This document shows, piece after piece, positions 1 to 52,098 of a stretch of DNA of 52,098 bases. Position 1 is the first letter of the stretch, and every line of letters starts with the position of its first letter. The DNA lies in assembly GCA_017629515.1 (NCBI GenBank), contig JAGBXB010000100.1, positions 1 to 52,098 of the forward strand, written 5' to 3'. The notes below the pieces were generated by a model that saw nothing but the letters and a program-made list of their open reading frames with translations, made no database searches and was not told the origin of the DNA. Source of the DNA: Lentisphaeria bacterium. GTDB taxonomy: Bacteria > Verrucomicrobiota > Lentisphaeria > Victivallales > UBA1829. The position numbers and the translations under genes were made by a program.

Positions 1-14
1 AAGAAAGGAAAAAA

Positions 15-1739
15 ATGAAACTCAAATTTATTGCCGCCATTCTTGCCGCAATGCCCGTAATATGGGCAGGGGACTCTTTCACAGTTCCCGCACATCCTAA
101 ATTCATCAAAACCGGCTGGTGCGATCCTACTGTATCATTTTTTGCTGCCAATGTGAAAATGATCGAAAAAGCACTTCCCCACAGGGGCGTGGGGATCAAT
201 CCTGATATTGTCAAAGATGAAAACGGGAAATCCATTCTGCCCAATTATACCATGTTCACCCGTAAAAAAATGAAGAAAGAATATTTTGCAGAGCAGATCA
301 GACTTTTGCAGAATACCAAAAGCAAAAAACTGACCGATAACTTCCTGAAAACCGGTTTTCTGGATGCCGAGAAAAAATTTGATCTTTATGATGATGCTTT
401 CTGGGACGGGGTCTGCCACAACTTCAATGTACTTGCTTCTGTGGCAAAAGAGGGCGGTCTGAAAGGGATCATTCTGGATATGGAAGATTATTGGAGATTG
501 CAGAACTGGAAGTACAGACCGGAAAAAGGCAGAACATTCCGGGAAGATTATGCAAAAGCAAGACAGAGGGGAAGAGAATTTATAAGTGCCATCTGCAAAG
601 GGTATGAGAATATCAATATCCTTGCCTATTTCTGGCTGGAACTGGATCCTGCCATGAGTCAGCATACACCGGAATTGCTGGAGAAAAAACTGATGATTTC
701 CCATACGGGACTTCTCTCCGGCTTTATCAATGGTATCTATGATAAGATCTCTCCCACAGCAAGGATCCATGACGGTATGGAAGATCACTGTTATAAAGCC
801 AATGAAGGACAGATTTCCTACAACCGTTTCAGAGCCATCCGTGCCAACCGGTACAAAAGACTTATAGACCCTGTCAATCATGCCAAACTGCGCGCCCAGA
901 CCCTTTTTGCTCCGGCGATCTTTATTGATGCTTTTATCCAGCCTTCCGGGATCTATGCCCTCAAAAGGGAGGATCTGACTCCTCTGGAATACTTCCGTGC
1001 CAATGCAGTTGTTGCCGCAGAATTTTCCGATTGCTATGTATGGACATTCAGTTCTTCCAGAAAATGGTATGAGATCCCCTACAAAAAATGGGCGGAAAAA
1101 TCCCTGAAAAAATATCCTGCATTTGGCGGGCCTTACTGGGAAAATGCTCTGCCGGGGATCTATGATGCCATTACTTACGCCCAGAACCCCTATCTTACAG
1201 CCGTGGAGTGGGCAAACAAAGGGAAGATCGCCAAAAACAATATTGCGGTCAATGGGGATTTTTCACAGGTAAGAAAAAGCAAAAATAAAGATACGGCTCC
1301 GGGAGTAACTTCCCTTAAAGATGTGCCCGGATGGAGTTACTGGTTTCCCAAAGACAGTAAAAATGCCTCTTTCCAGTACAGTAAAGACGGCGGCAGAAAC
1401 AATAGCGGCTGTATCAAAGCTGTTAATCTTGCCAAAGGAACCCTTATCCAGAATATAAAACTGAAAAAAGGCAAGACCTACCTTATCCGTGCCTCCATCA
1501 AAGGGGAGGGAAATCCTGTAATGAGTGTTCAGTGGAGAAATGCGAAAAATGCCTGGTGCAGTCACATGGAAAATCTGCGGACTTCCTTTGATGAAAAGTT
1601 GACAGATAACTGGAAGAGAGCCACCCAGTTTATCTTTGCCCCCCCTGCGGAGGCAAGTTACTTTTCTGTCTTGATCTCCCCTGCCGGAAAAGTTCCCGGG
1701 GAATGTTATATCGACGATGTGGAGATTTTTGAGATCTGA
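15..1739 (+). CDS. Secreted protein of unknown family with C-terminal CBM4/9-like domain; possible glycan-active enzyme
   Basis: The 574-residue product starts with a typical signal peptide (charged Met-Lys-Leu-Lys, hydrophobic stretch to about residue 17, Ala-Gly cleavage region), so it is exported. Residues from about 25 to 400 are rich in Trp and Tyr and contain acidic patches such as LDMEDYW and FWLELDP, which recall TIM-barrel glycoside hydrolases, but I do not recognise the family. Residues from about 405 to the end look like a CBM4/9-type beta-sandwich: an Asn-Gly-Asp-Phe opening and a closing YIDDVEIFEI. The start is supported by an AAAGGA ribosome site just upstream. It stands alone in this window because the next gene is convergent. 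Function as a secreted polysaccharide-binding or hydrolysing protein is inference; catalytic residues are not assigned. Confidence 0.6.
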   Translation: MKLKFIAAILAAMPVIWAGDSFTVPAHPKFIKTGWCDPTVSFFAANVKMIEKALPHRGVGINPDIVKDENGKSILPNYTMFTRKKMKKEYFAEQIRLLQNTKSKKLTDNFLKTGFLDAEKKFDLYDDAFWDGVCHNFNVLASVAKEGGLKGIILDMEDYWRLQNWKYRPEKGRTFREDYAKARQRGREFISAICKGYENINILAYFWLELDPAMSQHTPELLEKKLMISHTGLLSGFINGIYDKISPTARIHDGMEDHCYKANEGQISYNRFRAIRANRYKRLIDPVNHAKLRAQTLFAPAIFIDAFIQPSGIYALKREDLTPLEYFRANAVVAAEFSDCYVWTFSSSRKWYEIPYKKWAEKSLKKYPAFGGPYWENALPGIYDAITYAQNPYLTAVEWANKGKIAKNNIAVNGDFSQVRKSKNKDTAPGVTSLKDVPGWSYWFPKDSKNASFQYSKDGGRNNSGCIKAVNLAKGTLIQNIKLKKGKTYLIRASIKGEGNPVMSVQWRNAKNAWCSHMENLRTSFDEKLTDNWKRATQFIFAPPAEASYFSVLISPAGKVPGECYIDDVEIFEI

Positions 1740-1773
1740 TATATTGCCATACGGTATACAGGTATATAAATAA

Positions 1774-1810
1774 AAATCCCGGCAGGAGTACCTGCCGGGA
1801 TTTGTTTTTT
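1774..1810. terminator. Bidirectional rho-independent terminator
   Basis: A perfect 13-bp inverted repeat (arms 1774-1786 and 1791-1803, loop AGTA) has an A-rich 5' flank and a T-rich 3' flank. It lies between the convergent genes ending at 1739 and 1836 and can serve both. Confidence 0.9.
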
Positions 1811-1835
1811 CTATAGTTTTACGAATTTTTCATTC

Positions 1836-3821
1836 TTACATTTCAAAGGGGAATGCAGGAAGCTCGGCGCTGTTGACAAGGGTGCAGACAGGGAAATTGC
1901 TCCAACCATAACGCACTCTGCCGGGACGGGGGACTTCTTTACTGGTAAGAAGAACGCTTGTACCCTCAATTTTTACATTTGCCGGGAAGAATTTTCCATC
2001 GGAAGAGGCAACATAAAAACCTTTTACTTCCCCTCCATCGGAACTTTTCAATCCATCGGCGTACTCAAAGGCAATACGCAATACTGCCCCCTCCTGACTG
2101 ATTTTTACAGGTCTGGGCCCCTCCGGAACAATGTCACTTCTGTTGTAGGTATGGAAGAGTGCCTGTGCCGCAAGGCGGTTGCCCACTGTTCTCTTGTCTC
2201 TGGGGTGGATGTCATCTCTTTCCCCCCGGTCAACTGCGGAGGCTACAAAAACGTTTTTCAACCCGGAAGCACATTTCCTCTGGGATTCCCGCAATCGTGC
2301 CCAGGAACTTTCCTCATCATATTCCGGAGCGTTCTCATATCCGGCAAGTCCCACCATGATGAAAGGAAGATCATTTTCCCCCCAACGGAAACGCCAATCC
2401 TGTATAAGATCCGTGAGTTTTTCCCGGTAAAGGATGGAGGGCGGCAGGATCTGCCCGCGGGCAACACAATTACCCGCATTGGATTCTCCCTGATACCAGA
2501 TGAATCCGGCAAGGGCATAGGGGATCAGAGGGTGTATCATGCCGTTAAAAAGATTGGTATGGAAATTCGGATTGCAGATAATGGAAGAAGTTCCTGCGCA
2601 TAAAATATTGTTGGGAACGGGAACGATGGTTTCCTGACACCCTTTCCACATCCCGGCAAGGGAGATACGTTCTTTTGTACCGGAAAGTTCCAGAACACAC
2701 TCTTTTGCAGATCCATAGATCCCTGCTCCGTAAATAAAGGAGTAGGCTCTTATGGCAATAACGGCTTTTCCTGCTTTGACTTTTTCCGGGGGAATGGTAT
2801 ATTTTCTGTTGGCACCCGCATATTCAAAATCTTTTCCGGAAGAGCCGACTTTCACGCCGTTAAAGTAACAGGAATCCTGTTTGTCAATGGTGGACATGCG
2901 CAGGAAAACTTCTTTATTTTCCCAACTTTCCGGGATCGTGACTTCTTTCCTGTACCAGAACGCTCCGTGTACGCCTGAACCCTGTTTGATCCAGTCTCCG
3001 GGTACACGCAACTCTTTCCAGTCGGAATCGTTATAATCCATATCCATCCATGTTGCGGCTTTTTCCGTTATTCCTTCATCTTTGGTGCAAGTCCTCCGGA
3101 AATATCCTTCCATATTTACCGATTCGGCAACATGATATTGCAGAATGGACTCCATATTTTCCCATGCCTTTTCCGTATGGGCCTGGGGGAGGGCGGAAAG
3201 GATCAGTTCTTTTTTCTCCTGATCCATAAAGAATCGTTCTTTACTTGTCCAGGTTTCCACGATCGTTCCGCCCCAGGAGGAGTTGATGAGACCTACTGGA
3301 ACTCCCAACTCTTTCTGCAATTTTTTTCCGAACCACAATGCCACAGCCGACCAGTGGGGGACAAGGGAATTTTCCGATACTTCCCATTTTCCGATACAGT
3401 CATCCTGAATGACTCCCATGGAATCTTTCTTTACCGTAAACATACGCAAAGAACAGATCTCTTCTGCGGAGCGTTCCTCCTCCAGAAATTCTTCCATCTG
3501 CATTCCGGAAGTGGCTAATTGAAATTCCATATTGGATTGACCGGATGCCAGCCAGACTTCTCCCAGAAGAATGTTGGAAAAAGAGACCTCCTCCCCGGTA
3601 GTCAGGTTGCGTACTTTCAGAGTGTGGGCGGTATGATCTGCTTCCATAGGGGGCAAAGTAAAGAAAAATTTTCCGGAAAGAAGGGAGGAAGCGGTATAAA
3701 GTTTATGGGTGGCAAATTCACATTCCAGAAAAGTATTGGCGTCTGTCCAACCCCATACGGGAACATTTTTCCTTCTCTGGAAAACAGCACCGTCAGAAAA
3801 AATCGCAGGAAGTTTCAGCAT
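1836..3821 (-). CDS. Sialate O-acetylesterase-like SGNH hydrolase
   Basis: This 661-residue enzyme matches the sialate 9-O-acetylesterase family, which removes acetyl groups from sialic acids or other acetylated sugars. Visible SGNH features are GQSNMEF with nucleophile Ser96, a WYQGESNA block, and a DDIHP block carrying the catalytic Asp-x-x-His. An N-terminal beta-sandwich precedes the esterase core, and a GH2-like jelly-roll insertion (VPGDW...FWYRKEVTIP) splits it, as in many bacterial members. No signal peptide is visible, so a cytoplasmic role on imported glycans is likely. An AAGGAG site precedes the start. It follows rho on the same strand, but the rho terminator separates them, so it probably has its own promoter in the short AT-rich gap. 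Confidence 0.85.
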   Translation of the reverse strand: MLKLPAIFSDGAVFQRRKNVPVWGWTDANTFLECEFATHKLYTASSLLSGKFFFTLPPMEADHTAHTLKVRNLTTGEEVSFSNILLGEVWLASGQSNMEFQLATSGMQMEEFLEEERSAEEICSLRMFTVKKDSMGVIQDDCIGKWEVSENSLVPHWSAVALWFGKKLQKELGVPVGLINSSWGGTIVETWTSKERFFMDQEKKELILSALPQAHTEKAWENMESILQYHVAESVNMEGYFRRTCTKDEGITEKAATWMDMDYNDSDWKELRVPGDWIKQGSGVHGAFWYRKEVTIPESWENKEVFLRMSTIDKQDSCYFNGVKVGSSGKDFEYAGANRKYTIPPEKVKAGKAVIAIRAYSFIYGAGIYGSAKECVLELSGTKERISLAGMWKGCQETIVPVPNNILCAGTSSIICNPNFHTNLFNGMIHPLIPYALAGFIWYQGESNAGNCVARGQILPPSILYREKLTDLIQDWRFRWGENDLPFIMVGLAGYENAPEYDEESSWARLRESQRKCASGLKNVFVASAVDRGERDDIHPRDKRTVGNRLAAQALFHTYNRSDIVPEGPRPVKISQEGAVLRIAFEYADGLKSSDGGEVKGFYVASSDGKFFPANVKIEGTSVLLTSKEVPRPGRVRYGWSNFPVCTLVNSAELPAFPFEM

Positions 3822-3874
3822 CTTTTTCTCCTTCTGATAATTTTTATTCCTGATATATATTTTTTATTTCTGCA

Positions 3875-3905
3875 ATAAAAATGCCGGAAGAAACGCTCTT
3901 CCGGC
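3875..3905 (-). terminator. Rho-independent terminator of rho
   Basis: Arms 3883-3891 and 3897-3905 pair perfectly (9 bp, 5-nt loop). On the minus strand the hairpin is followed by ATTTTTATT. It lies directly after the rho stop codon. Confidence 0.85.
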
Positions 3906-3925
3906 TGAAAATAGCCTTTGGGGGA

Positions 3926-6127
3926 CTATATCTGCAAGGTCATAAGAAATTCGGCATTGGTCTGACACTTTTTCAATTTGCCGATGATTAATTCCATTGC
4001 TTCGGCAGGCGGTACTCCATTCATCGCCTTGCGCAACGCCCATACTCTGGGCAGTTCCTGGGGATGAAGCAAAAGTTCCTCTTTTCTTGTACCGCTCCTT
4101 TCAATATTAATGGCAGGATAGATCCTGCGGTCAACAAGGTGACGGTCAAGGTGCAGTTCCATATTTCCTGTACCTTTGAATTCTTCAAAGATGACTTCAT
4201 CCATTTTGCTGCCGGTATCAATTAGGGCTGTGGCGATGATGGTGAGACTGCCGTGATTTTCAATATTTCTTGCGGCACCGAAGAAATGTTTGGGTTTGTG
4301 CAGAGCATTGGCATCCACACCGCCTGTAAGGATCTTGCCGCTGTGAGGCTGCAAAGTATTGTAGGCTCTGGCAAGGCGGGTAATGGAGTCAAGGAGGATG
4401 ACCACATCCTTTTTACATTCCACAAGGCGTTTTGCTTTTTCAATGACCATTTCTGCAACCTGAACATGCCGTTCCGGGGGTTCGTCAAAGGTGGAACTGA
4501 CTACTTCCGCATTGACGCTTCTCTGCATATCGGTCACTTCTTCCGGCCGTTCATCAATAAGAAGGATGATCAAAACCACATCCGGATGATTTTTGCGGAT
4601 GGCGTTTGCCATTTTCTGCATGAGAACCGTTTTCCCTGTACGGGGAGGAGCTACGATGATACCGCGCTGACCCATACCGATGGGGGTGACAAGATCCACG
4701 ACCCGCATGGAAATATCCGAGGGATCATTTTCCAGAACCAGCCGGCGGGTGGGGAAGTAGGGAGTCAGGTTGTTGAAGGGGATGATATTGCGTTTGTATT
4801 CCGGAGGCTGATGATTGATGGAATCCACTTTGCACATGGCAAAGAAACGCTCTTTTTCTCTGGGGGAACGGATCTGTCCGGTAATGAAATCCCCGGTCTT
4901 CACAGAAAAACGGCGGATCTGGGAGGGACTCAAAGAAATATCCTCGGAAGAGGGCAGGTAACTGTAAGCAGGAGAACGCAGGAAACCGAAACCATCCGGC
5001 AATATTTCCAGAAAACCGCTTCCATATACGATCCCGGAGCGTTCCGCATTGCTGCGCAAAATCTCAAAGATCAATTTGGATTTTTCCAATGCGCCAACTC
5101 CTTCAATGCCCATATCCCGTGCCATGGTACTCAATTCCTGCATGGATTTTTCCTGCAATTCGGTGATGTTCACGCTGGGAGCGTTCTGACGGACTTCCTG
5201 GAGCCCTTCATTGTTTCCCTGTGCTGTTTCGTGATTCGGGGCAGGAGGCATGGAAGCATTGTCATAATCCTGGGGGGCATATTCCTGATTGCCGGGAGGA
5301 GGAAGAGGATTATAATTATTCCGGTTGTTATTCATCATCTGCAACTTCATATCCTGCTGTCTGACAAAATTATCCTGGGGGCAGGAGTAATCCATTCTCC
5401 GGTAATCATTGTTCCTGTTGTTGTTATTATTGCGGTTGTTGTTATTGTTTCTGTTGTTGTTATTATTGCGGTTATTGTTCCTGTTGTTATTATTGCGGTT
5501 GTTGTTATTGTTCCTGTTGTTGTTATTATTGCGGTTGTTGTTATTGTTTCTGTTGTTGTTATTATTGCGGTTGTTGTTATTGTTCCTGTCAAATCTTTCA
5601 TTGCGGTCAAACCTGTCATAATCCCGGTACATGGGATCACTCATGGCTTCTTTACGGTAATCATTAAGGACTTGATCTTCCGCTTCGGAAGAGGAAACAA
5701 TATAATTATTTTCATCGTCGGAGGGGTCGGGCGGAACCTGAATATAGCCGGTCACAGGTTCAGGAACAGGAATATAATCATCCTCATCATCTTCTTCCGG
5801 AGGCCCGAAAGAAACTGCATTCATGGGAGCAGAAACAGCATTTGCCGGGGCAACAAGGGCATCCGGACGCACATTTTCCATATTTATCGGTTCTTCTTCC
5901 GCCATGGCAGGGGCTGAAGAAATATTTTCTTCCTGTTTTTCCTCCATCATTGCCTGCGGAACGGTTGACGGGTTATCCATACCGATCCTTTTATTTTTCG
6001 AGCCTTTGGGTCTCCCCGGACGGCGGGGGGCTGTCTGTTCAGCGGCAACGGATTCTTCTGCAACAGGAGAAACCGTATTATTCATATTTTCCTGTTCTGC
6101 GGGAGAAATGTTCATTTCTTCACTCAT
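3926..6127 (-). CDS. rho: Transcription termination factor Rho with long disordered, Asn/Arg-repeat N-terminal extension
   Basis: Rho is the hexameric RNA-dependent ATPase that ends transcription. The core (about residues 321-733) has the N-terminal helix bundle, the cold-shock-like RNA-binding domain, Walker A APPRTGKT and Walker [17 protein letters not shown], and is about as long as the whole E. coli protein (419 aa). In front lie some 320 extra residues: an AT-hook-like [12 protein letters not shown] (35-46), an acidic, Pro-rich stretch, and a run of Arg followed by two to five Asn (residues 181-240). Such extensions are known in Bacteroidota and Actinobacteria Rho and can affect RNA binding or phase separation; here that role is inference. 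An AGGAG site precedes the start. coaE lies 25 bp upstream on the same strand, so the two are probably co-transcribed. Confidence 0.95.
5408..5587 (-). repeat. In-frame tandem repeat encoding Arg-Asn(n) tract within rho
   Basis: Eleven Arg codons are each followed by Asn runs: five units of Arg-Asn5, then Arg-Asn4, Arg-Asn3, three of Arg-Asn5, and a final Arg-Asn2. Arg codons alternate CGC with AGG or AGA, so the underlying DNA period is 36 bp rather than 18 bp. The DNA is T/G-rich on the plus strand. Two shortened units suggest past slippage. Confidence 0.9.
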
Positions 6128-6152
6128 AAGTGCTCCTTATATTGATATGTAA

Positions 6153-6758
6153 TTATTTTTCTTCTTCTATTTCCCGGACAAGTTTATCCAGAAGGATCCG
6201 GCACTGGTCATAAAGAGCCGGTAATGTGCCATTATTGATGATGACAAAATCCGCCTTTTCCATTTTGAGGGAATCCGGCATTTGGGAATCGATCCTTTTC
6301 TGTGCGTGTTCCCGTGTCCAGTTCCGTTTTAAAAGTCTTTCCATTCTTATATCATCTCTTGCCCAGACGGTAATGGTACGGAACATCTTCTCATCCCAGG
6401 AACTTTCAAAAAGAAGTGCCGCTTCCAGAATGGCAAAGGGACTCTGTTTTTCTTCTTCAAGTTTTTTTTCGATCCTGCGGAATATTTCAGGGTGCAGCAG
6501 ATCATCCAGAAATTTTCTTTCATTTGCGTCATCAAAAATCTTTTCTGCTACTTTTTTCCGGTCAATAAAGCCATTCTGATCAAAAATATCCATTCCCCAG
6601 CGGGTGACCATGCGGGAAATGACTTCATTATCCTTTTCCTGATAAATGCTGTGACAGACTCTGTCTGCATCAATAACGCAAATACCTTCTTTTCTGAAAA
6701 AATCTGCAACTGCGGATTTACCGTTTCCGGGACCGCCGCTCAAACCAATAAGTTTCAA
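6153..6758 (-). CDS. coaE: Dephospho-CoA kinase
   Basis: CoaE phosphorylates the 3'-hydroxyl of dephospho-CoA with ATP, the last step of coenzyme A synthesis, in the cytosol. The 201-residue length is typical. The P-loop GGPGNGKS lies at residues 8-15, followed by the family pattern VIDADRVCH and the central LHPEIFRRI and LEAALLFE segments. It is the first gene of a two-gene unit with rho (25-bp gap), a pairing also seen in other bacteria. Nothing is odd about the protein. Confidence 0.93.
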   Translation of the reverse strand: MKLIGLSGGPGNGKSAVADFFRKEGICVIDADRVCHSIYQEKDNEVISRMVTRWGMDIFDQNGFIDRKKVAEKIFDDANERKFLDDLLHPEIFRRIEKKLEEEKQSPFAILEAALLFESSWDEKMFRTITVWARDDIRMERLLKRNWTREHAQKRIDSQMPDSLKMEKADFVIINNGTLPALYDQCRILLDKLVREIEEEK

Positions 6759-6791
6759 TATATACTCCGGGATGTGCGTAAACAGTGATTT

Positions 6792-7037
6792 TTACACATT
6801 CAATTGTATGTTTTCATTTCTCCGGAAAGAGCCAGTTTTCTGGCAATACGGGCCTGGGCAAAATCGATTGGGGACCATGCCATCTTCCGGGAAACGCCGT
6901 TTCGGGGAAATCACCCTGTGATACATATAATGTATGCGGTATAATACAGAGTTACCATACATATTCCGCATCCGGTAAAAAGAAAACGGAAAAAAAGGGT
7001 GATTTTCTTGAATCAATGCTTTTAATTTATCATACAT
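6792..7037 (-). other. Doubtful small ORF or broken gene in the coaE/NUDIX gap
   Basis: The 342-bp gap between coaE and the NUDIX gene holds an 81-codon minus-strand ORF starting MYDKLKALIQENH. Its first two-thirds reads like a real protein, but the end becomes Cys/Pro-rich. In a shifted minus frame, 6800-6883 reads through FAQARIARKLALSGEMKTYN to a stop, which looks more protein-like. One frameshift near 6870-6880 would join the two into a protein of about 78 residues. No convincing ribosome site is seen, and the family is not recognised. It may be a decayed small gene, a real small protein with a sequence error, or chance. Confidence 0.25.
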
Positions 7038-7045
7038 TGGTGTAT

Positions 7046-7064
7046 ATTCAAGTAGAAATTGAAT
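7046..7064. promoter_or_regulatory. Palindrome upstream of NUDIX operon, resembling sites at 13007 and 13035
   Basis: ATTCAA, a 7-bp spacer GTAGAAA, and TTGAAT form an inverted repeat followed by a T-run, 37 bp before the NUDIX start. The core resembles the two palindromes before the gene at 13074. An operator role is inference. Confidence 0.35.
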
Positions 7065-7100
7065 TTTTTTTCTGAAAAAACTCTGAAAGGCTTTTTTATT

Positions 7101-7649
7101 ATGAAGATTCTTTCCAGAAACCGAATGGCTGCCGGGAAATTTCTGGCTTTGGATGTGATCGAATATGAAGATAATAAGGGGATCGTCCGCAAATGGGAAA
7201 GTGTATCCCGTACATCCTGCGGCGGTGCGGTAGTCATCATCTGCCGCCTTGTGCCTTCTGATGAGATCGTGCTTGTGAAACAGTTCCGCCCCCCCGCCGG
7301 AAATATCATGCTGGAATTTCCCGCCGGACTTGTGGAGGAAAAGGAAGATCCGGCTGTCGCCGCCGTACGGGAATTAGCCGAGGAAACCGGTTTTCAGGGA
7401 AAGGTGAAAAAGATCCTGCCCCCCTCTTTCAGTTCCCCCGGCCTTACGTCCGAACAGGTGTTCTGGGCTGTCATGGAGGCAGAGGATACTCCGGAAAGTG
7501 AAAGACATACCCATTTTGATGAAGCAGAGGATATTGAGACTGTTACCGTGAAACGCTCTGAACTCTTTTCCTACCTGGAAAACTCCATGAAGGAAGGGGT
7601 TCTCATTGATTCCAAACTTTTTGCCTATGCGGCAGGATTAACGGATTGA
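7101..7649 (+). CDS. NUDIX hydrolase, ADP-ribose pyrophosphatase-like
   Basis: The 182-residue protein carries the full NUDIX box: Gly, five residues, Glu, seven residues, then RELAEETGF. It also has the ADP-ribose-pyrophosphatase-type context (IVLVKQFRPPAGNIMLEFPAGLVEE). Such enzymes hydrolyse ADP-ribose or other nucleoside diphosphate sugars to a sugar phosphate and AMP. The ATG at 7101, after GAAAGG, is preferred over an upstream TTG at 7059 that would add 14 poorly conserved residues. It opens a run of five plus-strand genes with gaps of 12, 16, 16 and about 22 bp, so one operon is likely. Confidence 0.85.
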   Translation: MKILSRNRMAAGKFLALDVIEYEDNKGIVRKWESVSRTSCGGAVVIICRLVPSDEIVLVKQFRPPAGNIMLEFPAGLVEEKEDPAVAAVRELAEETGFQGKVKKILPPSFSSPGLTSEQVFWAVMEAEDTPESERHTHFDEAEDIETVTVKRSELFSYLENSMKEGVLIDSKLFAYAAGLTD

Positions 7650-7661
7650 GGATGGTGAAAA

Positions 7662-8444
7662 ATGATGCTTTACGAAGGAACAATTATTGATGCTCATATC
7701 CATCCTTTCATCTGTGAAAAGGATTGTATAGGAAGATTCGGTACTCCTGCAACTTTGGAGGAAATGGCTTCCACATTGAGGGCAAATAATATCACAAGAG
7801 CGTGCGGAACGGTGATCGAAAGAAAAATAGCGGAAAGTTTTGAAGATATCCGGAAGTGGAACCGTATGGGGTTGCAGGCAAAAAGCCTTTATCCGGATCT
7901 TTTCATTCCCGGCATACATGTTCACGGGGCATTCCCGGAGGAGTCTGCACAGGAAATCGGATATATGTATGAAAAGGAAAATGTCCGCTGGATCGGGGAA
8001 CTTGTCGCCCATTCCACCGGAACGGGGGCGTATGATTCCCCCGGTATGTTTGCCATTTATGAAACGGCAGTAAAATGGAATATGCCGGTAAATATCCATT
8101 GTGCTGATTTGGAAGTAGTGGAAAATGTGGTAAAGAATTTCCCCAAGTTGAATGTCATACTGGCTCATCCTGATGATGCGGCTTCCTTCCTTGCAAGAAG
8201 TGAATTGGTGAGCCGTTATGAGAATCTTTATCTGGATATTTCCGGAACGGGACTTTTCCGCTGGGGGATGTTGCAATATTGTGTGAAACTTTTGGGTGCA
8301 CATAAGATCCTTTTCGGGACGGATTTCCCCATCTGTAATCCGGCAATGTATGTTGCCGGAGTATTGGCGGAAAAACTTTCCGAAAAAGAAAATGAACTCA
8401 TTTTTGCCGGAAACTTTCTCCGGCTTACCGGACTGGCTTTATGA
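7662..8444 (+). CDS. Amidohydrolase family (Amidohydro_2-like) metal-dependent hydrolase
   Basis: The 260-residue TIM-barrel protein shows the metal-binding signature: DAHIHP near the N-terminus, VNIHCAD mid-protein, VILAHPDD, and the late Asp in ILFGTDFPICNP. This pattern suits the Amidohydro_2 group, which includes decarboxylases and lactonases such as 4-sulfomuconolactone or 2-pyrone-4,6-dicarboxylate hydrolase relatives. The real substrate cannot be told from the sequence. It is cytoplasmic (no signal peptide) and lies between the NUDIX and GH20-like genes in a probable operon, which suggests a sugar-derived or lactone substrate. Confidence 0.75.
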   Translation: MMLYEGTIIDAHIHPFICEKDCIGRFGTPATLEEMASTLRANNITRACGTVIERKIAESFEDIRKWNRMGLQAKSLYPDLFIPGIHVHGAFPEESAQEIGYMYEKENVRWIGELVAHSTGTGAYDSPGMFAIYETAVKWNMPVNIHCADLEVVENVVKNFPKLNVILAHPDDAASFLARSELVSRYENLYLDISGTGLFRWGMLQYCVKLLGAHKILFGTDFPICNPAMYVAGVLAEKLSEKENELIFAGNFLRLTGLAL

Positions 8445-8460
8445 AACAGGAGAGTTTTTT

Positions 8461-9957
8461 ATGAGGAAAAATCTTCCTTTTACTGTAACAGCCCCTCATG
8501 TTCTGCCGGAGATGCGGTATTGCAAACTGGAAAATGGAAAATATGCAGATACGGCAGAATTTTTCCTTGATAAAAAGGCGGATTGCACCAAAGGAAAGGG
8601 CAGATTGGAAAAACTTTTCCCTTTCCGGCAAAAAGATGGTTTTCCTTTTCTTGTGGAAAAATGGGAAAATGCCCCCGATAAGGAGGGGTATTTTCTGGAA
8701 ATAACCACTGAAAAAATCGTGCTGAAATTTGCTTCCGCAAGAGGGTATCTTCATGCCTGCCGCACTTTGAAACAACTTCGCAACGGTTCTTTCATCCCCT
8801 GCGGGATCATTGAGGATTATCCGGCTCTTCCTCTGCGGGGGTTTCATGTGAATCTGGCATCCTGCCGTCAATTTGAGGAGGACGATGTCCGTGCCCTGTT
8901 GGAAAAAGCAGGGAAATTCAAACTCAATACTTTTCTTCTGGAATATAATGAGCGTTTTCCCTTTTCCTCCCATCCGGCAATATCCTCCTGCAATGCTTTC
9001 ACAAAAGAAGATGTGCGTTCTTTTGAAAAGATTTGTGCGGAAAATGCCATTGAGATCATTCCTCTGGTACAGTGCCTCGGTCACAATGCCCATATCAACC
9101 GTTTGGAAGAATATGGAAAATATTTTGAACCGGATTTCCCCGACGGCAGAAAAAGTGCCCAGCTGTGTCCTTTAAATGAGGAGTCTTACACTCTTTTTAC
9201 CACTCTTGCGGAAGAGATCATGCAAGCACACCCCAATGGAAAATATCTGCATATAGGCGGGGATGAAGCCCGCAGTATGGGGGCGTGTCCCAAGTGTCAG
9301 GAATATGTGCAGAAATACGGGGAGGGGAAATTATATGTGGAGTATATCAATAAATGTGCCGCCTTTGTCAGAAACTGCGGCAGAATCCCCATTATCTGGG
9401 ATGATATGCTTTCCCGGCATCCGGATCTGATGGAGAAAATGGATAAGGATATTGTGATCATGGTCTGGGATTACTGGACAACAAGTGACCCCAGTCCCAT
9501 TACTGTATTCCGTCCGGCGGGCCGGGGGATCGTTACAGATAAAAGCATGGCGGAGGGAAATTTTGCAAAACTGGAACAGCCTGAAAAACTTATAGCAGAA
9601 ACTTTTGCAAGAGTGGAAGAATTTGAAACTCTTGCAGAAAGCAATGAGGGAAGTAAAATCTTTTCCACATATCTGGGAAAGGATTTTCCGCAAAAGTGTA
9701 CTGCTTTCCCCTTTGTGGATCTCTATAAGGATAAAGGTTTTACCGTTATCGGGGCACCTACCACACTGGGGAATACGGTGGATGATATCTATGGACTTCC
9801 CAACTTCATGCGTTTCAGAAAAAATATTTTTGCATACGCGCAAAAGTGTAAAAAATATTCTCTTTCAGGCATGATCACAACTTCCTGGTATGATTTCCCC
9901 CCTGAAATATTGGAAATGGGGCTTATTTGTACGGCAAATGATTTGTGGACAAAATAA
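8461..9957 (+). CDS. GH20-like beta-N-acetylhexosaminidase, cytoplasmic
   Basis: The 498-residue product has a GH20b-like N-terminal alpha/beta domain (about residues 1-115) and a TIM barrel opened by LPLRGFHVNL. The catalytic Asp-Glu pair of GH20 lies at D268-E269 in HIGGDEA, followed by a CPKCQ Cys pair. GH20 enzymes cleave terminal GlcNAc or GalNAc by substrate-assisted catalysis. No signal peptide is present, so it would act on imported oligosaccharides. The ATG at 8461 follows AGGAGAG and lies 16 bp after the previous stop; upstream in-frame codons overlap the amidohydrolase gene and are not used. A second GH20-like protein at 44373 shares the GGDEA and CPxCQ motifs. Its exact specificity is uncertain. 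Confidence 0.75.
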   Translation: MRKNLPFTVTAPHVLPEMRYCKLENGKYADTAEFFLDKKADCTKGKGRLEKLFPFRQKDGFPFLVEKWENAPDKEGYFLEITTEKIVLKFASARGYLHACRTLKQLRNGSFIPCGIIEDYPALPLRGFHVNLASCRQFEEDDVRALLEKAGKFKLNTFLLEYNERFPFSSHPAISSCNAFTKEDVRSFEKICAENAIEIIPLVQCLGHNAHINRLEEYGKYFEPDFPDGRKSAQLCPLNEESYTLFTTLAEEIMQAHPNGKYLHIGGDEARSMGACPKCQEYVQKYGEGKLYVEYINKCAAFVRNCGRIPIIWDDMLSRHPDLMEKMDKDIVIMVWDYWTTSDPSPITVFRPAGRGIVTDKSMAEGNFAKLEQPEKLIAETFARVEEFETLAESNEGSKIFSTYLGKDFPQKCTAFPFVDLYKDKGFTVIGAPTTLGNTVDDIYGLPNFMRFRKNIFAYAQKCKKYSLSGMITTSWYDFPPEILEMGLICTANDLWTK

Positions 9958-9973
9958 AATAAGGAAAAGAAAA

Positions 9974-11233
9974 ATGAATTTTATTCAGATCCCGGAAGGG
10001 ATGGAAACAAAATATTTTGTAATGGATGAACATGCTCTTCATGATGTTCCGGAACTCCTCAATCTGGCTTTTCCCGGCAAGACCCCCTGGATCATTGCTG
10101 ATGAAAATACCTGGAATGCCGCAGGAAAAGAACTTTCCGCAATGCTGAAAACAAAGAAAGAAGCCAAAATCTTTCCTGCTGTGCCGAGATTGCATCCGGA
10201 TAATGCCATTTGTGATGAACTGGCAAAAGAAATGGATGATACTCTTGTTCCTGTTGCCGTGGGGTCGGGAGTTATCAATGACATTGTGAAACGGGCTTCC
10301 GGCGTGGCGGGGATCCCCTATTGCTGTGTACCTACTGCCGCTTCGGTGGATGGGTATACCTCTTACGGTGCGGCATTGTCTGTGGACGGGTTCAAAAAGA
10401 CCATGCCCTGTCCGGCTCCTTACGCCATCATCGTGGATCTTTCCGTATTGAAAAGAGCTCCTGCGGAAATGTTTGCTTCCGGCTATGCGGATCTTCTTAC
10501 CAAAGTTCCCGCCGGAGCGGACTGGTTCATTGCGGAAAGTATGAGATACGAAAAACGCAGAGCGGATGTGTGGACTCTTGTGCAGAAAGATCTGCGGAAA
10601 TGGGTGAAAGATCAGCCTGATTTGTATAATGTTTTCATGGGACTTGCCGCAACCGGATATTCCATGCAGATGTACCGGGATTCCCGCCCTGCTTCCGGTG
10701 CGGAACATCTCATGAGTCATGTATGGGAAATGGAAGGACTTTCTTATAAAGGGGAAGATGTTTCCCACGGGTTCAAAGTTGCCATTGGAACTATGGCAAG
10801 TGTGAGACTCATGTACTTTATCATCAATCACTCTTTTGAGGAACTTGTTCCCTTTATGGAAGAACCGGAAACAAGGGAGGAATATGAAAAAAGAGTGGAT
10901 GCGCTTCTTGTCAAAGGCTGTTACGGAACAGCCAAAGATGTGGCAATGGAAAAATATTTCACCCCGGAAGAGATGAAAGAACGGCGGAAAAAAATGAAAG
11001 AGATCTGGGGACAACTGCAAAAAGATATGAAAAATCAACTTTTCACAGTTGCCGAATTTGAAGAACTCTTGAAAAAATCTTCCGTTCCGGTGCTTCCGGA
11101 GGAGATCGGACTTGACAGAGAACAGTATATCCATGGTGTTTTGACTGCCCAGCTTATCCGGAAACGCTATACCATTCTGGATTTTCTCTATGAAGCGGGA
11201 CTCCTCAACAAAGCGGTAAAGGAAGTATTGTAA
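9974..11233 (+). CDS. sn-Glycerol-1-phosphate dehydrogenase-like enzyme (AraM/EgsA family)
   Basis: The 419-residue protein belongs to the iron-containing alcohol dehydrogenase / dehydroquinate synthase fold. It has the NAD-binding GSGVINDIVK, the PTAASVDGYTS loop, the DLLTKVPAGADW segment, and metal-ligand histidines in SGAEHLMSHVWEMEG and DVSHGFKVAIGT. These match AraM/EgsA, which reduce dihydroxyacetone phosphate to sn-glycerol-1-phosphate. The usual Gly-Asp-Leu motif reads Ala-Asp-Leu here; the Asp ligand is kept. The ATG at 9974 follows AAGGAAAAG. Its place between a hexosaminidase and a membrane glycosyltransferase-like protein might mean it makes a polyol phosphate for an envelope glycan, which is inference. 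Confidence 0.75.
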   Translation: MNFIQIPEGMETKYFVMDEHALHDVPELLNLAFPGKTPWIIADENTWNAAGKELSAMLKTKKEAKIFPAVPRLHPDNAICDELAKEMDDTLVPVAVGSGVINDIVKRASGVAGIPYCCVPTAASVDGYTSYGAALSVDGFKKTMPCPAPYAIIVDLSVLKRAPAEMFASGYADLLTKVPAGADWFIAESMRYEKRRADVWTLVQKDLRKWVKDQPDLYNVFMGLAATGYSMQMYRDSRPASGAEHLMSHVWEMEGLSYKGEDVSHGFKVAIGTMASVRLMYFIINHSFEELVPFMEEPETREEYEKRVDALLVKGCYGTAKDVAMEKYFTPEEMKERRKKMKEIWGQLQKDMKNQLFTVAEFEELLKKSSVPVLPEEIGLDREQYIHGVLTAQLIRKRYTILDFLYEAGLLNKAVKEVL

Positions 11234-11255
11234 AAAAATGGAAAACAGGGAAAAT

Positions 11256-12935
11256 ATGGAAAAAAGTACAGTAAAAGAATTGTTGAATAAAGAGAATCTA
11301 TCCGGAAAAAAATATTTTTATCCGCTTCTTCTTTCTATTCTTACTGCAGCAATTTTTTCCATATCTCTTCCTTACGGTTTTCTTACGGACTGGGATGATC
11401 ACGCCTTTATCGTGAATAATCCTCTCCTTGTTCCCTCCTGGAAGAATATCATAGCATTAAGTACTTCCACTTTTCAGGATCTTTATACCCCTCTTCCCAT
11501 GCTTTCCCTTATGCTGGATAAGGCATTGTTCGGGTTGAATCCCATGCTGTTCCGGTTGGAAAATATCCTGTGGCATATTGCAGGAGCATTGTTTCTGTAT
11601 GGGATATTGCGGCAGCTGCATATCAAAGGATTTATTGCCTTTGCCGGAGCGTTGTTATGGGCGGTGCATCCGCAGAAAGTGGAAAGTGTCGTATGGATCA
11701 CTGAAAGAAAAGATGTGCTTTGCGGAGCGTTTTTCTTTATGAGTATCTATTTTTTCCTGAAATCTCTGCGGCAGGGGAAGATCCCCTTTGCTGCATGTGT
11801 TGCCGGGATCCTTGCGCTTGCCTCCAAACCGGCAGCTGTGCCGCTTCCGGGTATCATGATCCTTGCGGCACTTTGTTTATACGGGAAAAAACGCTCCACA
11901 AAAGAATATTGCAAAGTATTGCTTTTCCCTCTGCTTCTTTTTTCCGGAATGATCCTCTATTCCTATCATGTGACAAGCAAAGGTTTTCCCGGCGGATTGG
12001 AAAAAAATTATTTTGTTGTTTTCCACAATCTTTTCTGGTATCCTGCCACTGCCCTCATTCCCTTTGAATTAAGTCCCATGTATCCGAATCTGAAAGAATG
12101 GTCATGGCGGAGTTATTTTCTCATTCCCGGATGTGCGGGGGTGTTGCTGTTGCTTTTCCTGTTATACAAAAACAAACTTCCCCGAAAAGTATATTGGACT
12201 TTTTTCCTTGTTAGTGGCGGGACTCTCGTACCCGTTCTGGGATTATTGAGTTATACGGCAATGGATCATTGTGACAGATATAATTATCTGGTATCCGGGT
12301 GTATCTTTGCTTTTGTCTGTGCCTGTGTCAGCAAATATCTGAAAGACAATCCGGACAAAAAGAAAAATTTTCTTCTGCTTTTTCTTGTTATCATCCTTTT
12401 ATATTCTTTCCGGACTCTTTCCTACATCCCCGTATGGAAAAATTGTGATACGCTTTTTACCTATGCCGTAGTCAACGGACGGCCGGCAAATCATACAGCC
12501 ATTGAAAATGGTGTGATGTCCGCCATAAAAAGCAACAACACCTTTTTGATGCGGCAATTTGCTTCTTATATGCTTTATGATTTTGAAAAATATTTCCCGG
12601 AAGCAACCCATTTACAGCACACCGCTCTCTTTTTCAATGCCCACGCCGCCCTGTTGGAAGGGAAAAAGAATGAAGCATGGGAGTATTACAAAGTTCTTTC
12701 TCTCCTTATCCGGAGTGGGGAACTGGATCTTATGCGGCCTGCCGAATTTCTTCCGGTTCTGATGCGGGGGGGAGCGGAAATCAGTATTCAGGCAAATGCT
12801 CCGGGGGAAGCCATACTCTTTTTCCGGGAATATTTCAGGGTGAAAAAGGAGAAAACAAAGGAGTATTATTATATGCAGGAAAAATACCGTATCCTGCTGC
12901 AAAAAGTTGAAAAAAAAACAGTTTCCTGCCGATAA
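11256..12935 (+). CDS. Polytopic membrane protein, TMTC/O-mannosyltransferase-like
   Basis: The protein of about 559 residues has ten or more hydrophobic segments. It carries hallmarks of the TMTC/GT-C group: an early loop DWDDHAFIVNNPL (acidic pair as in GT-C enzymes), PMLFRLENILWHIAGA, and AVHPQKVESVVWITERKDVL. Family members usually end in tetratricopeptide repeats. Here the C-terminal 150 residues are helical and soluble but show no clear TPR. It probably transfers a sugar from a lipid-linked donor to an envelope acceptor. The ATG at 11256 after AGGG is preferred; an in-frame ATG at 11238 is also possible. It is the last gene of the operon starting at 7101, and no terminator is evident after it. 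Confidence 0.7.
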   Translation: MEKSTVKELLNKENLSGKKYFYPLLLSILTAAIFSISLPYGFLTDWDDHAFIVNNPLLVPSWKNIIALSTSTFQDLYTPLPMLSLMLDKALFGLNPMLFRLENILWHIAGALFLYGILRQLHIKGFIAFAGALLWAVHPQKVESVVWITERKDVLCGAFFFMSIYFFLKSLRQGKIPFAACVAGILALASKPAAVPLPGIMILAALCLYGKKRSTKEYCKVLLFPLLLFSGMILYSYHVTSKGFPGGLEKNYFVVFHNLFWYPATALIPFELSPMYPNLKEWSWRSYFLIPGCAGVLLLLFLLYKNKLPRKVYWTFFLVSGGTLVPVLGLLSYTAMDHCDRYNYLVSGCIFAFVCACVSKYLKDNPDKKKNFLLLFLVIILLYSFRTLSYIPVWKNCDTLFTYAVVNGRPANHTAIENGVMSAIKSNNTFLMRQFASYMLYDFEKYFPEATHLQHTALFFNAHAALLEGKKNEAWEYYKVLSLLIRSGELDLMRPAEFLPVLMRGGAEISIQANAPGEAILFFREYFRVKKEKTKEYYYMQEKYRILLQKVEKKTVSCR

Positions 12936-12969
12936 ACATTTTTCAGATGTATTTTTTTTATTTTTTTTG

Positions 12970-12989
12970 CTTCTTTCCATTGAAAGAAG
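12970..12989. repeat. Perfect 8-bp inverted repeat
   Basis: CTTCTTTC, a 4-nt loop CATT, then GAAAGAAG. It lies in the 138-bp gap before the 13074 gene. No T-run follows it on either strand, so it is not a typical terminator. It may be an mRNA 3' end or regulatory structure. Confidence 0.4.
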
Positions 12990-13006
12990 TTAATAACATA
13001 CTATAT

Positions 13007-13049
13007 TTGAGTAGAACTCAATTTTTTTCCATATTTGAATGGAACTCAA
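13007..13049. promoter_or_regulatory. Two tandem palindromic sites upstream of the 1160-aa paralogue pair
   Basis: TTGAGTAGAACTCAA (13007-13021, perfect 5-bp arms) and TTGAATGGAACTCAA (13035-13049, one arm mismatch) start 28 bp apart. Both are followed by T-rich DNA and share the flank ATATTTGA. They end 24 bp before the start codon at 13074. Spacing and symmetry suit a repressor or activator binding as a dimer of dimers. No cognate regulator is adjacent. Confidence 0.5.
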
Positions 13050-13073
13050 TTTTTCAAAAACAAGGAATGAAAA

Positions 13074-16000
13074 ATGAATCTGATCTTTCAGGAGTCTTTT
13101 GATTCTTTTCTTAATGGCCTGCCCGGAGCATGGTATGTGGAAAGCAATTCCGATCTCAAGGAAGTGCCAGCTTTCCGCTGCGGGGAAAAATGTATCGAAT
13201 TTCTTTCAGCCGGCAATAAGTACCTCCCCATCATTCCCGCACTTACCGATTTTATTGTGGAAGGAACTTTTTCTTTCAGTTTGAAAGCCGCCGGTTCTTT
13301 CGGTATGTATATTTCCTTCGGCTACGATCCCGGAACGGGAAGGGGGGAAACTCTTCATATCAAACGCCCCAATGATGAAAAGTTCCTTTACCTGGAAAAA
13401 GGTTCCATGCGGGCAAATATTTATACTGTTGCGGAAAGCAGAAAATTTCCTGTGGAAGATGAAGTTTTCAACGCTCCTTTTAATGTGAAACTGGAACGGA
13501 AGGGTACAAATCTGCAAGTGGAACTTTTCGGTATGAAAACCACTTTCAAAGTAAAGAAAAATTCCGGAATGATCGCTTTTTCCCGTGACCATTTCTACGA
13601 TATCCTCAAACTGACAAAAATGGAGATAAGCGGCAGCAATGCTCAAAAAGGGAAAAAACTTGCTTCTTTCACCGTTTCTCTGCCTCAACAGCATACATTT
13701 TACCCCATTTACTGCGATGTCGTACTTACCGATTACGGCTCCTGTATGGATGCTTCTCTCAAACTGCACGGCAGTACCCAGGAAACAGAAGCAGGGGAGG
13801 GCAATTACCATGCCGTCCGTTGTGATAAATTGCGCAATCCCTACTTGAAAGTCATTACAAAGGAAAAAACGGAAAAGTTTGTGATTTTTGACCGGGAACT
13901 GATCCTTGCCGTCCAAAGTCTTGTAAAACCCTATTTCTATGAACGCCTTTACAAGCGTCCCCCCTGGCCCTTTATCCGCAATGTGCGTTTTATGAAGCCG
14001 GAAATACCTTTCAATCTTGCCATCGGCGCAGATTCTTACATACACTCCACCTTGCGGCAGATGGCGCAAAGCCCCTCTGAAACTGTTTTTGATGTGGAAG
14101 GAAATGTGCTCTATTCCGGTCAGGGGATCACGGATGAAAATACCTTTAAATGTGAGTTTTTCTCCCAGAAAAAGAAAAAGATGATGGCAAAGATCCCCAA
14201 AAGCGATCCCCGGTATGATGACGCCATCCGTTTTCTGGAAAACAACCACTTTTTCTTTGAAAAGGAGGATGCGCTTTTCTCCATCCGTCTTACAGGAAAA
14301 GCTTTCCTGCCCGGCTCTTACGAGGTCACATTGGAGGATGCTTTCTTCCGGTGTATGAAAAAATTGAAATGCAAAACGGTATTTTCCACAGGAGAACTGG
14401 GAGAAACGGTGCTGAATATCGCCGATATTACTTTTGAAAAAATTTCTTCTTTGCCTTGCGGCGTATATCATTTGCGAGTCAAAAGTACTGATCCATCCCT
14501 GGAAGCATGGGAGGAATATTGCGCTTTTGAAGTCATGAGCAATAAAAAGAATGCACTCTGTCCGCCGTTGGCTTCCGGATTGCCTTATTTGTATAACAGC
14601 CGGACGGAAACAAGGGGATTGCTTACCGATGGCGTGGAAGTCTGGAAAGGGGAAAGCAGTGATCTGCCCCACTATCATGCCTGCGCCAACTTCCTGCCCA
14701 AAGCGGCAAGGGATTTTGATGTGATCCCTACCGTCCACGCTTATCAGAGAGAGTTTTTTCTGTGGCTGGGTTCCCGCTGTGCAGATAAACCCGCCTGGGA
14801 AGATAATCTGGATCTGATCGCAAAATCCGATTATTTGAATATCTGTACCTATTTCAATCAGGTTTCCAGTTTGTGGCGTATGGCTTACGGCGGAAACAGA
14901 CTCGTAAAGTTTTATGAACTGGCAAAAAGCCTTAATGACCCGGAATTTGATCTGAAAGAATTGGAAAAAGCAGTTAAAAAGATCAAAAAAGAGAGCACTT
15001 TCCGGAAAGATGTCACCTCATCGAGCAACTCTTTCAAAGATATCGTCAGTTACCATAATTATTATGTCATGGCGAAAAAGTACTGGGAAAAGTGGTTGGA
15101 TGTACTTAATGAAGATATGGCGGAACAACATGCAACAATGTTGAAAGAATTGCGGAAATACAGTCCGAATCTCCGGTACTCCATGTATGGACCCGCCCAT
15201 ATTTATGTGGGACATCTGAAAGGACATGATTTCTCCCGCTTTCTGTGTGTGGATAAGATCGATCCGTCCAATTTGGGATTCTGGCAGTATGAAGATTATC
15301 CCTTCGCCTGCCGTTACAAACTGGATCGGGGTTCCTACTATCTTACAAGTCACCTTATGACCCATCCTGAAGCAAGGATCTATCCGGAAGTTTATGCCGG
15401 TGCCGGCGGTTTCGGCTGTCCGGATGGTGCTGTATTTTTTGCCCATCCCCCTCACGGTATCCGGTATAAAGAATACCCCAACCGTATCATCCGGCAAAGT
15501 TACGAATTCGTATATGCTTCCGCCCACATAGGAAACGATGGAATGTACCATTACTGGGAAAACCGCGGCTTCCAGGCGTGTTCTTTCAACCGGGAATGGT
15601 ATAAAGCACTCCTTACCGGATGGGGGGTGGTGACAAGTCATGCTCCCGCGCGTCCCTGGAGATCGCCGGCATTTGTTACAAGCGACAGTTCCCGCAGGGC
15701 ACATAATCAGCAGATCCTGACTGATGTTGCCCTTGATCTTATTATTGACGTCCGTAATACTGCCGCTGAAGATGTGCCTTTCCTCTATCTCGAATCAAGA
15801 GCGAACTCTCTTTGCAACGGCTTCCAGGTTATGGAGGAGAATCTGCTTTCCCTTACCAAAAACGATACCCCTCTTCTTGTTCTGCCTCCTCTCCGGGGAA
15901 TGAGTGAAAAAACACTGCTTCATATCCGTAAACTGCACAAGGAAGGGGTGAACCTTATTGCCAGTGAAGATGTGGAAGGATTGGAAGATCTTTTCGGAGT

Positions 16001-16562
16001 AAAGGAAACCGGGAAAAAGGTGAAAGTAACGCGTGTGGTTGGAAAAAATGGTTTCCTTGAAGGAAATTATGAAATATGTGATGATGATCTCTGCACCGGC
16101 TCTTATGTTCTCAACGGCGCAAAAGTGCTTCTGGATGCGGAAATACCGGTTCTCACCATCAAAAAGAATGGAAAGGCTTCTGCCGCATTCTTCAATGTGC
16201 CGCCCCACATGATCAAAGGCGACCGCCTCCACTTGCGTCTGGGGTATGGAAAAGACAGTATCAGTTCCTTTATGACAAAGGCCGTGGGGGAACTCTTCCG
16301 CCTCCTGGGGGATGTGGAAGTCTTTGCCGATAAGGGAAGAATACAGGCATGCCGGACAAAACAGGGGAAAGATGTCGTTCTTATCAGCAATGAGGATGAT
16401 GATAACAGAATAACTGCGGTCGTGACGGTGAAAAAGAGTGCCGGCAGAAAATCTGTGGAAAGTTGTGACAAACCCTATGCTGTCCTGCCCGCAGAAAACG
16501 GATATATGAAAATCCGGATAAATCTGCCTGCCGGAGAAGCTGCTGCAATAGTCTTCAGATAA
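13074..16562 (+). CDS. Large cytoplasmic protein of unrecognised family, tandem paralogue 1 (possible glycoside hydrolase)
   Basis: The 1162-residue product has no signal peptide and belongs to no family I can name. Residues from about 1 to 190 look like a concanavalin-type beta-sandwich (opening LIFQESFDSF and GAWYVE), followed by more beta-rich sequence. From about 500 to 850 there is a possible TIM-barrel region with dense aromatic and acidic residues (LPHYHACANFLPKAARDF, FWQYEDYPFACRY, YPEVYAG). From about 930 it resembles the GATase-like domain that follows the barrel in GH42-type enzymes (LLVLPPLRGM, KEGVNLIASEDV), and the end is beta-rich. The adjacent gene is a paralogue with the same length and order. 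An AAGGAA site supports the start. A role on an imported glycan is inference. Confidence 0.6.
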   Translation: MNLIFQESFDSFLNGLPGAWYVESNSDLKEVPAFRCGEKCIEFLSAGNKYLPIIPALTDFIVEGTFSFSLKAAGSFGMYISFGYDPGTGRGETLHIKRPNDEKFLYLEKGSMRANIYTVAESRKFPVEDEVFNAPFNVKLERKGTNLQVELFGMKTTFKVKKNSGMIAFSRDHFYDILKLTKMEISGSNAQKGKKLASFTVSLPQQHTFYPIYCDVVLTDYGSCMDASLKLHGSTQETEAGEGNYHAVRCDKLRNPYLKVITKEKTEKFVIFDRELILAVQSLVKPYFYERLYKRPPWPFIRNVRFMKPEIPFNLAIGADSYIHSTLRQMAQSPSETVFDVEGNVLYSGQGITDENTFKCEFFSQKKKKMMAKIPKSDPRYDDAIRFLENNHFFFEKEDALFSIRLTGKAFLPGSYEVTLEDAFFRCMKKLKCKTVFSTGELGETVLNIADITFEKISSLPCGVYHLRVKSTDPSLEAWEEYCAFEVMSNKKNALCPPLASGLPYLYNSRTETRGLLTDGVEVWKGESSDLPHYHACANFLPKAARDFDVIPTVHAYQREFFLWLGSRCADKPAWEDNLDLIAKSDYLNICTYFNQVSSLWRMAYGGNRLVKFYELAKSLNDPEFDLKELEKAVKKIKKESTFRKDVTSSSNSFKDIVSYHNYYVMAKKYWEKWLDVLNEDMAEQHATMLKELRKYSPNLRYSMYGPAHIYVGHLKGHDFSRFLCVDKIDPSNLGFWQYEDYPFACRYKLDRGSYYLTSHLMTHPEARIYPEVYAGAGGFGCPDGAVFFAHPPHGIRYKEYPNRIIRQSYEFVYASAHIGNDGMYHYWENRGFQACSFNREWYKALLTGWGVVTSHAPARPWRSPAFVTSDSSRRAHNQQILTDVALDLIIDVRNTAAEDVPFLYLESRANSLCNGFQVMEENLLSLTKNDTPLLVLPPLRGMSEKTLLHIRKLHKEGVNLIASEDVEGLEDLFGVKETGKKVKVTRVVGKNGFLEGNYEICDDDLCTGSYVLNGAKVLLDAEIPVLTIKKNGKASAAFFNVPPHMIKGDRLHLRLGYGKDSISSFMTKAVGELFRLLGDVEVFADKGRIQACRTKQGKDVVLISNEDDDNRITAVVTVKKSAGRKSVESCDKPYAVLPAENGYMKIRINLPAGEAAAIVFR

Positions 16563-16580
16563 TATATATAAGGAGTAAAA

Positions 16581-19500
16581 ATGGAAAAGAAAACAAAGAC
16601 GACCCTGATTTTTCAGGAAACATTTGAGTCTTCCCTCAATGATCTTCCGGGCGCGTGGTATGTGGAACGCAACTCGGATTTGAAGGAAGTTCCAGCCATC
16701 CGCAGAGGGGAAAAGTGCATTGAATTTCTTTCTGCCGGAAATAAATATCTTCCCATTATCCCCGATGTAACTGATTTTCAGCTGAAAAGTACTTTTTCTT
16801 TCAGCATCAAAGCCGGCCGTCTTTTCTGTCTTCTCATCTCTTTCGGCTATGATACTGTAACCGGCAGAGGACAGGCATTACGCATTGCCAGAGCGCAGAA
16901 TTCCACTGTGACCACCTTTGAAGTCGGTACTATGCACGCCAATATTTTTACGGCGACAGAGAAAAAAGAATTCCCCATGGAAGAGGATATTTTCAATCAT
17001 CCCTTTGATCTGGAAATGGAAGTAAAAAACAATACTCTTACTATTGATACTCTGGGAGTGAAAACTTCTTTCAAGGTCAAAAAATCCAGCGGGGCAATTG
17101 CCATCAGCAGAGAACACTTCTATGATATATTGAAACTTACCCGGATGGAAATATATGCTCCCTCCACAGCGAAGGGGAAGAAAATCGCTTCTTTCACTGT
17201 TTCCATGCCGGAAGATATCACATTCTATCCCATTTACTGCGATGTCGTCCTTACCGATTACGGAACCTGTCTGGATGCTTCTCTCAAATTTCACGGCAGC
17301 AGTCAGGAAACAGAAGCAGGGGAGGGGACTTATCACGGGATGCGGAACGATCAGCTTATCCGGCCCTATCTGAAAGTCCTGACCGGGGAAAAAATTGATA
17401 AATATGTGATTTTCGACCGTAAGATCTTCCTTTGCGTCCAGAGCCTTGTGAAGCCCCACTTCTATGAAAGACTCTGTGAAAAAGTGCCCTGGCCCTTTAT
17501 CCGCAATGTGCGTTTTATGAAGCCTGAAGGCAAATTCGATCTTGCCATCGGTGCAGATACCTATGTGCCTGCCACCTTGCGGGATATGGCACAAAGCCCC
17601 TCTGAAACGATTTTCGATTTGAAAGGCAATGTTCTTTATTCCGGACTTGGCTTTACGGAAAAAAAGATCAAATGTGAATTTATCTCCCAGGAAAAGAAGA
17701 AAGTTCTTGCTCTTCTGCCCAAAACCGATCCCCGGTATGATAAAGCAGTGGAGTTCCAGAAAAACAACCACTTCTTCCTGGAAAAGGAAGACGCTCTTTT
17801 CAAGATCCTTCTTACAGGAAAAGAGTTGCTGCCTTCTTCCTTTGAGGTCATTCTGGAAGATGCGTTCTTCCGGGCTGTTAAAAAACTCAAATGCAAAGTA
17901 AGTTTTTCGGAACGGAAAGTGGGAGTTTCTTCCTTTGCTTCCGCACTTTTGGAAGTGGAAAAAATTTCTTCTTTGACTTGCGGCGTATATCACTTGCGCA
18001 TCAAAAGTACCGATGTCATCTTCCCCGCATGGGAGGAATATTGCGCTTTTGAAGTTTTGAGTACAAAGAAAGATGCACTCTGCCCGCCGCTGGCTTCGGG
18101 TCTTCCCTATATTTACAATGGAAGAACGGAAACAAGGGGACTTCTTACCGATGGATTTGATGTCTGGATGGGGAAAAGTACAGATTTGCCCCACTATCAC
18201 GCCTGTTCCAACTTCCTGCCCAAAGCAGCGAGGGATTTTGATGTGAATCCCACCGTCCACGCATTGAAAAGAGAGTCTTTCCTGTGGCTGGGGACACGCT
18301 GTGCCGATGATCCCATGCCGGAACATAATCTGGATCTTATTGCCAAAAGCGATTATGTGAATGTATGCGAATACCTCAATCAGTTCTGTGCATTGTGGCG
18401 GCACACCTACGGCGGAAGAAGACTGGAAAAACTCTATAAATTTGTAAAGGAAACCAAAGATCCTGATTTTGATCTCAAAAGCATGGAAAAAACCATAAAA
18501 GCGTGGAAAAAATCCAAAAATGAAAACGGGATCTGGGATTGTTTTGCTTTCAAAGATTATCTCTCTGAACACAACTACCGGGTACTTACTGAAAAATACT
18601 GGGAAGAATATCTGGATATGTTCAATAAAGATGTGGTGGAAGAACACCGGGAATTTCTCAAAGAAATGAAGAAGGTAAATCCCAAACTCAAAGTTTCCAT
18701 GTATGGGCCGGCCGCCATTTATGCCGCCCACCTGAAAGGTGCAGAATTTTCCAGGTATGTTGGGGGTGATGATTTTACACAGGAAGAGATGGGCTTCTGG
18801 CAGTATGAGGATTACCCCTATGCCTGCCGGTACGGGATCGAAAGAGGTTCCTACTATATGACAAGTCATCTTCTGAATCATCCCGGCGCAAGAGTTTATC
18901 CTGAAATTTACACTGCCGGGGGTGGACAGGGCTGTCCGGATGGAGCTGTATTCTATGCCCATCCGCCTATGGGCGTCCGTCCTGTGGAATATCCCAACCG
19001 TATGATCCGCCAGACCTATGAATTTGCTTTTGCCACCGGACACTTCCGGGAGGATGGGTACCATTTCTGGGAGAACAAAGGTTTCCAGGCCTGCGGCTTT
19101 ACCAGAGCGTGGTTCAAGACTCTCCTTACCGCATGGCGGGCGGTTGCCGATTATATCCCGGAAAGACCTCTCTGCTCTCCTGCATTTGTCACAAGCAACG
19201 GTTCCCGCAGAGCCCATGAAAGAATGCTGAACTCCTACGGCAATATCATAGATGTACGCAATACCGCTTCCGAAGATGTGCCTTATATCTATGAACAAAC
19301 CCGTCAGCACCATCTTTGCAACGGCTTCCAGGTGATGGAGGAAAATCTTATACTTCTTACTTCTGCCGATACCAATGTACTTGTTCTGCCCCCCTTGAAA
19401 GGAATGAAGAAAGAGACATTGGCGCATATCCGCAAACTGCATAAGGAAGGAGTGGGACTTCTTGCCTGTGAAGATGTAAGTGGCTTGGAAGATCTTTTCG

Positions 19501-20066
19501 GTGTAAAGAATACGGGAAAGAAAAAGACCATTACCAAAGTGACCGCAGCAAAAGATTTCTGCAATGGCGGAATGGAGATCTGCGATGATGAAAGATGCAA
19601 AGGTTCTTACATTGCCGACGGTGCAAAAGTGCTTCTGAACGCGGAAATACCGGTTCTCACCATCAAGAAAAACGGCAAGGCTTCTGCCGCATTCTTCAAT
19701 GTGCCGCCCCATCTTGTGAAAGAGGACAGACTGCATTTGCGTCTGGGATACGGTAAAGACGGAATAAGCGATCTTATTTCCCTGGCGGTTGCTGAAGTGA
19801 TCAAACTTCTTTCCACGCCGGAAGTTACTGCCGATAAAGGCAGGTTGATCGCCTGCAAAGCCAAAAGCGGGGAAACCCTTGTCTTTATCGGCAACGATAA
19901 TGATGACGCTGCGGAGATCTTTACGGTAAGGATCAAAAAAGCTCCGGGAAGAAAAGCTCTTCTCAAATGCGATAAGCCCTGCACAGCGTTGAAAGGGGAT
20001 AAGAATTATATGGTATTCCGGGTGGCTCTGGAAGCCGGGGATGCCGCTGTTATGGTATTCCAATAA
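16581..20066 (+). CDS. Large cytoplasmic protein of unrecognised family, tandem paralogue 2
   Basis: The 1161-residue protein aligns end to end with its upstream neighbour; by eye about two-thirds of residues match in the N-terminal hundred. Motifs kept in both include GAWYVE, DLKEVPA, CIEFLSAGNKYLPIIP, FWQYEDYP, DGAVF, a YPNR block and the C-terminal LFGVK and LHLRLGYGKD. It starts 18 bp after the first copy behind AAGGAG, so both sit on one transcript under the palindromes at 13007-13049. Divergence is spread along the length, so this is an old duplication whose copies may differ in substrate. Family unrecognised. Confidence 0.6.
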   Translation: MEKKTKTTLIFQETFESSLNDLPGAWYVERNSDLKEVPAIRRGEKCIEFLSAGNKYLPIIPDVTDFQLKSTFSFSIKAGRLFCLLISFGYDTVTGRGQALRIARAQNSTVTTFEVGTMHANIFTATEKKEFPMEEDIFNHPFDLEMEVKNNTLTIDTLGVKTSFKVKKSSGAIAISREHFYDILKLTRMEIYAPSTAKGKKIASFTVSMPEDITFYPIYCDVVLTDYGTCLDASLKFHGSSQETEAGEGTYHGMRNDQLIRPYLKVLTGEKIDKYVIFDRKIFLCVQSLVKPHFYERLCEKVPWPFIRNVRFMKPEGKFDLAIGADTYVPATLRDMAQSPSETIFDLKGNVLYSGLGFTEKKIKCEFISQEKKKVLALLPKTDPRYDKAVEFQKNNHFFLEKEDALFKILLTGKELLPSSFEVILEDAFFRAVKKLKCKVSFSERKVGVSSFASALLEVEKISSLTCGVYHLRIKSTDVIFPAWEEYCAFEVLSTKKDALCPPLASGLPYIYNGRTETRGLLTDGFDVWMGKSTDLPHYHACSNFLPKAARDFDVNPTVHALKRESFLWLGTRCADDPMPEHNLDLIAKSDYVNVCEYLNQFCALWRHTYGGRRLEKLYKFVKETKDPDFDLKSMEKTIKAWKKSKNENGIWDCFAFKDYLSEHNYRVLTEKYWEEYLDMFNKDVVEEHREFLKEMKKVNPKLKVSMYGPAAIYAAHLKGAEFSRYVGGDDFTQEEMGFWQYEDYPYACRYGIERGSYYMTSHLLNHPGARVYPEIYTAGGGQGCPDGAVFYAHPPMGVRPVEYPNRMIRQTYEFAFATGHFREDGYHFWENKGFQACGFTRAWFKTLLTAWRAVADYIPERPLCSPAFVTSNGSRRAHERMLNSYGNIIDVRNTASEDVPYIYEQTRQHHLCNGFQVMEENLILLTSADTNVLVLPPLKGMKKETLAHIRKLHKEGVGLLACEDVSGLEDLFGVKNTGKKKTITKVTAAKDFCNGGMEICDDERCKGSYIADGAKVLLNAEIPVLTIKKNGKASAAFFNVPPHLVKEDRLHLRLGYGKDGISDLISLAVAEVIKLLSTPEVTADKGRLIACKAKSGETLVFIGNDNDDAAEIFTVRIKKAPGRKALLKCDKPCTALKGDKNYMVFRVALEAGDAAVMVFQ

Positions 20067-20089
20067 AATTACTGTAACACATTGATCCT

Positions 20090-20121
20090 GGCAGGATGGG
20101 GTTTCTCATCCTGCCTTTTTT
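20090..20121 (+). terminator. Rho-independent terminator after the paralogue pair
   Basis: GGCAGGATG (20090-20098) pairs with CATCCTGCC (20107-20115) across an 8-nt loop and is followed by TTTTTT. It lies 23 bp after the second paralogue stop. Confidence 0.9.
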
Positions 20122-20163
20122 GTATATACTTAAAAAAAAGAAAAATTTATCTCTTTTCAGGGC

Positions 20164-20205
20164 AAAAAAAACTGCTGCAAAGTCTTTTTCAAACTTTCGC
20201 AGCAG
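20164..20205 (-). terminator. Rho-independent terminator of the activase fusion gene
   Basis: CTGCTGC (20172-20178) pairs with GCAGCAG (20199-20205), extended by AAAGT/ACTTT with one bulge. On the minus strand the hairpin is followed by a run of T residues. It lies just beyond the stop at 20229. Confidence 0.8.
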
Positions 20206-20228
20206 CCTTTTCAGAAATAATTATTCAA

Positions 20229-22679
20229 TCAATCTTTCACGATCACGGCAAGGAGAACAAGATCTTCATCACTTGCTCCTTCAATACTGTGCCCTTCACC
20301 GCTGTTGGTAAGAGAACCGTCTCCGGGGAAAAGTTCACATTCCACTCCGTTATCATTATACTTTCCCTTTCCGGAAAGTATATAGTAAAGTTCCGCTTCC
20401 TTTTCATGCACATGATAGCCGATGGATTCCCCTTTTTTCAGGGTGATCACAGTAAATAACCGCATATTTGCCGGAAGTTCCCCTTTGGCTCCCTCCCAGA
20501 TATGGGCAAAAACGGCATCCCCGTTGCCGCCACGCACATTGTGGCGGATCTCAATGGCTTTTTCTTCTGCTCTTCTGATCATAAGAATTCCATACTGTTT
20601 TACCGGGCCGAAAATATTGCCGTACATCTTTTCATTGAGGGATTCCACAAAGGCACTGACCTTGGTGAATGTACTGCACGGGTCGGTTGTCTGGTCCATG
20701 CAGTCCCCGTCCAGACGCAACAGCGGCAGATTGATCTTCTTCAACTCTTCCTGCAAGTGTTTGGAGAAGCAGCTGTCCGCAAGAGAGCAACGGCTGAATC
20801 CATGATTATACAGGATACAACCATTCAAATGGGCGTCTTTTGTATTCTGGCAGATATATTCCACACGCAATTTCGGATCAAGATAACCTACGGTCAGCAA
20901 TTTTCTTGCCAGAGAACGGTAGGGATCATCCGGATCAAGTGCGGCCCAGTCCACAAAGTTCACTTCTTCAAAGACGATAGGCGCATTGCAGGTCAATTCG
21001 ATGAAGTCCAGCAATTTTGTATCATAGAAAGGCGGCAGGTGCAACCACAGAATACGGTGGGTTTCCTGTTTGTCCAGCCCCAATTTTTCCAGTACTTCTC
21101 TTCTTGCAAGCAGATCTTCATAATACTGTTTCTGGATATCCACCATCTCCTGTTTTCCCCACAACTGGGAGAAAAGCACTGCATTGTAAACGGCTTCCGC
21201 TCCACGCAGCAACGGCGGACTGTTCCAGCGCAAATAGTTGCATTTTTTGGTAATGGCTGCCGCTTCATTGGAAAGGTGACAGGCTTCCGCAAGTCTTCCC
21301 TCATCCAGTTTTCTGCCGAAGGCTTTTTCCATTCCGGCAACGGCTGACTTCAAACCTTCTGCAATAACTTCCACTGTCTGTTCGCTTTCCAGACGCACCG
21401 GAGTTTGCAGAGAGAAGAATTTATCCATGAAATTATTTTCTCTTGCCAGATCCTGGAAGATCCTTTCCCCCTGCTGACAGGGCTGGGATGTGGAAACAGC
21501 AAAATCCGCTTTGGGAAGTTCCACTCCTTCCAATACCCGCAGGAAAGAACAGGTTTCCGCAGAGAATCCTTTGTATGCCGCTACATCCAGAGCTTTTCTC
21601 ACCCGTTTGGAATTTCTGGCGAACAATGCCGCATATGTTTCCAGTGTGAGGATCCTTGTATCAAAGGCATTGAGGATCTCTGTGGGGAAGAAAAGGTTTC
21701 TCCATACAAGAGGTCTTCCATCATCGGAAGCGCGGCCCAGAAATTCTCTTCTTGTGGAGGAGGCACGCATGGGAACAGATTTCAGGGGGATATCCGGATA
21801 GAATGTCTTTTTCTCTTCCAGAGTTCCTTTGAGAGAATAGTTCTTTCTTGCAAGGCAGGCGGCTCCCAATGCTCCCATGACTTTATGATATTCCGGAATG
21901 ATGATATTATTGCCGGAGATCTCTTTCAGATAGTAGGCGACCGCTTTATTGGCGGCTACCCCGCCCTGGAAGAGAATATCGCCTTTGTAAGAGAAAAGGA
22001 TCTCTCCAACGCCGGAAATAATGGTACGGGCTTGTGCACGGCAGGCTCCGGCAATGATCTCGCCGATAGGATAACGGTTTTTGAACTTGTTGATGGAAGT
22101 TGCACTCAAAACGGCGCAGACGCTGGAAAATTCCAAGCGGGAATCATAATTGACTTTTTCCGCCATCTCTTCCACCGGAATACCCAGTTTCAAGGCAACT
22201 GAATCCAGAAACGCCCCTGTTCCGGCAGCGCAGATCCCGCTCAGTTTGGAGACCCACATCTGCATGGCATCATTGTAAAGCATGGCTTTGGAGTCCTGTC
22301 CGCCCACGTCCAGAATCGCTTTGCAGTTGGGGTAGTAGTGGGTTGCACCTGCCACATGGGCAGAAACTTCGCTTACATGGAAATCATAGGGGATGAAACG
22401 GTCAAGATCTTCCACGATCTGACTGCCGGTAACGCCGGTAAAGAGAATATCCTCTCTTTTTACTTCCGCTTCTTTGAGAAAATCATCTACAATGACTTTC
22501 AGTGAACCAAGATTACAATGCCCGCAATTGGAGCAATGACCGGAACAGGTGAGTTTTGCAGACTCCACCGGTCTTGTTCTCTGGTATGTAGAATGTTTCA
22601 CCTTACCTTCTGTGGTCAGGAGAACTGCTTTGATAGTGGTGGAACCAATATCAACACCTAAAAAGTATTTGTTTTCCAT
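20229..22679 (-). CDS. Fused 2-hydroxyacyl-CoA dehydratase activase / HgdB-like domain / cupin
   Basis: The 816-residue chain joins three modules. Residues 1-280 are a BadF/BcrA-type ASKHA ATPase (GVDIGSTTIKAV, GQDSKAM) with the two bridging-cluster cysteines C150 (SGICAAGTGAF) and C188 (SSVCAVLSAT). Residues from about 330 to 720 resemble the HgdB/BcrB component that holds an iron-sulfur cluster, with Cys in NGCILYNHGFSRC and LLRLDGDC. Residues from about 740 to 816 are a cupin with GYHVHEKEAELYYILSG. An extra C-x3-C-x2-C-x2-C lies at residues 45-55. The activase normally donates a low-potential electron, driven by ATP, to a separate dehydratase or double-cubane protein; here donor and acceptor share one chain. 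The substrate is unknown. The start at 22679 is divergent from the PHP gene. Confidence 0.8.
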   Translation of the reverse strand: MENKYFLGVDIGSTTIKAVLLTTEGKVKHSTYQRTRPVESAKLTCSGHCSNCGHCNLGSLKVIVDDFLKEAEVKREDILFTGVTGSQIVEDLDRFIPYDFHVSEVSAHVAGATHYYPNCKAILDVGGQDSKAMLYNDAMQMWVSKLSGICAAGTGAFLDSVALKLGIPVEEMAEKVNYDSRLEFSSVCAVLSATSINKFKNRYPIGEIIAGACRAQARTIISGVGEILFSYKGDILFQGGVAANKAVAYYLKEISGNNIIIPEYHKVMGALGAACLARKNYSLKGTLEEKKTFYPDIPLKSVPMRASSTRREFLGRASDDGRPLVWRNLFFPTEILNAFDTRILTLETYAALFARNSKRVRKALDVAAYKGFSAETCSFLRVLEGVELPKADFAVSTSQPCQQGERIFQDLARENNFMDKFFSLQTPVRLESEQTVEVIAEGLKSAVAGMEKAFGRKLDEGRLAEACHLSNEAAAITKKCNYLRWNSPPLLRGAEAVYNAVLFSQLWGKQEMVDIQKQYYEDLLARREVLEKLGLDKQETHRILWLHLPPFYDTKLLDFIELTCNAPIVFEEVNFVDWAALDPDDPYRSLARKLLTVGYLDPKLRVEYICQNTKDAHLNGCILYNHGFSRCSLADSCFSKHLQEELKKINLPLLRLDGDCMDQTTDPCSTFTKVSAFVESLNEKMYGNIFGPVKQYGILMIRRAEEKAIEIRHNVRGGNGDAVFAHIWEGAKGELPANMRLFTVITLKKGESIGYHVHEKEAELYYILSGKGKYNDNGVECELFPGDGSLTNSGEGHSIEGASDEDLVLLAVIVKD

Positions 22680-22739
22680 TGCTCGCCTTTTGCTTGCTCT
22701 TCCATTTTGCAGGAAGAAAGATTATAATATTCTTTTTAA

Positions 22740-22769
22740 ACTATACACCCAAAAACCTTTTTTGTCCAA
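22740..22769 (-). promoter_or_regulatory. Sigma70-like promoter of the activase fusion
   Basis: On the minus strand TTGGAC, an 18-bp spacer and TATAGT read toward the gene, about 61 bp before its start codon. Judged by eye only. Confidence 0.45.
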
Positions 22770-22943
22770 TTTAAATGGAAAATTACCAATAAAAATTCGC
22801 TTTTTTTCCCGTTTTCAGTGTTTTTCCGGTATAAAAAAGCGTTTTACAGCGGTTCTTGCCCGTCAAATAAAAAAATCAACGCAAAAAATATTTTTATCAT
22901 GTTGTAAAAAAAGGAAGAGAATATATATTATTCCTCAAATATA

Positions 22944-22970
22944 CTGCCGCATTCTGAGCGCAGGCGGCAG
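22944..22970 (+). promoter_or_regulatory. Hairpin in the leader of the PHP gene
   Basis: CTGCCGC (22944-22950) pairs with GCGGCAG (22964-22970) around a 13-nt loop, 32 nt before the ATG at 23003. No T-run follows, so it is not a terminator. A role in translation or mRNA stability is a guess. Confidence 0.35.
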
Positions 22971-23002
22971 TTGGCATTTTGAATCACTCAACGGGAGAAA
23001 AT

Positions 23003-23887
23003 ATGGATTATTACGGAAAACGATACAATGCTTACAAGGCAAATCTTCACTCGCATACAAAAAACTCCGACGGGGCATACTCTCCCGGGGAACTTATTGA
23101 GATCTATGCGGACAACTCTTATGATGTCCTTGCCTTTACCGATCACCGCAAAACCAATCCCGTTTCCACTTACGATGGAAAGGGAATGACTCTTATTTCC
23201 GGTATCGAACTGCATCCCGTCGGCCCCCGCAATCTCCCCTGGCATCTTCTGGCTCTCCATGTGCCGGAAGATTTCCCCGGAGAATATGAAAGCGCAGAAA
23301 AAGCCATTACAGCAGTTATCCTTGCCGGCGGTATCGTTTTCTGCGCCCATCCCCACTGGTGCGGCTTTTCTTCTGCAGATGTCCTTGCTTTGAACGGAAT
23401 ATCCGGTATCGAAGTATATAACTCCTCCTGCCGTTTCATCGGAAAAGCCTATAATGATCAATGCTGGGATGAACTTTCCAATGCCGGATATGTTCTGGGC
23501 GCACTTGCCGTGGATGATACCCATAATTCCAGTCATCTTTTCGGCGGCTGGACAATGATCCTTGCTGAAGATAAAAGTCCCGCTTCTCTCATGGAATCTT
23601 TGAAAAACGGCAGATACTATGCCACCCAGGGGCCTCAATTCCACCGTCTCGCCCTTAACGGCAGAATTTTTGAAGCGGAATTTACAGAGGCTGCCGAAGT
23701 GATCATTTACTTCAACAACAGCCGGGGCATCTGCGTTACCGCTCCCAATTTCCCCGATTACGGAACAAATAATATTGTCAGTTCTTTTGCAAAAGAGATC
23801 CCCGAAACTTATACCGGTCCCATCCGCTGCCGCATCCGGGATAAAGAGGGAAGATATGCCTGGACGACCCCGGTTTATGTTTCCTGA
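23003..23887 (+). CDS. PHP-domain phosphoesterase
   Basis: The 294-residue protein starts with the PHP metal site: KANLHSHTKNSDGAYSP with two His, then FTDHRKTN, then FCAHPHW, and a late Asp/His cluster (AVDDTHNS). PHP proteins are multinuclear metal phosphoesterases, for example histidinol-phosphate phosphatase or nucleoside 3',5'-bisphosphate phosphatase relatives. The residues after about 215 form a beta-rich tail. The ATG at 23003 after GGGAGA is chosen; an upstream TTG would add eight residues. It is a single gene ended by a strong hairpin. The substrate is unknown. Confidence 0.8.
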   Translation: MDYYGKRYNAYKANLHSHTKNSDGAYSPGELIEIYADNSYDVLAFTDHRKTNPVSTYDGKGMTLISGIELHPVGPRNLPWHLLALHVPEDFPGEYESAEKAITAVILAGGIVFCAHPHWCGFSSADVLALNGISGIEVYNSSCRFIGKAYNDQCWDELSNAGYVLGALAVDDTHNSSHLFGGWTMILAEDKSPASLMESLKNGRYYATQGPQFHRLALNGRIFEAEFTEAAEVIIYFNNSRGICVTAPNFPDYGTNNIVSSFAKEIPETYTGPIRCRIRDKEGRYAWTTPVYVS

Positions 23888-23910
23888 TTGAGATTAACCT
23901 GTTAATAAGA

Positions 23911-23948
23911 AAATCCCTGTTGCAACTTCTTGCAACAGGGATTTTTTA
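23911..23948. terminator. Bidirectional rho-independent terminator
   Basis: Perfect 14-bp arms (23911-23924 and 23931-23944) with a 6-nt loop, A-rich before and T-rich after. It serves the PHP gene on the plus strand and the corC end of the large minus-strand chain. Confidence 0.9.
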
Positions 23949-23959
23949 TTGATTTGTTT

Positions 23960-25246
23960 TCAGGCGATCTCTTCCCGGATACTTTCATTTTCATCCACAA
24001 AAAGTTTCAATAAGTGGATCTTGCGTTCATCCGCCTTTAAAATCTCCACTCCGATAAGGGAATCGGCAAACCGGAAACACTCTCCCGGATCCGGGATCCT
24101 GCCCAGTTTGCTGCAAATGATCCCTCCGATAGTATCCGCATCATCGCTTTCCGGCAGTTCTGCTTCCATGATCTCATTGACACATGCTACCGGCGTTCTT
24201 GCCTCCATCACGATGGAGCCATCCGGCATCAACTGGGGTTTCTGTTTGTCTTCTTTATCCGAATCATATTCATCCTGCACATCTCCAATGATCTCTTCAA
24301 TGATATCCTCAAATGTGATGATCCCGGATGTTCCTCCATATTCATCAATGACCACAGCAAAGTGGTTGTGCAATCTTTTAAACTCTTCCAGCAATTCCCC
24401 CACTTCTTTGGATTCCGGTACGAAAATGGGGATATGGGAAAGCTGATCCAGTGTTTTTCCCTCAATGCGGTTCTGGTCGATAAAGTCCTTTGCATAGATG
24501 ATCCCTTTGATCTCATCCACTGTACGGGCATAGATGGGGATACGGCTGTGACCGGACTCCACAAAGCACTTTTTCGCTTCTTCGATACTTGCCGTTGCCG
24601 GAAGTGCTTTCACCTCCACTCGGGGAGTCATGATCTCATGTACTGTCATATCATCCAGGTCAAGGATCCCCCGGATCATCCGTTTTTCCCCTTCTTCCAG
24701 ATCGTCATCTTTATTGTCCGAGTGTTTGTCCACAAAGGAAAGGATTTCATCTTCTGCGCCTACTTTCTCTTCCTCATCTCTCTGATCCAGAGCATTATCC
24801 CTTAATAATTTCATTATGAACATAACAGGCAGAAGAAATGTTTCCGTAAGGAAAGAAACCACAGGAACCGTAAAACGCAGAAGAAAAATATCAAACCGGA
24901 AAAGTGCCAGCCGGGAAAAAATCTCCCCCAATGCCCAGGCAATAAAAACCGCAATGACCATAATGGAAAAACTGCTTCCCCGTACATATTTATCAAAATA
25001 CTCCCGGACTACAAGGTAGGAAAATACCCCCAGAAAGGTAATGAGAAGAAACAGGAGCAGTTTGAACCCTCCGCGGATGGAATCATTTTTCTGCCGCCAT
25101 CTGGAAAGTTTCGCAGCAAATGCCGCATCACTTTCCTCCAATTTATGGATCATGCCGCCGGAAAGGTGGTCAAAGGCTTCATATGCACAGAAAAAAACAA
25201 GAAAAAGTGTATAAAAAAGAATCAGTAATTCCAGTTGAATAATCAT
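23960..25246 (-). CDS. CorC/HlyC-type CBS-pair membrane protein
   Basis: The 428-residue protein has about four N-terminal hydrophobic segments in a shortened DUF21/CNNM-like region (residues 1-170). A CBS pair follows (VHEIMTPRVEV, HSRIPIYARTVDEIKGIIYAKD, FAVVIDEYGGTSGIITFEDI), and it ends with a CorC_HlyC domain. Family members are linked to magnesium or cobalt efflux. It is the last gene of the phoH-pgpH-ybeY-corC block, and its start overlaps the ybeY stop by 4 bp (ATGA). The order is conserved in many bacteria, which supports the call. Confidence 0.85.
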   Translation of the reverse strand: MIIQLELLILFYTLFLVFFCAYEAFDHLSGGMIHKLEESDAAFAAKLSRWRQKNDSIRGGFKLLLFLLITFLGVFSYLVVREYFDKYVRGSSFSIMVIAVFIAWALGEIFSRLALFRFDIFLLRFTVPVVSFLTETFLLPVMFIMKLLRDNALDQRDEEEKVGAEDEILSFVDKHSDNKDDDLEEGEKRMIRGILDLDDMTVHEIMTPRVEVKALPATASIEEAKKCFVESGHSRIPIYARTVDEIKGIIYAKDFIDQNRIEGKTLDQLSHIPIFVPESKEVGELLEEFKRLHNHFAVVIDEYGGTSGIITFEDIIEEIIGDVQDEYDSDKEDKQKPQLMPDGSIVMEARTPVACVNEIMEAELPESDDADTIGGIICSKLGRIPDPGECFRFADSLIGVEILKADERKIHLLKLFVDENESIREEIA

Positions 25247-25788
25247 ACGGTTTTGCGAGCCTCCCTGCGGACAGGTTCAGAAAAAAGTTTTTCCAGATCG
25301 AAAAGTTTTTCCAGTTCATCCATACATTGTTTTTCTCTTCTTCTCATTTTCCTCTTGAGAGAAGGTTGCAGATCATCATTGCCTGCCGCATGAAGCAATC
25401 CATGCACCACATATAATGCCAGTTCCCTGCCATAAGGGATATTGCGTTTTCCTCCCTGGATCTCCGCTGCCGCCGGGCAGACGATCAGATCCACTTCCGC
25501 CATACTTTCCTCTTCCTCATCCATGCCATCGAATCCCTCTTCCATGGGGATCTGCGGCATGAATGACTCTCTGTAATCAAAGCAGATCACATCCGTCAAG
25601 CCCGTATGCCCCACAAGACTTTCATTGGCTCTTTTCATTTCCTCCGCTGAAACAAAGGCGATGGAAAGACACTTTGTAATGCCGCAACCCGTGACCCGGA
25701 CTGCCTCCTTTACAAAGTTTCTGAATATTTTCAGGTCAGGCCTCTTATAAAGAGTTTTTTCCGGCCGCCACGAAAAGATCGTCTTCAT
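25243..25788 (-). CDS. ybeY: Endoribonuclease YbeY (rRNA maturation factor)
   Basis: YbeY is a single-strand endoribonuclease needed for 16S rRNA 3'-end maturation and ribosome quality control. The 181-residue protein has the metal motif as VVHGLLHAAGNDD, with His129 and His133 in place, but the usual third ligand His is Asp139. An acidic insertion (residues 82-98, EEGFDGMDEEEESMAE) lies between the conserved LTDVICFDYRE and the DLIVCPAAAE segment. The gene overlaps pgpH by 44 bp and corC by 4 bp, which implies translational coupling. The Asp can still bind metal, so activity is probably kept. Confidence 0.88.
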   Translation of the reverse strand: MKTIFSWRPEKTLYKRPDLKIFRNFVKEAVRVTGCGITKCLSIAFVSAEEMKRANESLVGHTGLTDVICFDYRESFMPQIPMEEGFDGMDEEEESMAEVDLIVCPAAAEIQGGKRNIPYGRELALYVVHGLLHAAGNDDLQPSLKRKMRRREKQCMDELEKLFDLEKLFSEPVRREARKTV

Positions 25789-28093
25789 TTTTTTCCTCTT
25801 TGTTATCTTTGGGGTATGCTATTCTTATATGACTCATGGAAATAAGAGTTTTTGTAATACTTTTCCGGATCATTCCCAGTTCCCGCATGGAAAGGAAGGA
25901 ATCTTCCAGCTGACCGTCTTTCATCTTCCCGTTTATGATATTGGTGACCAACTGCTCCACCGTTTCCGCAGAGGCATCTTTCAGGCTTCTGCTTGCCGCT
26001 TCACAGCAATCGGAAAGCATGAGGATACCGATCTCTTTGGAAGAGGGTTTCGGTCCGGAATACCGGAAGTCAGCAGCATCAACATTTTTGTTTTCCCTTT
26101 TTGCCTCCGCTTCCGCCAGTTTATAGAAAAATACTACAAAATTATCTCCATGATGCTGGGCGATGGCTTCCCGCAGAGGTTTTTTCAATTTATGTTTTGT
26201 GGCAAGTTCCAGACCGTACTTCACATGGTTGAGGATGATCATTGCACTCATGGACGGGGCAACGCCCGCATGCATATTGACTCCATTGCTGTTTTCAATA
26301 AAGTATGCAGGTTGGGCAAGTTTGCCGATATCGTGATAAAGGGCGCAGGCCCTTACAAGGATATGATCCGCTCCGATAGCTCTTGCCGCCTGTTCCGCTA
26401 TGGTGGAGACCATAAGGGAGTGGTGGTATGTACCGGGGGCTTCCAGCTGCATACGACGCATAAGGGGATAATTCAGATCGCTGTATAATTGCAGATACAT
26501 GGAAGTACATACATCAAAAATAAGTTCCAGCAAAAATATGAAAAGCAATCCCAGTATGGCTGTGAAAAGTCCGGAACAGACCGGCAGAATGATCAAGCCT
26601 GTCAATTGGATGAGACCTGTTTTTTCTCCTGTGGCGAAATACTCCTTTACCATGCTCAATAACTGATTTTCGTCATGCAGGAAATAGGCAAGCGCAACAG
26701 TAAATGCCGCAAGGGTACATCCGAAAAAGGCTCTTGTGAAAAAGTCCCTGTAATTGCCTGCCCCTCTTACGGAAGAAGCCGCTACCGAAGTGATAAAGCA
26801 GCCTGCAAACATTACTTTATAAGGTTCCGGAAGATACATGGACGCTACTACCGAAATGAAAAATCCCGCAAAAAGCGCAGTTCTTGTTCCGAAAAATGCC
26901 GAAGCAAGGATAACGCCGAACCCCACCGGAAGAGAAAAATAGATCATTACCGGAGTAATACAGTTCAAAGAATCTGCAAGAAACACAAATGCTGTAACGG
27001 TATATTTGTTCAGAAGGACGGAAGTAACAGCAATGAGTACCAGAAGAGAAAGATTTGTATTGCTCAATAAAAGTTCTTTACGGGTACTCCATATACACAA
27101 TGTGATCACAAAAAGCAGCATCACCATTTTGACCAGATTGCTGATCACATTTGCCGGGATCATATCTTTTGCCAGCAGAACTTTCCGGTAAGTCTGGTAT
27201 TTTTCCACATCCGAAGCACTCAATTTCTGTTTTTCCGCAAAAATCGTATCGCCTGCTTTTACATACTCCTCTTCCGGTTTTATGGAGGAATTTACCTCAT
27301 TTCTTGCCTGTTCCGTTGCCTGGATATCCTCTTCAAGATTGCCTTCTTTCCACACTTCCGCAAAGACTTTTGCCAGGGTTTTGGCCAGATCACGACGGTT
27401 TTCTCCGGAAAGCATTTCTGAAGAGGGAACTTTCCGCAAACCGGCAAGAAAAATTTCTGTAAGAGCCTCTTCCGGAGTATTTAAATCTCTTGCCTGGATC
27501 TGATGGGTCCGGCCGTTTCTTCCTTTCACAGAAACTTTTTTATCCCAGCGGAACGCATTTTTTCTTTCCTGTGAAACGATCCCCTGGGCAAGAGTTCTTT
27601 CCATAACATCCTGCCAGGCGTGCATACTGGCGGCATGAACAAGGCTCCGGGATTGTAAACGGTTGAGAAGTTCCCTTAAAGGCAAAGGAAGATCGCTTTG
27701 CAGTTGAAAATCTTTCTGTGCCTCCTCCGGAAGTGAATTCTTCTTCCGTACAGCATCAAAAAAACTTGTGATATATTTGCGTAAAAGTTCATCCTTCCGG
27801 GGATTCAGAGAATAAAAAAACGGCAGAGAGGAAAGTTTTTGAAGCCTTTTTGCTTCCGTTTTGGCAGAATCCGTCCAGGAAAAATTGTGTTCCGCTTTGA
27901 TCTGTTTCTGGATGATCTGCCCTTCTCTGTACCGGTAAATATCCGCAGGTACGATCACCGCAGAAAAACATGCCGCAATAAGGATAAGAAAAAGTACTAT
28001 TCTTATCAGTTTGGAGTTCCGGAAATATTCTCTGCTCTTTTCCTTGAAGGTTTTCGGTTTGCCTGCAGGAATGGAAGACGCCTGTGCTGTCAT
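25745..28093 (-). CDS. pgpH: 7TM-HD cyclic di-AMP phosphodiesterase, PgpH/YqfF family
   Basis: The 782-residue protein follows the 7TMR-HD plan: one N-terminal membrane helix (about 30-48), a large extracytoplasmic domain (to about 320), seven membrane helices (about 325-540) and a cytoplasmic HD domain with HHSLMVSTIAEQAARAIG and ALYHDIGKLAQPAYFIEN. Relatives in Firmicutes hydrolyse the second messenger c-di-AMP. Whether this organism makes c-di-AMP cannot be seen here, so the substrate is inferred. Its start overlaps the phoH stop (ATGA), as in the conserved phoH-yqfF-ybeY cluster. Confidence 0.9.
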   Translation of the reverse strand: MTAQASSIPAGKPKTFKEKSREYFRNSKLIRIVLFLILIAACFSAVIVPADIYRYREGQIIQKQIKAEHNFSWTDSAKTEAKRLQKLSSLPFFYSLNPRKDELLRKYITSFFDAVRKKNSLPEEAQKDFQLQSDLPLPLRELLNRLQSRSLVHAASMHAWQDVMERTLAQGIVSQERKNAFRWDKKVSVKGRNGRTHQIQARDLNTPEEALTEIFLAGLRKVPSSEMLSGENRRDLAKTLAKVFAEVWKEGNLEEDIQATEQARNEVNSSIKPEEEYVKAGDTIFAEKQKLSASDVEKYQTYRKVLLAKDMIPANVISNLVKMVMLLFVITLCIWSTRKELLLSNTNLSLLVLIAVTSVLLNKYTVTAFVFLADSLNCITPVMIYFSLPVGFGVILASAFFGTRTALFAGFFISVVASMYLPEPYKVMFAGCFITSVAASSVRGAGNYRDFFTRAFFGCTLAAFTVALAYFLHDENQLLSMVKEYFATGEKTGLIQLTGLIILPVCSGLFTAILGLLFIFLLELIFDVCTSMYLQLYSDLNYPLMRRMQLEAPGTYHHSLMVSTIAEQAARAIGADHILVRACALYHDIGKLAQPAYFIENSNGVNMHAGVAPSMSAMIILNHVKYGLELATKHKLKKPLREAIAQHHGDNFVVFFYKLAEAEAKRENKNVDAADFRYSGPKPSSKEIGILMLSDCCEAASRSLKDASAETVEQLVTNIINGKMKDGQLEDSFLSMRELGMIRKSITKTLISMSHIRIAYPKDNKEEKNEDDLFVAAGKNSL

Positions 28094-29214
28094 TTTTTCC
28101 TCCCCGGTTTTGTCTGTCTTTTTGTTTCGGAGAGCTCTTTCTCTTCTCCAGGGATATCTTCTTTCTCTTCTTCTCCGGACTCATTTTCTTCTGTAAGAGG
28201 CGCTTTATATGCCTCAATGATCTTTTCCACAAGCGTATGACGCAAGACATCTTCCGGAGTAAAACGGCAGATGGCAATTTCTTCAATGCCGGAAAGTCTT
28301 TTCAATGCTTCCACCAGTCCGGAGGCACGCTTGACAGGCAGGTCGATCTGGGAGGGATCTCCGGCGATCACACATTTGGACTTGAACCCGATACGGGTAA
28401 GAAGCATAAGCATCTGCTCTTTCGTGGCGTTCTGGGCTTCATCAAGGATGATGAAGGAATTGGATAAAGTTCTGCCCCGCATAAAGGCAAGGGGGGCTAC
28501 TTCAATGATTCCCCGTTCCAGGAAGGTATTTGCCTCTTCAAAATCCAGCATATCATAGAGAGCATCATACAATGGCCGCAAATAGGGATTGATCTTTTCT
28601 TCCAGTTTCCCGGGAAGAAATCCCAGATTTTCCCCGGCTTCCACTGCCGGACGGGTAAGAACGATCCTGCTGAAATTGCCAGCGAGAAGTTCGGAAACAG
28701 CAAGAGCCATGGCAAGATAGGTTTTGCCCGTACCGGCCGGACCGATACCGAAAACCATATCTTTTTCACGGATATTTTTTGTATAGGACAACTGATGAGG
28801 TGTTCTGGGCACAACATCTCTTTTTTTCGGACTTACTTTGATCCTGTTGCCGAAAAATTCCTGAATATTCTGTACGGATGAACTTTTGCAGGCGGCAAGG
28901 AGTTGTTCAAAGTCCCGCTGATCCAGCATCCTTCCCCCTTTTCCAGCACCGGAAAGCCCTATGGTGACAGCCTTTTCCAGTTCTTTCAGGAAATCAAGGA
29001 ATTTTTCTGCCGTTTTTATATCATCGGAAAGGATCTTTATGGAAAGATCCCGTGCTGCGGTTTTTACCTTGAAAGTTTTTGATGCAAGAGCAAGATTTTT
29101 GACAAATGCTCCTGCAAACATGCTCTCCATAAGTACAGGAGAGGGTATATCATATTGAAGGCGGCACTCATGCCCCCCCGGTTTATCTTCATCTCCGGAT
29201 TTGATCTTTTTCAT
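28090..29214 (-). CDS. phoH: PhoH-like ATPase
   Basis: The 374-residue P-loop ATPase has Walker A GIGPAGTGKTYLA, a LTRPAVEAGENLGFLPG block, Walker B FIILDEAQNA and the sensor GDPSQIDLP, all typical of the YbeZ/PhoH group that acts with YbeY in RNA processing. The N-terminal region is about 120 residues long. The last 35 residues are a charged Glu/Lys tail likely to be disordered. The start overlaps the upstream LysM stop by 4 bp and the stop overlaps pgpH. Confidence 0.92.
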   Translation of the reverse strand: MKKIKSGDEDKPGGHECRLQYDIPSPVLMESMFAGAFVKNLALASKTFKVKTAARDLSIKILSDDIKTAEKFLDFLKELEKAVTIGLSGAGKGGRMLDQRDFEQLLAACKSSSVQNIQEFFGNRIKVSPKKRDVVPRTPHQLSYTKNIREKDMVFGIGPAGTGKTYLAMALAVSELLAGNFSRIVLTRPAVEAGENLGFLPGKLEEKINPYLRPLYDALYDMLDFEEANTFLERGIIEVAPLAFMRGRTLSNSFIILDEAQNATKEQMLMLLTRIGFKSKCVIAGDPSQIDLPVKRASGLVEALKRLSGIEEIAICRFTPEDVLRHTLVEKIIEAYKAPLTEENESGEEEKEDIPGEEKELSETKRQTKPGRKK

Positions 29215-29984
29215 TTCGTATTACCTGTATGGCTTTCTGTATTGCCCTGTTTATTATCTTTTGCCGGTTCTTTTTCTTTTACCGGCGTATTTTCCTGTTT
29301 CATATTTTTTTCAGGAAGAACTTCTTTTTTTACGCTTTCTTCCTCATTGACTGCGGGGATCACAAGCGTCAGACCGGGGTTGATGATGGTATCTTTTTTC
29401 AACCTGTCCCTGTTCGCCTGTCTGATTTTTTCCCATTTCCAGCCCTTGCCGTAATATTTTGCAGCGATTCCCCACAAAGTTTCGCCTTTTACAACAGTAT
29501 GGACTGCGGATGGGCGTTTTTCCCGCTTTTTAGCCTGTTCCGCAGGAGTCGGCATTACTCCGGATACTGCGGGGGCGGCTGGGAATATTTCCTCTTCAGA
29601 GACTATTTCCATCGTATTGGGGGAAAAACCGGTTTCATTTTCTTCTTTCCCGGGCTGCCAGCTGCCGTAACTTCCCCGGATGCTCTGCTCCCATTTTTCT
29701 TTCTGTGTAAGGGGAGGGGGAGTTTTTTCTTTGTTTTCAGCAGAAACCTTTTCCGCTTCTTTTTTGTTATCTTTTCCTGCTCCGTCTGTTTTATGGACAG
29801 GAGCGTTTTTTACTGTTGTCTCTGTTTTTTCTTTGTTTCCAGCTTCTTCCGGTGCCTCTTCTTCTTCCCTGGAGGAAGGGGAAACACAGGCGCAAAGAGT
29901 AAAAAGCAATGCGCAAACAAAAAGTAAGGTTGTTTTTTTACTCATATCACTGTATATGATGCGGCCATTTTCTTTTTTCATCAT
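29211..29984 (-). CDS. LysM-domain lipoprotein
   Basis: A lipoprotein signal is visible (MSKKTTLLFVCALLFTLCAC, with Cys after Leu-Cys-Ala). A low-complexity Glu/Lys/Pro linker follows, then a single LysM domain (VHTVVKGETLWGIAAKYYG ... INPGLTLVIPA), then a charged tail. LysM binds peptidoglycan, so the protein probably links an outer-membrane or periplasmic surface to the cell wall. Start choice is uncertain: ATG at 29984 has an AGGTG site, while ATG at 29945 gives a more typical signal peptide. It lies between fabF and phoH on one strand. Confidence 0.75.
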   Translation of the reverse strand: MMKKENGRIIYSDMSKKTTLLFVCALLFTLCACVSPSSREEEEAPEEAGNKEKTETTVKNAPVHKTDGAGKDNKKEAEKVSAENKEKTPPPLTQKEKWEQSIRGSYGSWQPGKEENETGFSPNTMEIVSEEEIFPAAPAVSGVMPTPAEQAKKREKRPSAVHTVVKGETLWGIAAKYYGKGWKWEKIRQANRDRLKKDTIINPGLTLVIPAVNEEESVKKEVLPEKNMKQENTPVKEKEPAKDNKQGNTESHTGNTK

Positions 29985-30052
29985 TCTGCACCTGTTTCTA
30001 TTCTTTTTTCTCTGCGGAAAACCCATATTGGATTTTCCGCAGAAAAGGAACC

Positions 30053-31306
30053 TCAATCTTTAAATCTTTTCAGTACCAGCGCACCATTGTGACCGCCGAA
30101 GCCGAGATTCATATTGAGTACAACATCCACTTTCTTTTCCCTTGCTACATTGGGCGTATAATCCAAGTCACATTCGGGATCGGGTGTGGTATAGTTGATG
30201 GTGGGAGGGATGATCCCTGTTTCCAGAACTTTCAGGCAGACGATGGTTTCCAGACCGCCGGCAGCTCCGAGACCATGGCCCATTGTACCTTTTGTACTGC
30301 TGATGGCAGGCATTTTATCCCCGAAAACAAGTTTCAGTGCAGCTGTTTCAAATTTATCGTTGAGCCCTGTACTTGTTCCGTGTGCATTCACATACCCCAT
30401 TTCATCACAGGCGATCCCGCCATCTGCCATGGCTTTTTTCATGGCTTTGGCTGCACCTTCCCCGCCGGGGGCAGGGCTTGTGATGTGATAGGCATCCCCG
30501 GTGGCACCGTAGCCAACGAGTTCGCCGTAGATCTTTGCACCGCGTTTTTTTGCGTGTTCCAGTTCTTCCAGAATGAGAACACCGGCACCTTCGGACATGA
30601 CAAAACCATCTCTGTCCTTATCAAAGGGACGGCTTGCGTGCAGAGGATCATCATTGCGCTGACTCATGGCTTTCATGGAACAGAACCCGGATACTCCCAG
30701 TTTGCTGACAGGAGCTTCCGCTCCTCCGGAGATCATGATATCTGCATCTCCATGCTGGACAGCACGGAATGCTTCCCCCAGAGAATGGGTGGCAGTAGCA
30801 CAGGCGGAAACTGCGGCATAGTTGGGGCCCTTTGCGCCGTAACGCATTGAAATAGAGCCGGAGACCATGTCAATGATCATCATGGGGATAAGGAAAGGTG
30901 AAACTCTGCGGGGACCTTCTTTCAGAAGTTTTTCGCACTGATCTTCCATTGTACGCATCCCGCCGATACCGCTGCCTACGCAAACACCGACCATATCGGG
31001 GTCAACTACGGAACCATCCCGCAGATCAAGAGGCAAACCGGCATCCCGCATGGCTTCATCAGCCGCAGCGATGGCATAAAGGCATACACTGTCCAATCTT
31101 GCCGCCTCTTTGGGGGACATATATTTATCAGAATCAAATCCTTTGATTTCACCGGCGATCTTTGTGCGGTAATCAGTAACATCGATTCTTGTGATGGGGC
31201 CCAGACCGCAACGACCTTCCACCACGGATTTCCACATTTCTTCAACGCTGTTGCCAACACAGGAAAGTGCCCCTATCCCGGTGACTACTACTCGTCTGCA
31301 GCTCAT
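30053..31306 (-). CDS. fabF: 3-oxoacyl-[acyl-carrier-protein] synthase II
   Basis: FabF condenses malonyl-ACP with acyl-ACP in fatty acid elongation. The 417-residue length is standard. The catalytic Cys169 lies in SACATATHSLG, the two histidines in VNAHGTSTGLND and MGHGLGAAGG, and the C-terminal NLGFGGHN is intact. A GGGAGG site precedes the start. acpP lies 108 bp upstream, the classic acpP-fabF pair. A weak GCTG/CAGC stem followed by seven T residues in that gap (minus strand) might partly reduce fabF transcription relative to acpP. Confidence 0.95.
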   Translation of the reverse strand: MSCRRVVVTGIGALSCVGNSVEEMWKSVVEGRCGLGPITRIDVTDYRTKIAGEIKGFDSDKYMSPKEAARLDSVCLYAIAAADEAMRDAGLPLDLRDGSVVDPDMVGVCVGSGIGGMRTMEDQCEKLLKEGPRRVSPFLIPMMIIDMVSGSISMRYGAKGPNYAAVSACATATHSLGEAFRAVQHGDADIMISGGAEAPVSKLGVSGFCSMKAMSQRNDDPLHASRPFDKDRDGFVMSEGAGVLILEELEHAKKRGAKIYGELVGYGATGDAYHITSPAPGGEGAAKAMKKAMADGGIACDEMGYVNAHGTSTGLNDKFETAALKLVFGDKMPAISSTKGTMGHGLGAAGGLETIVCLKVLETGIIPPTINYTTPDPECDLDYTPNVAREKKVDVVLNMNLGFGGHNGALVLKRFKD

Positions 31307-31414
31307 TTCGACCTCCCTTGATCCTTATTTCTGTAAAACGAAAAGCGAGCCTACCCGATTTACATCGGCCAGACCCGCATTTCTTTTGAAAAAAAGCTGA
31401 TTCAGCAGCCCAAA

Positions 31415-31663
31415 TTACTTAGCGGCATCGCCGGCTTTGCTTTCAATGTACCTGATGGCATCGCCAACAGTCTGAAGTTTTTCAGCATCTTCATCGGGAA
31501 TGTCAGAACCGAAAACTTCTTCCAGAGCCATGACCAGTTCGACCTGGTCCAGGGAGTCTGCGCCGAGATCTTCGATAAATCTGGCATCTTCAGTGACCTG
31601 GCTTTCGGAAACGCCAAGCTGTTTGACGACGATGTCGATAACACGTTTTGCTGTTGTACTCAT
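31415..31663 (-). CDS. acpP: Acyl carrier protein
   Basis: The 82-residue acidic four-helix protein carries the phosphopantetheine attachment site [16 protein letters not shown], with Ser37. It delivers acyl chains to FabF and other fatty acid synthesis enzymes. It is the first gene after a TTGACA/ATATTA promoter on the minus strand, with an AAAGGAT ribosome site. Nothing unusual. Confidence 0.96.
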
Positions 31664-31731
31664 TCTTGAAATCCTTTCTTTTCTGTAAGGTTTTATCCTT
31701 ATTGCTTTTGATTTACAACTTCAATACTTCT

Positions 31732-31760
31732 TAATATGCCACAAAATCTGCAAATGTCAA
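31732..31760 (-). promoter_or_regulatory. Sigma70-like promoter of acpP chain
   Basis: On the minus strand TTGACA (31755-31760), a 17-bp spacer and ATATTA (31732-31737) lie 68 bp before acpP. It could drive the whole acpP-to-corC chain, since no strong terminator interrupts it. Confidence 0.7.
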
Positions 31761-31827
31761 GCATTTTTTTGTATTTTTCTTTTTTTTTGCCTGTCTATAC
31801 AGATTTTTCCAGCATTTTCTTCCTCTG

Positions 31828-32769
31828 TCAACGCAAATTGACACTTTCCTTTTTGAAATCCCCTTTCATCAAAGCGGCAAGTTTCTTTACAGAATATGCC
31901 CAGAAGTTTTTGGAAAAGTCTGTCGTAAAAGCCGCGATATGCGGGGTAAGCAGTACATTATCCATCTTCCGCAGGGGATTATCTTCTTCCATAGGTTCGC
32001 TATCCATCACATCCAATGCCGCGCCGGCGATCCACCCTTCCTGCAAGGCTTTGATCATAGCCTTTTCATCCACCACCGGCCCTCTGGATGTATTCACCAG
32101 AAGCGCGGTCTTTTTCATCATTTTGAAGGCTTCTTCATTGATGGAGTGTTTTGTTTCATCCGTAAGGGGGCAATGCAGGGAGATGAAATCGGATTCTTTC
32201 AGCAACTCTTCCAGAGGTACGGAATTTTCTGCAAAGGGATCGGAATGGATGACCTTCATGTTGAAGCCGGCAACCATTTCTTCCACTCTGCGGGCGATCC
32301 TGCCGTAACCGACAAGACCCAGGGTTCTGCCGGTAAGATGGAAGGAATTGATGACCCCTTTGGGAGTCCACTGTCCTTCACGGATGACTCTGGAATGGAA
32401 CTGGATATGTTTGGAAAGTGCAAAAAGCAATGCAACCGCCTGTTCCGCAACCGCTTCGGAAATGGATTCCGGTGTATTGCAGATGGCGATCCCCAGATCG
32501 GTAGCGTGGGGATGGATGGCATCCACACCGCTGCCGCTGCGGAAGATCGCTTTCAATTTCGGCAGTTTATCCATTACTGCCGGTGTCAGGGAGGGACACT
32601 GACCGAAAAACCAGATGATTTCCGCGTCTTTGGCTGTTTCCAGTACATCTTCTTCTGTTTTGCAATTTTTGCAGACAAGTTCCATCCCCATTGCACGGAT
32701 CTCGGCAAGGGTGGTAAGGGGAACGTAATTGCTCCCGTCTTCATTTGCTGTAACAAGTGCTGTTTTCAT
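31828..32769 (-). CDS. D-isomer-specific 2-hydroxyacid dehydrogenase
   Basis: The 313-residue enzyme has the NAD fold GLVGYGRIARRVEEM, the catalytic Arg in NTSRGPVVDE and the catalytic His in LLTPHIAAFT. It belongs to the phosphoglycerate/glyoxylate/hydroxypyruvate dehydrogenase group and reduces a 2-oxo acid with NAD(P)H, or the reverse. It lacks the C-terminal ACT domain of long SerA. The internal ATG at 32769 is chosen because the upstream part of the open frame overlaps the aldolase gene. It is the last of four closely spaced minus-strand genes with an HpaI aldolase and an Ldh2-type dehydrogenase. Confidence 0.85.
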   Translation of the reverse strand: MKTALVTANEDGSNYVPLTTLAEIRAMGMELVCKNCKTEEDVLETAKDAEIIWFFGQCPSLTPAVMDKLPKLKAIFRSGSGVDAIHPHATDLGIAICNTPESISEAVAEQAVALLFALSKHIQFHSRVIREGQWTPKGVINSFHLTGRTLGLVGYGRIARRVEEMVAGFNMKVIHSDPFAENSVPLEELLKESDFISLHCPLTDETKHSINEEAFKMMKKTALLVNTSRGPVVDEKAMIKALQEGWIAGAALDVMDSEPMEEDNPLRKMDNVLLTPHIAAFTTDFSKNFWAYSVKKLAALMKGDFKKESVNLR

Positions 32770-32788
32770 TTTTTTCGCCTGCAATAGA

Positions 32789-33553
32789 TCATTTATCCGC
32801 TTCGTTGGCAACTACCTGACGGAAACCGCCGCCCATGCTGCCGCAGTCGGAGGTGAGGGCGATCCAGTTGAGGCCGCGTTTTTTCCACACATCATAGGGT
32901 CCGGAGGCTGTCCCCAGGAGAAGACCGGCTTTTTTGGTTTTTTCGCAGATCTCGTCAATGACTTTCACCACTTCCGGATCGTTGGTCTGGGCAAGTTTCC
33001 CCATGGAGCCGGAAAGGTCGCAGGGGCCGATGCAGATACTGTCAATGCCGGGGACTTTCAGGATCTCATCCAGATTCTTTACAGCGTCAATATGTTCGAT
33101 CTGGATAATGATCATGGGATCGGAGTCGGATTTTGCAAAATATTCGTCCAGGGGCATGCTGCCGTAACGGTTGGCACGGCGGACACCGCAGCCGCGGTTT
33201 CCTCTGGGGGGATATTTGCAGGAATTGACCACTTCCGCTGCAGCTTCGGCGGAGTTGACCATGGGAACAATGATTCCTGCGGGAGCAAGGTCAAGAACAG
33301 GTTTGATGATGGCGTAATCGTTCCAGGCTACACGCACGAGGGGGGCGCAATCCGTGCCTCTGCAAGCCATGATGTGGCCCTGGATGTTTTCCAGAGAGAA
33401 GGGGGCATGTTCTGCGTCGATCCAGGTAAAGTCCATACCGCAATCGCCAGCCATTTCGCTTACGATGGGGTCGGAAAGGGTGATGACCGTCCCAAGGCAC
33501 ATTTTGCCTCTTGCCATTTTTGCTTTGAATTTTTCCAGATTGTTGATTTCCAT
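32789..33553 (-). CDS. HpcH/HpaI-type aldolase
   Basis: The 254-residue TIM-barrel aldolase has the family features: TWIDAEHAPFSLENI near the N-terminus, LVRVAWND, the loop AGIIVPMVNSAEAAAEVV, the Arg-rich YPPRGNRGCGVRRA, and IIIQIEHIDAVKNLDEI with the metal-binding Glu. Such enzymes split 2-keto-3-deoxy acids or 4-hydroxy-2-oxo acids to pyruvate and an aldehyde, with a divalent metal. An AGGAG site precedes the start. Flanking dehydrogenases could reduce the products. The exact substrate is unknown. Confidence 0.85.
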   Translation of the reverse strand: MEINNLEKFKAKMARGKMCLGTVITLSDPIVSEMAGDCGMDFTWIDAEHAPFSLENIQGHIMACRGTDCAPLVRVAWNDYAIIKPVLDLAPAGIIVPMVNSAEAAAEVVNSCKYPPRGNRGCGVRRANRYGSMPLDEYFAKSDSDPMIIIQIEHIDAVKNLDEILKVPGIDSICIGPCDLSGSMGKLAQTNDPEVVKVIDEICEKTKKAGLLLGTASGPYDVWKKRGLNWIALTSDCGSMGGGFRQVVANEADK

Positions 33554-33594
33554 TTTCTGCTCCTTGATTTTATGTTGTAATGGATGATTGTTTC

Positions 33595-34665
33595 TTATTC
33601 AATACGGCATTTTTCCAATTCTGCCACATCGTAATTGACCAGAGATGCCGCTCTTTTGAGTTCAGTAAGAGACGCATCGGAAAGGGCAACGCCATTGATC
33701 CTGGCATCATCTTCTCTGGCAAATTCGATTTCGCCGGGATAGAAGATTTTTTCTGTCCCCTGAACTTTTCTGCCAGCTTTGAGTTCTTCGATCATACTTT
33801 CCGTTCTGGCAATAAAATTCTCCAGTCCGCCGAAGAATGCAGGGTTGATCGCCATGAAACAGTGGCCTGTATTGGCATCTCTTCCGGGAACGGTATTCCA
33901 GGATTTTACACCGGAAAGAAGTCCGGAATTCCCCAGAAGAGCCGTCATCATTTCCACCATTGCGGCGATCCCGTACCCTTTGTGTCCGCCGAAAGGCAGC
34001 ATGACTGCTCCCTTGTAGATCTGATCCGGGTCGTCCGTGGGGTTGCCGTCTTTATCCAGGATCCAGCCGAAGGGGATCTTTTTATGCTCTTTGGAAGCAA
34101 TCTCGATTTTACCGCTTGCCACCACACTCATACAGACATCAAAAAGGATCGCTCTGTATTTCCCGGCAGGACAGGCATAGGCGAAAGGATTGTTGCCGAT
34201 CCCGGCGGATGCGCCTCCGGAAACCGCCACAAGGGGGCAGGTATTGCTCATGGAAAAACCGATAAGACCTTCTTCCGCACAACGCATGGCGTAATACCCT
34301 GCTGCTCCGTAGTGATCACTGTGATTGACTGTGGCAACGGCAATGGGGGTTGTTCTGGCTTTTTCAATAAGTTTTTCTGTGGTCTTGACGGAAGCGGGAA
34401 TACCAAGACCCCCGGCGGCACTTGCCCGCAGATGGGAAGCACTTTCTTCAATGATTTCCAGTTCAGCGGCACTTTTGATGCCGCCTGCCTGAATACAATC
34501 AATATATCTTGCAGCGCGCACGACCCCGTGGGAATGGACACCGCGCATATCTGTAGTTACAAGTACACGGGAGATCATTGCCGCATCCTGTGCAGGGATC
34601 CCGGCATGTTCAAAAACATTGGCGGCAAATTTTTCAAGACTAATACAATCAAATTTTTCGATCAT
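33595..34665 (-). CDS. Ldh2-family malate/L-lactate/ureidoglycolate-type dehydrogenase
   Basis: The 356-residue NAD(P)-dependent oxidoreductase shows the Ldh2 motifs: RGVHSHGVVR, VNHSDHYGAAGYYA, GNNPFAYACPAG and PFGGHKGYGIA. These enzymes interconvert 2-oxo and L-2-hydroxy acids such as malate, 2,3-diketogulonate or sulfolactate. The gene starts 18 bp after the ABC transporter stop, behind AAGGAT, so it is likely co-transcribed. The substrate cannot be assigned from sequence. Confidence 0.85.
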   Translation of the reverse strand: MIEKFDCISLEKFAANVFEHAGIPAQDAAMISRVLVTTDMRGVHSHGVVRAARYIDCIQAGGIKSAAELEIIEESASHLRASAAGGLGIPASVKTTEKLIEKARTTPIAVATVNHSDHYGAAGYYAMRCAEEGLIGFSMSNTCPLVAVSGGASAGIGNNPFAYACPAGKYRAILFDVCMSVVASGKIEIASKEHKKIPFGWILDKDGNPTDDPDQIYKGAVMLPFGGHKGYGIAAMVEMMTALLGNSGLLSGVKSWNTVPGRDANTGHCFMAINPAFFGGLENFIARTESMIEELKAGRKVQGTEKIFYPGEIEFAREDDARINGVALSDASLTELKRAASLVNYDVAELEKCRIE

Positions 34666-34683
34666 GGCAAATCCTTATATTTT

Positions 34684-36783
34684 TTATTGATTATCCAGAC
34701 GGTACTGGGTATCATGCAGTTTTTTGTATGCTCCATTTTTTGCCAGCAGTTCTTCGTGTGTGCCTGCTTCAATGACTTTGCCTTTGGATAACACAAGGAT
34801 CATATTGGCATTTTTAATGGTGCTCAATCTGTGGGCAATGGCAAAAACTGTACGGTTTGCCATTACTTTGGTCAATGCTTCCTGCACAAGTTTTTCTGTA
34901 ACGGTATCCAGGGCACTGGTGGCTTCATCAAGGATGAGGATAGGCGGGTTTTTCAATATAGCTCTGGCAATGGAAACTCTCTGCCGTTCGCCGCCGCTCA
35001 AAAGAAAACCTTTCTCCCCGACCACAGTATCATACCCTTCCGGATGTCTGCCGTCTGTAATAAATTTATCCGCATTGGCAAGGCGGGCTGCCTGTACGAT
35101 CTCTTCGTGCGTGGCATCTTTCTGCCCGTAAGCAATATTGTAGGACACTGTATCATTGAAAAGCAGCGCCTCCTGGGAGACGATCCCTATAAGATCCCGC
35201 AAAGAGGATATTTTTATATCCCGCACATCCACACCGTCAATGGTGATACGCCCGCCGTTCACATCGTAAAAACGGGCGATAAGATTGGCAATGGTGGTTT
35301 TTCCGGAACCGGTTTCCCCTACAACTGCCACAAGATGTCCTTTGGGCAATGTGAAAGAGATGCCGTCAAGGATCTTTTTGCTGTCATAAGAAAAGACCAC
35401 TTCTTCAAATTTGATCTCATTTTTGAACTCTTTAAGTATGACGGGCGTATCTTTTTCCCTGATGGAAGTATCCACATCCATAAGCTGGAAGTATCTGTCC
35501 GCCGCCGCCATACTTTTTTGAAGAGCCGCCTGCACTTTTGCAAGGGATTTGATAGGCTGATACGCAAGGAAACAGGGGGCGAGAAGGGGGGCAAGATCGG
35601 TAATGGAGACGCCTTTACTGTAACTGTATACCATGAATACCAATGTGGATGTCACCGCCACGATTTCCATAAGGGGAGCCATCCATAACTGGACAAGGAG
35701 AGCTTTTATCAGCATACGGAAATAGGAAATATTCACCTTTGCAAAACGCAATTTCTCCCGCCTTTCCGCATGGTAGGCTTTCACCACAACGATAGAAGTG
35801 AGTACTTCGTGCATGTGTTTGACCACCAGTGCGATTTTTCCCATGGATTTGCGGTGGATCTTCCTGATCTTTCTTCCCAGAATGGATACCGGAATGACAC
35901 AGGCAGGCAGACCTACGGCAAGGATCAGCAGAAGTTCTTTATTTTCATACTGCATACAGGCGATAACAGCCGATGCAACACAGGCAAGAAGTTCCAGAGG
36001 GCATTTTGTAAGATCGGCGATGGAACTGGATACCGCCCCTTCCATGGAGTTGGTATCATTGGTGGTACGGCTGATAAGTTCCCCTACATCGATATTGCCG
36101 TAAAAACGCATGGATTGATCCATGATCTTGGAAAACGCCTTTTCCCGCAGATCCATGACCACACGCAGGCCCACGTAGTGCATGAAAAAGCCGTTGAGGT
36201 AAATGAAGATATTCCGCAGGATCCATAAAAGAACGAAACCTGCTGCAAAAACGGCAAGCAGTTGCCAGGTCATTTTTCCAGCCGCATTTTCAGCAGGGAA
36301 AGAAATTTCCCTGGAAGAGATCTTCAAAATAACATTGCCCTTGTTGCTTGTTAGGGATATATTCCAGCTTTCCGGTGTGAATTTTTTAATTTTTTTGTTG
36401 ATTTTCTCCACTTCCAGAGTCAATTTTGATTTTTCCTCCACATGCAGAAGTGCCGAAGTAACGATTTTTTCTTTTTCTTTACTGTCCTTTACTTCATCCA
36501 GCCGGGAAAGGATCTCTTTTACTTTTTTATCCGTTTCAGCCGTGCTTTCCACCTGATTATCCACACTTTTTACCATCATGGGGATCATCATCAGACCGCC
36601 GAAAAGAGAACCGCCGGCAAGAAATCCTGCAAGGATCCCCAGAAGAAGTCTTCCCTTATAAGGCTTTACATATTGAAGAAGGCGCAGATATACACCCCAG
36701 CTGTAATTCTTTTTCCCCTTGTTGAGGATTTTTTTATCATCACTTTTACTGCTCATATTTTCATCCGCTTCCGGCAGGTTCAT
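34684..36783 (-). CDS. ABC transporter, fused permease and ATPase (MsbA-like exporter)
   Basis: The 699-residue half-transporter has six membrane helices within about residues 40-410 and a C-terminal ATPase with Walker A GETGSGKTT, signature LSGGERQRVSIARAIL, Walker B ILILDEATSALD and the switch His in AIAHRLST. It fits the type IV exporter (MsbA/lipid flippase or multidrug) group. An unusual loop of about 90 residues after the first helix (EKEKIVTSALLHVEEK region) is probably extracytoplasmic. The near-consensus promoter upstream makes it the first gene of a four-gene chain. No clear ribosome site is seen at the 36783 ATG; an in-frame ATG at 36756 is an alternative. Confidence 0.9.
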   Translation of the reverse strand: MNLPEADENMSSKSDDKKILNKGKKNYSWGVYLRLLQYVKPYKGRLLLGILAGFLAGGSLFGGLMMIPMMVKSVDNQVESTAETDKKVKEILSRLDEVKDSKEKEKIVTSALLHVEEKSKLTLEVEKINKKIKKFTPESWNISLTSNKGNVILKISSREISFPAENAAGKMTWQLLAVFAAGFVLLWILRNIFIYLNGFFMHYVGLRVVMDLREKAFSKIMDQSMRFYGNIDVGELISRTTNDTNSMEGAVSSSIADLTKCPLELLACVASAVIACMQYENKELLLILAVGLPACVIPVSILGRKIRKIHRKSMGKIALVVKHMHEVLTSIVVVKAYHAERREKLRFAKVNISYFRMLIKALLVQLWMAPLMEIVAVTSTLVFMVYSYSKGVSITDLAPLLAPCFLAYQPIKSLAKVQAALQKSMAAADRYFQLMDVDTSIREKDTPVILKEFKNEIKFEEVVFSYDSKKILDGISFTLPKGHLVAVVGETGSGKTTIANLIARFYDVNGGRITIDGVDVRDIKISSLRDLIGIVSQEALLFNDTVSYNIAYGQKDATHEEIVQAARLANADKFITDGRHPEGYDTVVGEKGFLLSGGERQRVSIARAILKNPPILILDEATSALDTVTEKLVQEALTKVMANRTVFAIAHRLSTIKNANMILVLSKGKVIEAGTHEELLAKNGAYKKLHDTQYRLDNQ

Positions 36784-36817
36784 TTTTTTTTTCGGGAATA
36801 AAACTATTCTTTGTATA

Positions 36818-36846
36818 AATATAGCATATTATTCCCTGTTTGTCAA
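36818..36846 (-). promoter_or_regulatory. Near-consensus sigma70 promoter of the ABC transporter
   Basis: On the minus strand TTGACA (36841-36846), a 17-bp spacer ending in ATGC, and TATATT (36818-36823) lie 35 bp before the start. The same ATGCTATATT block occurs in the promoter of the flavodiiron gene. Confidence 0.8.
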
Positions 36847-36875
36847 TTTGTTCTCCTTACTTTTCAATACAACTC

Positions 36876-36904
36876 TTGAAAAAAACGAAATTCTGTCTTA
36901 TATT
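36876..36904 (+). promoter_or_regulatory. Sigma70 promoter of maf
   Basis: TTGAAA (36876-36881), a 17-bp spacer and TATATT (36899-36904) lie 39 bp before the maf start, back to back with the ABC transporter promoter. Confidence 0.75.
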
Positions 36905-36942
36905 TAGAGATCGTTTGATCCTGATAAGGAAAGAAGAGGAAA

Positions 36943-37539
36943 ATGAAAAATTTTTATAATGATGAAAAATGGGATATCATTCTTGCCAGTGCCTCCCCCA
37001 GACGGAAAGCATTGCTGGAAGAATATGGAATAAAGTTCCGGATCATTACTGCCTTTGCCGAAGAAGTCATCATCCCGGGAAACGGCGGGGAAACTGTTCT
37101 CTGCAATGCCCGTGCCAAAGCGGAAAGTGTTTTTGCCTTTCTGCGGGAAAAAGAGGGGGAAAAGGATGCATATCTTGTTCTGGGGGCGGATACAGTTATA
37201 GAAGCAGATGGAAAAGTATTGGGCAAGCCGCAGGATATTGCGGACGCCGAAAAAATGCTTCTCTCCCTTTCCGGAAAGACCCATAAAGTCATTACGGGAA
37301 CCGCCCTGATCTCTCCGGAAAAAAGAAAAGTTTTTGCAGTAACGACTTTTGTTACATTCCGTTCTTTGACGCTGGACGATGTGCGTTCCTATATGAAAAA
37401 AGTATCTGTGCTGGATAAAGCCGGAGCCTATGCCGCCCAGGAACACGGGGAAATGATCATTGAAAAAATGGATGGCAGCATGGAAAATGTGGTAGGACTT
37501 CCGGTGGCGGAGATCCTGGAAGAATTGAAAAATTGGTAA
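36943..37539 (+). CDS. maf: Maf-like nucleoside triphosphate pyrophosphatase
   Basis: The 198-residue protein opens with ILASASPRRKALLEEYG, the Maf signature, and keeps LGADTVIEADGKVLGKPQD and the late DKAGAYAAQEHG. Maf proteins hydrolyse dTTP, UTP or modified NTPs to monophosphates and are linked to septum inhibition and nucleotide house-cleaning. A GAGGAAA site precedes the start. It stands alone, with its own promoter and terminator. Confidence 0.92.
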   Translation: MKNFYNDEKWDIILASASPRRKALLEEYGIKFRIITAFAEEVIIPGNGGETVLCNARAKAESVFAFLREKEGEKDAYLVLGADTVIEADGKVLGKPQDIADAEKMLLSLSGKTHKVITGTALISPEKRKVFAVTTFVTFRSLTLDDVRSYMKKVSVLDKAGAYAAQEHGEMIIEKMDGSMENVVGLPVAEILEELKNW

Positions 37540-37541
37540 GA

Positions 37542-37572
37542 AAAAGGACTGCCATGGTTTTTATGGCAGCCC
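37542..37572 (-). terminator. Terminator of the minus-strand esterase gene
   Basis: A stem of 10 bp with one mismatch (37546-37555 with 37563-37572, 7-nt loop) is followed on the minus strand by CTTTTTCTT, suited to ending the esterase transcript. Confidence 0.65.
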
Positions 37573-37597
37573 TTTCATCAGATCATTTTTTATTTCT

Positions 37598-37621
37598 GCC
37601 GCAAATTTTTGCGGCTTTTTT
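37598..37621 (+). terminator. Rho-independent terminator of maf
   Basis: GCCGCAAA (37598-37605) pairs with TTTGCGGC (37608-37615) and is followed by TTTTTTA on the plus strand. Confidence 0.8.
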
Positions 37622-37626
37622 ATTGC

Positions 37627-39516
37627 TCAAACGAGTTTTTCCGCAACGGCTTTTTTGATGTCCGGAAGATCCATTTCCTGTAAAATTCCCGGAACCATGA
37701 AGGAGAGGGGGAATTTGGAGAGCGGGTCTGTAAGAAGTGCTTCATAGGAGGAGGTCATTTCATCTGTGAGTTTCAGTTTATGGATCTTGTCGGAAAGGAG
37801 GGATGCCATCAAGGCTGTAACACAACCGTACCCGTGGGCTTCCACTGTAAGAACCATATCGGCGGGAGCATTTTCCGCGATCAATTCCACTGCACTTAAA
37901 AGGTCGAATACTCTTTTTCCCAGTTCCGGTTTGCCCCACATCATGCCCAGAGCCGCATAATGGTAATCGAACTGATAGGCGCTGAAAAAGTCTCTGTTCC
38001 AGGGTTGATCCGTTCCGGAAGGCATCATTTCGCCAATCCCTCTTGTATCGAGGGTGTAAAGAAGTTCCCCGTCAAGCGCAGAGCGTTCCCCCATTTCCTC
38101 TTTGCTGTCAAGGGAGGGAATGACAAGAGTAATGTTTTTCTTTGTATCATCCGGATTGTAAACGATGTTGGGAGTGTAGGATGCAAGGATACACATAATG
38201 GAATCTTTTTCCGTTTCCAGTCCGAAACGGTTGCGGAAAAGATCTTTTGCAATACATCTCCATCTCAATTTTCTGTAATAGGGGGCTTTTTCAGGCAGCT
38301 GGATCTTTAACAGGGAAAGAAGAACTGTTTTCAGTTCCTCACGGGAACGGGGTTTTCTTTTCTCTGCAAATTTTTCCGCCATATCTTTTGTGATCGCCCA
38401 GATATATTTATTGTTGGCAAGATTCCGCAGATCGCCATCTTTGATCGCGTAGGTGCTTTCAGGGGGGGGGAGTGTGAAAACATCTTCAGGAGCGTTTTCT
38501 TTTCCGGTAACGACTTCTGTCATAAAAGCATACATGGCTTCCCGGTTGGCTTTGGAGAAACCATGCTCATCCGGCCCGATGAAATATCTTGTATCACAGG
38601 AGGAAAGAAGAGAATTGATCTTTTTGACTTCCCCACAGGTTTCCACAACCCCTCTGGGGTCGAAGAAATCCTTTTTCTGTCCCATGATCAGGATATGGCG
38701 GGGGGCCTGGGCAAGGAGAAAATCGCCCATTTCCAGACCGTATTCCAAAGCGCGGGGCGGCATCTGTTCAATATCGGCAGGCAGTTCATTTTCAATATTG
38801 TGTTTCCAGCTTGTTATGTAGCAGCTGGGGGCGATGGCGATGGGTCTGGGATCAGCGGCGCCTACCCATGTGGTAAGTGTTCCGCCTCCGGAATTTCCGG
38901 TGACGCAAAGACGGGAAGAGTCGATTTCGCTTCTTGTTTCCAGATAGTCCAATCCCCTTATGCCGTCCCATGTGCGCCATGCACCGAACCACTCTCCGCA
39001 GAGGGCAAGATTTTTTCCCATAAGGTTGTGGTTGCCGCAAAGTCCGAAGGGGGTGGGGGTGTCTCTGTACTGCTGACGCTCTCCCTGTTCCACAGGATCA
39101 ACGGCGAGGACGGCAAAACCTTTTTTCACCAGTCCCACACATGCGGAACGGTAGGTATCGCTGGCTTTTCCCTCATTGGCATGTCCGCAGAGGAAGAGTA
39201 CACCGGGGACTTTTCCGGAAAGATCTTCCGGAAGATAGAGATTGGCGGTGACCGGATAGGAGGGGCGGCTGTAATAGAGGATATTTTCCACGCAGTAACC
39301 GTCAAATGTATTTTTGTTTGTTACAACGGCATCCAGCGGGGTACGTTCCGGGAAAGCAAAAATTTTTTCAATTTTGCTTTTTACTTCTTTCACATAACAG
39401 GCTGCCTGTTCTTTTGTTGTAATGGCATCCAGTTTCTTTTTGCGTTCTTCAAAGTTTTTTCTTGCCAATGCCACATAGTATTCATTGACATTGTTTCCGA
39501 AAAGGGAATTTGTCAT
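37627..39516 (-). CDS. Two-domain alpha/beta hydrolase, acetylxylan-esterase-like
   Basis: The 629-residue protein has an N-terminal alpha/beta hydrolase with YLPEDLSGKVPGVLFLCGHANEG, AVDPVEQGERQQY, the nucleophile in VTGNSGGGT and a catalytic His in GPDEHGFS. This is like acetylxylan or cephalosporin-C deacetylases. The C-terminal half (after about 430) looks like a second copy of the fold whose nucleophile motif reads EAHGYG, with Gly where Ser is expected, so it is probably non-catalytic. No signal peptide is seen. The ATG at 39516 after GAGGAG is chosen over upstream in-frame codons. It starts 25 bp after the AraC gene and is its likely co-transcribed target. Confidence 0.75.
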   Translation of the reverse strand: MTNSLFGNNVNEYYVALARKNFEERKKKLDAITTKEQAACYVKEVKSKIEKIFAFPERTPLDAVVTNKNTFDGYCVENILYYSRPSYPVTANLYLPEDLSGKVPGVLFLCGHANEGKASDTYRSACVGLVKKGFAVLAVDPVEQGERQQYRDTPTPFGLCGNHNLMGKNLALCGEWFGAWRTWDGIRGLDYLETRSEIDSSRLCVTGNSGGGTLTTWVGAADPRPIAIAPSCYITSWKHNIENELPADIEQMPPRALEYGLEMGDFLLAQAPRHILIMGQKKDFFDPRGVVETCGEVKKINSLLSSCDTRYFIGPDEHGFSKANREAMYAFMTEVVTGKENAPEDVFTLPPPESTYAIKDGDLRNLANNKYIWAITKDMAEKFAEKRKPRSREELKTVLLSLLKIQLPEKAPYYRKLRWRCIAKDLFRNRFGLETEKDSIMCILASYTPNIVYNPDDTKKNITLVIPSLDSKEEMGERSALDGELLYTLDTRGIGEMMPSGTDQPWNRDFFSAYQFDYHYAALGMMWGKPELGKRVFDLLSAVELIAENAPADMVLTVEAHGYGCVTALMASLLSDKIHKLKLTDEMTSSYEALLTDPLSKFPLSFMVPGILQEMDLPDIKKAVAEKLV

Positions 39517-39541
39517 TTTCTGCTCCTCATTTTCTGTATGG

Positions 39542-40405
39542 TTATTGTATTTGGAATTCTTCATAGTCCGTCTGATCCGATTCTCTGAATCGCAACGGGG
39601 AAAAACCGGTTTCGTTCCGGAAATATCTTGTAAAATACACCGGATCGGAAAATCCGGATTTCACTGCAATATTTTTTATGGAAAGATCCGTTGTCTTCAA
39701 AAGTTTTGCTGCGCAGGCAAGTCTGCACCGGATGAGATATGTGGATAAGGGAATATTGTAAACTTTCCGGAACTCTCTGGAAAGATGCACCCTGTGTATG
39801 GAAAGAGTTTCCGCTATTCCATTTACATTCATTCTCTGATCGGTATAGTGCAGATCCGCCAGTGCTTTGGCAAGGGAAGCGTAATTTCTTTCTGTTTTGT
39901 CTTTTGTTTGCGAAGACTCATTTCTGTTTACGGTATGAGTACTTAAAATGAGCAGTTTCACCCCCTCTGCCAGAGCCGAAAGCATACTGGTATCATCTTT
40001 TTTCCGGATAAGATCGTATAAGAGGGAGAACAGTTCTTCAGGACAAGCTCCGGCGTAATGGGGGAGGCGGGTGATATTGAACCTTTTCAGAAATTCACAG
40101 GAAAAATTGCCTTCAAAAGCTACAAAACAATACTGTCCCCCGTCACCGGGCGGAGCGTCAAAAATATGGGTTTCCCCGGGCATATAGTAACAGACATACC
40201 CCGGCTGCATGGTGTATTTTCCCTCCGGAAATTCCACCTGGAATACTCCGTCGGTACACCACAGTACTTCCAGTGAGTGCAGTGTACGGGGTTTGGGCAA
40301 TATCCCCTGCCGGATAAGTCCTCTGCCGCAGGAGCGTATCCGGAAAGGAAATTTCCCCGCAAGATCCGTGAAAGAGGCAAAACTCCATTCAAATTTCTGT
40401 TTCAT
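39542..40405 (-). CDS. AraC-family transcriptional regulator
   Basis: The 287-residue protein has an N-terminal cupin-like sensor (about 1-110, PGYVCYYMPGETHIF) and a C-terminal pair of helix-turn-helix units (about 190-287: GIAETLSIHRVHLSREFRKVY and IKNIAVKSGFSDPVYFTRYFRNETG). Such regulators usually activate sugar-use genes on ligand binding. It precedes the esterase gene and diverges from the pseudopilin/GH cluster at 40571, so either may be its target. No clear ribosome site precedes the start. Confidence 0.88.
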   Translation of the reverse strand: MKQKFEWSFASFTDLAGKFPFRIRSCGRGLIRQGILPKPRTLHSLEVLWCTDGVFQVEFPEGKYTMQPGYVCYYMPGETHIFDAPPGDGGQYCFVAFEGNFSCEFLKRFNITRLPHYAGACPEELFSLLYDLIRKKDDTSMLSALAEGVKLLILSTHTVNRNESSQTKDKTERNYASLAKALADLHYTDQRMNVNGIAETLSIHRVHLSREFRKVYNIPLSTYLIRCRLACAAKLLKTTDLSIKNIAVKSGFSDPVYFTRYFRNETGFSPLRFRESDQTDYEEFQIQ

Positions 40406-40452
40406 AAGCGGAATGTATCAAAAATATTGAAAAAGTTACATTTGTACTATTG

Positions 40453-40482
40453 CGAAAATGCTTTTTTCGTATAGAATATAAT
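40453..40482. promoter_or_regulatory. Small palindrome and -10-like box between AraC gene and pseudopilin
   Basis: CGAAAA (40453-40458) and TTTTCG (40464-40469) form an inverted repeat, followed by TATAAT (40477-40482) on the plus strand. No good -35 is seen, as expected for an activator-dependent promoter. Role inferred. Confidence 0.35.
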
Positions 40483-40570
40483 AGTAAAAGATTTTTTTAC
40501 AAGGTAAGAACAGAAAAAAACGAAAGAAAAAAATATGATAAAATTACAAAAATACAAAAAAGGAGAGAGT

Positions 40571-41386
40571 ATGAAAAGAAAAACTGCAAAAAACTTTACG
40601 CTCATTGAACTGCTGGTGGTTATTGCCATCATCGCCATTCTTGCGGCAATGCTTCTGCCTGCATTGAAAAGTGCAAGGGAACTTGCCAACGGGATCAAAT
40701 GCACCTCCAATCAGAAGCAGATCGGGTTGTCCTTTATGCTGTACGCCAATGATTTCAAAGATTGGAGTATCGGTGGTTCCACATTGTACGGCAAGAATTC
40801 TGCCGGACAGACAACTGCTGCCACCCGTAATCCCTGGCATCACTTTCTGGCAAGACCCAATCCCTCCAATGCTTATGGTTCTCCAACAGAAACGAAACAT
40901 CTTATCGGCTATCTGCCGGTGATCATTTATGCGAAACCCGGTAGAGACCTTATCTCCTGTCCTGTGCAGGATGTTCCTTCCGGATCGGATAACTGTGATT
41001 ATACCATTGCTGATTTCAGCGGCAATCTGGCAATTTACGATAAATGCGGATTCTGGAAAATGAGTTCTTTCCGCCCCTATTATATCAATGGGACTAATGC
41101 AAGTACCAAGAAGGCTGTCACCCCGTCTTTGCGTGTCTGGTTTTCAGATTCTTATGATTACGGAAACGATCCCAAATGTCATATTCCCAAACACAACAGG
41201 GACAAGGCTTTTATTATGAGTTTCGCGGATGGTCACACTGCAAAAGTGAATGTAAGTCAGGTTTCTCCCCGTCTGACGAGAATAACCGGAGACAATATTA
41301 CAAAAATCGGTGGATACCGCAATGCGATCGTCCCCAGTGAAAGGGATTATCCCTACACCGGAACACGCAATACAAGTCTCTGGTGA
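40571..41386 (+). CDS. Pseudopilin with prepilin cleavage motif (DUF1559-like, Lentisphaerota type)
   Basis: The 271-residue protein starts [20 protein letters not shown], a type IV prepilin/type II secretion leader with the Glu at +5 and a hydrophobic helix. The ectodomain has features of the abundant Lentisphaerota/Planctomycetota pseudopilin-like families ([21 protein letters not shown]-type segment; [10 protein letters not shown] near the end). The ATG at 40571 after AGGAGAG is chosen; an in-frame ATG at 40535 lacks a good ribosome site. Genomes of this phylum hold many such proteins next to carbohydrate genes, and here it heads a GH cluster. A role in surface display or secretion of glycan-binding proteins is inference. 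Confidence 0.85.
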
Positions 41387-41430
41387 TTTGTGTGAGAATA
41401 ATTTGAAAATAACATAACAAAAGGAACAAA

Positions 41431-44351
41431 ATGAAAAAAACATTATTTCTGCTGTTGTCCTGTCTGCTTGGCTGTATGAGCCTTGCCGCTGCAGGAAATG
41501 TCGTCCTTTCCGAAAAAGGAAAAAACTACGCCTGTATCGTCATTCCTGCCGATGCCGCCCCCTCCCATAAAAGAGCGGCAGAGGAACTGGCAAAATATAT
41601 GGCAAAGATCTCCGATGCCCCGGTTGCAAAAATCGGGACTGCACCGGTAAAGGGCCTTCTGCCCGTTTATCTGGAGATCTCCAAAGAAAAACTTCCCATG
41701 ATCGACGCCTACCGGTTGAATGTAAGTAAAAATTCTGTCCGTATTTCCGGTCAGACCACCCAGGCCCTTCTCCATGGTGTGTACCGTCTCCTTTTCAAAT
41801 ATGCCAATATGAGATGGCTTGTCCCCGGGGAAGACGGGGAATATTTTGTTCCCGGAACGAAAATCGCCGTTCCCATCCAGAATAAAGTGGATTCCCCCGC
41901 ATTCTACCGCAGAGGTTTGGAACTCAACTGCGCCAATACTTCCGGGATCATGAAAGATACCTGGGACTGGATTTTGCGCAATAATTACACTCTTTCCTAT
42001 TATGACGGAGCAGTCTATGCCAACAAAAAGTGGAAACCTGAACTGGGGATCGCTTTGCGGGAAAGAGCGAGTTACGTGAGAGAAAGCAAAATGTTCTGCG
42101 GCATACTCACCGGTACAAGGATCCGGAAAGGTGCCGGAACGGAAAAAAAGGAACTGGACAAACTTTTTGTCACCAATAAGGACTTTTCCCCCTTGTGGAA
42201 GGAAAACGTATTTATATGAAAGGGCATGAACAGCCCTGTACCAGCAATCCCGGCGTGATCAGAATGATGAGTGAACACGTCCTTATGCATGCCCGTACTC
42301 TTACCGGAAAAGGACAGGCTTCTTTTGCTGTCATCAATCAGGACGGTACCACATGGTGCAAATGTCCTTCCTGCCTTGCTCTTGATCCTGCAAGCGAAAA
42401 GAAAAATAACTATATGTCCACAAGATACTGGACACTTCTTAATCATATCTTCAAAGGCGTTCTGGAAAAATATCCGGATGTGATCCCCTACGGGCTTGCC
42501 TATCAGAACTTCCAGACCGTTCCCGACGGCGTCAAAATCGATCCCCGTATCGGTGTGGGGCTTTCTTTCAACCGCCGCTGCTTCCGTCACAATCTGGATG
42601 ACCCCAAATGCCCCACCAATACAGAATTCCTCAAATACTATACCGCATGGGGAAAACTGCCCAACAAGACCTATTCCCGTGAAGAACTTCATGCCGGGGT
42701 CGGCAGTTTTATGATGCCCTCCGCCCGTCAGATGGTGCAGGGATTTAAAATCTACAAAAAAGTGGGTATCGACGGGGCTTCCATCTGTACCGTTCCCCCG
42801 GATGGCACTTACCGTCCTTTCTATACCGATGTGGTAAAACAGGGTTGGTTCTGTGAATGGCAGACCCTGTATCTTGCAGGGCTTGCTCTGTGGGATCAGA
42901 GTGCGGATACAGATAAATATCTGGAAGAAGCCAACAGCCTCTACTACGGCAAAGGCTGGAAAGGTGGTATGAAAGAATTCCGTACCATGCTGGACAAAGC
43001 CTGCCGGGAGGATTCCGGCTGTTACGGTTGGGGACATGGTACACCTCCCGGAAGAGTCCTTGCCAAAGCAGGTCTTCTGGAAAAATTGGAAAAATGCCTT
43101 GCCGATGCGGAAAAAGCCGCCAAAGATGATGCCAGAGCATTGGCTCATATCAAACGGGAAAAATATCTTTTCAATATCTCCCTTGTAGCCGCCGCCAAAG
43201 AATTTATGAGTTCCTATAAAGAACTCAAAGGTTTTACCGCTCCCGGCAAAATAAAGATCGACGGAAAAGCGGAAGACGCCTGGAAGAAAACTGAAATTTA
43301 TTCCTCTTTCCGTAAATTTGCCCCCGGCAATATCGACAAGGAAAAAAGCTCCCTTGCCAAATATCAGACCTTTGTACGGGCAATGTATGATAAAGAAAAT
43401 CTCTATCTCTTCATTGAGGCGATGGAGCCCGATCCCGGTACCGTTGTGATGAAGAAAAACAAAGGGGATGCTCCCTGGGGCGATGATGCTCTGGAAATTT
43501 TCCTCACCCATCCCAACTTCAACGGCGGATATTATCACTTCGCCTTTACAAGAAAAGGCGCATTGTATCAGGCAAAGACCACTCCCGGGAGCATGACTGC
43601 CGATGCTTCCATCAAGACCGATATAGAGATCGCCTCCCTTTCCATGCCGGACAGATGGTGTGCTGAAGTACGCATCCCTGCAGGAAAGATCGGTCAGACC
43701 TTTGATGACGGTCACACCTGGCAGATCAATATTGCCCGGGGCAGGAAAAATTCCACAGGAAATGAATTGAGCAGTCTTACCGGAAGTTTTCACGGTGCTT
43801 ATCTCCCCCTTTCTCTTGCGGGCAGCATGGTGACAGGCAAAACCGGAAGCGAAGATACAAGAATGTGGCTCAACGGGAATTTCAGTGATATATTTGTCAA
43901 ACCCAATGACAAATGGGCGAAAAACTGGAATCTGGGAAAGAAAAATTCTCTTGCCAGAGGCTGGGCATTGAATGTGGCATGGAAAGGCGGATCCACTTTT
44001 GAGATCCTTACGGAAAACGGCAACAACTATGTGCATCTCAAAAACGGCAATTTCTATCAGCGTCATGCCGGAAAAGATAAAGCACTCAAATATACTTTCC
44101 GGGCAAAAGGCAAAGGTCTGCTTACCGTTATGGTGTTCCGTTACCAGCGGGCAAAATGGCCCAAGCATGTCGGTACGGAAAGCATCCTGAAACTGAAACT
44201 TGACAGCGATCAGTGGAAGACCTATACAGGTACTTATGTAAAGAAAAATGCCGATGAACTCATCTCCCTCGTTTTCTGGGCGGATAAGACCGGTGATTTC
44301 TACTTTGATGATGTGTATTGCTACGGGGCAGACGTTCCTGAAAAGAAATAA
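41431..44351 (+). pseudogene. DUF4838 carbohydrate-active protein interrupted by a frameshift
   Basis: Two overlapping frames (41431-42219 and 42195-44351) make one protein of about 973 residues. The first ends FVTNKDFSPLW and the second continues GKRIYMKGHEQPCTSNP, a block that is continuous in DUF4838 proteins. Restoring one G in the TGG at 42196-42198 joins the frames, so a one-base deletion or a sequencing error is likely; no classic slippery heptamer is seen. The product has a signal peptide (MKKTLFLLLSCLLGC...AAAG), a GH67/GH115-like N-terminal alpha/beta domain, the DUF4838 barrel (WCKCPSCLALD), a CBM9-like domain (about residues 600-770) and a CBM4/9-like C-terminus ending FYFDDVYCYG. 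It would act on exported or outer-membrane glycans. Confidence 0.75.
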
Positions 44352-44372
44352 CCGTTCCGGGGACGAAAAAGA

Positions 44373-45749
44373 ATGGAAGAAAAAGCAGTGAAATTTCTTC
44401 ATCTTGACTTGAAAGGGATCGTTCCCGGTATTGACCGTTTCCGGAAATATCTTCAATACTTTGCCTCTCTGGGATATTCCGGGATCGTGCTGGAATGTGA
44501 CTGCCGCATCCCCTGGAAATGCTGGGAGGGGGCAGGGGAGATCCTCTTTACAAAAGAAGAGATCTCTTCCCTTGCAGAATATGCGGAAAGTCTGAATATG
44601 GAAATCGTTCCGCTTATCCAGTGCATGGGACATATGGAATGGGTTCTGAAAGAGGAAAAATACAGCCATTTGAGAGAGAATGGGTATTATAATGACCTTT
44701 GTCCCTCCCATCCGGAAACTGTGGAAAAACTCAAAGAGTGGATCGATGAGACTTTTGCCCTTTTCCCCCGTGCAAAAAGGCTCCATCTCGGCGGAGATGA
44801 AGCATGGCATCTGGGGAGTTGCCCCGTTTGTCAGGCGAAAATAACTTCCGATCCCCTGCACCGGGGAAAAATGGGGCTTTTTACCGATCATATTTCTTTA
44901 CTGGCAAATTATGCAAAGGAAAAATATTCTTTGCAGGTAATGCTGTGGGATGACATGTTCTGCAAGGAGGAAAATAAACTTCTGCTGGATGAGGAATTGA
45001 AAAAATTGCCTGCTGATACCATTTTTGTCCACTGGAAATATCAGACAGATGCAGAAGAATCTCTTGCGGAAACTGCCGCCTGCAACAGGATCGTATGGGG
45101 TGCATCCGCTTTGCGTTGTTCCTGGCAGAATCATTTTGTTCATGCGTTGAATTTTGTCCATGAACGCTTTGCAAATATCTCCTGCTGGGAAAAGACGGGA
45201 TTGCCCATTCTCCATACAACTTGGGGACGCCCCAATAATTTATGGAATCCCTACGGCCCCTGGGAGGCGTTGATCCCGGAATTTATTGCCGGCGGCAAAG
45301 GGGTGAAGGAAGTGGAAAAACATCCGTGGAAAGATTTTCTCGTTCTTATGGATGAGGCGGTAAAAGCCTGTGACTACAAAAAACTGGAAAATTGCCTTGC
45401 CGAAGGGGAAAAACTCTCTTGTTCTGACGAATGGGAAGAGGAGGGGAAAGCCTTTTTTCTTCTGGGACTGCGTTATGAGATCCTGCGTCTGGAAACAAAA
45501 GGGCATCTGGAACTTCTCCGGATAAGAGCGGTACTGGAAAAATACGGGAGAGGCGATCCTGCCGGATGTGAAAAAGATTATGCTTCCTGCCGGGAGAAAG
45601 TGCGTCTCAAAATAGAAAAATGGGAAAAAGATCTGGAAGAATTCTGGAAAAGAAATTCTTTGAGCGATTTTGAAGAGTACAGAGATCTGCGGAGAGCGGA
45701 ATTTTTTATTGCGGAACTTTTTGAAAGGAAAACGGATGACAAAGAATGA
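44373..45749 (+). CDS. GH20-like hydrolase, catalytic domain only
   Basis: The 458-residue protein begins directly at a GH20-type barrel (FLHLDLKGIVPGIDRF) with no GH20b domain or signal peptide. The catalytic Asp-Glu pair lies at D142-E143 in LHLGGDEAWHLGS, followed by CPVCQ, as in the GH20-like protein at 8461. GH20 enzymes release terminal hexosamine. The C-terminal 110 residues are charged and helical. It follows the DUF4838 gene by 21 bp and overlaps the GH2 start by 14 bp, so the three genes are co-expressed. Specificity is uncertain, and a non-hexosaminidase activity is possible. Confidence 0.72.
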   Translation: MEEKAVKFLHLDLKGIVPGIDRFRKYLQYFASLGYSGIVLECDCRIPWKCWEGAGEILFTKEEISSLAEYAESLNMEIVPLIQCMGHMEWVLKEEKYSHLRENGYYNDLCPSHPETVEKLKEWIDETFALFPRAKRLHLGGDEAWHLGSCPVCQAKITSDPLHRGKMGLFTDHISLLANYAKEKYSLQVMLWDDMFCKEENKLLLDEELKKLPADTIFVHWKYQTDAEESLAETAACNRIVWGASALRCSWQNHFVHALNFVHERFANISCWEKTGLPILHTTWGRPNNLWNPYGPWEALIPEFIAGGKGVKEVEKHPWKDFLVLMDEAVKACDYKKLENCLAEGEKLSCSDEWEEEGKAFFLLGLRYEILRLETKGHLELLRIRAVLEKYGRGDPAGCEKDYASCREKVRLKIEKWEKDLEEFWKRNSLSDFEEYRDLRRAEFFIAELFERKTDDKE

Positions 45750-47385
45750 AAAATGGCAGAGTCTTGACGGCGTGTGGGATTTTGCTTTTACAGAAAAAGG
45801 TCTGGAAGAACTGGATATAAAAAACATTAATTTTGATACGGCTTCTTCTGTACCGGGATGTTTTGATACTCTGCCGGAATATTACAATTTCCGGGGTACG
45901 GGAATATACAGAAGAACTGTTGTCTGCGGCGGACTTGTCCGGCTTTTTTCCGGTGGAGTCACCCTGCGGGGGGCTGTTTATTTTGATGGCGCTCTGATCG
46001 GAAATCTGGAACACCCTCTTACCCCCGAAGAGATGATTTTTGATGCAGGGGAAAGAAAGGAACACACTCTCATTATTGCTGTGGAAAATATTTTCCATGA
46101 AGAAAATTCCTCCATGTTCCACCAGTATTATGATTATTATGGTTTTGGAGGTATCTGCCGGGAAGTTACATTGGAAGAACTGCCTTCCTGCCACATGGAA
46201 AGAATTTCTGTTGTCCCCCTTTCTTATGAAACAGGGGAAGTAAAAGTAACGGTTTACTTTGGCGGGCTTCTGCCGGAAAACGGGGTGATTTCCATACAGT
46301 TCGATACAGAGGAAAAGGAAGAAAAATTTTCTTTCAGCGGGGAAAAATTTGAAACGGTCAGAAAAGTACCCTGCCATAAAGTCTGGTCTCCTGAAACTCC
46401 TTTCATGCACAATGTAAAAATTGCCATTGACGGACAGGAGAAAAAAATTTCTTTCGGTATCCGTGTCCTTTCCTGGAAGGATGGAAAATTATCCATCAAT
46501 GATAAGGAACTGAAACTTATCGGCTACAACCGCCATGACAGTCACCCCCAGTTCGGCTATGCCGTCCCCCTTACTCTTGCGGCAAGCGATCTGCATCAGA
46601 TCAAAAGCCAGGGCTGCAATTTCATCCGGGGCTGTCATTACCCCCAGAGCCACGGTTTTCTGGAACTTTGCGACCGTATGGGGATGCTGGTGTGGGATGA
46701 AACTCTGGCATGGGGAAACAAGGAAGAACATCTTGCCGATCCCCTTTTCCGTCAGAGACAGAAGGAAGCCGCCCGTCTGATGGTGCGGGACAGCATCAAT
46801 CACCCCTCGGTGATCATGTGGGGATTCCTCAACGAATGTGCCTCCCATACGCTCCCGGGATATGAACTTATTTCCCAGCTGCGGCAGACTATCCTTGAAG
46901 AAGACACCTCCCGGCCCATAACTTTTGCTTCCAGCAGGGGAACGCAGGAATTGTGCCTCGACCTTGTGGATATCGTTTCCTATAATGCCTATCCCGGATG
47001 GTATCTGGGGATCAATGAGGCAAGGCCTTTCCATCTTGTTGCGTCAACTTTTGATGAACTGCTTGCCTTTGCGGAAGAAAAAGGCAGCGGAAACAAGCCG
47101 TTTATCATAAGTGAAGTGGGGTGTGCTGCCATTATCGGGGAACGCAACGGGGAAAGATGGTCGGAAGATTATCAATCGGAATTGCTTTCAGAGGTTGTGA
47201 AATATACTTTGAACAATAAAAAAGTTACCGGACTTGCCATCTGGCAGTTCTGCAATTCCCGTACCTATGCGGCAACAAGCGGGATCATTGTAAGACCCCG
47301 CGCGTTGAATAATAAAGGGGTGGTGGATGAATACCGCCGTCCGAAACTTGCCTATTATACCATTAAGAATATGTTGAAAAAATAA
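45736..47385 (+). CDS. GH2 glycoside hydrolase, probable beta-glucuronidase
   Basis: The 549-residue protein has the GH2 three-part plan: jelly roll (SLDGVWDFAF, GTGIYRRTV), an Ig-like domain (to about 260) and a TIM barrel (IRGCHYPQSHGFLELCDRMGMLVWDE). The acid/base Glu367 lies in GFLNECAS and the nucleophile Glu460 in IISEVG. An Asn-x-Lys pair, N525 and K527 in LNNKGV, matches the motif that binds the sugar carboxylate in beta-glucuronidases. No signal peptide is present, so it acts in the cytosol on imported glucuronides or uronic-acid oligosaccharides. The ATG at 45736 overlaps the previous gene; upstream in-frame codons lie inside it. Confidence 0.75.
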   Translation: MTKNEKWQSLDGVWDFAFTEKGLEELDIKNINFDTASSVPGCFDTLPEYYNFRGTGIYRRTVVCGGLVRLFSGGVTLRGAVYFDGALIGNLEHPLTPEEMIFDAGERKEHTLIIAVENIFHEENSSMFHQYYDYYGFGGICREVTLEELPSCHMERISVVPLSYETGEVKVTVYFGGLLPENGVISIQFDTEEKEEKFSFSGEKFETVRKVPCHKVWSPETPFMHNVKIAIDGQEKKISFGIRVLSWKDGKLSINDKELKLIGYNRHDSHPQFGYAVPLTLAASDLHQIKSQGCNFIRGCHYPQSHGFLELCDRMGMLVWDETLAWGNKEEHLADPLFRQRQKEAARLMVRDSINHPSVIMWGFLNECASHTLPGYELISQLRQTILEEDTSRPITFASSRGTQELCLDLVDIVSYNAYPGWYLGINEARPFHLVASTFDELLAFAEEKGSGNKPFIISEVGCAAIIGERNGERWSEDYQSELLSEVVKYTLNNKKVTGLAIWQFCNSRTYAATSGIIVRPRALNNKGVVDEYRRPKLAYYTIKNMLKK

Positions 47386-47820
47386 GATTTGCCGGGGCTG
47401 CGTCCCCCCCGGGACTTGGAAAGCATTTTGCATGTTTTATCCCGGGAGAACGCTATAAGCCCACGGAGCGATTACAAAACAGCCCTTACAGGGTATATTC
47501 CGCACCGTCCAAAGTCCCGTAGGGACGCCAGAACCCAGCCCGGGGTTTTAACCCCGGGTATGATGATATCCCCCCACGAAAAAAGTCCCGCAAGGGACGC
47601 AGGAAAATACCTTTCGGATACGGATGAAAATGTATAATTTATGATTATTTTCTGTTTGGAAAGAGGTGGAAATTTTTACGGCAGCTTTTTTCCAACGTCC
47701 TTTCAGGACTTGAAAATCAATTTGTATATCCTATACCCCGGGTTGAAACCCGGGGCTGTGTTCCTGCGTCCTTTCAGGACTTGGAAATCATTTTGCATAG
47801 ATTATTACCCGGGGCTTGAT
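47386..47820. repeat. Cluster of REP-like GC-rich palindromes
   Basis: The 590-bp gap after the GH2 gene holds no gene. It carries several short palindromes: GTCCC-GTA-GGGAC (47514-47526), CCCGGGGTTTTAACCCCGGG (47539-47558), GTCCC-GCAA-GGGAC (47585-47598), GTCC-TTTCA-GGAC (47697-47709 and 47768-47780) and CCCCGGGTTGAAACCCGGGG (47736-47755). The sequence between the GGAC end and the next CCCGGG is itself repeated three times in diverged form (GACTTGGAAA-type start at 47412, 47707 and 47778). Palindrome type, spacing and dispersal resemble REP/BIME elements. No transposase is adjacent. Confidence 0.75.
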
Positions 47821-47910
47821 TTCACCGTCTCTCCTGGACTGATGGATGATAAAAATAAATACTCTCTTCAAAATATAGTGATTTTTCTTTATGCTTTATG
47901 TGCAAATAAA

Positions 47911-47951
47911 GAAAAAGGGTGCTGCAATCCTGTTCACGTTTTGCAGCACCC
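47911..47951. terminator. Rho-independent terminator of the flavodiiron gene
   Basis: GGGTGCTGCA (47917-47926) pairs with TGCAGCACCC (47942-47951) across a 15-nt loop. The minus strand continues TTTTTCTTT. The plus strand continues GCTTTTT, so it may work both ways. Confidence 0.85.
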
Positions 47952-47975
47952 GCTTTTTACACCGTAAAAGAGTTC

Positions 47976-49766
47976 TTACACGATCTTTTCAAAATCGCTT
48001 GCCCCATGTTTGCACAAAGGACAGATAAAGTCGGCAGGCAGTTCATCTCCTTCATAGACATAACCGCAGATCTGACACACATACCCTTTTTTGCCCTCGG
48101 TTTCAGGAGCAGGTTTCACATATTTCTGATAATAGGTATAGGTCATGGTTTCCACCTGGGAGAGGACTCTGGATTCGGTGATGCTGCAAATGAACATCAC
48201 ATGGGTATCCAGATCCACTTCCTCTTCCACTTTGAGAGAAAGGAAACTATTGATATAACTGGGGAGAAATACAAGACCATTGGTTGAACGCAGTTTGGGG
48301 AAGTCTTTGAACTTATCCACGGTTCTGCCGCTGTGGAACCCGAATCTTTCAAAGATCTCGAAAGGAGCATCTGTGGAAAGGCAGTTGAGGTTCATGATCT
48401 TTGTCTTCTGGATCACATGGCAGGAATAATTCTGCTTGTTCAATGTGACGGCAATACGGTTGGGGGTATTGGTCACCTGGGTAACTGCGTTGATGATGAG
48501 GGCATTGTCTCTTGTTCCGTCATTGGAGGTGAGGGCATAGAGGCCATAACCGATATTGAAGAGGGCGGAAAGATCATTTTTCTGCTGCGTATCGCCTTTC
48601 TGGGCAAGATAGGCGCTGGAAAGTTCATCCGCAAGGGCGTCAAGAGCTTGAGTGCTTTCTTCATTGAGGGCGGATTTGATGCTTACGGTATTCTGGGTGA
48701 ATGTAATGTTTTTGCATTTTTCCAACATTCCTTTCATTACTTTTGCCGCAAGGGGCGCCCAGGAACCGTTTTCCATAAGTCCTACGGTACGGTTCTGATA
48801 GTTGCGTTCTGCAAGACCGTGGATAAAGGTGTGCATAAAGGGGAAGATATCCGCATTATAGGTGGTTGTGGCAAGTACAAGTTTCCCGTAACGGAAGGCT
48901 TCGGCGATCGCCTGCGCCATATCACATCTGGCAAGATCCCGCACCACAACGGACGGGCAGCCGTTGGAACGCAGTTTTTCTGCAAGAAGTTCCACAGCCT
49001 TTTTTGTATTGCCGTAGATGGAGGTATAGGCAATGAGGATACCTTCACTTTCTATGGAGTAGGAACTCCATGTATTGTAAAGATCCAGATAATACCCCAG
49101 ATTTTCCGTAAGAACAGGGCCGTGGAGAGGACAGATGGTCTGAATATCCAGTGCGGAAGCCTTTTTCAGAAGATTCTGTACCTGATTGCCGTATTTGCCC
49201 ACGATCCCGATATAATAACGGCGGGCTTCATCCAGCCAGTCCTCCTGCACATCCAGTGCCCCGAATTTCCCGAAGCCGTCGGCGGAGAAAAGGACTTTGG
49301 AAGTTGTATCGTAGGTAACGATGACTTCCGGCCAGTGTACCATAGGAGCGGTGACAAAGGCAAGGACATGTTTGCCCAGAGAGAACGTATCGCCTTCACC
49401 CACTTCGATCCGGCGGTCGGCAAAGTCATTGCCGAAAAAGTTTTTCATCATGGTAAAGGCTTTGGCGGAAGAAACGATTTTTGCTTCCGGATAAAGATCC
49501 ATGAAAGTGGCAATATTGGCGGCATGATCCATTTCCATGTGCTGAACGATAAGGAAATCCGCATTTCTGCCGTTCAGTGCTTTGGTGATGTTGTCCAGCC
49601 ATTGATGGGTGAATCTGGCATCCACTGTATCCATAACGGCTGTTTTTTCATCAAGAATGACATAGGAATTGTAACTCATTCCGTTGGGAACTTTGTATTG
49701 ACCTTCAAAAAGATCGGTGATGTGGTCATTTACGCCCACATAAAGAATATCTTCTCTGATCTGCAT
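47976..49766 (-). CDS. Flavodiiron protein fused to flavin-reductase-like and rubredoxin domains
   Basis: The 596-residue protein begins with the beta-lactamase-like diiron domain (HMEMDH: His76, Glu78, Asp80, His81; later MVHWPE, SADGFG and CPLHGP). A flavodoxin domain follows (AYTSIYGNTKKAVE, from about 245), then a flavin-reductase-like domain (about 400-540) and a C-terminal rubredoxin (YVCQICGYVYEGDE...ICPLCKHG). Flavodiiron proteins reduce O2 to water or NO to N2O, protecting anaerobes. The last two domains match high-molecular-weight rubredoxin (Hrb), the separate partner of FprA in Moorella, so the electron chain is fused here. The ATG at 49766 after GGAGGA is chosen; upstream in-frame codons span the promoter. 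Confidence 0.92.
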   Translation of the reverse strand: MQIREDILYVGVNDHITDLFEGQYKVPNGMSYNSYVILDEKTAVMDTVDARFTHQWLDNITKALNGRNADFLIVQHMEMDHAANIATFMDLYPEAKIVSSAKAFTMMKNFFGNDFADRRIEVGEGDTFSLGKHVLAFVTAPMVHWPEVIVTYDTTSKVLFSADGFGKFGALDVQEDWLDEARRYYIGIVGKYGNQVQNLLKKASALDIQTICPLHGPVLTENLGYYLDLYNTWSSYSIESEGILIAYTSIYGNTKKAVELLAEKLRSNGCPSVVVRDLARCDMAQAIAEAFRYGKLVLATTTYNADIFPFMHTFIHGLAERNYQNRTVGLMENGSWAPLAAKVMKGMLEKCKNITFTQNTVSIKSALNEESTQALDALADELSSAYLAQKGDTQQKNDLSALFNIGYGLYALTSNDGTRDNALIINAVTQVTNTPNRIAVTLNKQNYSCHVIQKTKIMNLNCLSTDAPFEIFERFGFHSGRTVDKFKDFPKLRSTNGLVFLPSYINSFLSLKVEEEVDLDTHVMFICSITESRVLSQVETMTYTYYQKYVKPAPETEGKKGYVCQICGYVYEGDELPADFICPLCKHGASDFEKIV

Positions 49767-49817
49767 AGAATATTCCTCCATGTTCTGTAATGTTGTTTTC
49801 TGTACGGATCCGCTTGT

Positions 49818-49846
49818 AATATAGCATAAAAAATCTTTCCTGCCAA
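49818..49846 (-). promoter_or_regulatory. Sigma70 promoter of the flavodiiron gene
   Basis: On the minus strand TTGGCA (49841-49846), a 17-bp spacer ending ATGC, and TATATT (49818-49823) lie 52 bp before the start at 49766. Confidence 0.75.
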
Positions 49847-49884
49847 TGAGAAAAATTGCTTTATAAGAATTTTTTCCTTTTTTT

Positions 49885-50700
49885 TCAATCAAAAAGCACT
49901 TTTCCCCTGCCTGCATACTGTTTCCGGTAAGCTACCGGAGCAGTTTTGAAAAAACTTTTGAAAACTTTGGAAAAGTGGTAACGGTCGGAAAAAGCCGTTT
50001 TTTCGGCGATCTCTTTTATGGAAAGATCCGAATGGAGGAGCAGACTCAATGCTTTTTCCATACGGATGGACAAAAGATAATTTTTTGAGGTCATACCAGT
50101 CTCTTTTTTGAAAAGAGCGTAGAATGTATTCAATGATAAACCCGTTCTGCGGCAGATCTCTTTACAGGTGTGCCGGGAACCGGGTTCGGAACTCATTATA
50201 TCAATTGCCCGCTTGATCCTGGGGTCAAGAATGGTCTTTTCCTGGGGGAGAAAACGCTCTTTGGGGAAAGAAAGAAAACAACTGTAGATAATAAGACGCA
50301 GGTGCAGGGATAAATTGGGTTCACTGCGGTCATTGCGTAATTCTTCCGCATGAAAAGAGATGTTTCCTGCAGGAAGTGTGATAATGCCCCTTTTTACATG
50401 GTCAAAGGGAGCCGGGGCGGAAAAATGGATGTAAAAGTGAGGGAAAGGTTTGGTCATACTGCTTGTGAAAGTAGTATAGGGAGGAATAAGGATGACCGTA
50501 TCCGGAGTAAGAAATATCTTCTTGCCGTTTTCTTTGAGAAATGCTCCTTTTTCTCTGTTCCAATACAGCCGCCAGCAGTGGGAATTGACATTTGTGTAGT
50601 TCCAGAAGTCGATCCTTTCCACATAGTCAAAACCGCTTATTCTGACATCAAAAAGGCTTTTTCCTCCGTTTTTATCCGGGAAAATAGTGTTTTTTGACAT
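49885..50700 (-). CDS. AraC-family transcriptional regulator
   Basis: The protein of 271 residues has a cupin-like N-terminal sensor (about 1-120, with LTPDTVILIPPYTTF) and a C-terminal AraC DNA-binding region (CKEICRRTGLSLNTFYALFKKETG and IKEIAEKTAFSDRYHFSKVFKSFF). It diverges from the unknown gene at 50804, its most likely target, and lies upstream of the flavodiiron gene, which has its own promoter. The start is uncertain: ATG at 50700 or ATG at 50721 (seven residues longer), neither with a strong ribosome site. Confidence 0.87.
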   Translation of the reverse strand: MSKNTIFPDKNGGKSLFDVRISGFDYVERIDFWNYTNVNSHCWRLYWNREKGAFLKENGKKIFLTPDTVILIPPYTTFTSSMTKPFPHFYIHFSAPAPFDHVKRGIITLPAGNISFHAEELRNDRSEPNLSLHLRLIIYSCFLSFPKERFLPQEKTILDPRIKRAIDIMSSEPGSRHTCKEICRRTGLSLNTFYALFKKETGMTSKNYLLSIRMEKALSLLLHSDLSIKEIAEKTAFSDRYHFSKVFKSFFKTAPVAYRKQYAGRGKVLFD

Positions 50701-50740
50701 GATAATACCACTTTTCAACATTTAATTTTTTCTTTTTCTG

Positions 50741-50756
50741 TGTATAGTAATATACA
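50741..50756. promoter_or_regulatory. Perfect palindrome in the AraC/50804 divergent region
   Basis: TGTATA, a 4-bp spacer GTAA and TATACA form a perfect inverted repeat 47 bp before the start at 50804 and 40 bp before the regulator gene. It may overlap a -10 box (TATAGT) of the plus gene. Operator role inferred. Confidence 0.4.
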
Positions 50757-50803
50757 TGGAAAAAGGAAAATTCCAAACATGAACCATAAAACAGGAGAAA
50801 AAA

Positions 50804-51826
50804 ATGTTTGCAAAAGATCCTCTGCACCTGAAACTGGATATCGCCCTTGAAAAACTGCTTGCCAAAAGAAAAGAACTCATCGCCAACCTCCCCAAAGGCG
50901 TTGCTTACGGCGCACCCGCCGCCAGACGCCCGGAAGGATATGTGGAAGAGGATAAAGAACTGGGAGTATTGAACTTTGAATGGGCTGATCAGATCAGAAA
51001 AGAAAATGATGAATGTAATGAAGTCCTTCATGAGATCCTTGATACTCTTCCCCGCTGTGACCGCAATACTCTCCCCAAACTTACTCCGGATAAAGTCTGG
51101 GTATGGGGAGGACCCACACCCCAGTGGGGCGGAAGTATGGCGGATGATACCCTTGTAAGAGGGGCAGATTATTTCAATGCGGAAAATGTGGCTTATGTCT
51201 ACGGCCCCACCAATGATAAAATGATGCAGATGCACTCCAAATACAAAAGAATGCTCTGTCAGGTGAACGCCAACTGCCGTACAGCCGGAGCGTTGTACCA
51301 CTCTGAAGAGGAAAATGCCGCCCTTTTAAGTGAACTTTCTCTCCAATATCCCAATATCGTTGGTGCCATGTGTGACGATTACTGCACCGGCACAAACCGG
51401 ATCCTTCTGCCTGAACGCTATGAAAAGATCTACCGTGGGACAAAGAAAGTCAATAAAGATCTGAAAGTATATGGCGTTGTCTATGCCCATGAACTGAATG
51501 TCCGCAACTTCCAGCTTGTGCAGGATTATGTGGATGTGGTCAATTTCTGGATCTGGAACAAGGATGAGATTTTGGATTATGATGAACATATTGCCCGCTG
51601 TCAGGAAAACTTCCCCGGCAAACCCATCATTCAGGGTATCTTTATCCATGAATACGGCAGAGCCGATGTGGGCAATCCCCCTGCAATTCTGGAATATCAG
51701 CTGGACAAGGCCAGAGAATACATGGCAAAAGGTGTTGTGGAAGGAATCATCATTCTCGGCGACAGAGAGATCAAAAAGTGGCCGGAATCCGCTTCCGCTG
51801 TGAAAAATTATCTTTTGAATCAGTAA
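50804..51826 (+). CDS. Cytoplasmic protein of unrecognised family, possible TIM barrel, AraC-linked
   Basis: The 340-residue protein has no signal peptide or membrane helix. It has evenly spaced short hydrophobic strands with polar ends (VWVWGGPTP, NIVGAMCDDYCTG, LKVYGVVYAHEL, DVVNFWIWNKDE, PIIQGIFIHEYG, EGIIILGDREI), a rhythm typical of a TIM barrel, and acidic residues at strand ends that could be catalytic. I cannot name the family. Divergence from an AraC regulator suggests an inducible sugar or glycan function. An AGGAG site precedes the start. Confidence 0.6.
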   Translation: MFAKDPLHLKLDIALEKLLAKRKELIANLPKGVAYGAPAARRPEGYVEEDKELGVLNFEWADQIRKENDECNEVLHEILDTLPRCDRNTLPKLTPDKVWVWGGPTPQWGGSMADDTLVRGADYFNAENVAYVYGPTNDKMMQMHSKYKRMLCQVNANCRTAGALYHSEEENAALLSELSLQYPNIVGAMCDDYCTGTNRILLPERYEKIYRGTKKVNKDLKVYGVVYAHELNVRNFQLVQDYVDVVNFWIWNKDEILDYDEHIARCQENFPGKPIIQGIFIHEYGRADVGNPPAILEYQLDKAREYMAKGVVEGIIILGDREIKKWPESASAVKNYLLNQ

Positions 51827-51828
51827 AA

Positions 51829-51868
51829 GCGAAAATGCTTCTGCCGCTCTTACAGAGCTTGCTTTTTT
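51829..51868 (+). terminator. Probable terminator after 50804 gene
   Basis: GCTCT-TAC-AGAGC (51846-51858) is followed by TTGCTTTTTTG. A longer pairing of AAAAGC near 51829 with GCTTTT may extend it. Confidence 0.55.
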
Positions 51869-51869
51869 G

Positions 51870-52098
51870 TTTTGTACGCCTCCCCGGGGGTACGGTCCCT
51901 TACAGGTCCCTACCCACCGGGCTATGTTCCTGCGGGGCTTTCAGCCCCTTTTGCCCTTTCAGGGCTGGTTTTTGTAATCACCACACGGGCTTACAGCGTC
52001 CCGTCTCTATCCGGTGGGGATTTTTCCTGCGTCCCTGCGGGACTTCATTCATGGTGGGAACATATTTTCCCGGGGTTGAAACCCCGGGCTATATTCTA
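51870..52098. repeat. Second cluster of REP-like GC-rich palindromes
   Basis: The window ends in the same repeat type as at 47386. It holds GGGGCT-TTC-AGCCCC (51934-51948), GCCC-TTTCA-GGGC (51953-51965), GTCCC-TGC-GGGAC (52031-52043) and CCCGGGGTTGAAACCCCGGG (52069-52088), with linking text such as a TTCCTGCG block. No gene is seen. It probably continues past the window edge. Confidence 0.75.

Follow-up and report, generated by a model that had tools for sequence, protein, structure and literature searches.

The locus lies in a 52,098-nucleotide stretch of DNA, hereafter the window, in which one open reading frame joins an activase domain (an ASKHA ATPase of the BcrAD_BadFG type), an HGD-D electron-acceptor domain resembling HgdB and HadB, and a cupin tail (table 1). 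All three Pfam matches (BcrAD_BadFG, HGD-D and Cupin_2) exceed the curated cut-offs, in agreement with the original prediction, which had recognized the same three domains but left the strand unstated. A pseudogene or a chance reading frame is ruled out by strong purifying selection on the cupin and on the two-domain part preceding it (hereafter the core) alike: dN of the core is 0.05–0.06 against a dS of 1.0–1.9, and dN/dS is approximately 0.03–0.06 for the core and 0.13–0.19 for the cupin, dS being near saturation in some pairs. Neither a second HGD-D gene nor a second activase above the cut-off was found in the window's genome; since this genome is 82% complete, a partner gene could be absent from the assembly. 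A strong terminator-like hairpin (window 20090–20115) lies in the interval between a plus-strand gene and the core gene's end. Two clearly related proteins of 1162 and 1161 amino acids without a Pfam match are encoded in tandem on the plus strand (13074–16562 and 16581–20066), and a divergent plus-strand gene (22979–23887) encodes a protein with a weak PHP-domain match (5.5e-05, under the curated cut-off), a homologue of which is found downstream of the cupin in a congener (genome G001, locus L022).

Table 1. Positions of the features discussed, in the window unless a locus is named.
Feature	Position	Strand	Basis or remark
Core-cupin open reading frame	22679..20229	minus	816 aa, fills the whole span
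Activase (ASKHA ATPase, BcrAD_BadFG), residues 7–277	21849..22661	minus	Pfam 1.2e-30
Cys4 motif C45-x3-C-x2-C-x2-C55 (C45/C49/C52/C55), inside the ATPase domain	22515..22547	minus	
HGD-D (HgdB/HadB-like) electron-acceptor domain, residues 329–681	20637..21695	minus	Pfam 2.4e-44
E347, aligned with BzdO Glu65 (catalytic acid/base) and HadB 55	21639..21641	minus	81/81
C377, predicted acceptor [4Fe-4S] ligand, HadB C84 position	21549..21551	minus	alignment; 81/81
C401, predicted ligand, HadB C117/BzdO C128 position	21477..21479	minus	alignment; 81/81
C631, predicted ligand, HadB C346/BzdO C380 position	20787..20789	minus	alignment; 81/81
C660-x7-C668 loop (DGDC...DPCS), family-specific	20676..20702	minus	81/81
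Fusion junction AAACAGTATGGAATTCTTATG; ATG = former cupin start, M700	20580..20600	minus	
Cupin_2 tail (TM1287-like), residues 696–816	20232..20594	minus	Pfam 8e-14 at 744–812; 1o4t 1.5e-20
HTH-cupin-AMP-ligase-type gene before the core	L113:56-2281, L120:3564-5846, L121:6563-7996		

Distribution and gene neighbourhood of the two-domain chain

The conserved unit is the activase–HGD-D chain of about 695 amino acids without the cupin, a single-copy protein conserved in Lentisphaeria and some Kiritimatiellae. It occurs in 70 of 388 Verrucomicrobiota genomes, once in each, with 58 of the 70 belonging to the window's own order, and a single contig scan of the GTDB species collection, on which the view beyond the phylum rests, gave 142 stretches that carry it. 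The best 80 of these 142 relatives, which are titled Lentisphaeria, Kiritimatiellae or Verrucomicrobia or are unlabelled, share 57–92% identity with the window's core, and in all 80 loci donor and acceptor form a single chain, as had been proposed. The two-domain core is widespread, whereas the form with three domains was met in no other relative. No gene of the core family was found among viral contigs, and neither a phage gene nor a defence system (for which PADLOC gave no match) is a tenable reading. Matches on plasmids are distant only, being split or long-fused; one plasmid record, from Monoglobus (L157:773-3990), carries adjacent genes for an activase-related protein, a 2-hydroxyacyl-CoA dehydratase and an activase, near dapF and LL-DAP aminotransferase. 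No paper on the family was found in the literature searched, with subscription journals mostly outside reach. The core gene is widely retained among Lentisphaeria of the gut and rumen, and its substrate would inform our view of their metabolism.

Neither a CoA-transferase nor conserved pathway genes were found beside the core, in the window or in the relatives' loci, and among the core loci compared there is no conserved pathway partner that would name the substrate. Besides the cupin, the relatives' neighbour genes, which were clustered using codon scoring, are mostly of the housekeeping type (lysA-like, tsaB-like, gatB-like and phosphomannose isomerase). The description of the gene as standing alone holds within the window but not in three or four Kiritimatiellae relatives, where an acyl-CoA-ligase-type gene lies upstream: in three Kiritimatiellae-type loci this gene, of the HTH-cupin-AMP-ligase type, ends 0–4 nt before the core, and in a fourth relative it is found at a greater distance. 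Three homologues of the HTH-cupin-AMP-ligase lie on other contigs of the window's genome (C63, C98 and C119). An obligate CoA-ligase partner was rejected, as ligase homologues are common yet their distribution within the phylum does not follow that of the core. A recurrent gene order is that of core, cupin, DAP-decarboxylase-like and tsaB-like genes (L055, L057, L059, L066, L067, L070 and others), and a DAP-decarboxylase-like gene is located downstream of the core in 21 of 82 loci. In one rumen group, a phosphomannose-isomerase-type gene, likewise of the cupin fold, replaces the small cupin after the core (L080, L081, L082, L084–L087, L089 and L094).

The cupin tail and the fusion junction

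The idea that donor, acceptor and cupin make up one conserved architecture did not survive the comparison. Among the relatives compared (two congeners and the best 80 of the 142 loci), the cupin fusion is private to the window's genome: an in-frame stop codon ends the core in each of the 80 other loci, and a conserved three-domain architecture is rejected because every relative has the cupin separate or absent. Downstream sequence of 700 nt or more was available for 77 loci; in 33 of these a stand-alone cupin gene lies on the core's strand, and 32 of the 33 begin no more than 200 nt past the core stop. The concern, voiced at the outset, that the fusion might be confined to one assembly is thus borne out for the cupin only, the joining of activase and HGD-D being conserved.

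The cupin is an accessory neighbour that was fused, probably by loss of a stop codon, in the window's genome only. In the same-genus genomes G001 and G002, the core is 91–94% identical and ends in GPVKA or GPLKA, followed by TAA, GGAG and the ATG of a separate cupin. The junction reads AAACAGTATGGAATTCTTATG in the window, AAAGCATAAGGAGACCCCATG in G001 and AAAGCGTAAGGAGAGTTATG in G002, i.e. TAA-GGAG-ATG (stop, ribosome-binding site, cupin start) in both congeners against TAT-GGAA-ATG in the window. As a single base change restores the TAA of both congeners, and the contig is of the metagenome type with the species represented here by one assembly, the TAT could have arisen as an error of sequencing or consensus, with the cupin gene separate in the window as well; we find this doubtful, since one miscall leaves the altered GGAG site and the multiple-of-three spacing unexplained. 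Between a recent stop-codon loss and a base error we therefore favour the real event, because the ribosome-binding site is altered and the frame is kept. The tail has the Cupin_2 domain and, at the sequence level, the His-His-Glu-His residues of a predicted metal site (H756, H758, E763 and H797), which are invariant in 35 cupins. The TM1287-type cupin (1o4t, a putative oxalate decarboxylase) aligns over the whole tail, metal-site residues included, but is a stand-alone protein whose own function is only putative, whereas the window's copy is fused.

Invariant cysteines and predicted cofactor sites

Twelve cysteines are invariant wherever covered in the 81 sequences of the family (45, 49, 52, 55, 150, 188, 213, 377, 401, 631, 660 and 668), and those at 467, 480, 564 and 621 are not; the twelve suggest cofactor sites additional to those of characterized relatives. 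In the activase half, C150 and C188, situated in the CAAGTG and SS-x-C motifs and conserved in 81/81, align with 1hux and 4eht and are predicted to be cluster ligands. The fold of this half matches MbdQ (the top match), HadI and HgdC with target-normalized TM-scores of 0.82–0.88 (Foldseek). With the BcrAD_BadFG ASKHA fold and two cysteines per chain for a predicted intersubunit [4Fe-4S] cluster, it has the features of an acyl-CoA dehydratase activase (archerase), its TIGR00241 score (122.6 bits) being slightly below the cut-off of 125.4.

The additional motif C-x3-C-x2-C-x2-C at residues 45–55 of the ATPase was found exactly where it had been described, and all 80 sequences that cover it share it with fixed spacing, the 81st family member being a contig-truncated fragment without that region. 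This conservation far exceeds chance, and none of five aligned solved activases has a counterpart. For this motif, an additional metal site is the likeliest reading; it may be structural or a cluster through which electrons enter. A more modest reading makes it a zinc or structural site in an otherwise ordinary activase–acceptor pair: one cubane may be beyond the reach of some of the four cysteines, which span 11 residues, and the loop has no confident fold in the AlphaFold2 model. This model (pLDDT 78.9, pTM 0.79) was built from only 45 sequences, with zero homologues for the cupin, and its low-confidence parts are the motif region 37–51 and residues 628–633 (pLDDT <50) and the cupin tail. 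The strict invariance, the anaerobic lineage and the location in an electron-donating ATPase would nevertheless favour a redox role, and we regard the zinc or structural site as possible without leaning towards it.

In the acceptor half, the profile matches HadB (3o3m_A, 9.1e-18) and BzdO (2.1e-15), and the best folds are again those of HadB (3o3m_A, TM 0.80) and BzdO (8s2r_C, 0.78; BzdO range 0.74–0.78; Foldseek). The HadB-type set of three cysteines and a glutamate is present at the residue level only; its HadB equivalents 84, 117, 346 and 55 were counted from the alignment, and 346 is a position that we take, partly from the HadB literature, to correspond to C631. C377, C401, C631 and E347 also align with Cys95, Cys128, Cys380 and Glu65 of BzdO, where the cysteines bind an open-site [4Fe-4S]-OH2 cluster and the glutamate serves as its acid/base (PMC11971306). 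An HGD-D domain devoid of cluster ligands, which would have spoken against the original prediction, is thus not what is seen. At C660/C668, HadB reads DGDQ...N; in the predicted structure the loop comes after the strand that succeeds that of C631, and the two cysteines are probably near the acceptor site.

Because of the alignment with HadB and BzdO (three Cys and Glu) and the best folds being theirs, a single open-site [4Fe-4S] cluster is predicted as likelier in the acceptor than a double cubane. A DCCP-like double-cubane [8Fe-9S] cluster reducing very small molecules (acetylene, azide, hydrazine) would suit the one-chain design, as DCCP itself is homodimeric and is served by a dedicated ATP-driven reductase; 6eno and 7yyl are matched in profile and fold, and the acceptor has five invariant and several near-invariant cysteines. 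We nevertheless judge it quite unlikely. The profile favours HadB and BzdO over DCCP (3e-6), as does the fold (TM 0.64–0.71 for DCCP; Foldseek); six cysteines ligate the double cubane, against five invariant ones here, two of which (C660 and C668) have no Cys counterpart in DCCP; and W326 (79/81) aligns with HadB W34 and is probably the equivalent of BzdO Trp46, a residue that takes up the room left by the lost second cubane (PMC11971306).

Proposed mechanism and relation to known systems

We consider it likely that the chain works as a self-contained ATP-driven low-potential reductase, a homodimer in which a shared activase cluster feeds an acceptor [4Fe-4S] cluster of the HadB/BzdO type. In 2-hydroxyacyl-CoA dehydratases (HADs), the dehydratase receives its electrons from an activator homodimer, whose two subunits jointly hold a cluster on four cysteines (PMC8473912); by analogy, the core chain would probably form a homodimer, with both halves of the machine in each chain. 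The two activase domains would share one [4Fe-4S] cluster held by C150 and C188 of each chain, and ATP binding and hydrolysis would drive an electron from it into the acceptor cluster of the same chain, a HadB/BzdO-type [4Fe-4S] on C377, C401 and C631 with one open iron beside the acid/base E347. This cluster may then reduce or dehydrate a small molecule that is possibly linked to CoA. The ATP-driven low-potential redox role suggested initially finds support in the domains, the ligand positions and the fold, while it counts against this explanation that HADs have two different dehydratase subunits and the core has one acceptor domain. A CoA-linked substrate is plausible by analogy, since CoA thioesters are the substrates of the nearest relatives and a ligase precedes the core in three loci; with the glutamate and three cysteines kept, and ligases adjoining the core or encoded elsewhere, the earlier dismissal of CoA-thioester chemistry is too strong. 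ATP-driven low-potential reduction is usually studied as a transient complex of separate proteins, and one chain with donor and acceptor would fix a 1:1 stoichiometry and could ease the observation of electron transfer.

In an acyl-CoA-specific form of the self-contained reductase, the chain would be a true 2-hydroxyacyl-CoA dehydratase or an acyl-CoA reductase. That its closest relatives, HadB and BzdO, are catalytic subunits speaks for this, as do the CoA ligase directly upstream in the Kiritimatiellae loci and the ligase homologues of the window's genome; it is made rather unlikely by the lack of CoA-transferase and pathway genes, the loose co-occurrence of ligase and core, the absence of a separate electron-storing beta subunit and a HadB equivalog score (69.5 of 750 bits) far under the cut-off. 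A one-polypeptide ATP-driven super-reductase, passing electrons from a Cys4 entry cluster via the activase cluster to a non-standard C377/C401/C631/C660/C668 site and acting on a substrate beyond HAD, benzoyl-CoA reductase (BCR) and DCCP chemistry, seems to us improbable.

Membership of the HAD, BCR or DCCP groups is not claimed, because equivalog scores are far below the cut-offs (47 of 350 bits for the DCCP equivalog NF040772) and the subunit plan differs. The core shares with HadBC and HadI (3o3m and 4eht; (R)-2-hydroxyisocaproyl-CoA dehydratase) the activase fold with its cluster cysteines and, with HadB, the acceptor fold, three cluster-Cys positions, Glu and Trp. These are, however, three separate chains with a heterodimeric dehydratase, whereas a single HGD-D domain is found in the core chain and in the 82%-complete genome, and the Cys4 insert and C660/C668 are features of the core. 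The class I benzoyl-CoA reductases BzdNOPQ and MbdONPQ likewise have a BzdO-like acceptor with equivalents in the core of C95, C128, C380 and Glu65, but consist of four subunits, including the double-cubane BzdN, and BzdO His131, which forms the acid/base pair with Glu65, is aligned with Gly404 (Ala in 8/81) of the one-chain core. DCCP:DCCP-R (6eno, 7yyl), of the same superfamily, resembles the core in combining an ATP-driven donor with a homodimeric acceptor (the core's dimer being a proposed one) and differs in its separate chains and weaker profile and fold match. The premise that activases and their partners are usually separate proteins was overstated, as single-chain activase fusions are already known; the 1475-residue Listeria protein WP_014600632.1, with two BcrAD_BadFG domains and DUF2229, holds activase and partner-type domains in one chain, as the core does, but its second domain is DUF2229 with no PF06050 match, it is twice the core's length and it has no Cys4 motif. 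The core stands apart in its short PF01869+PF06050 chain, its invariant Cys4 insert and its C660/C668 loop.
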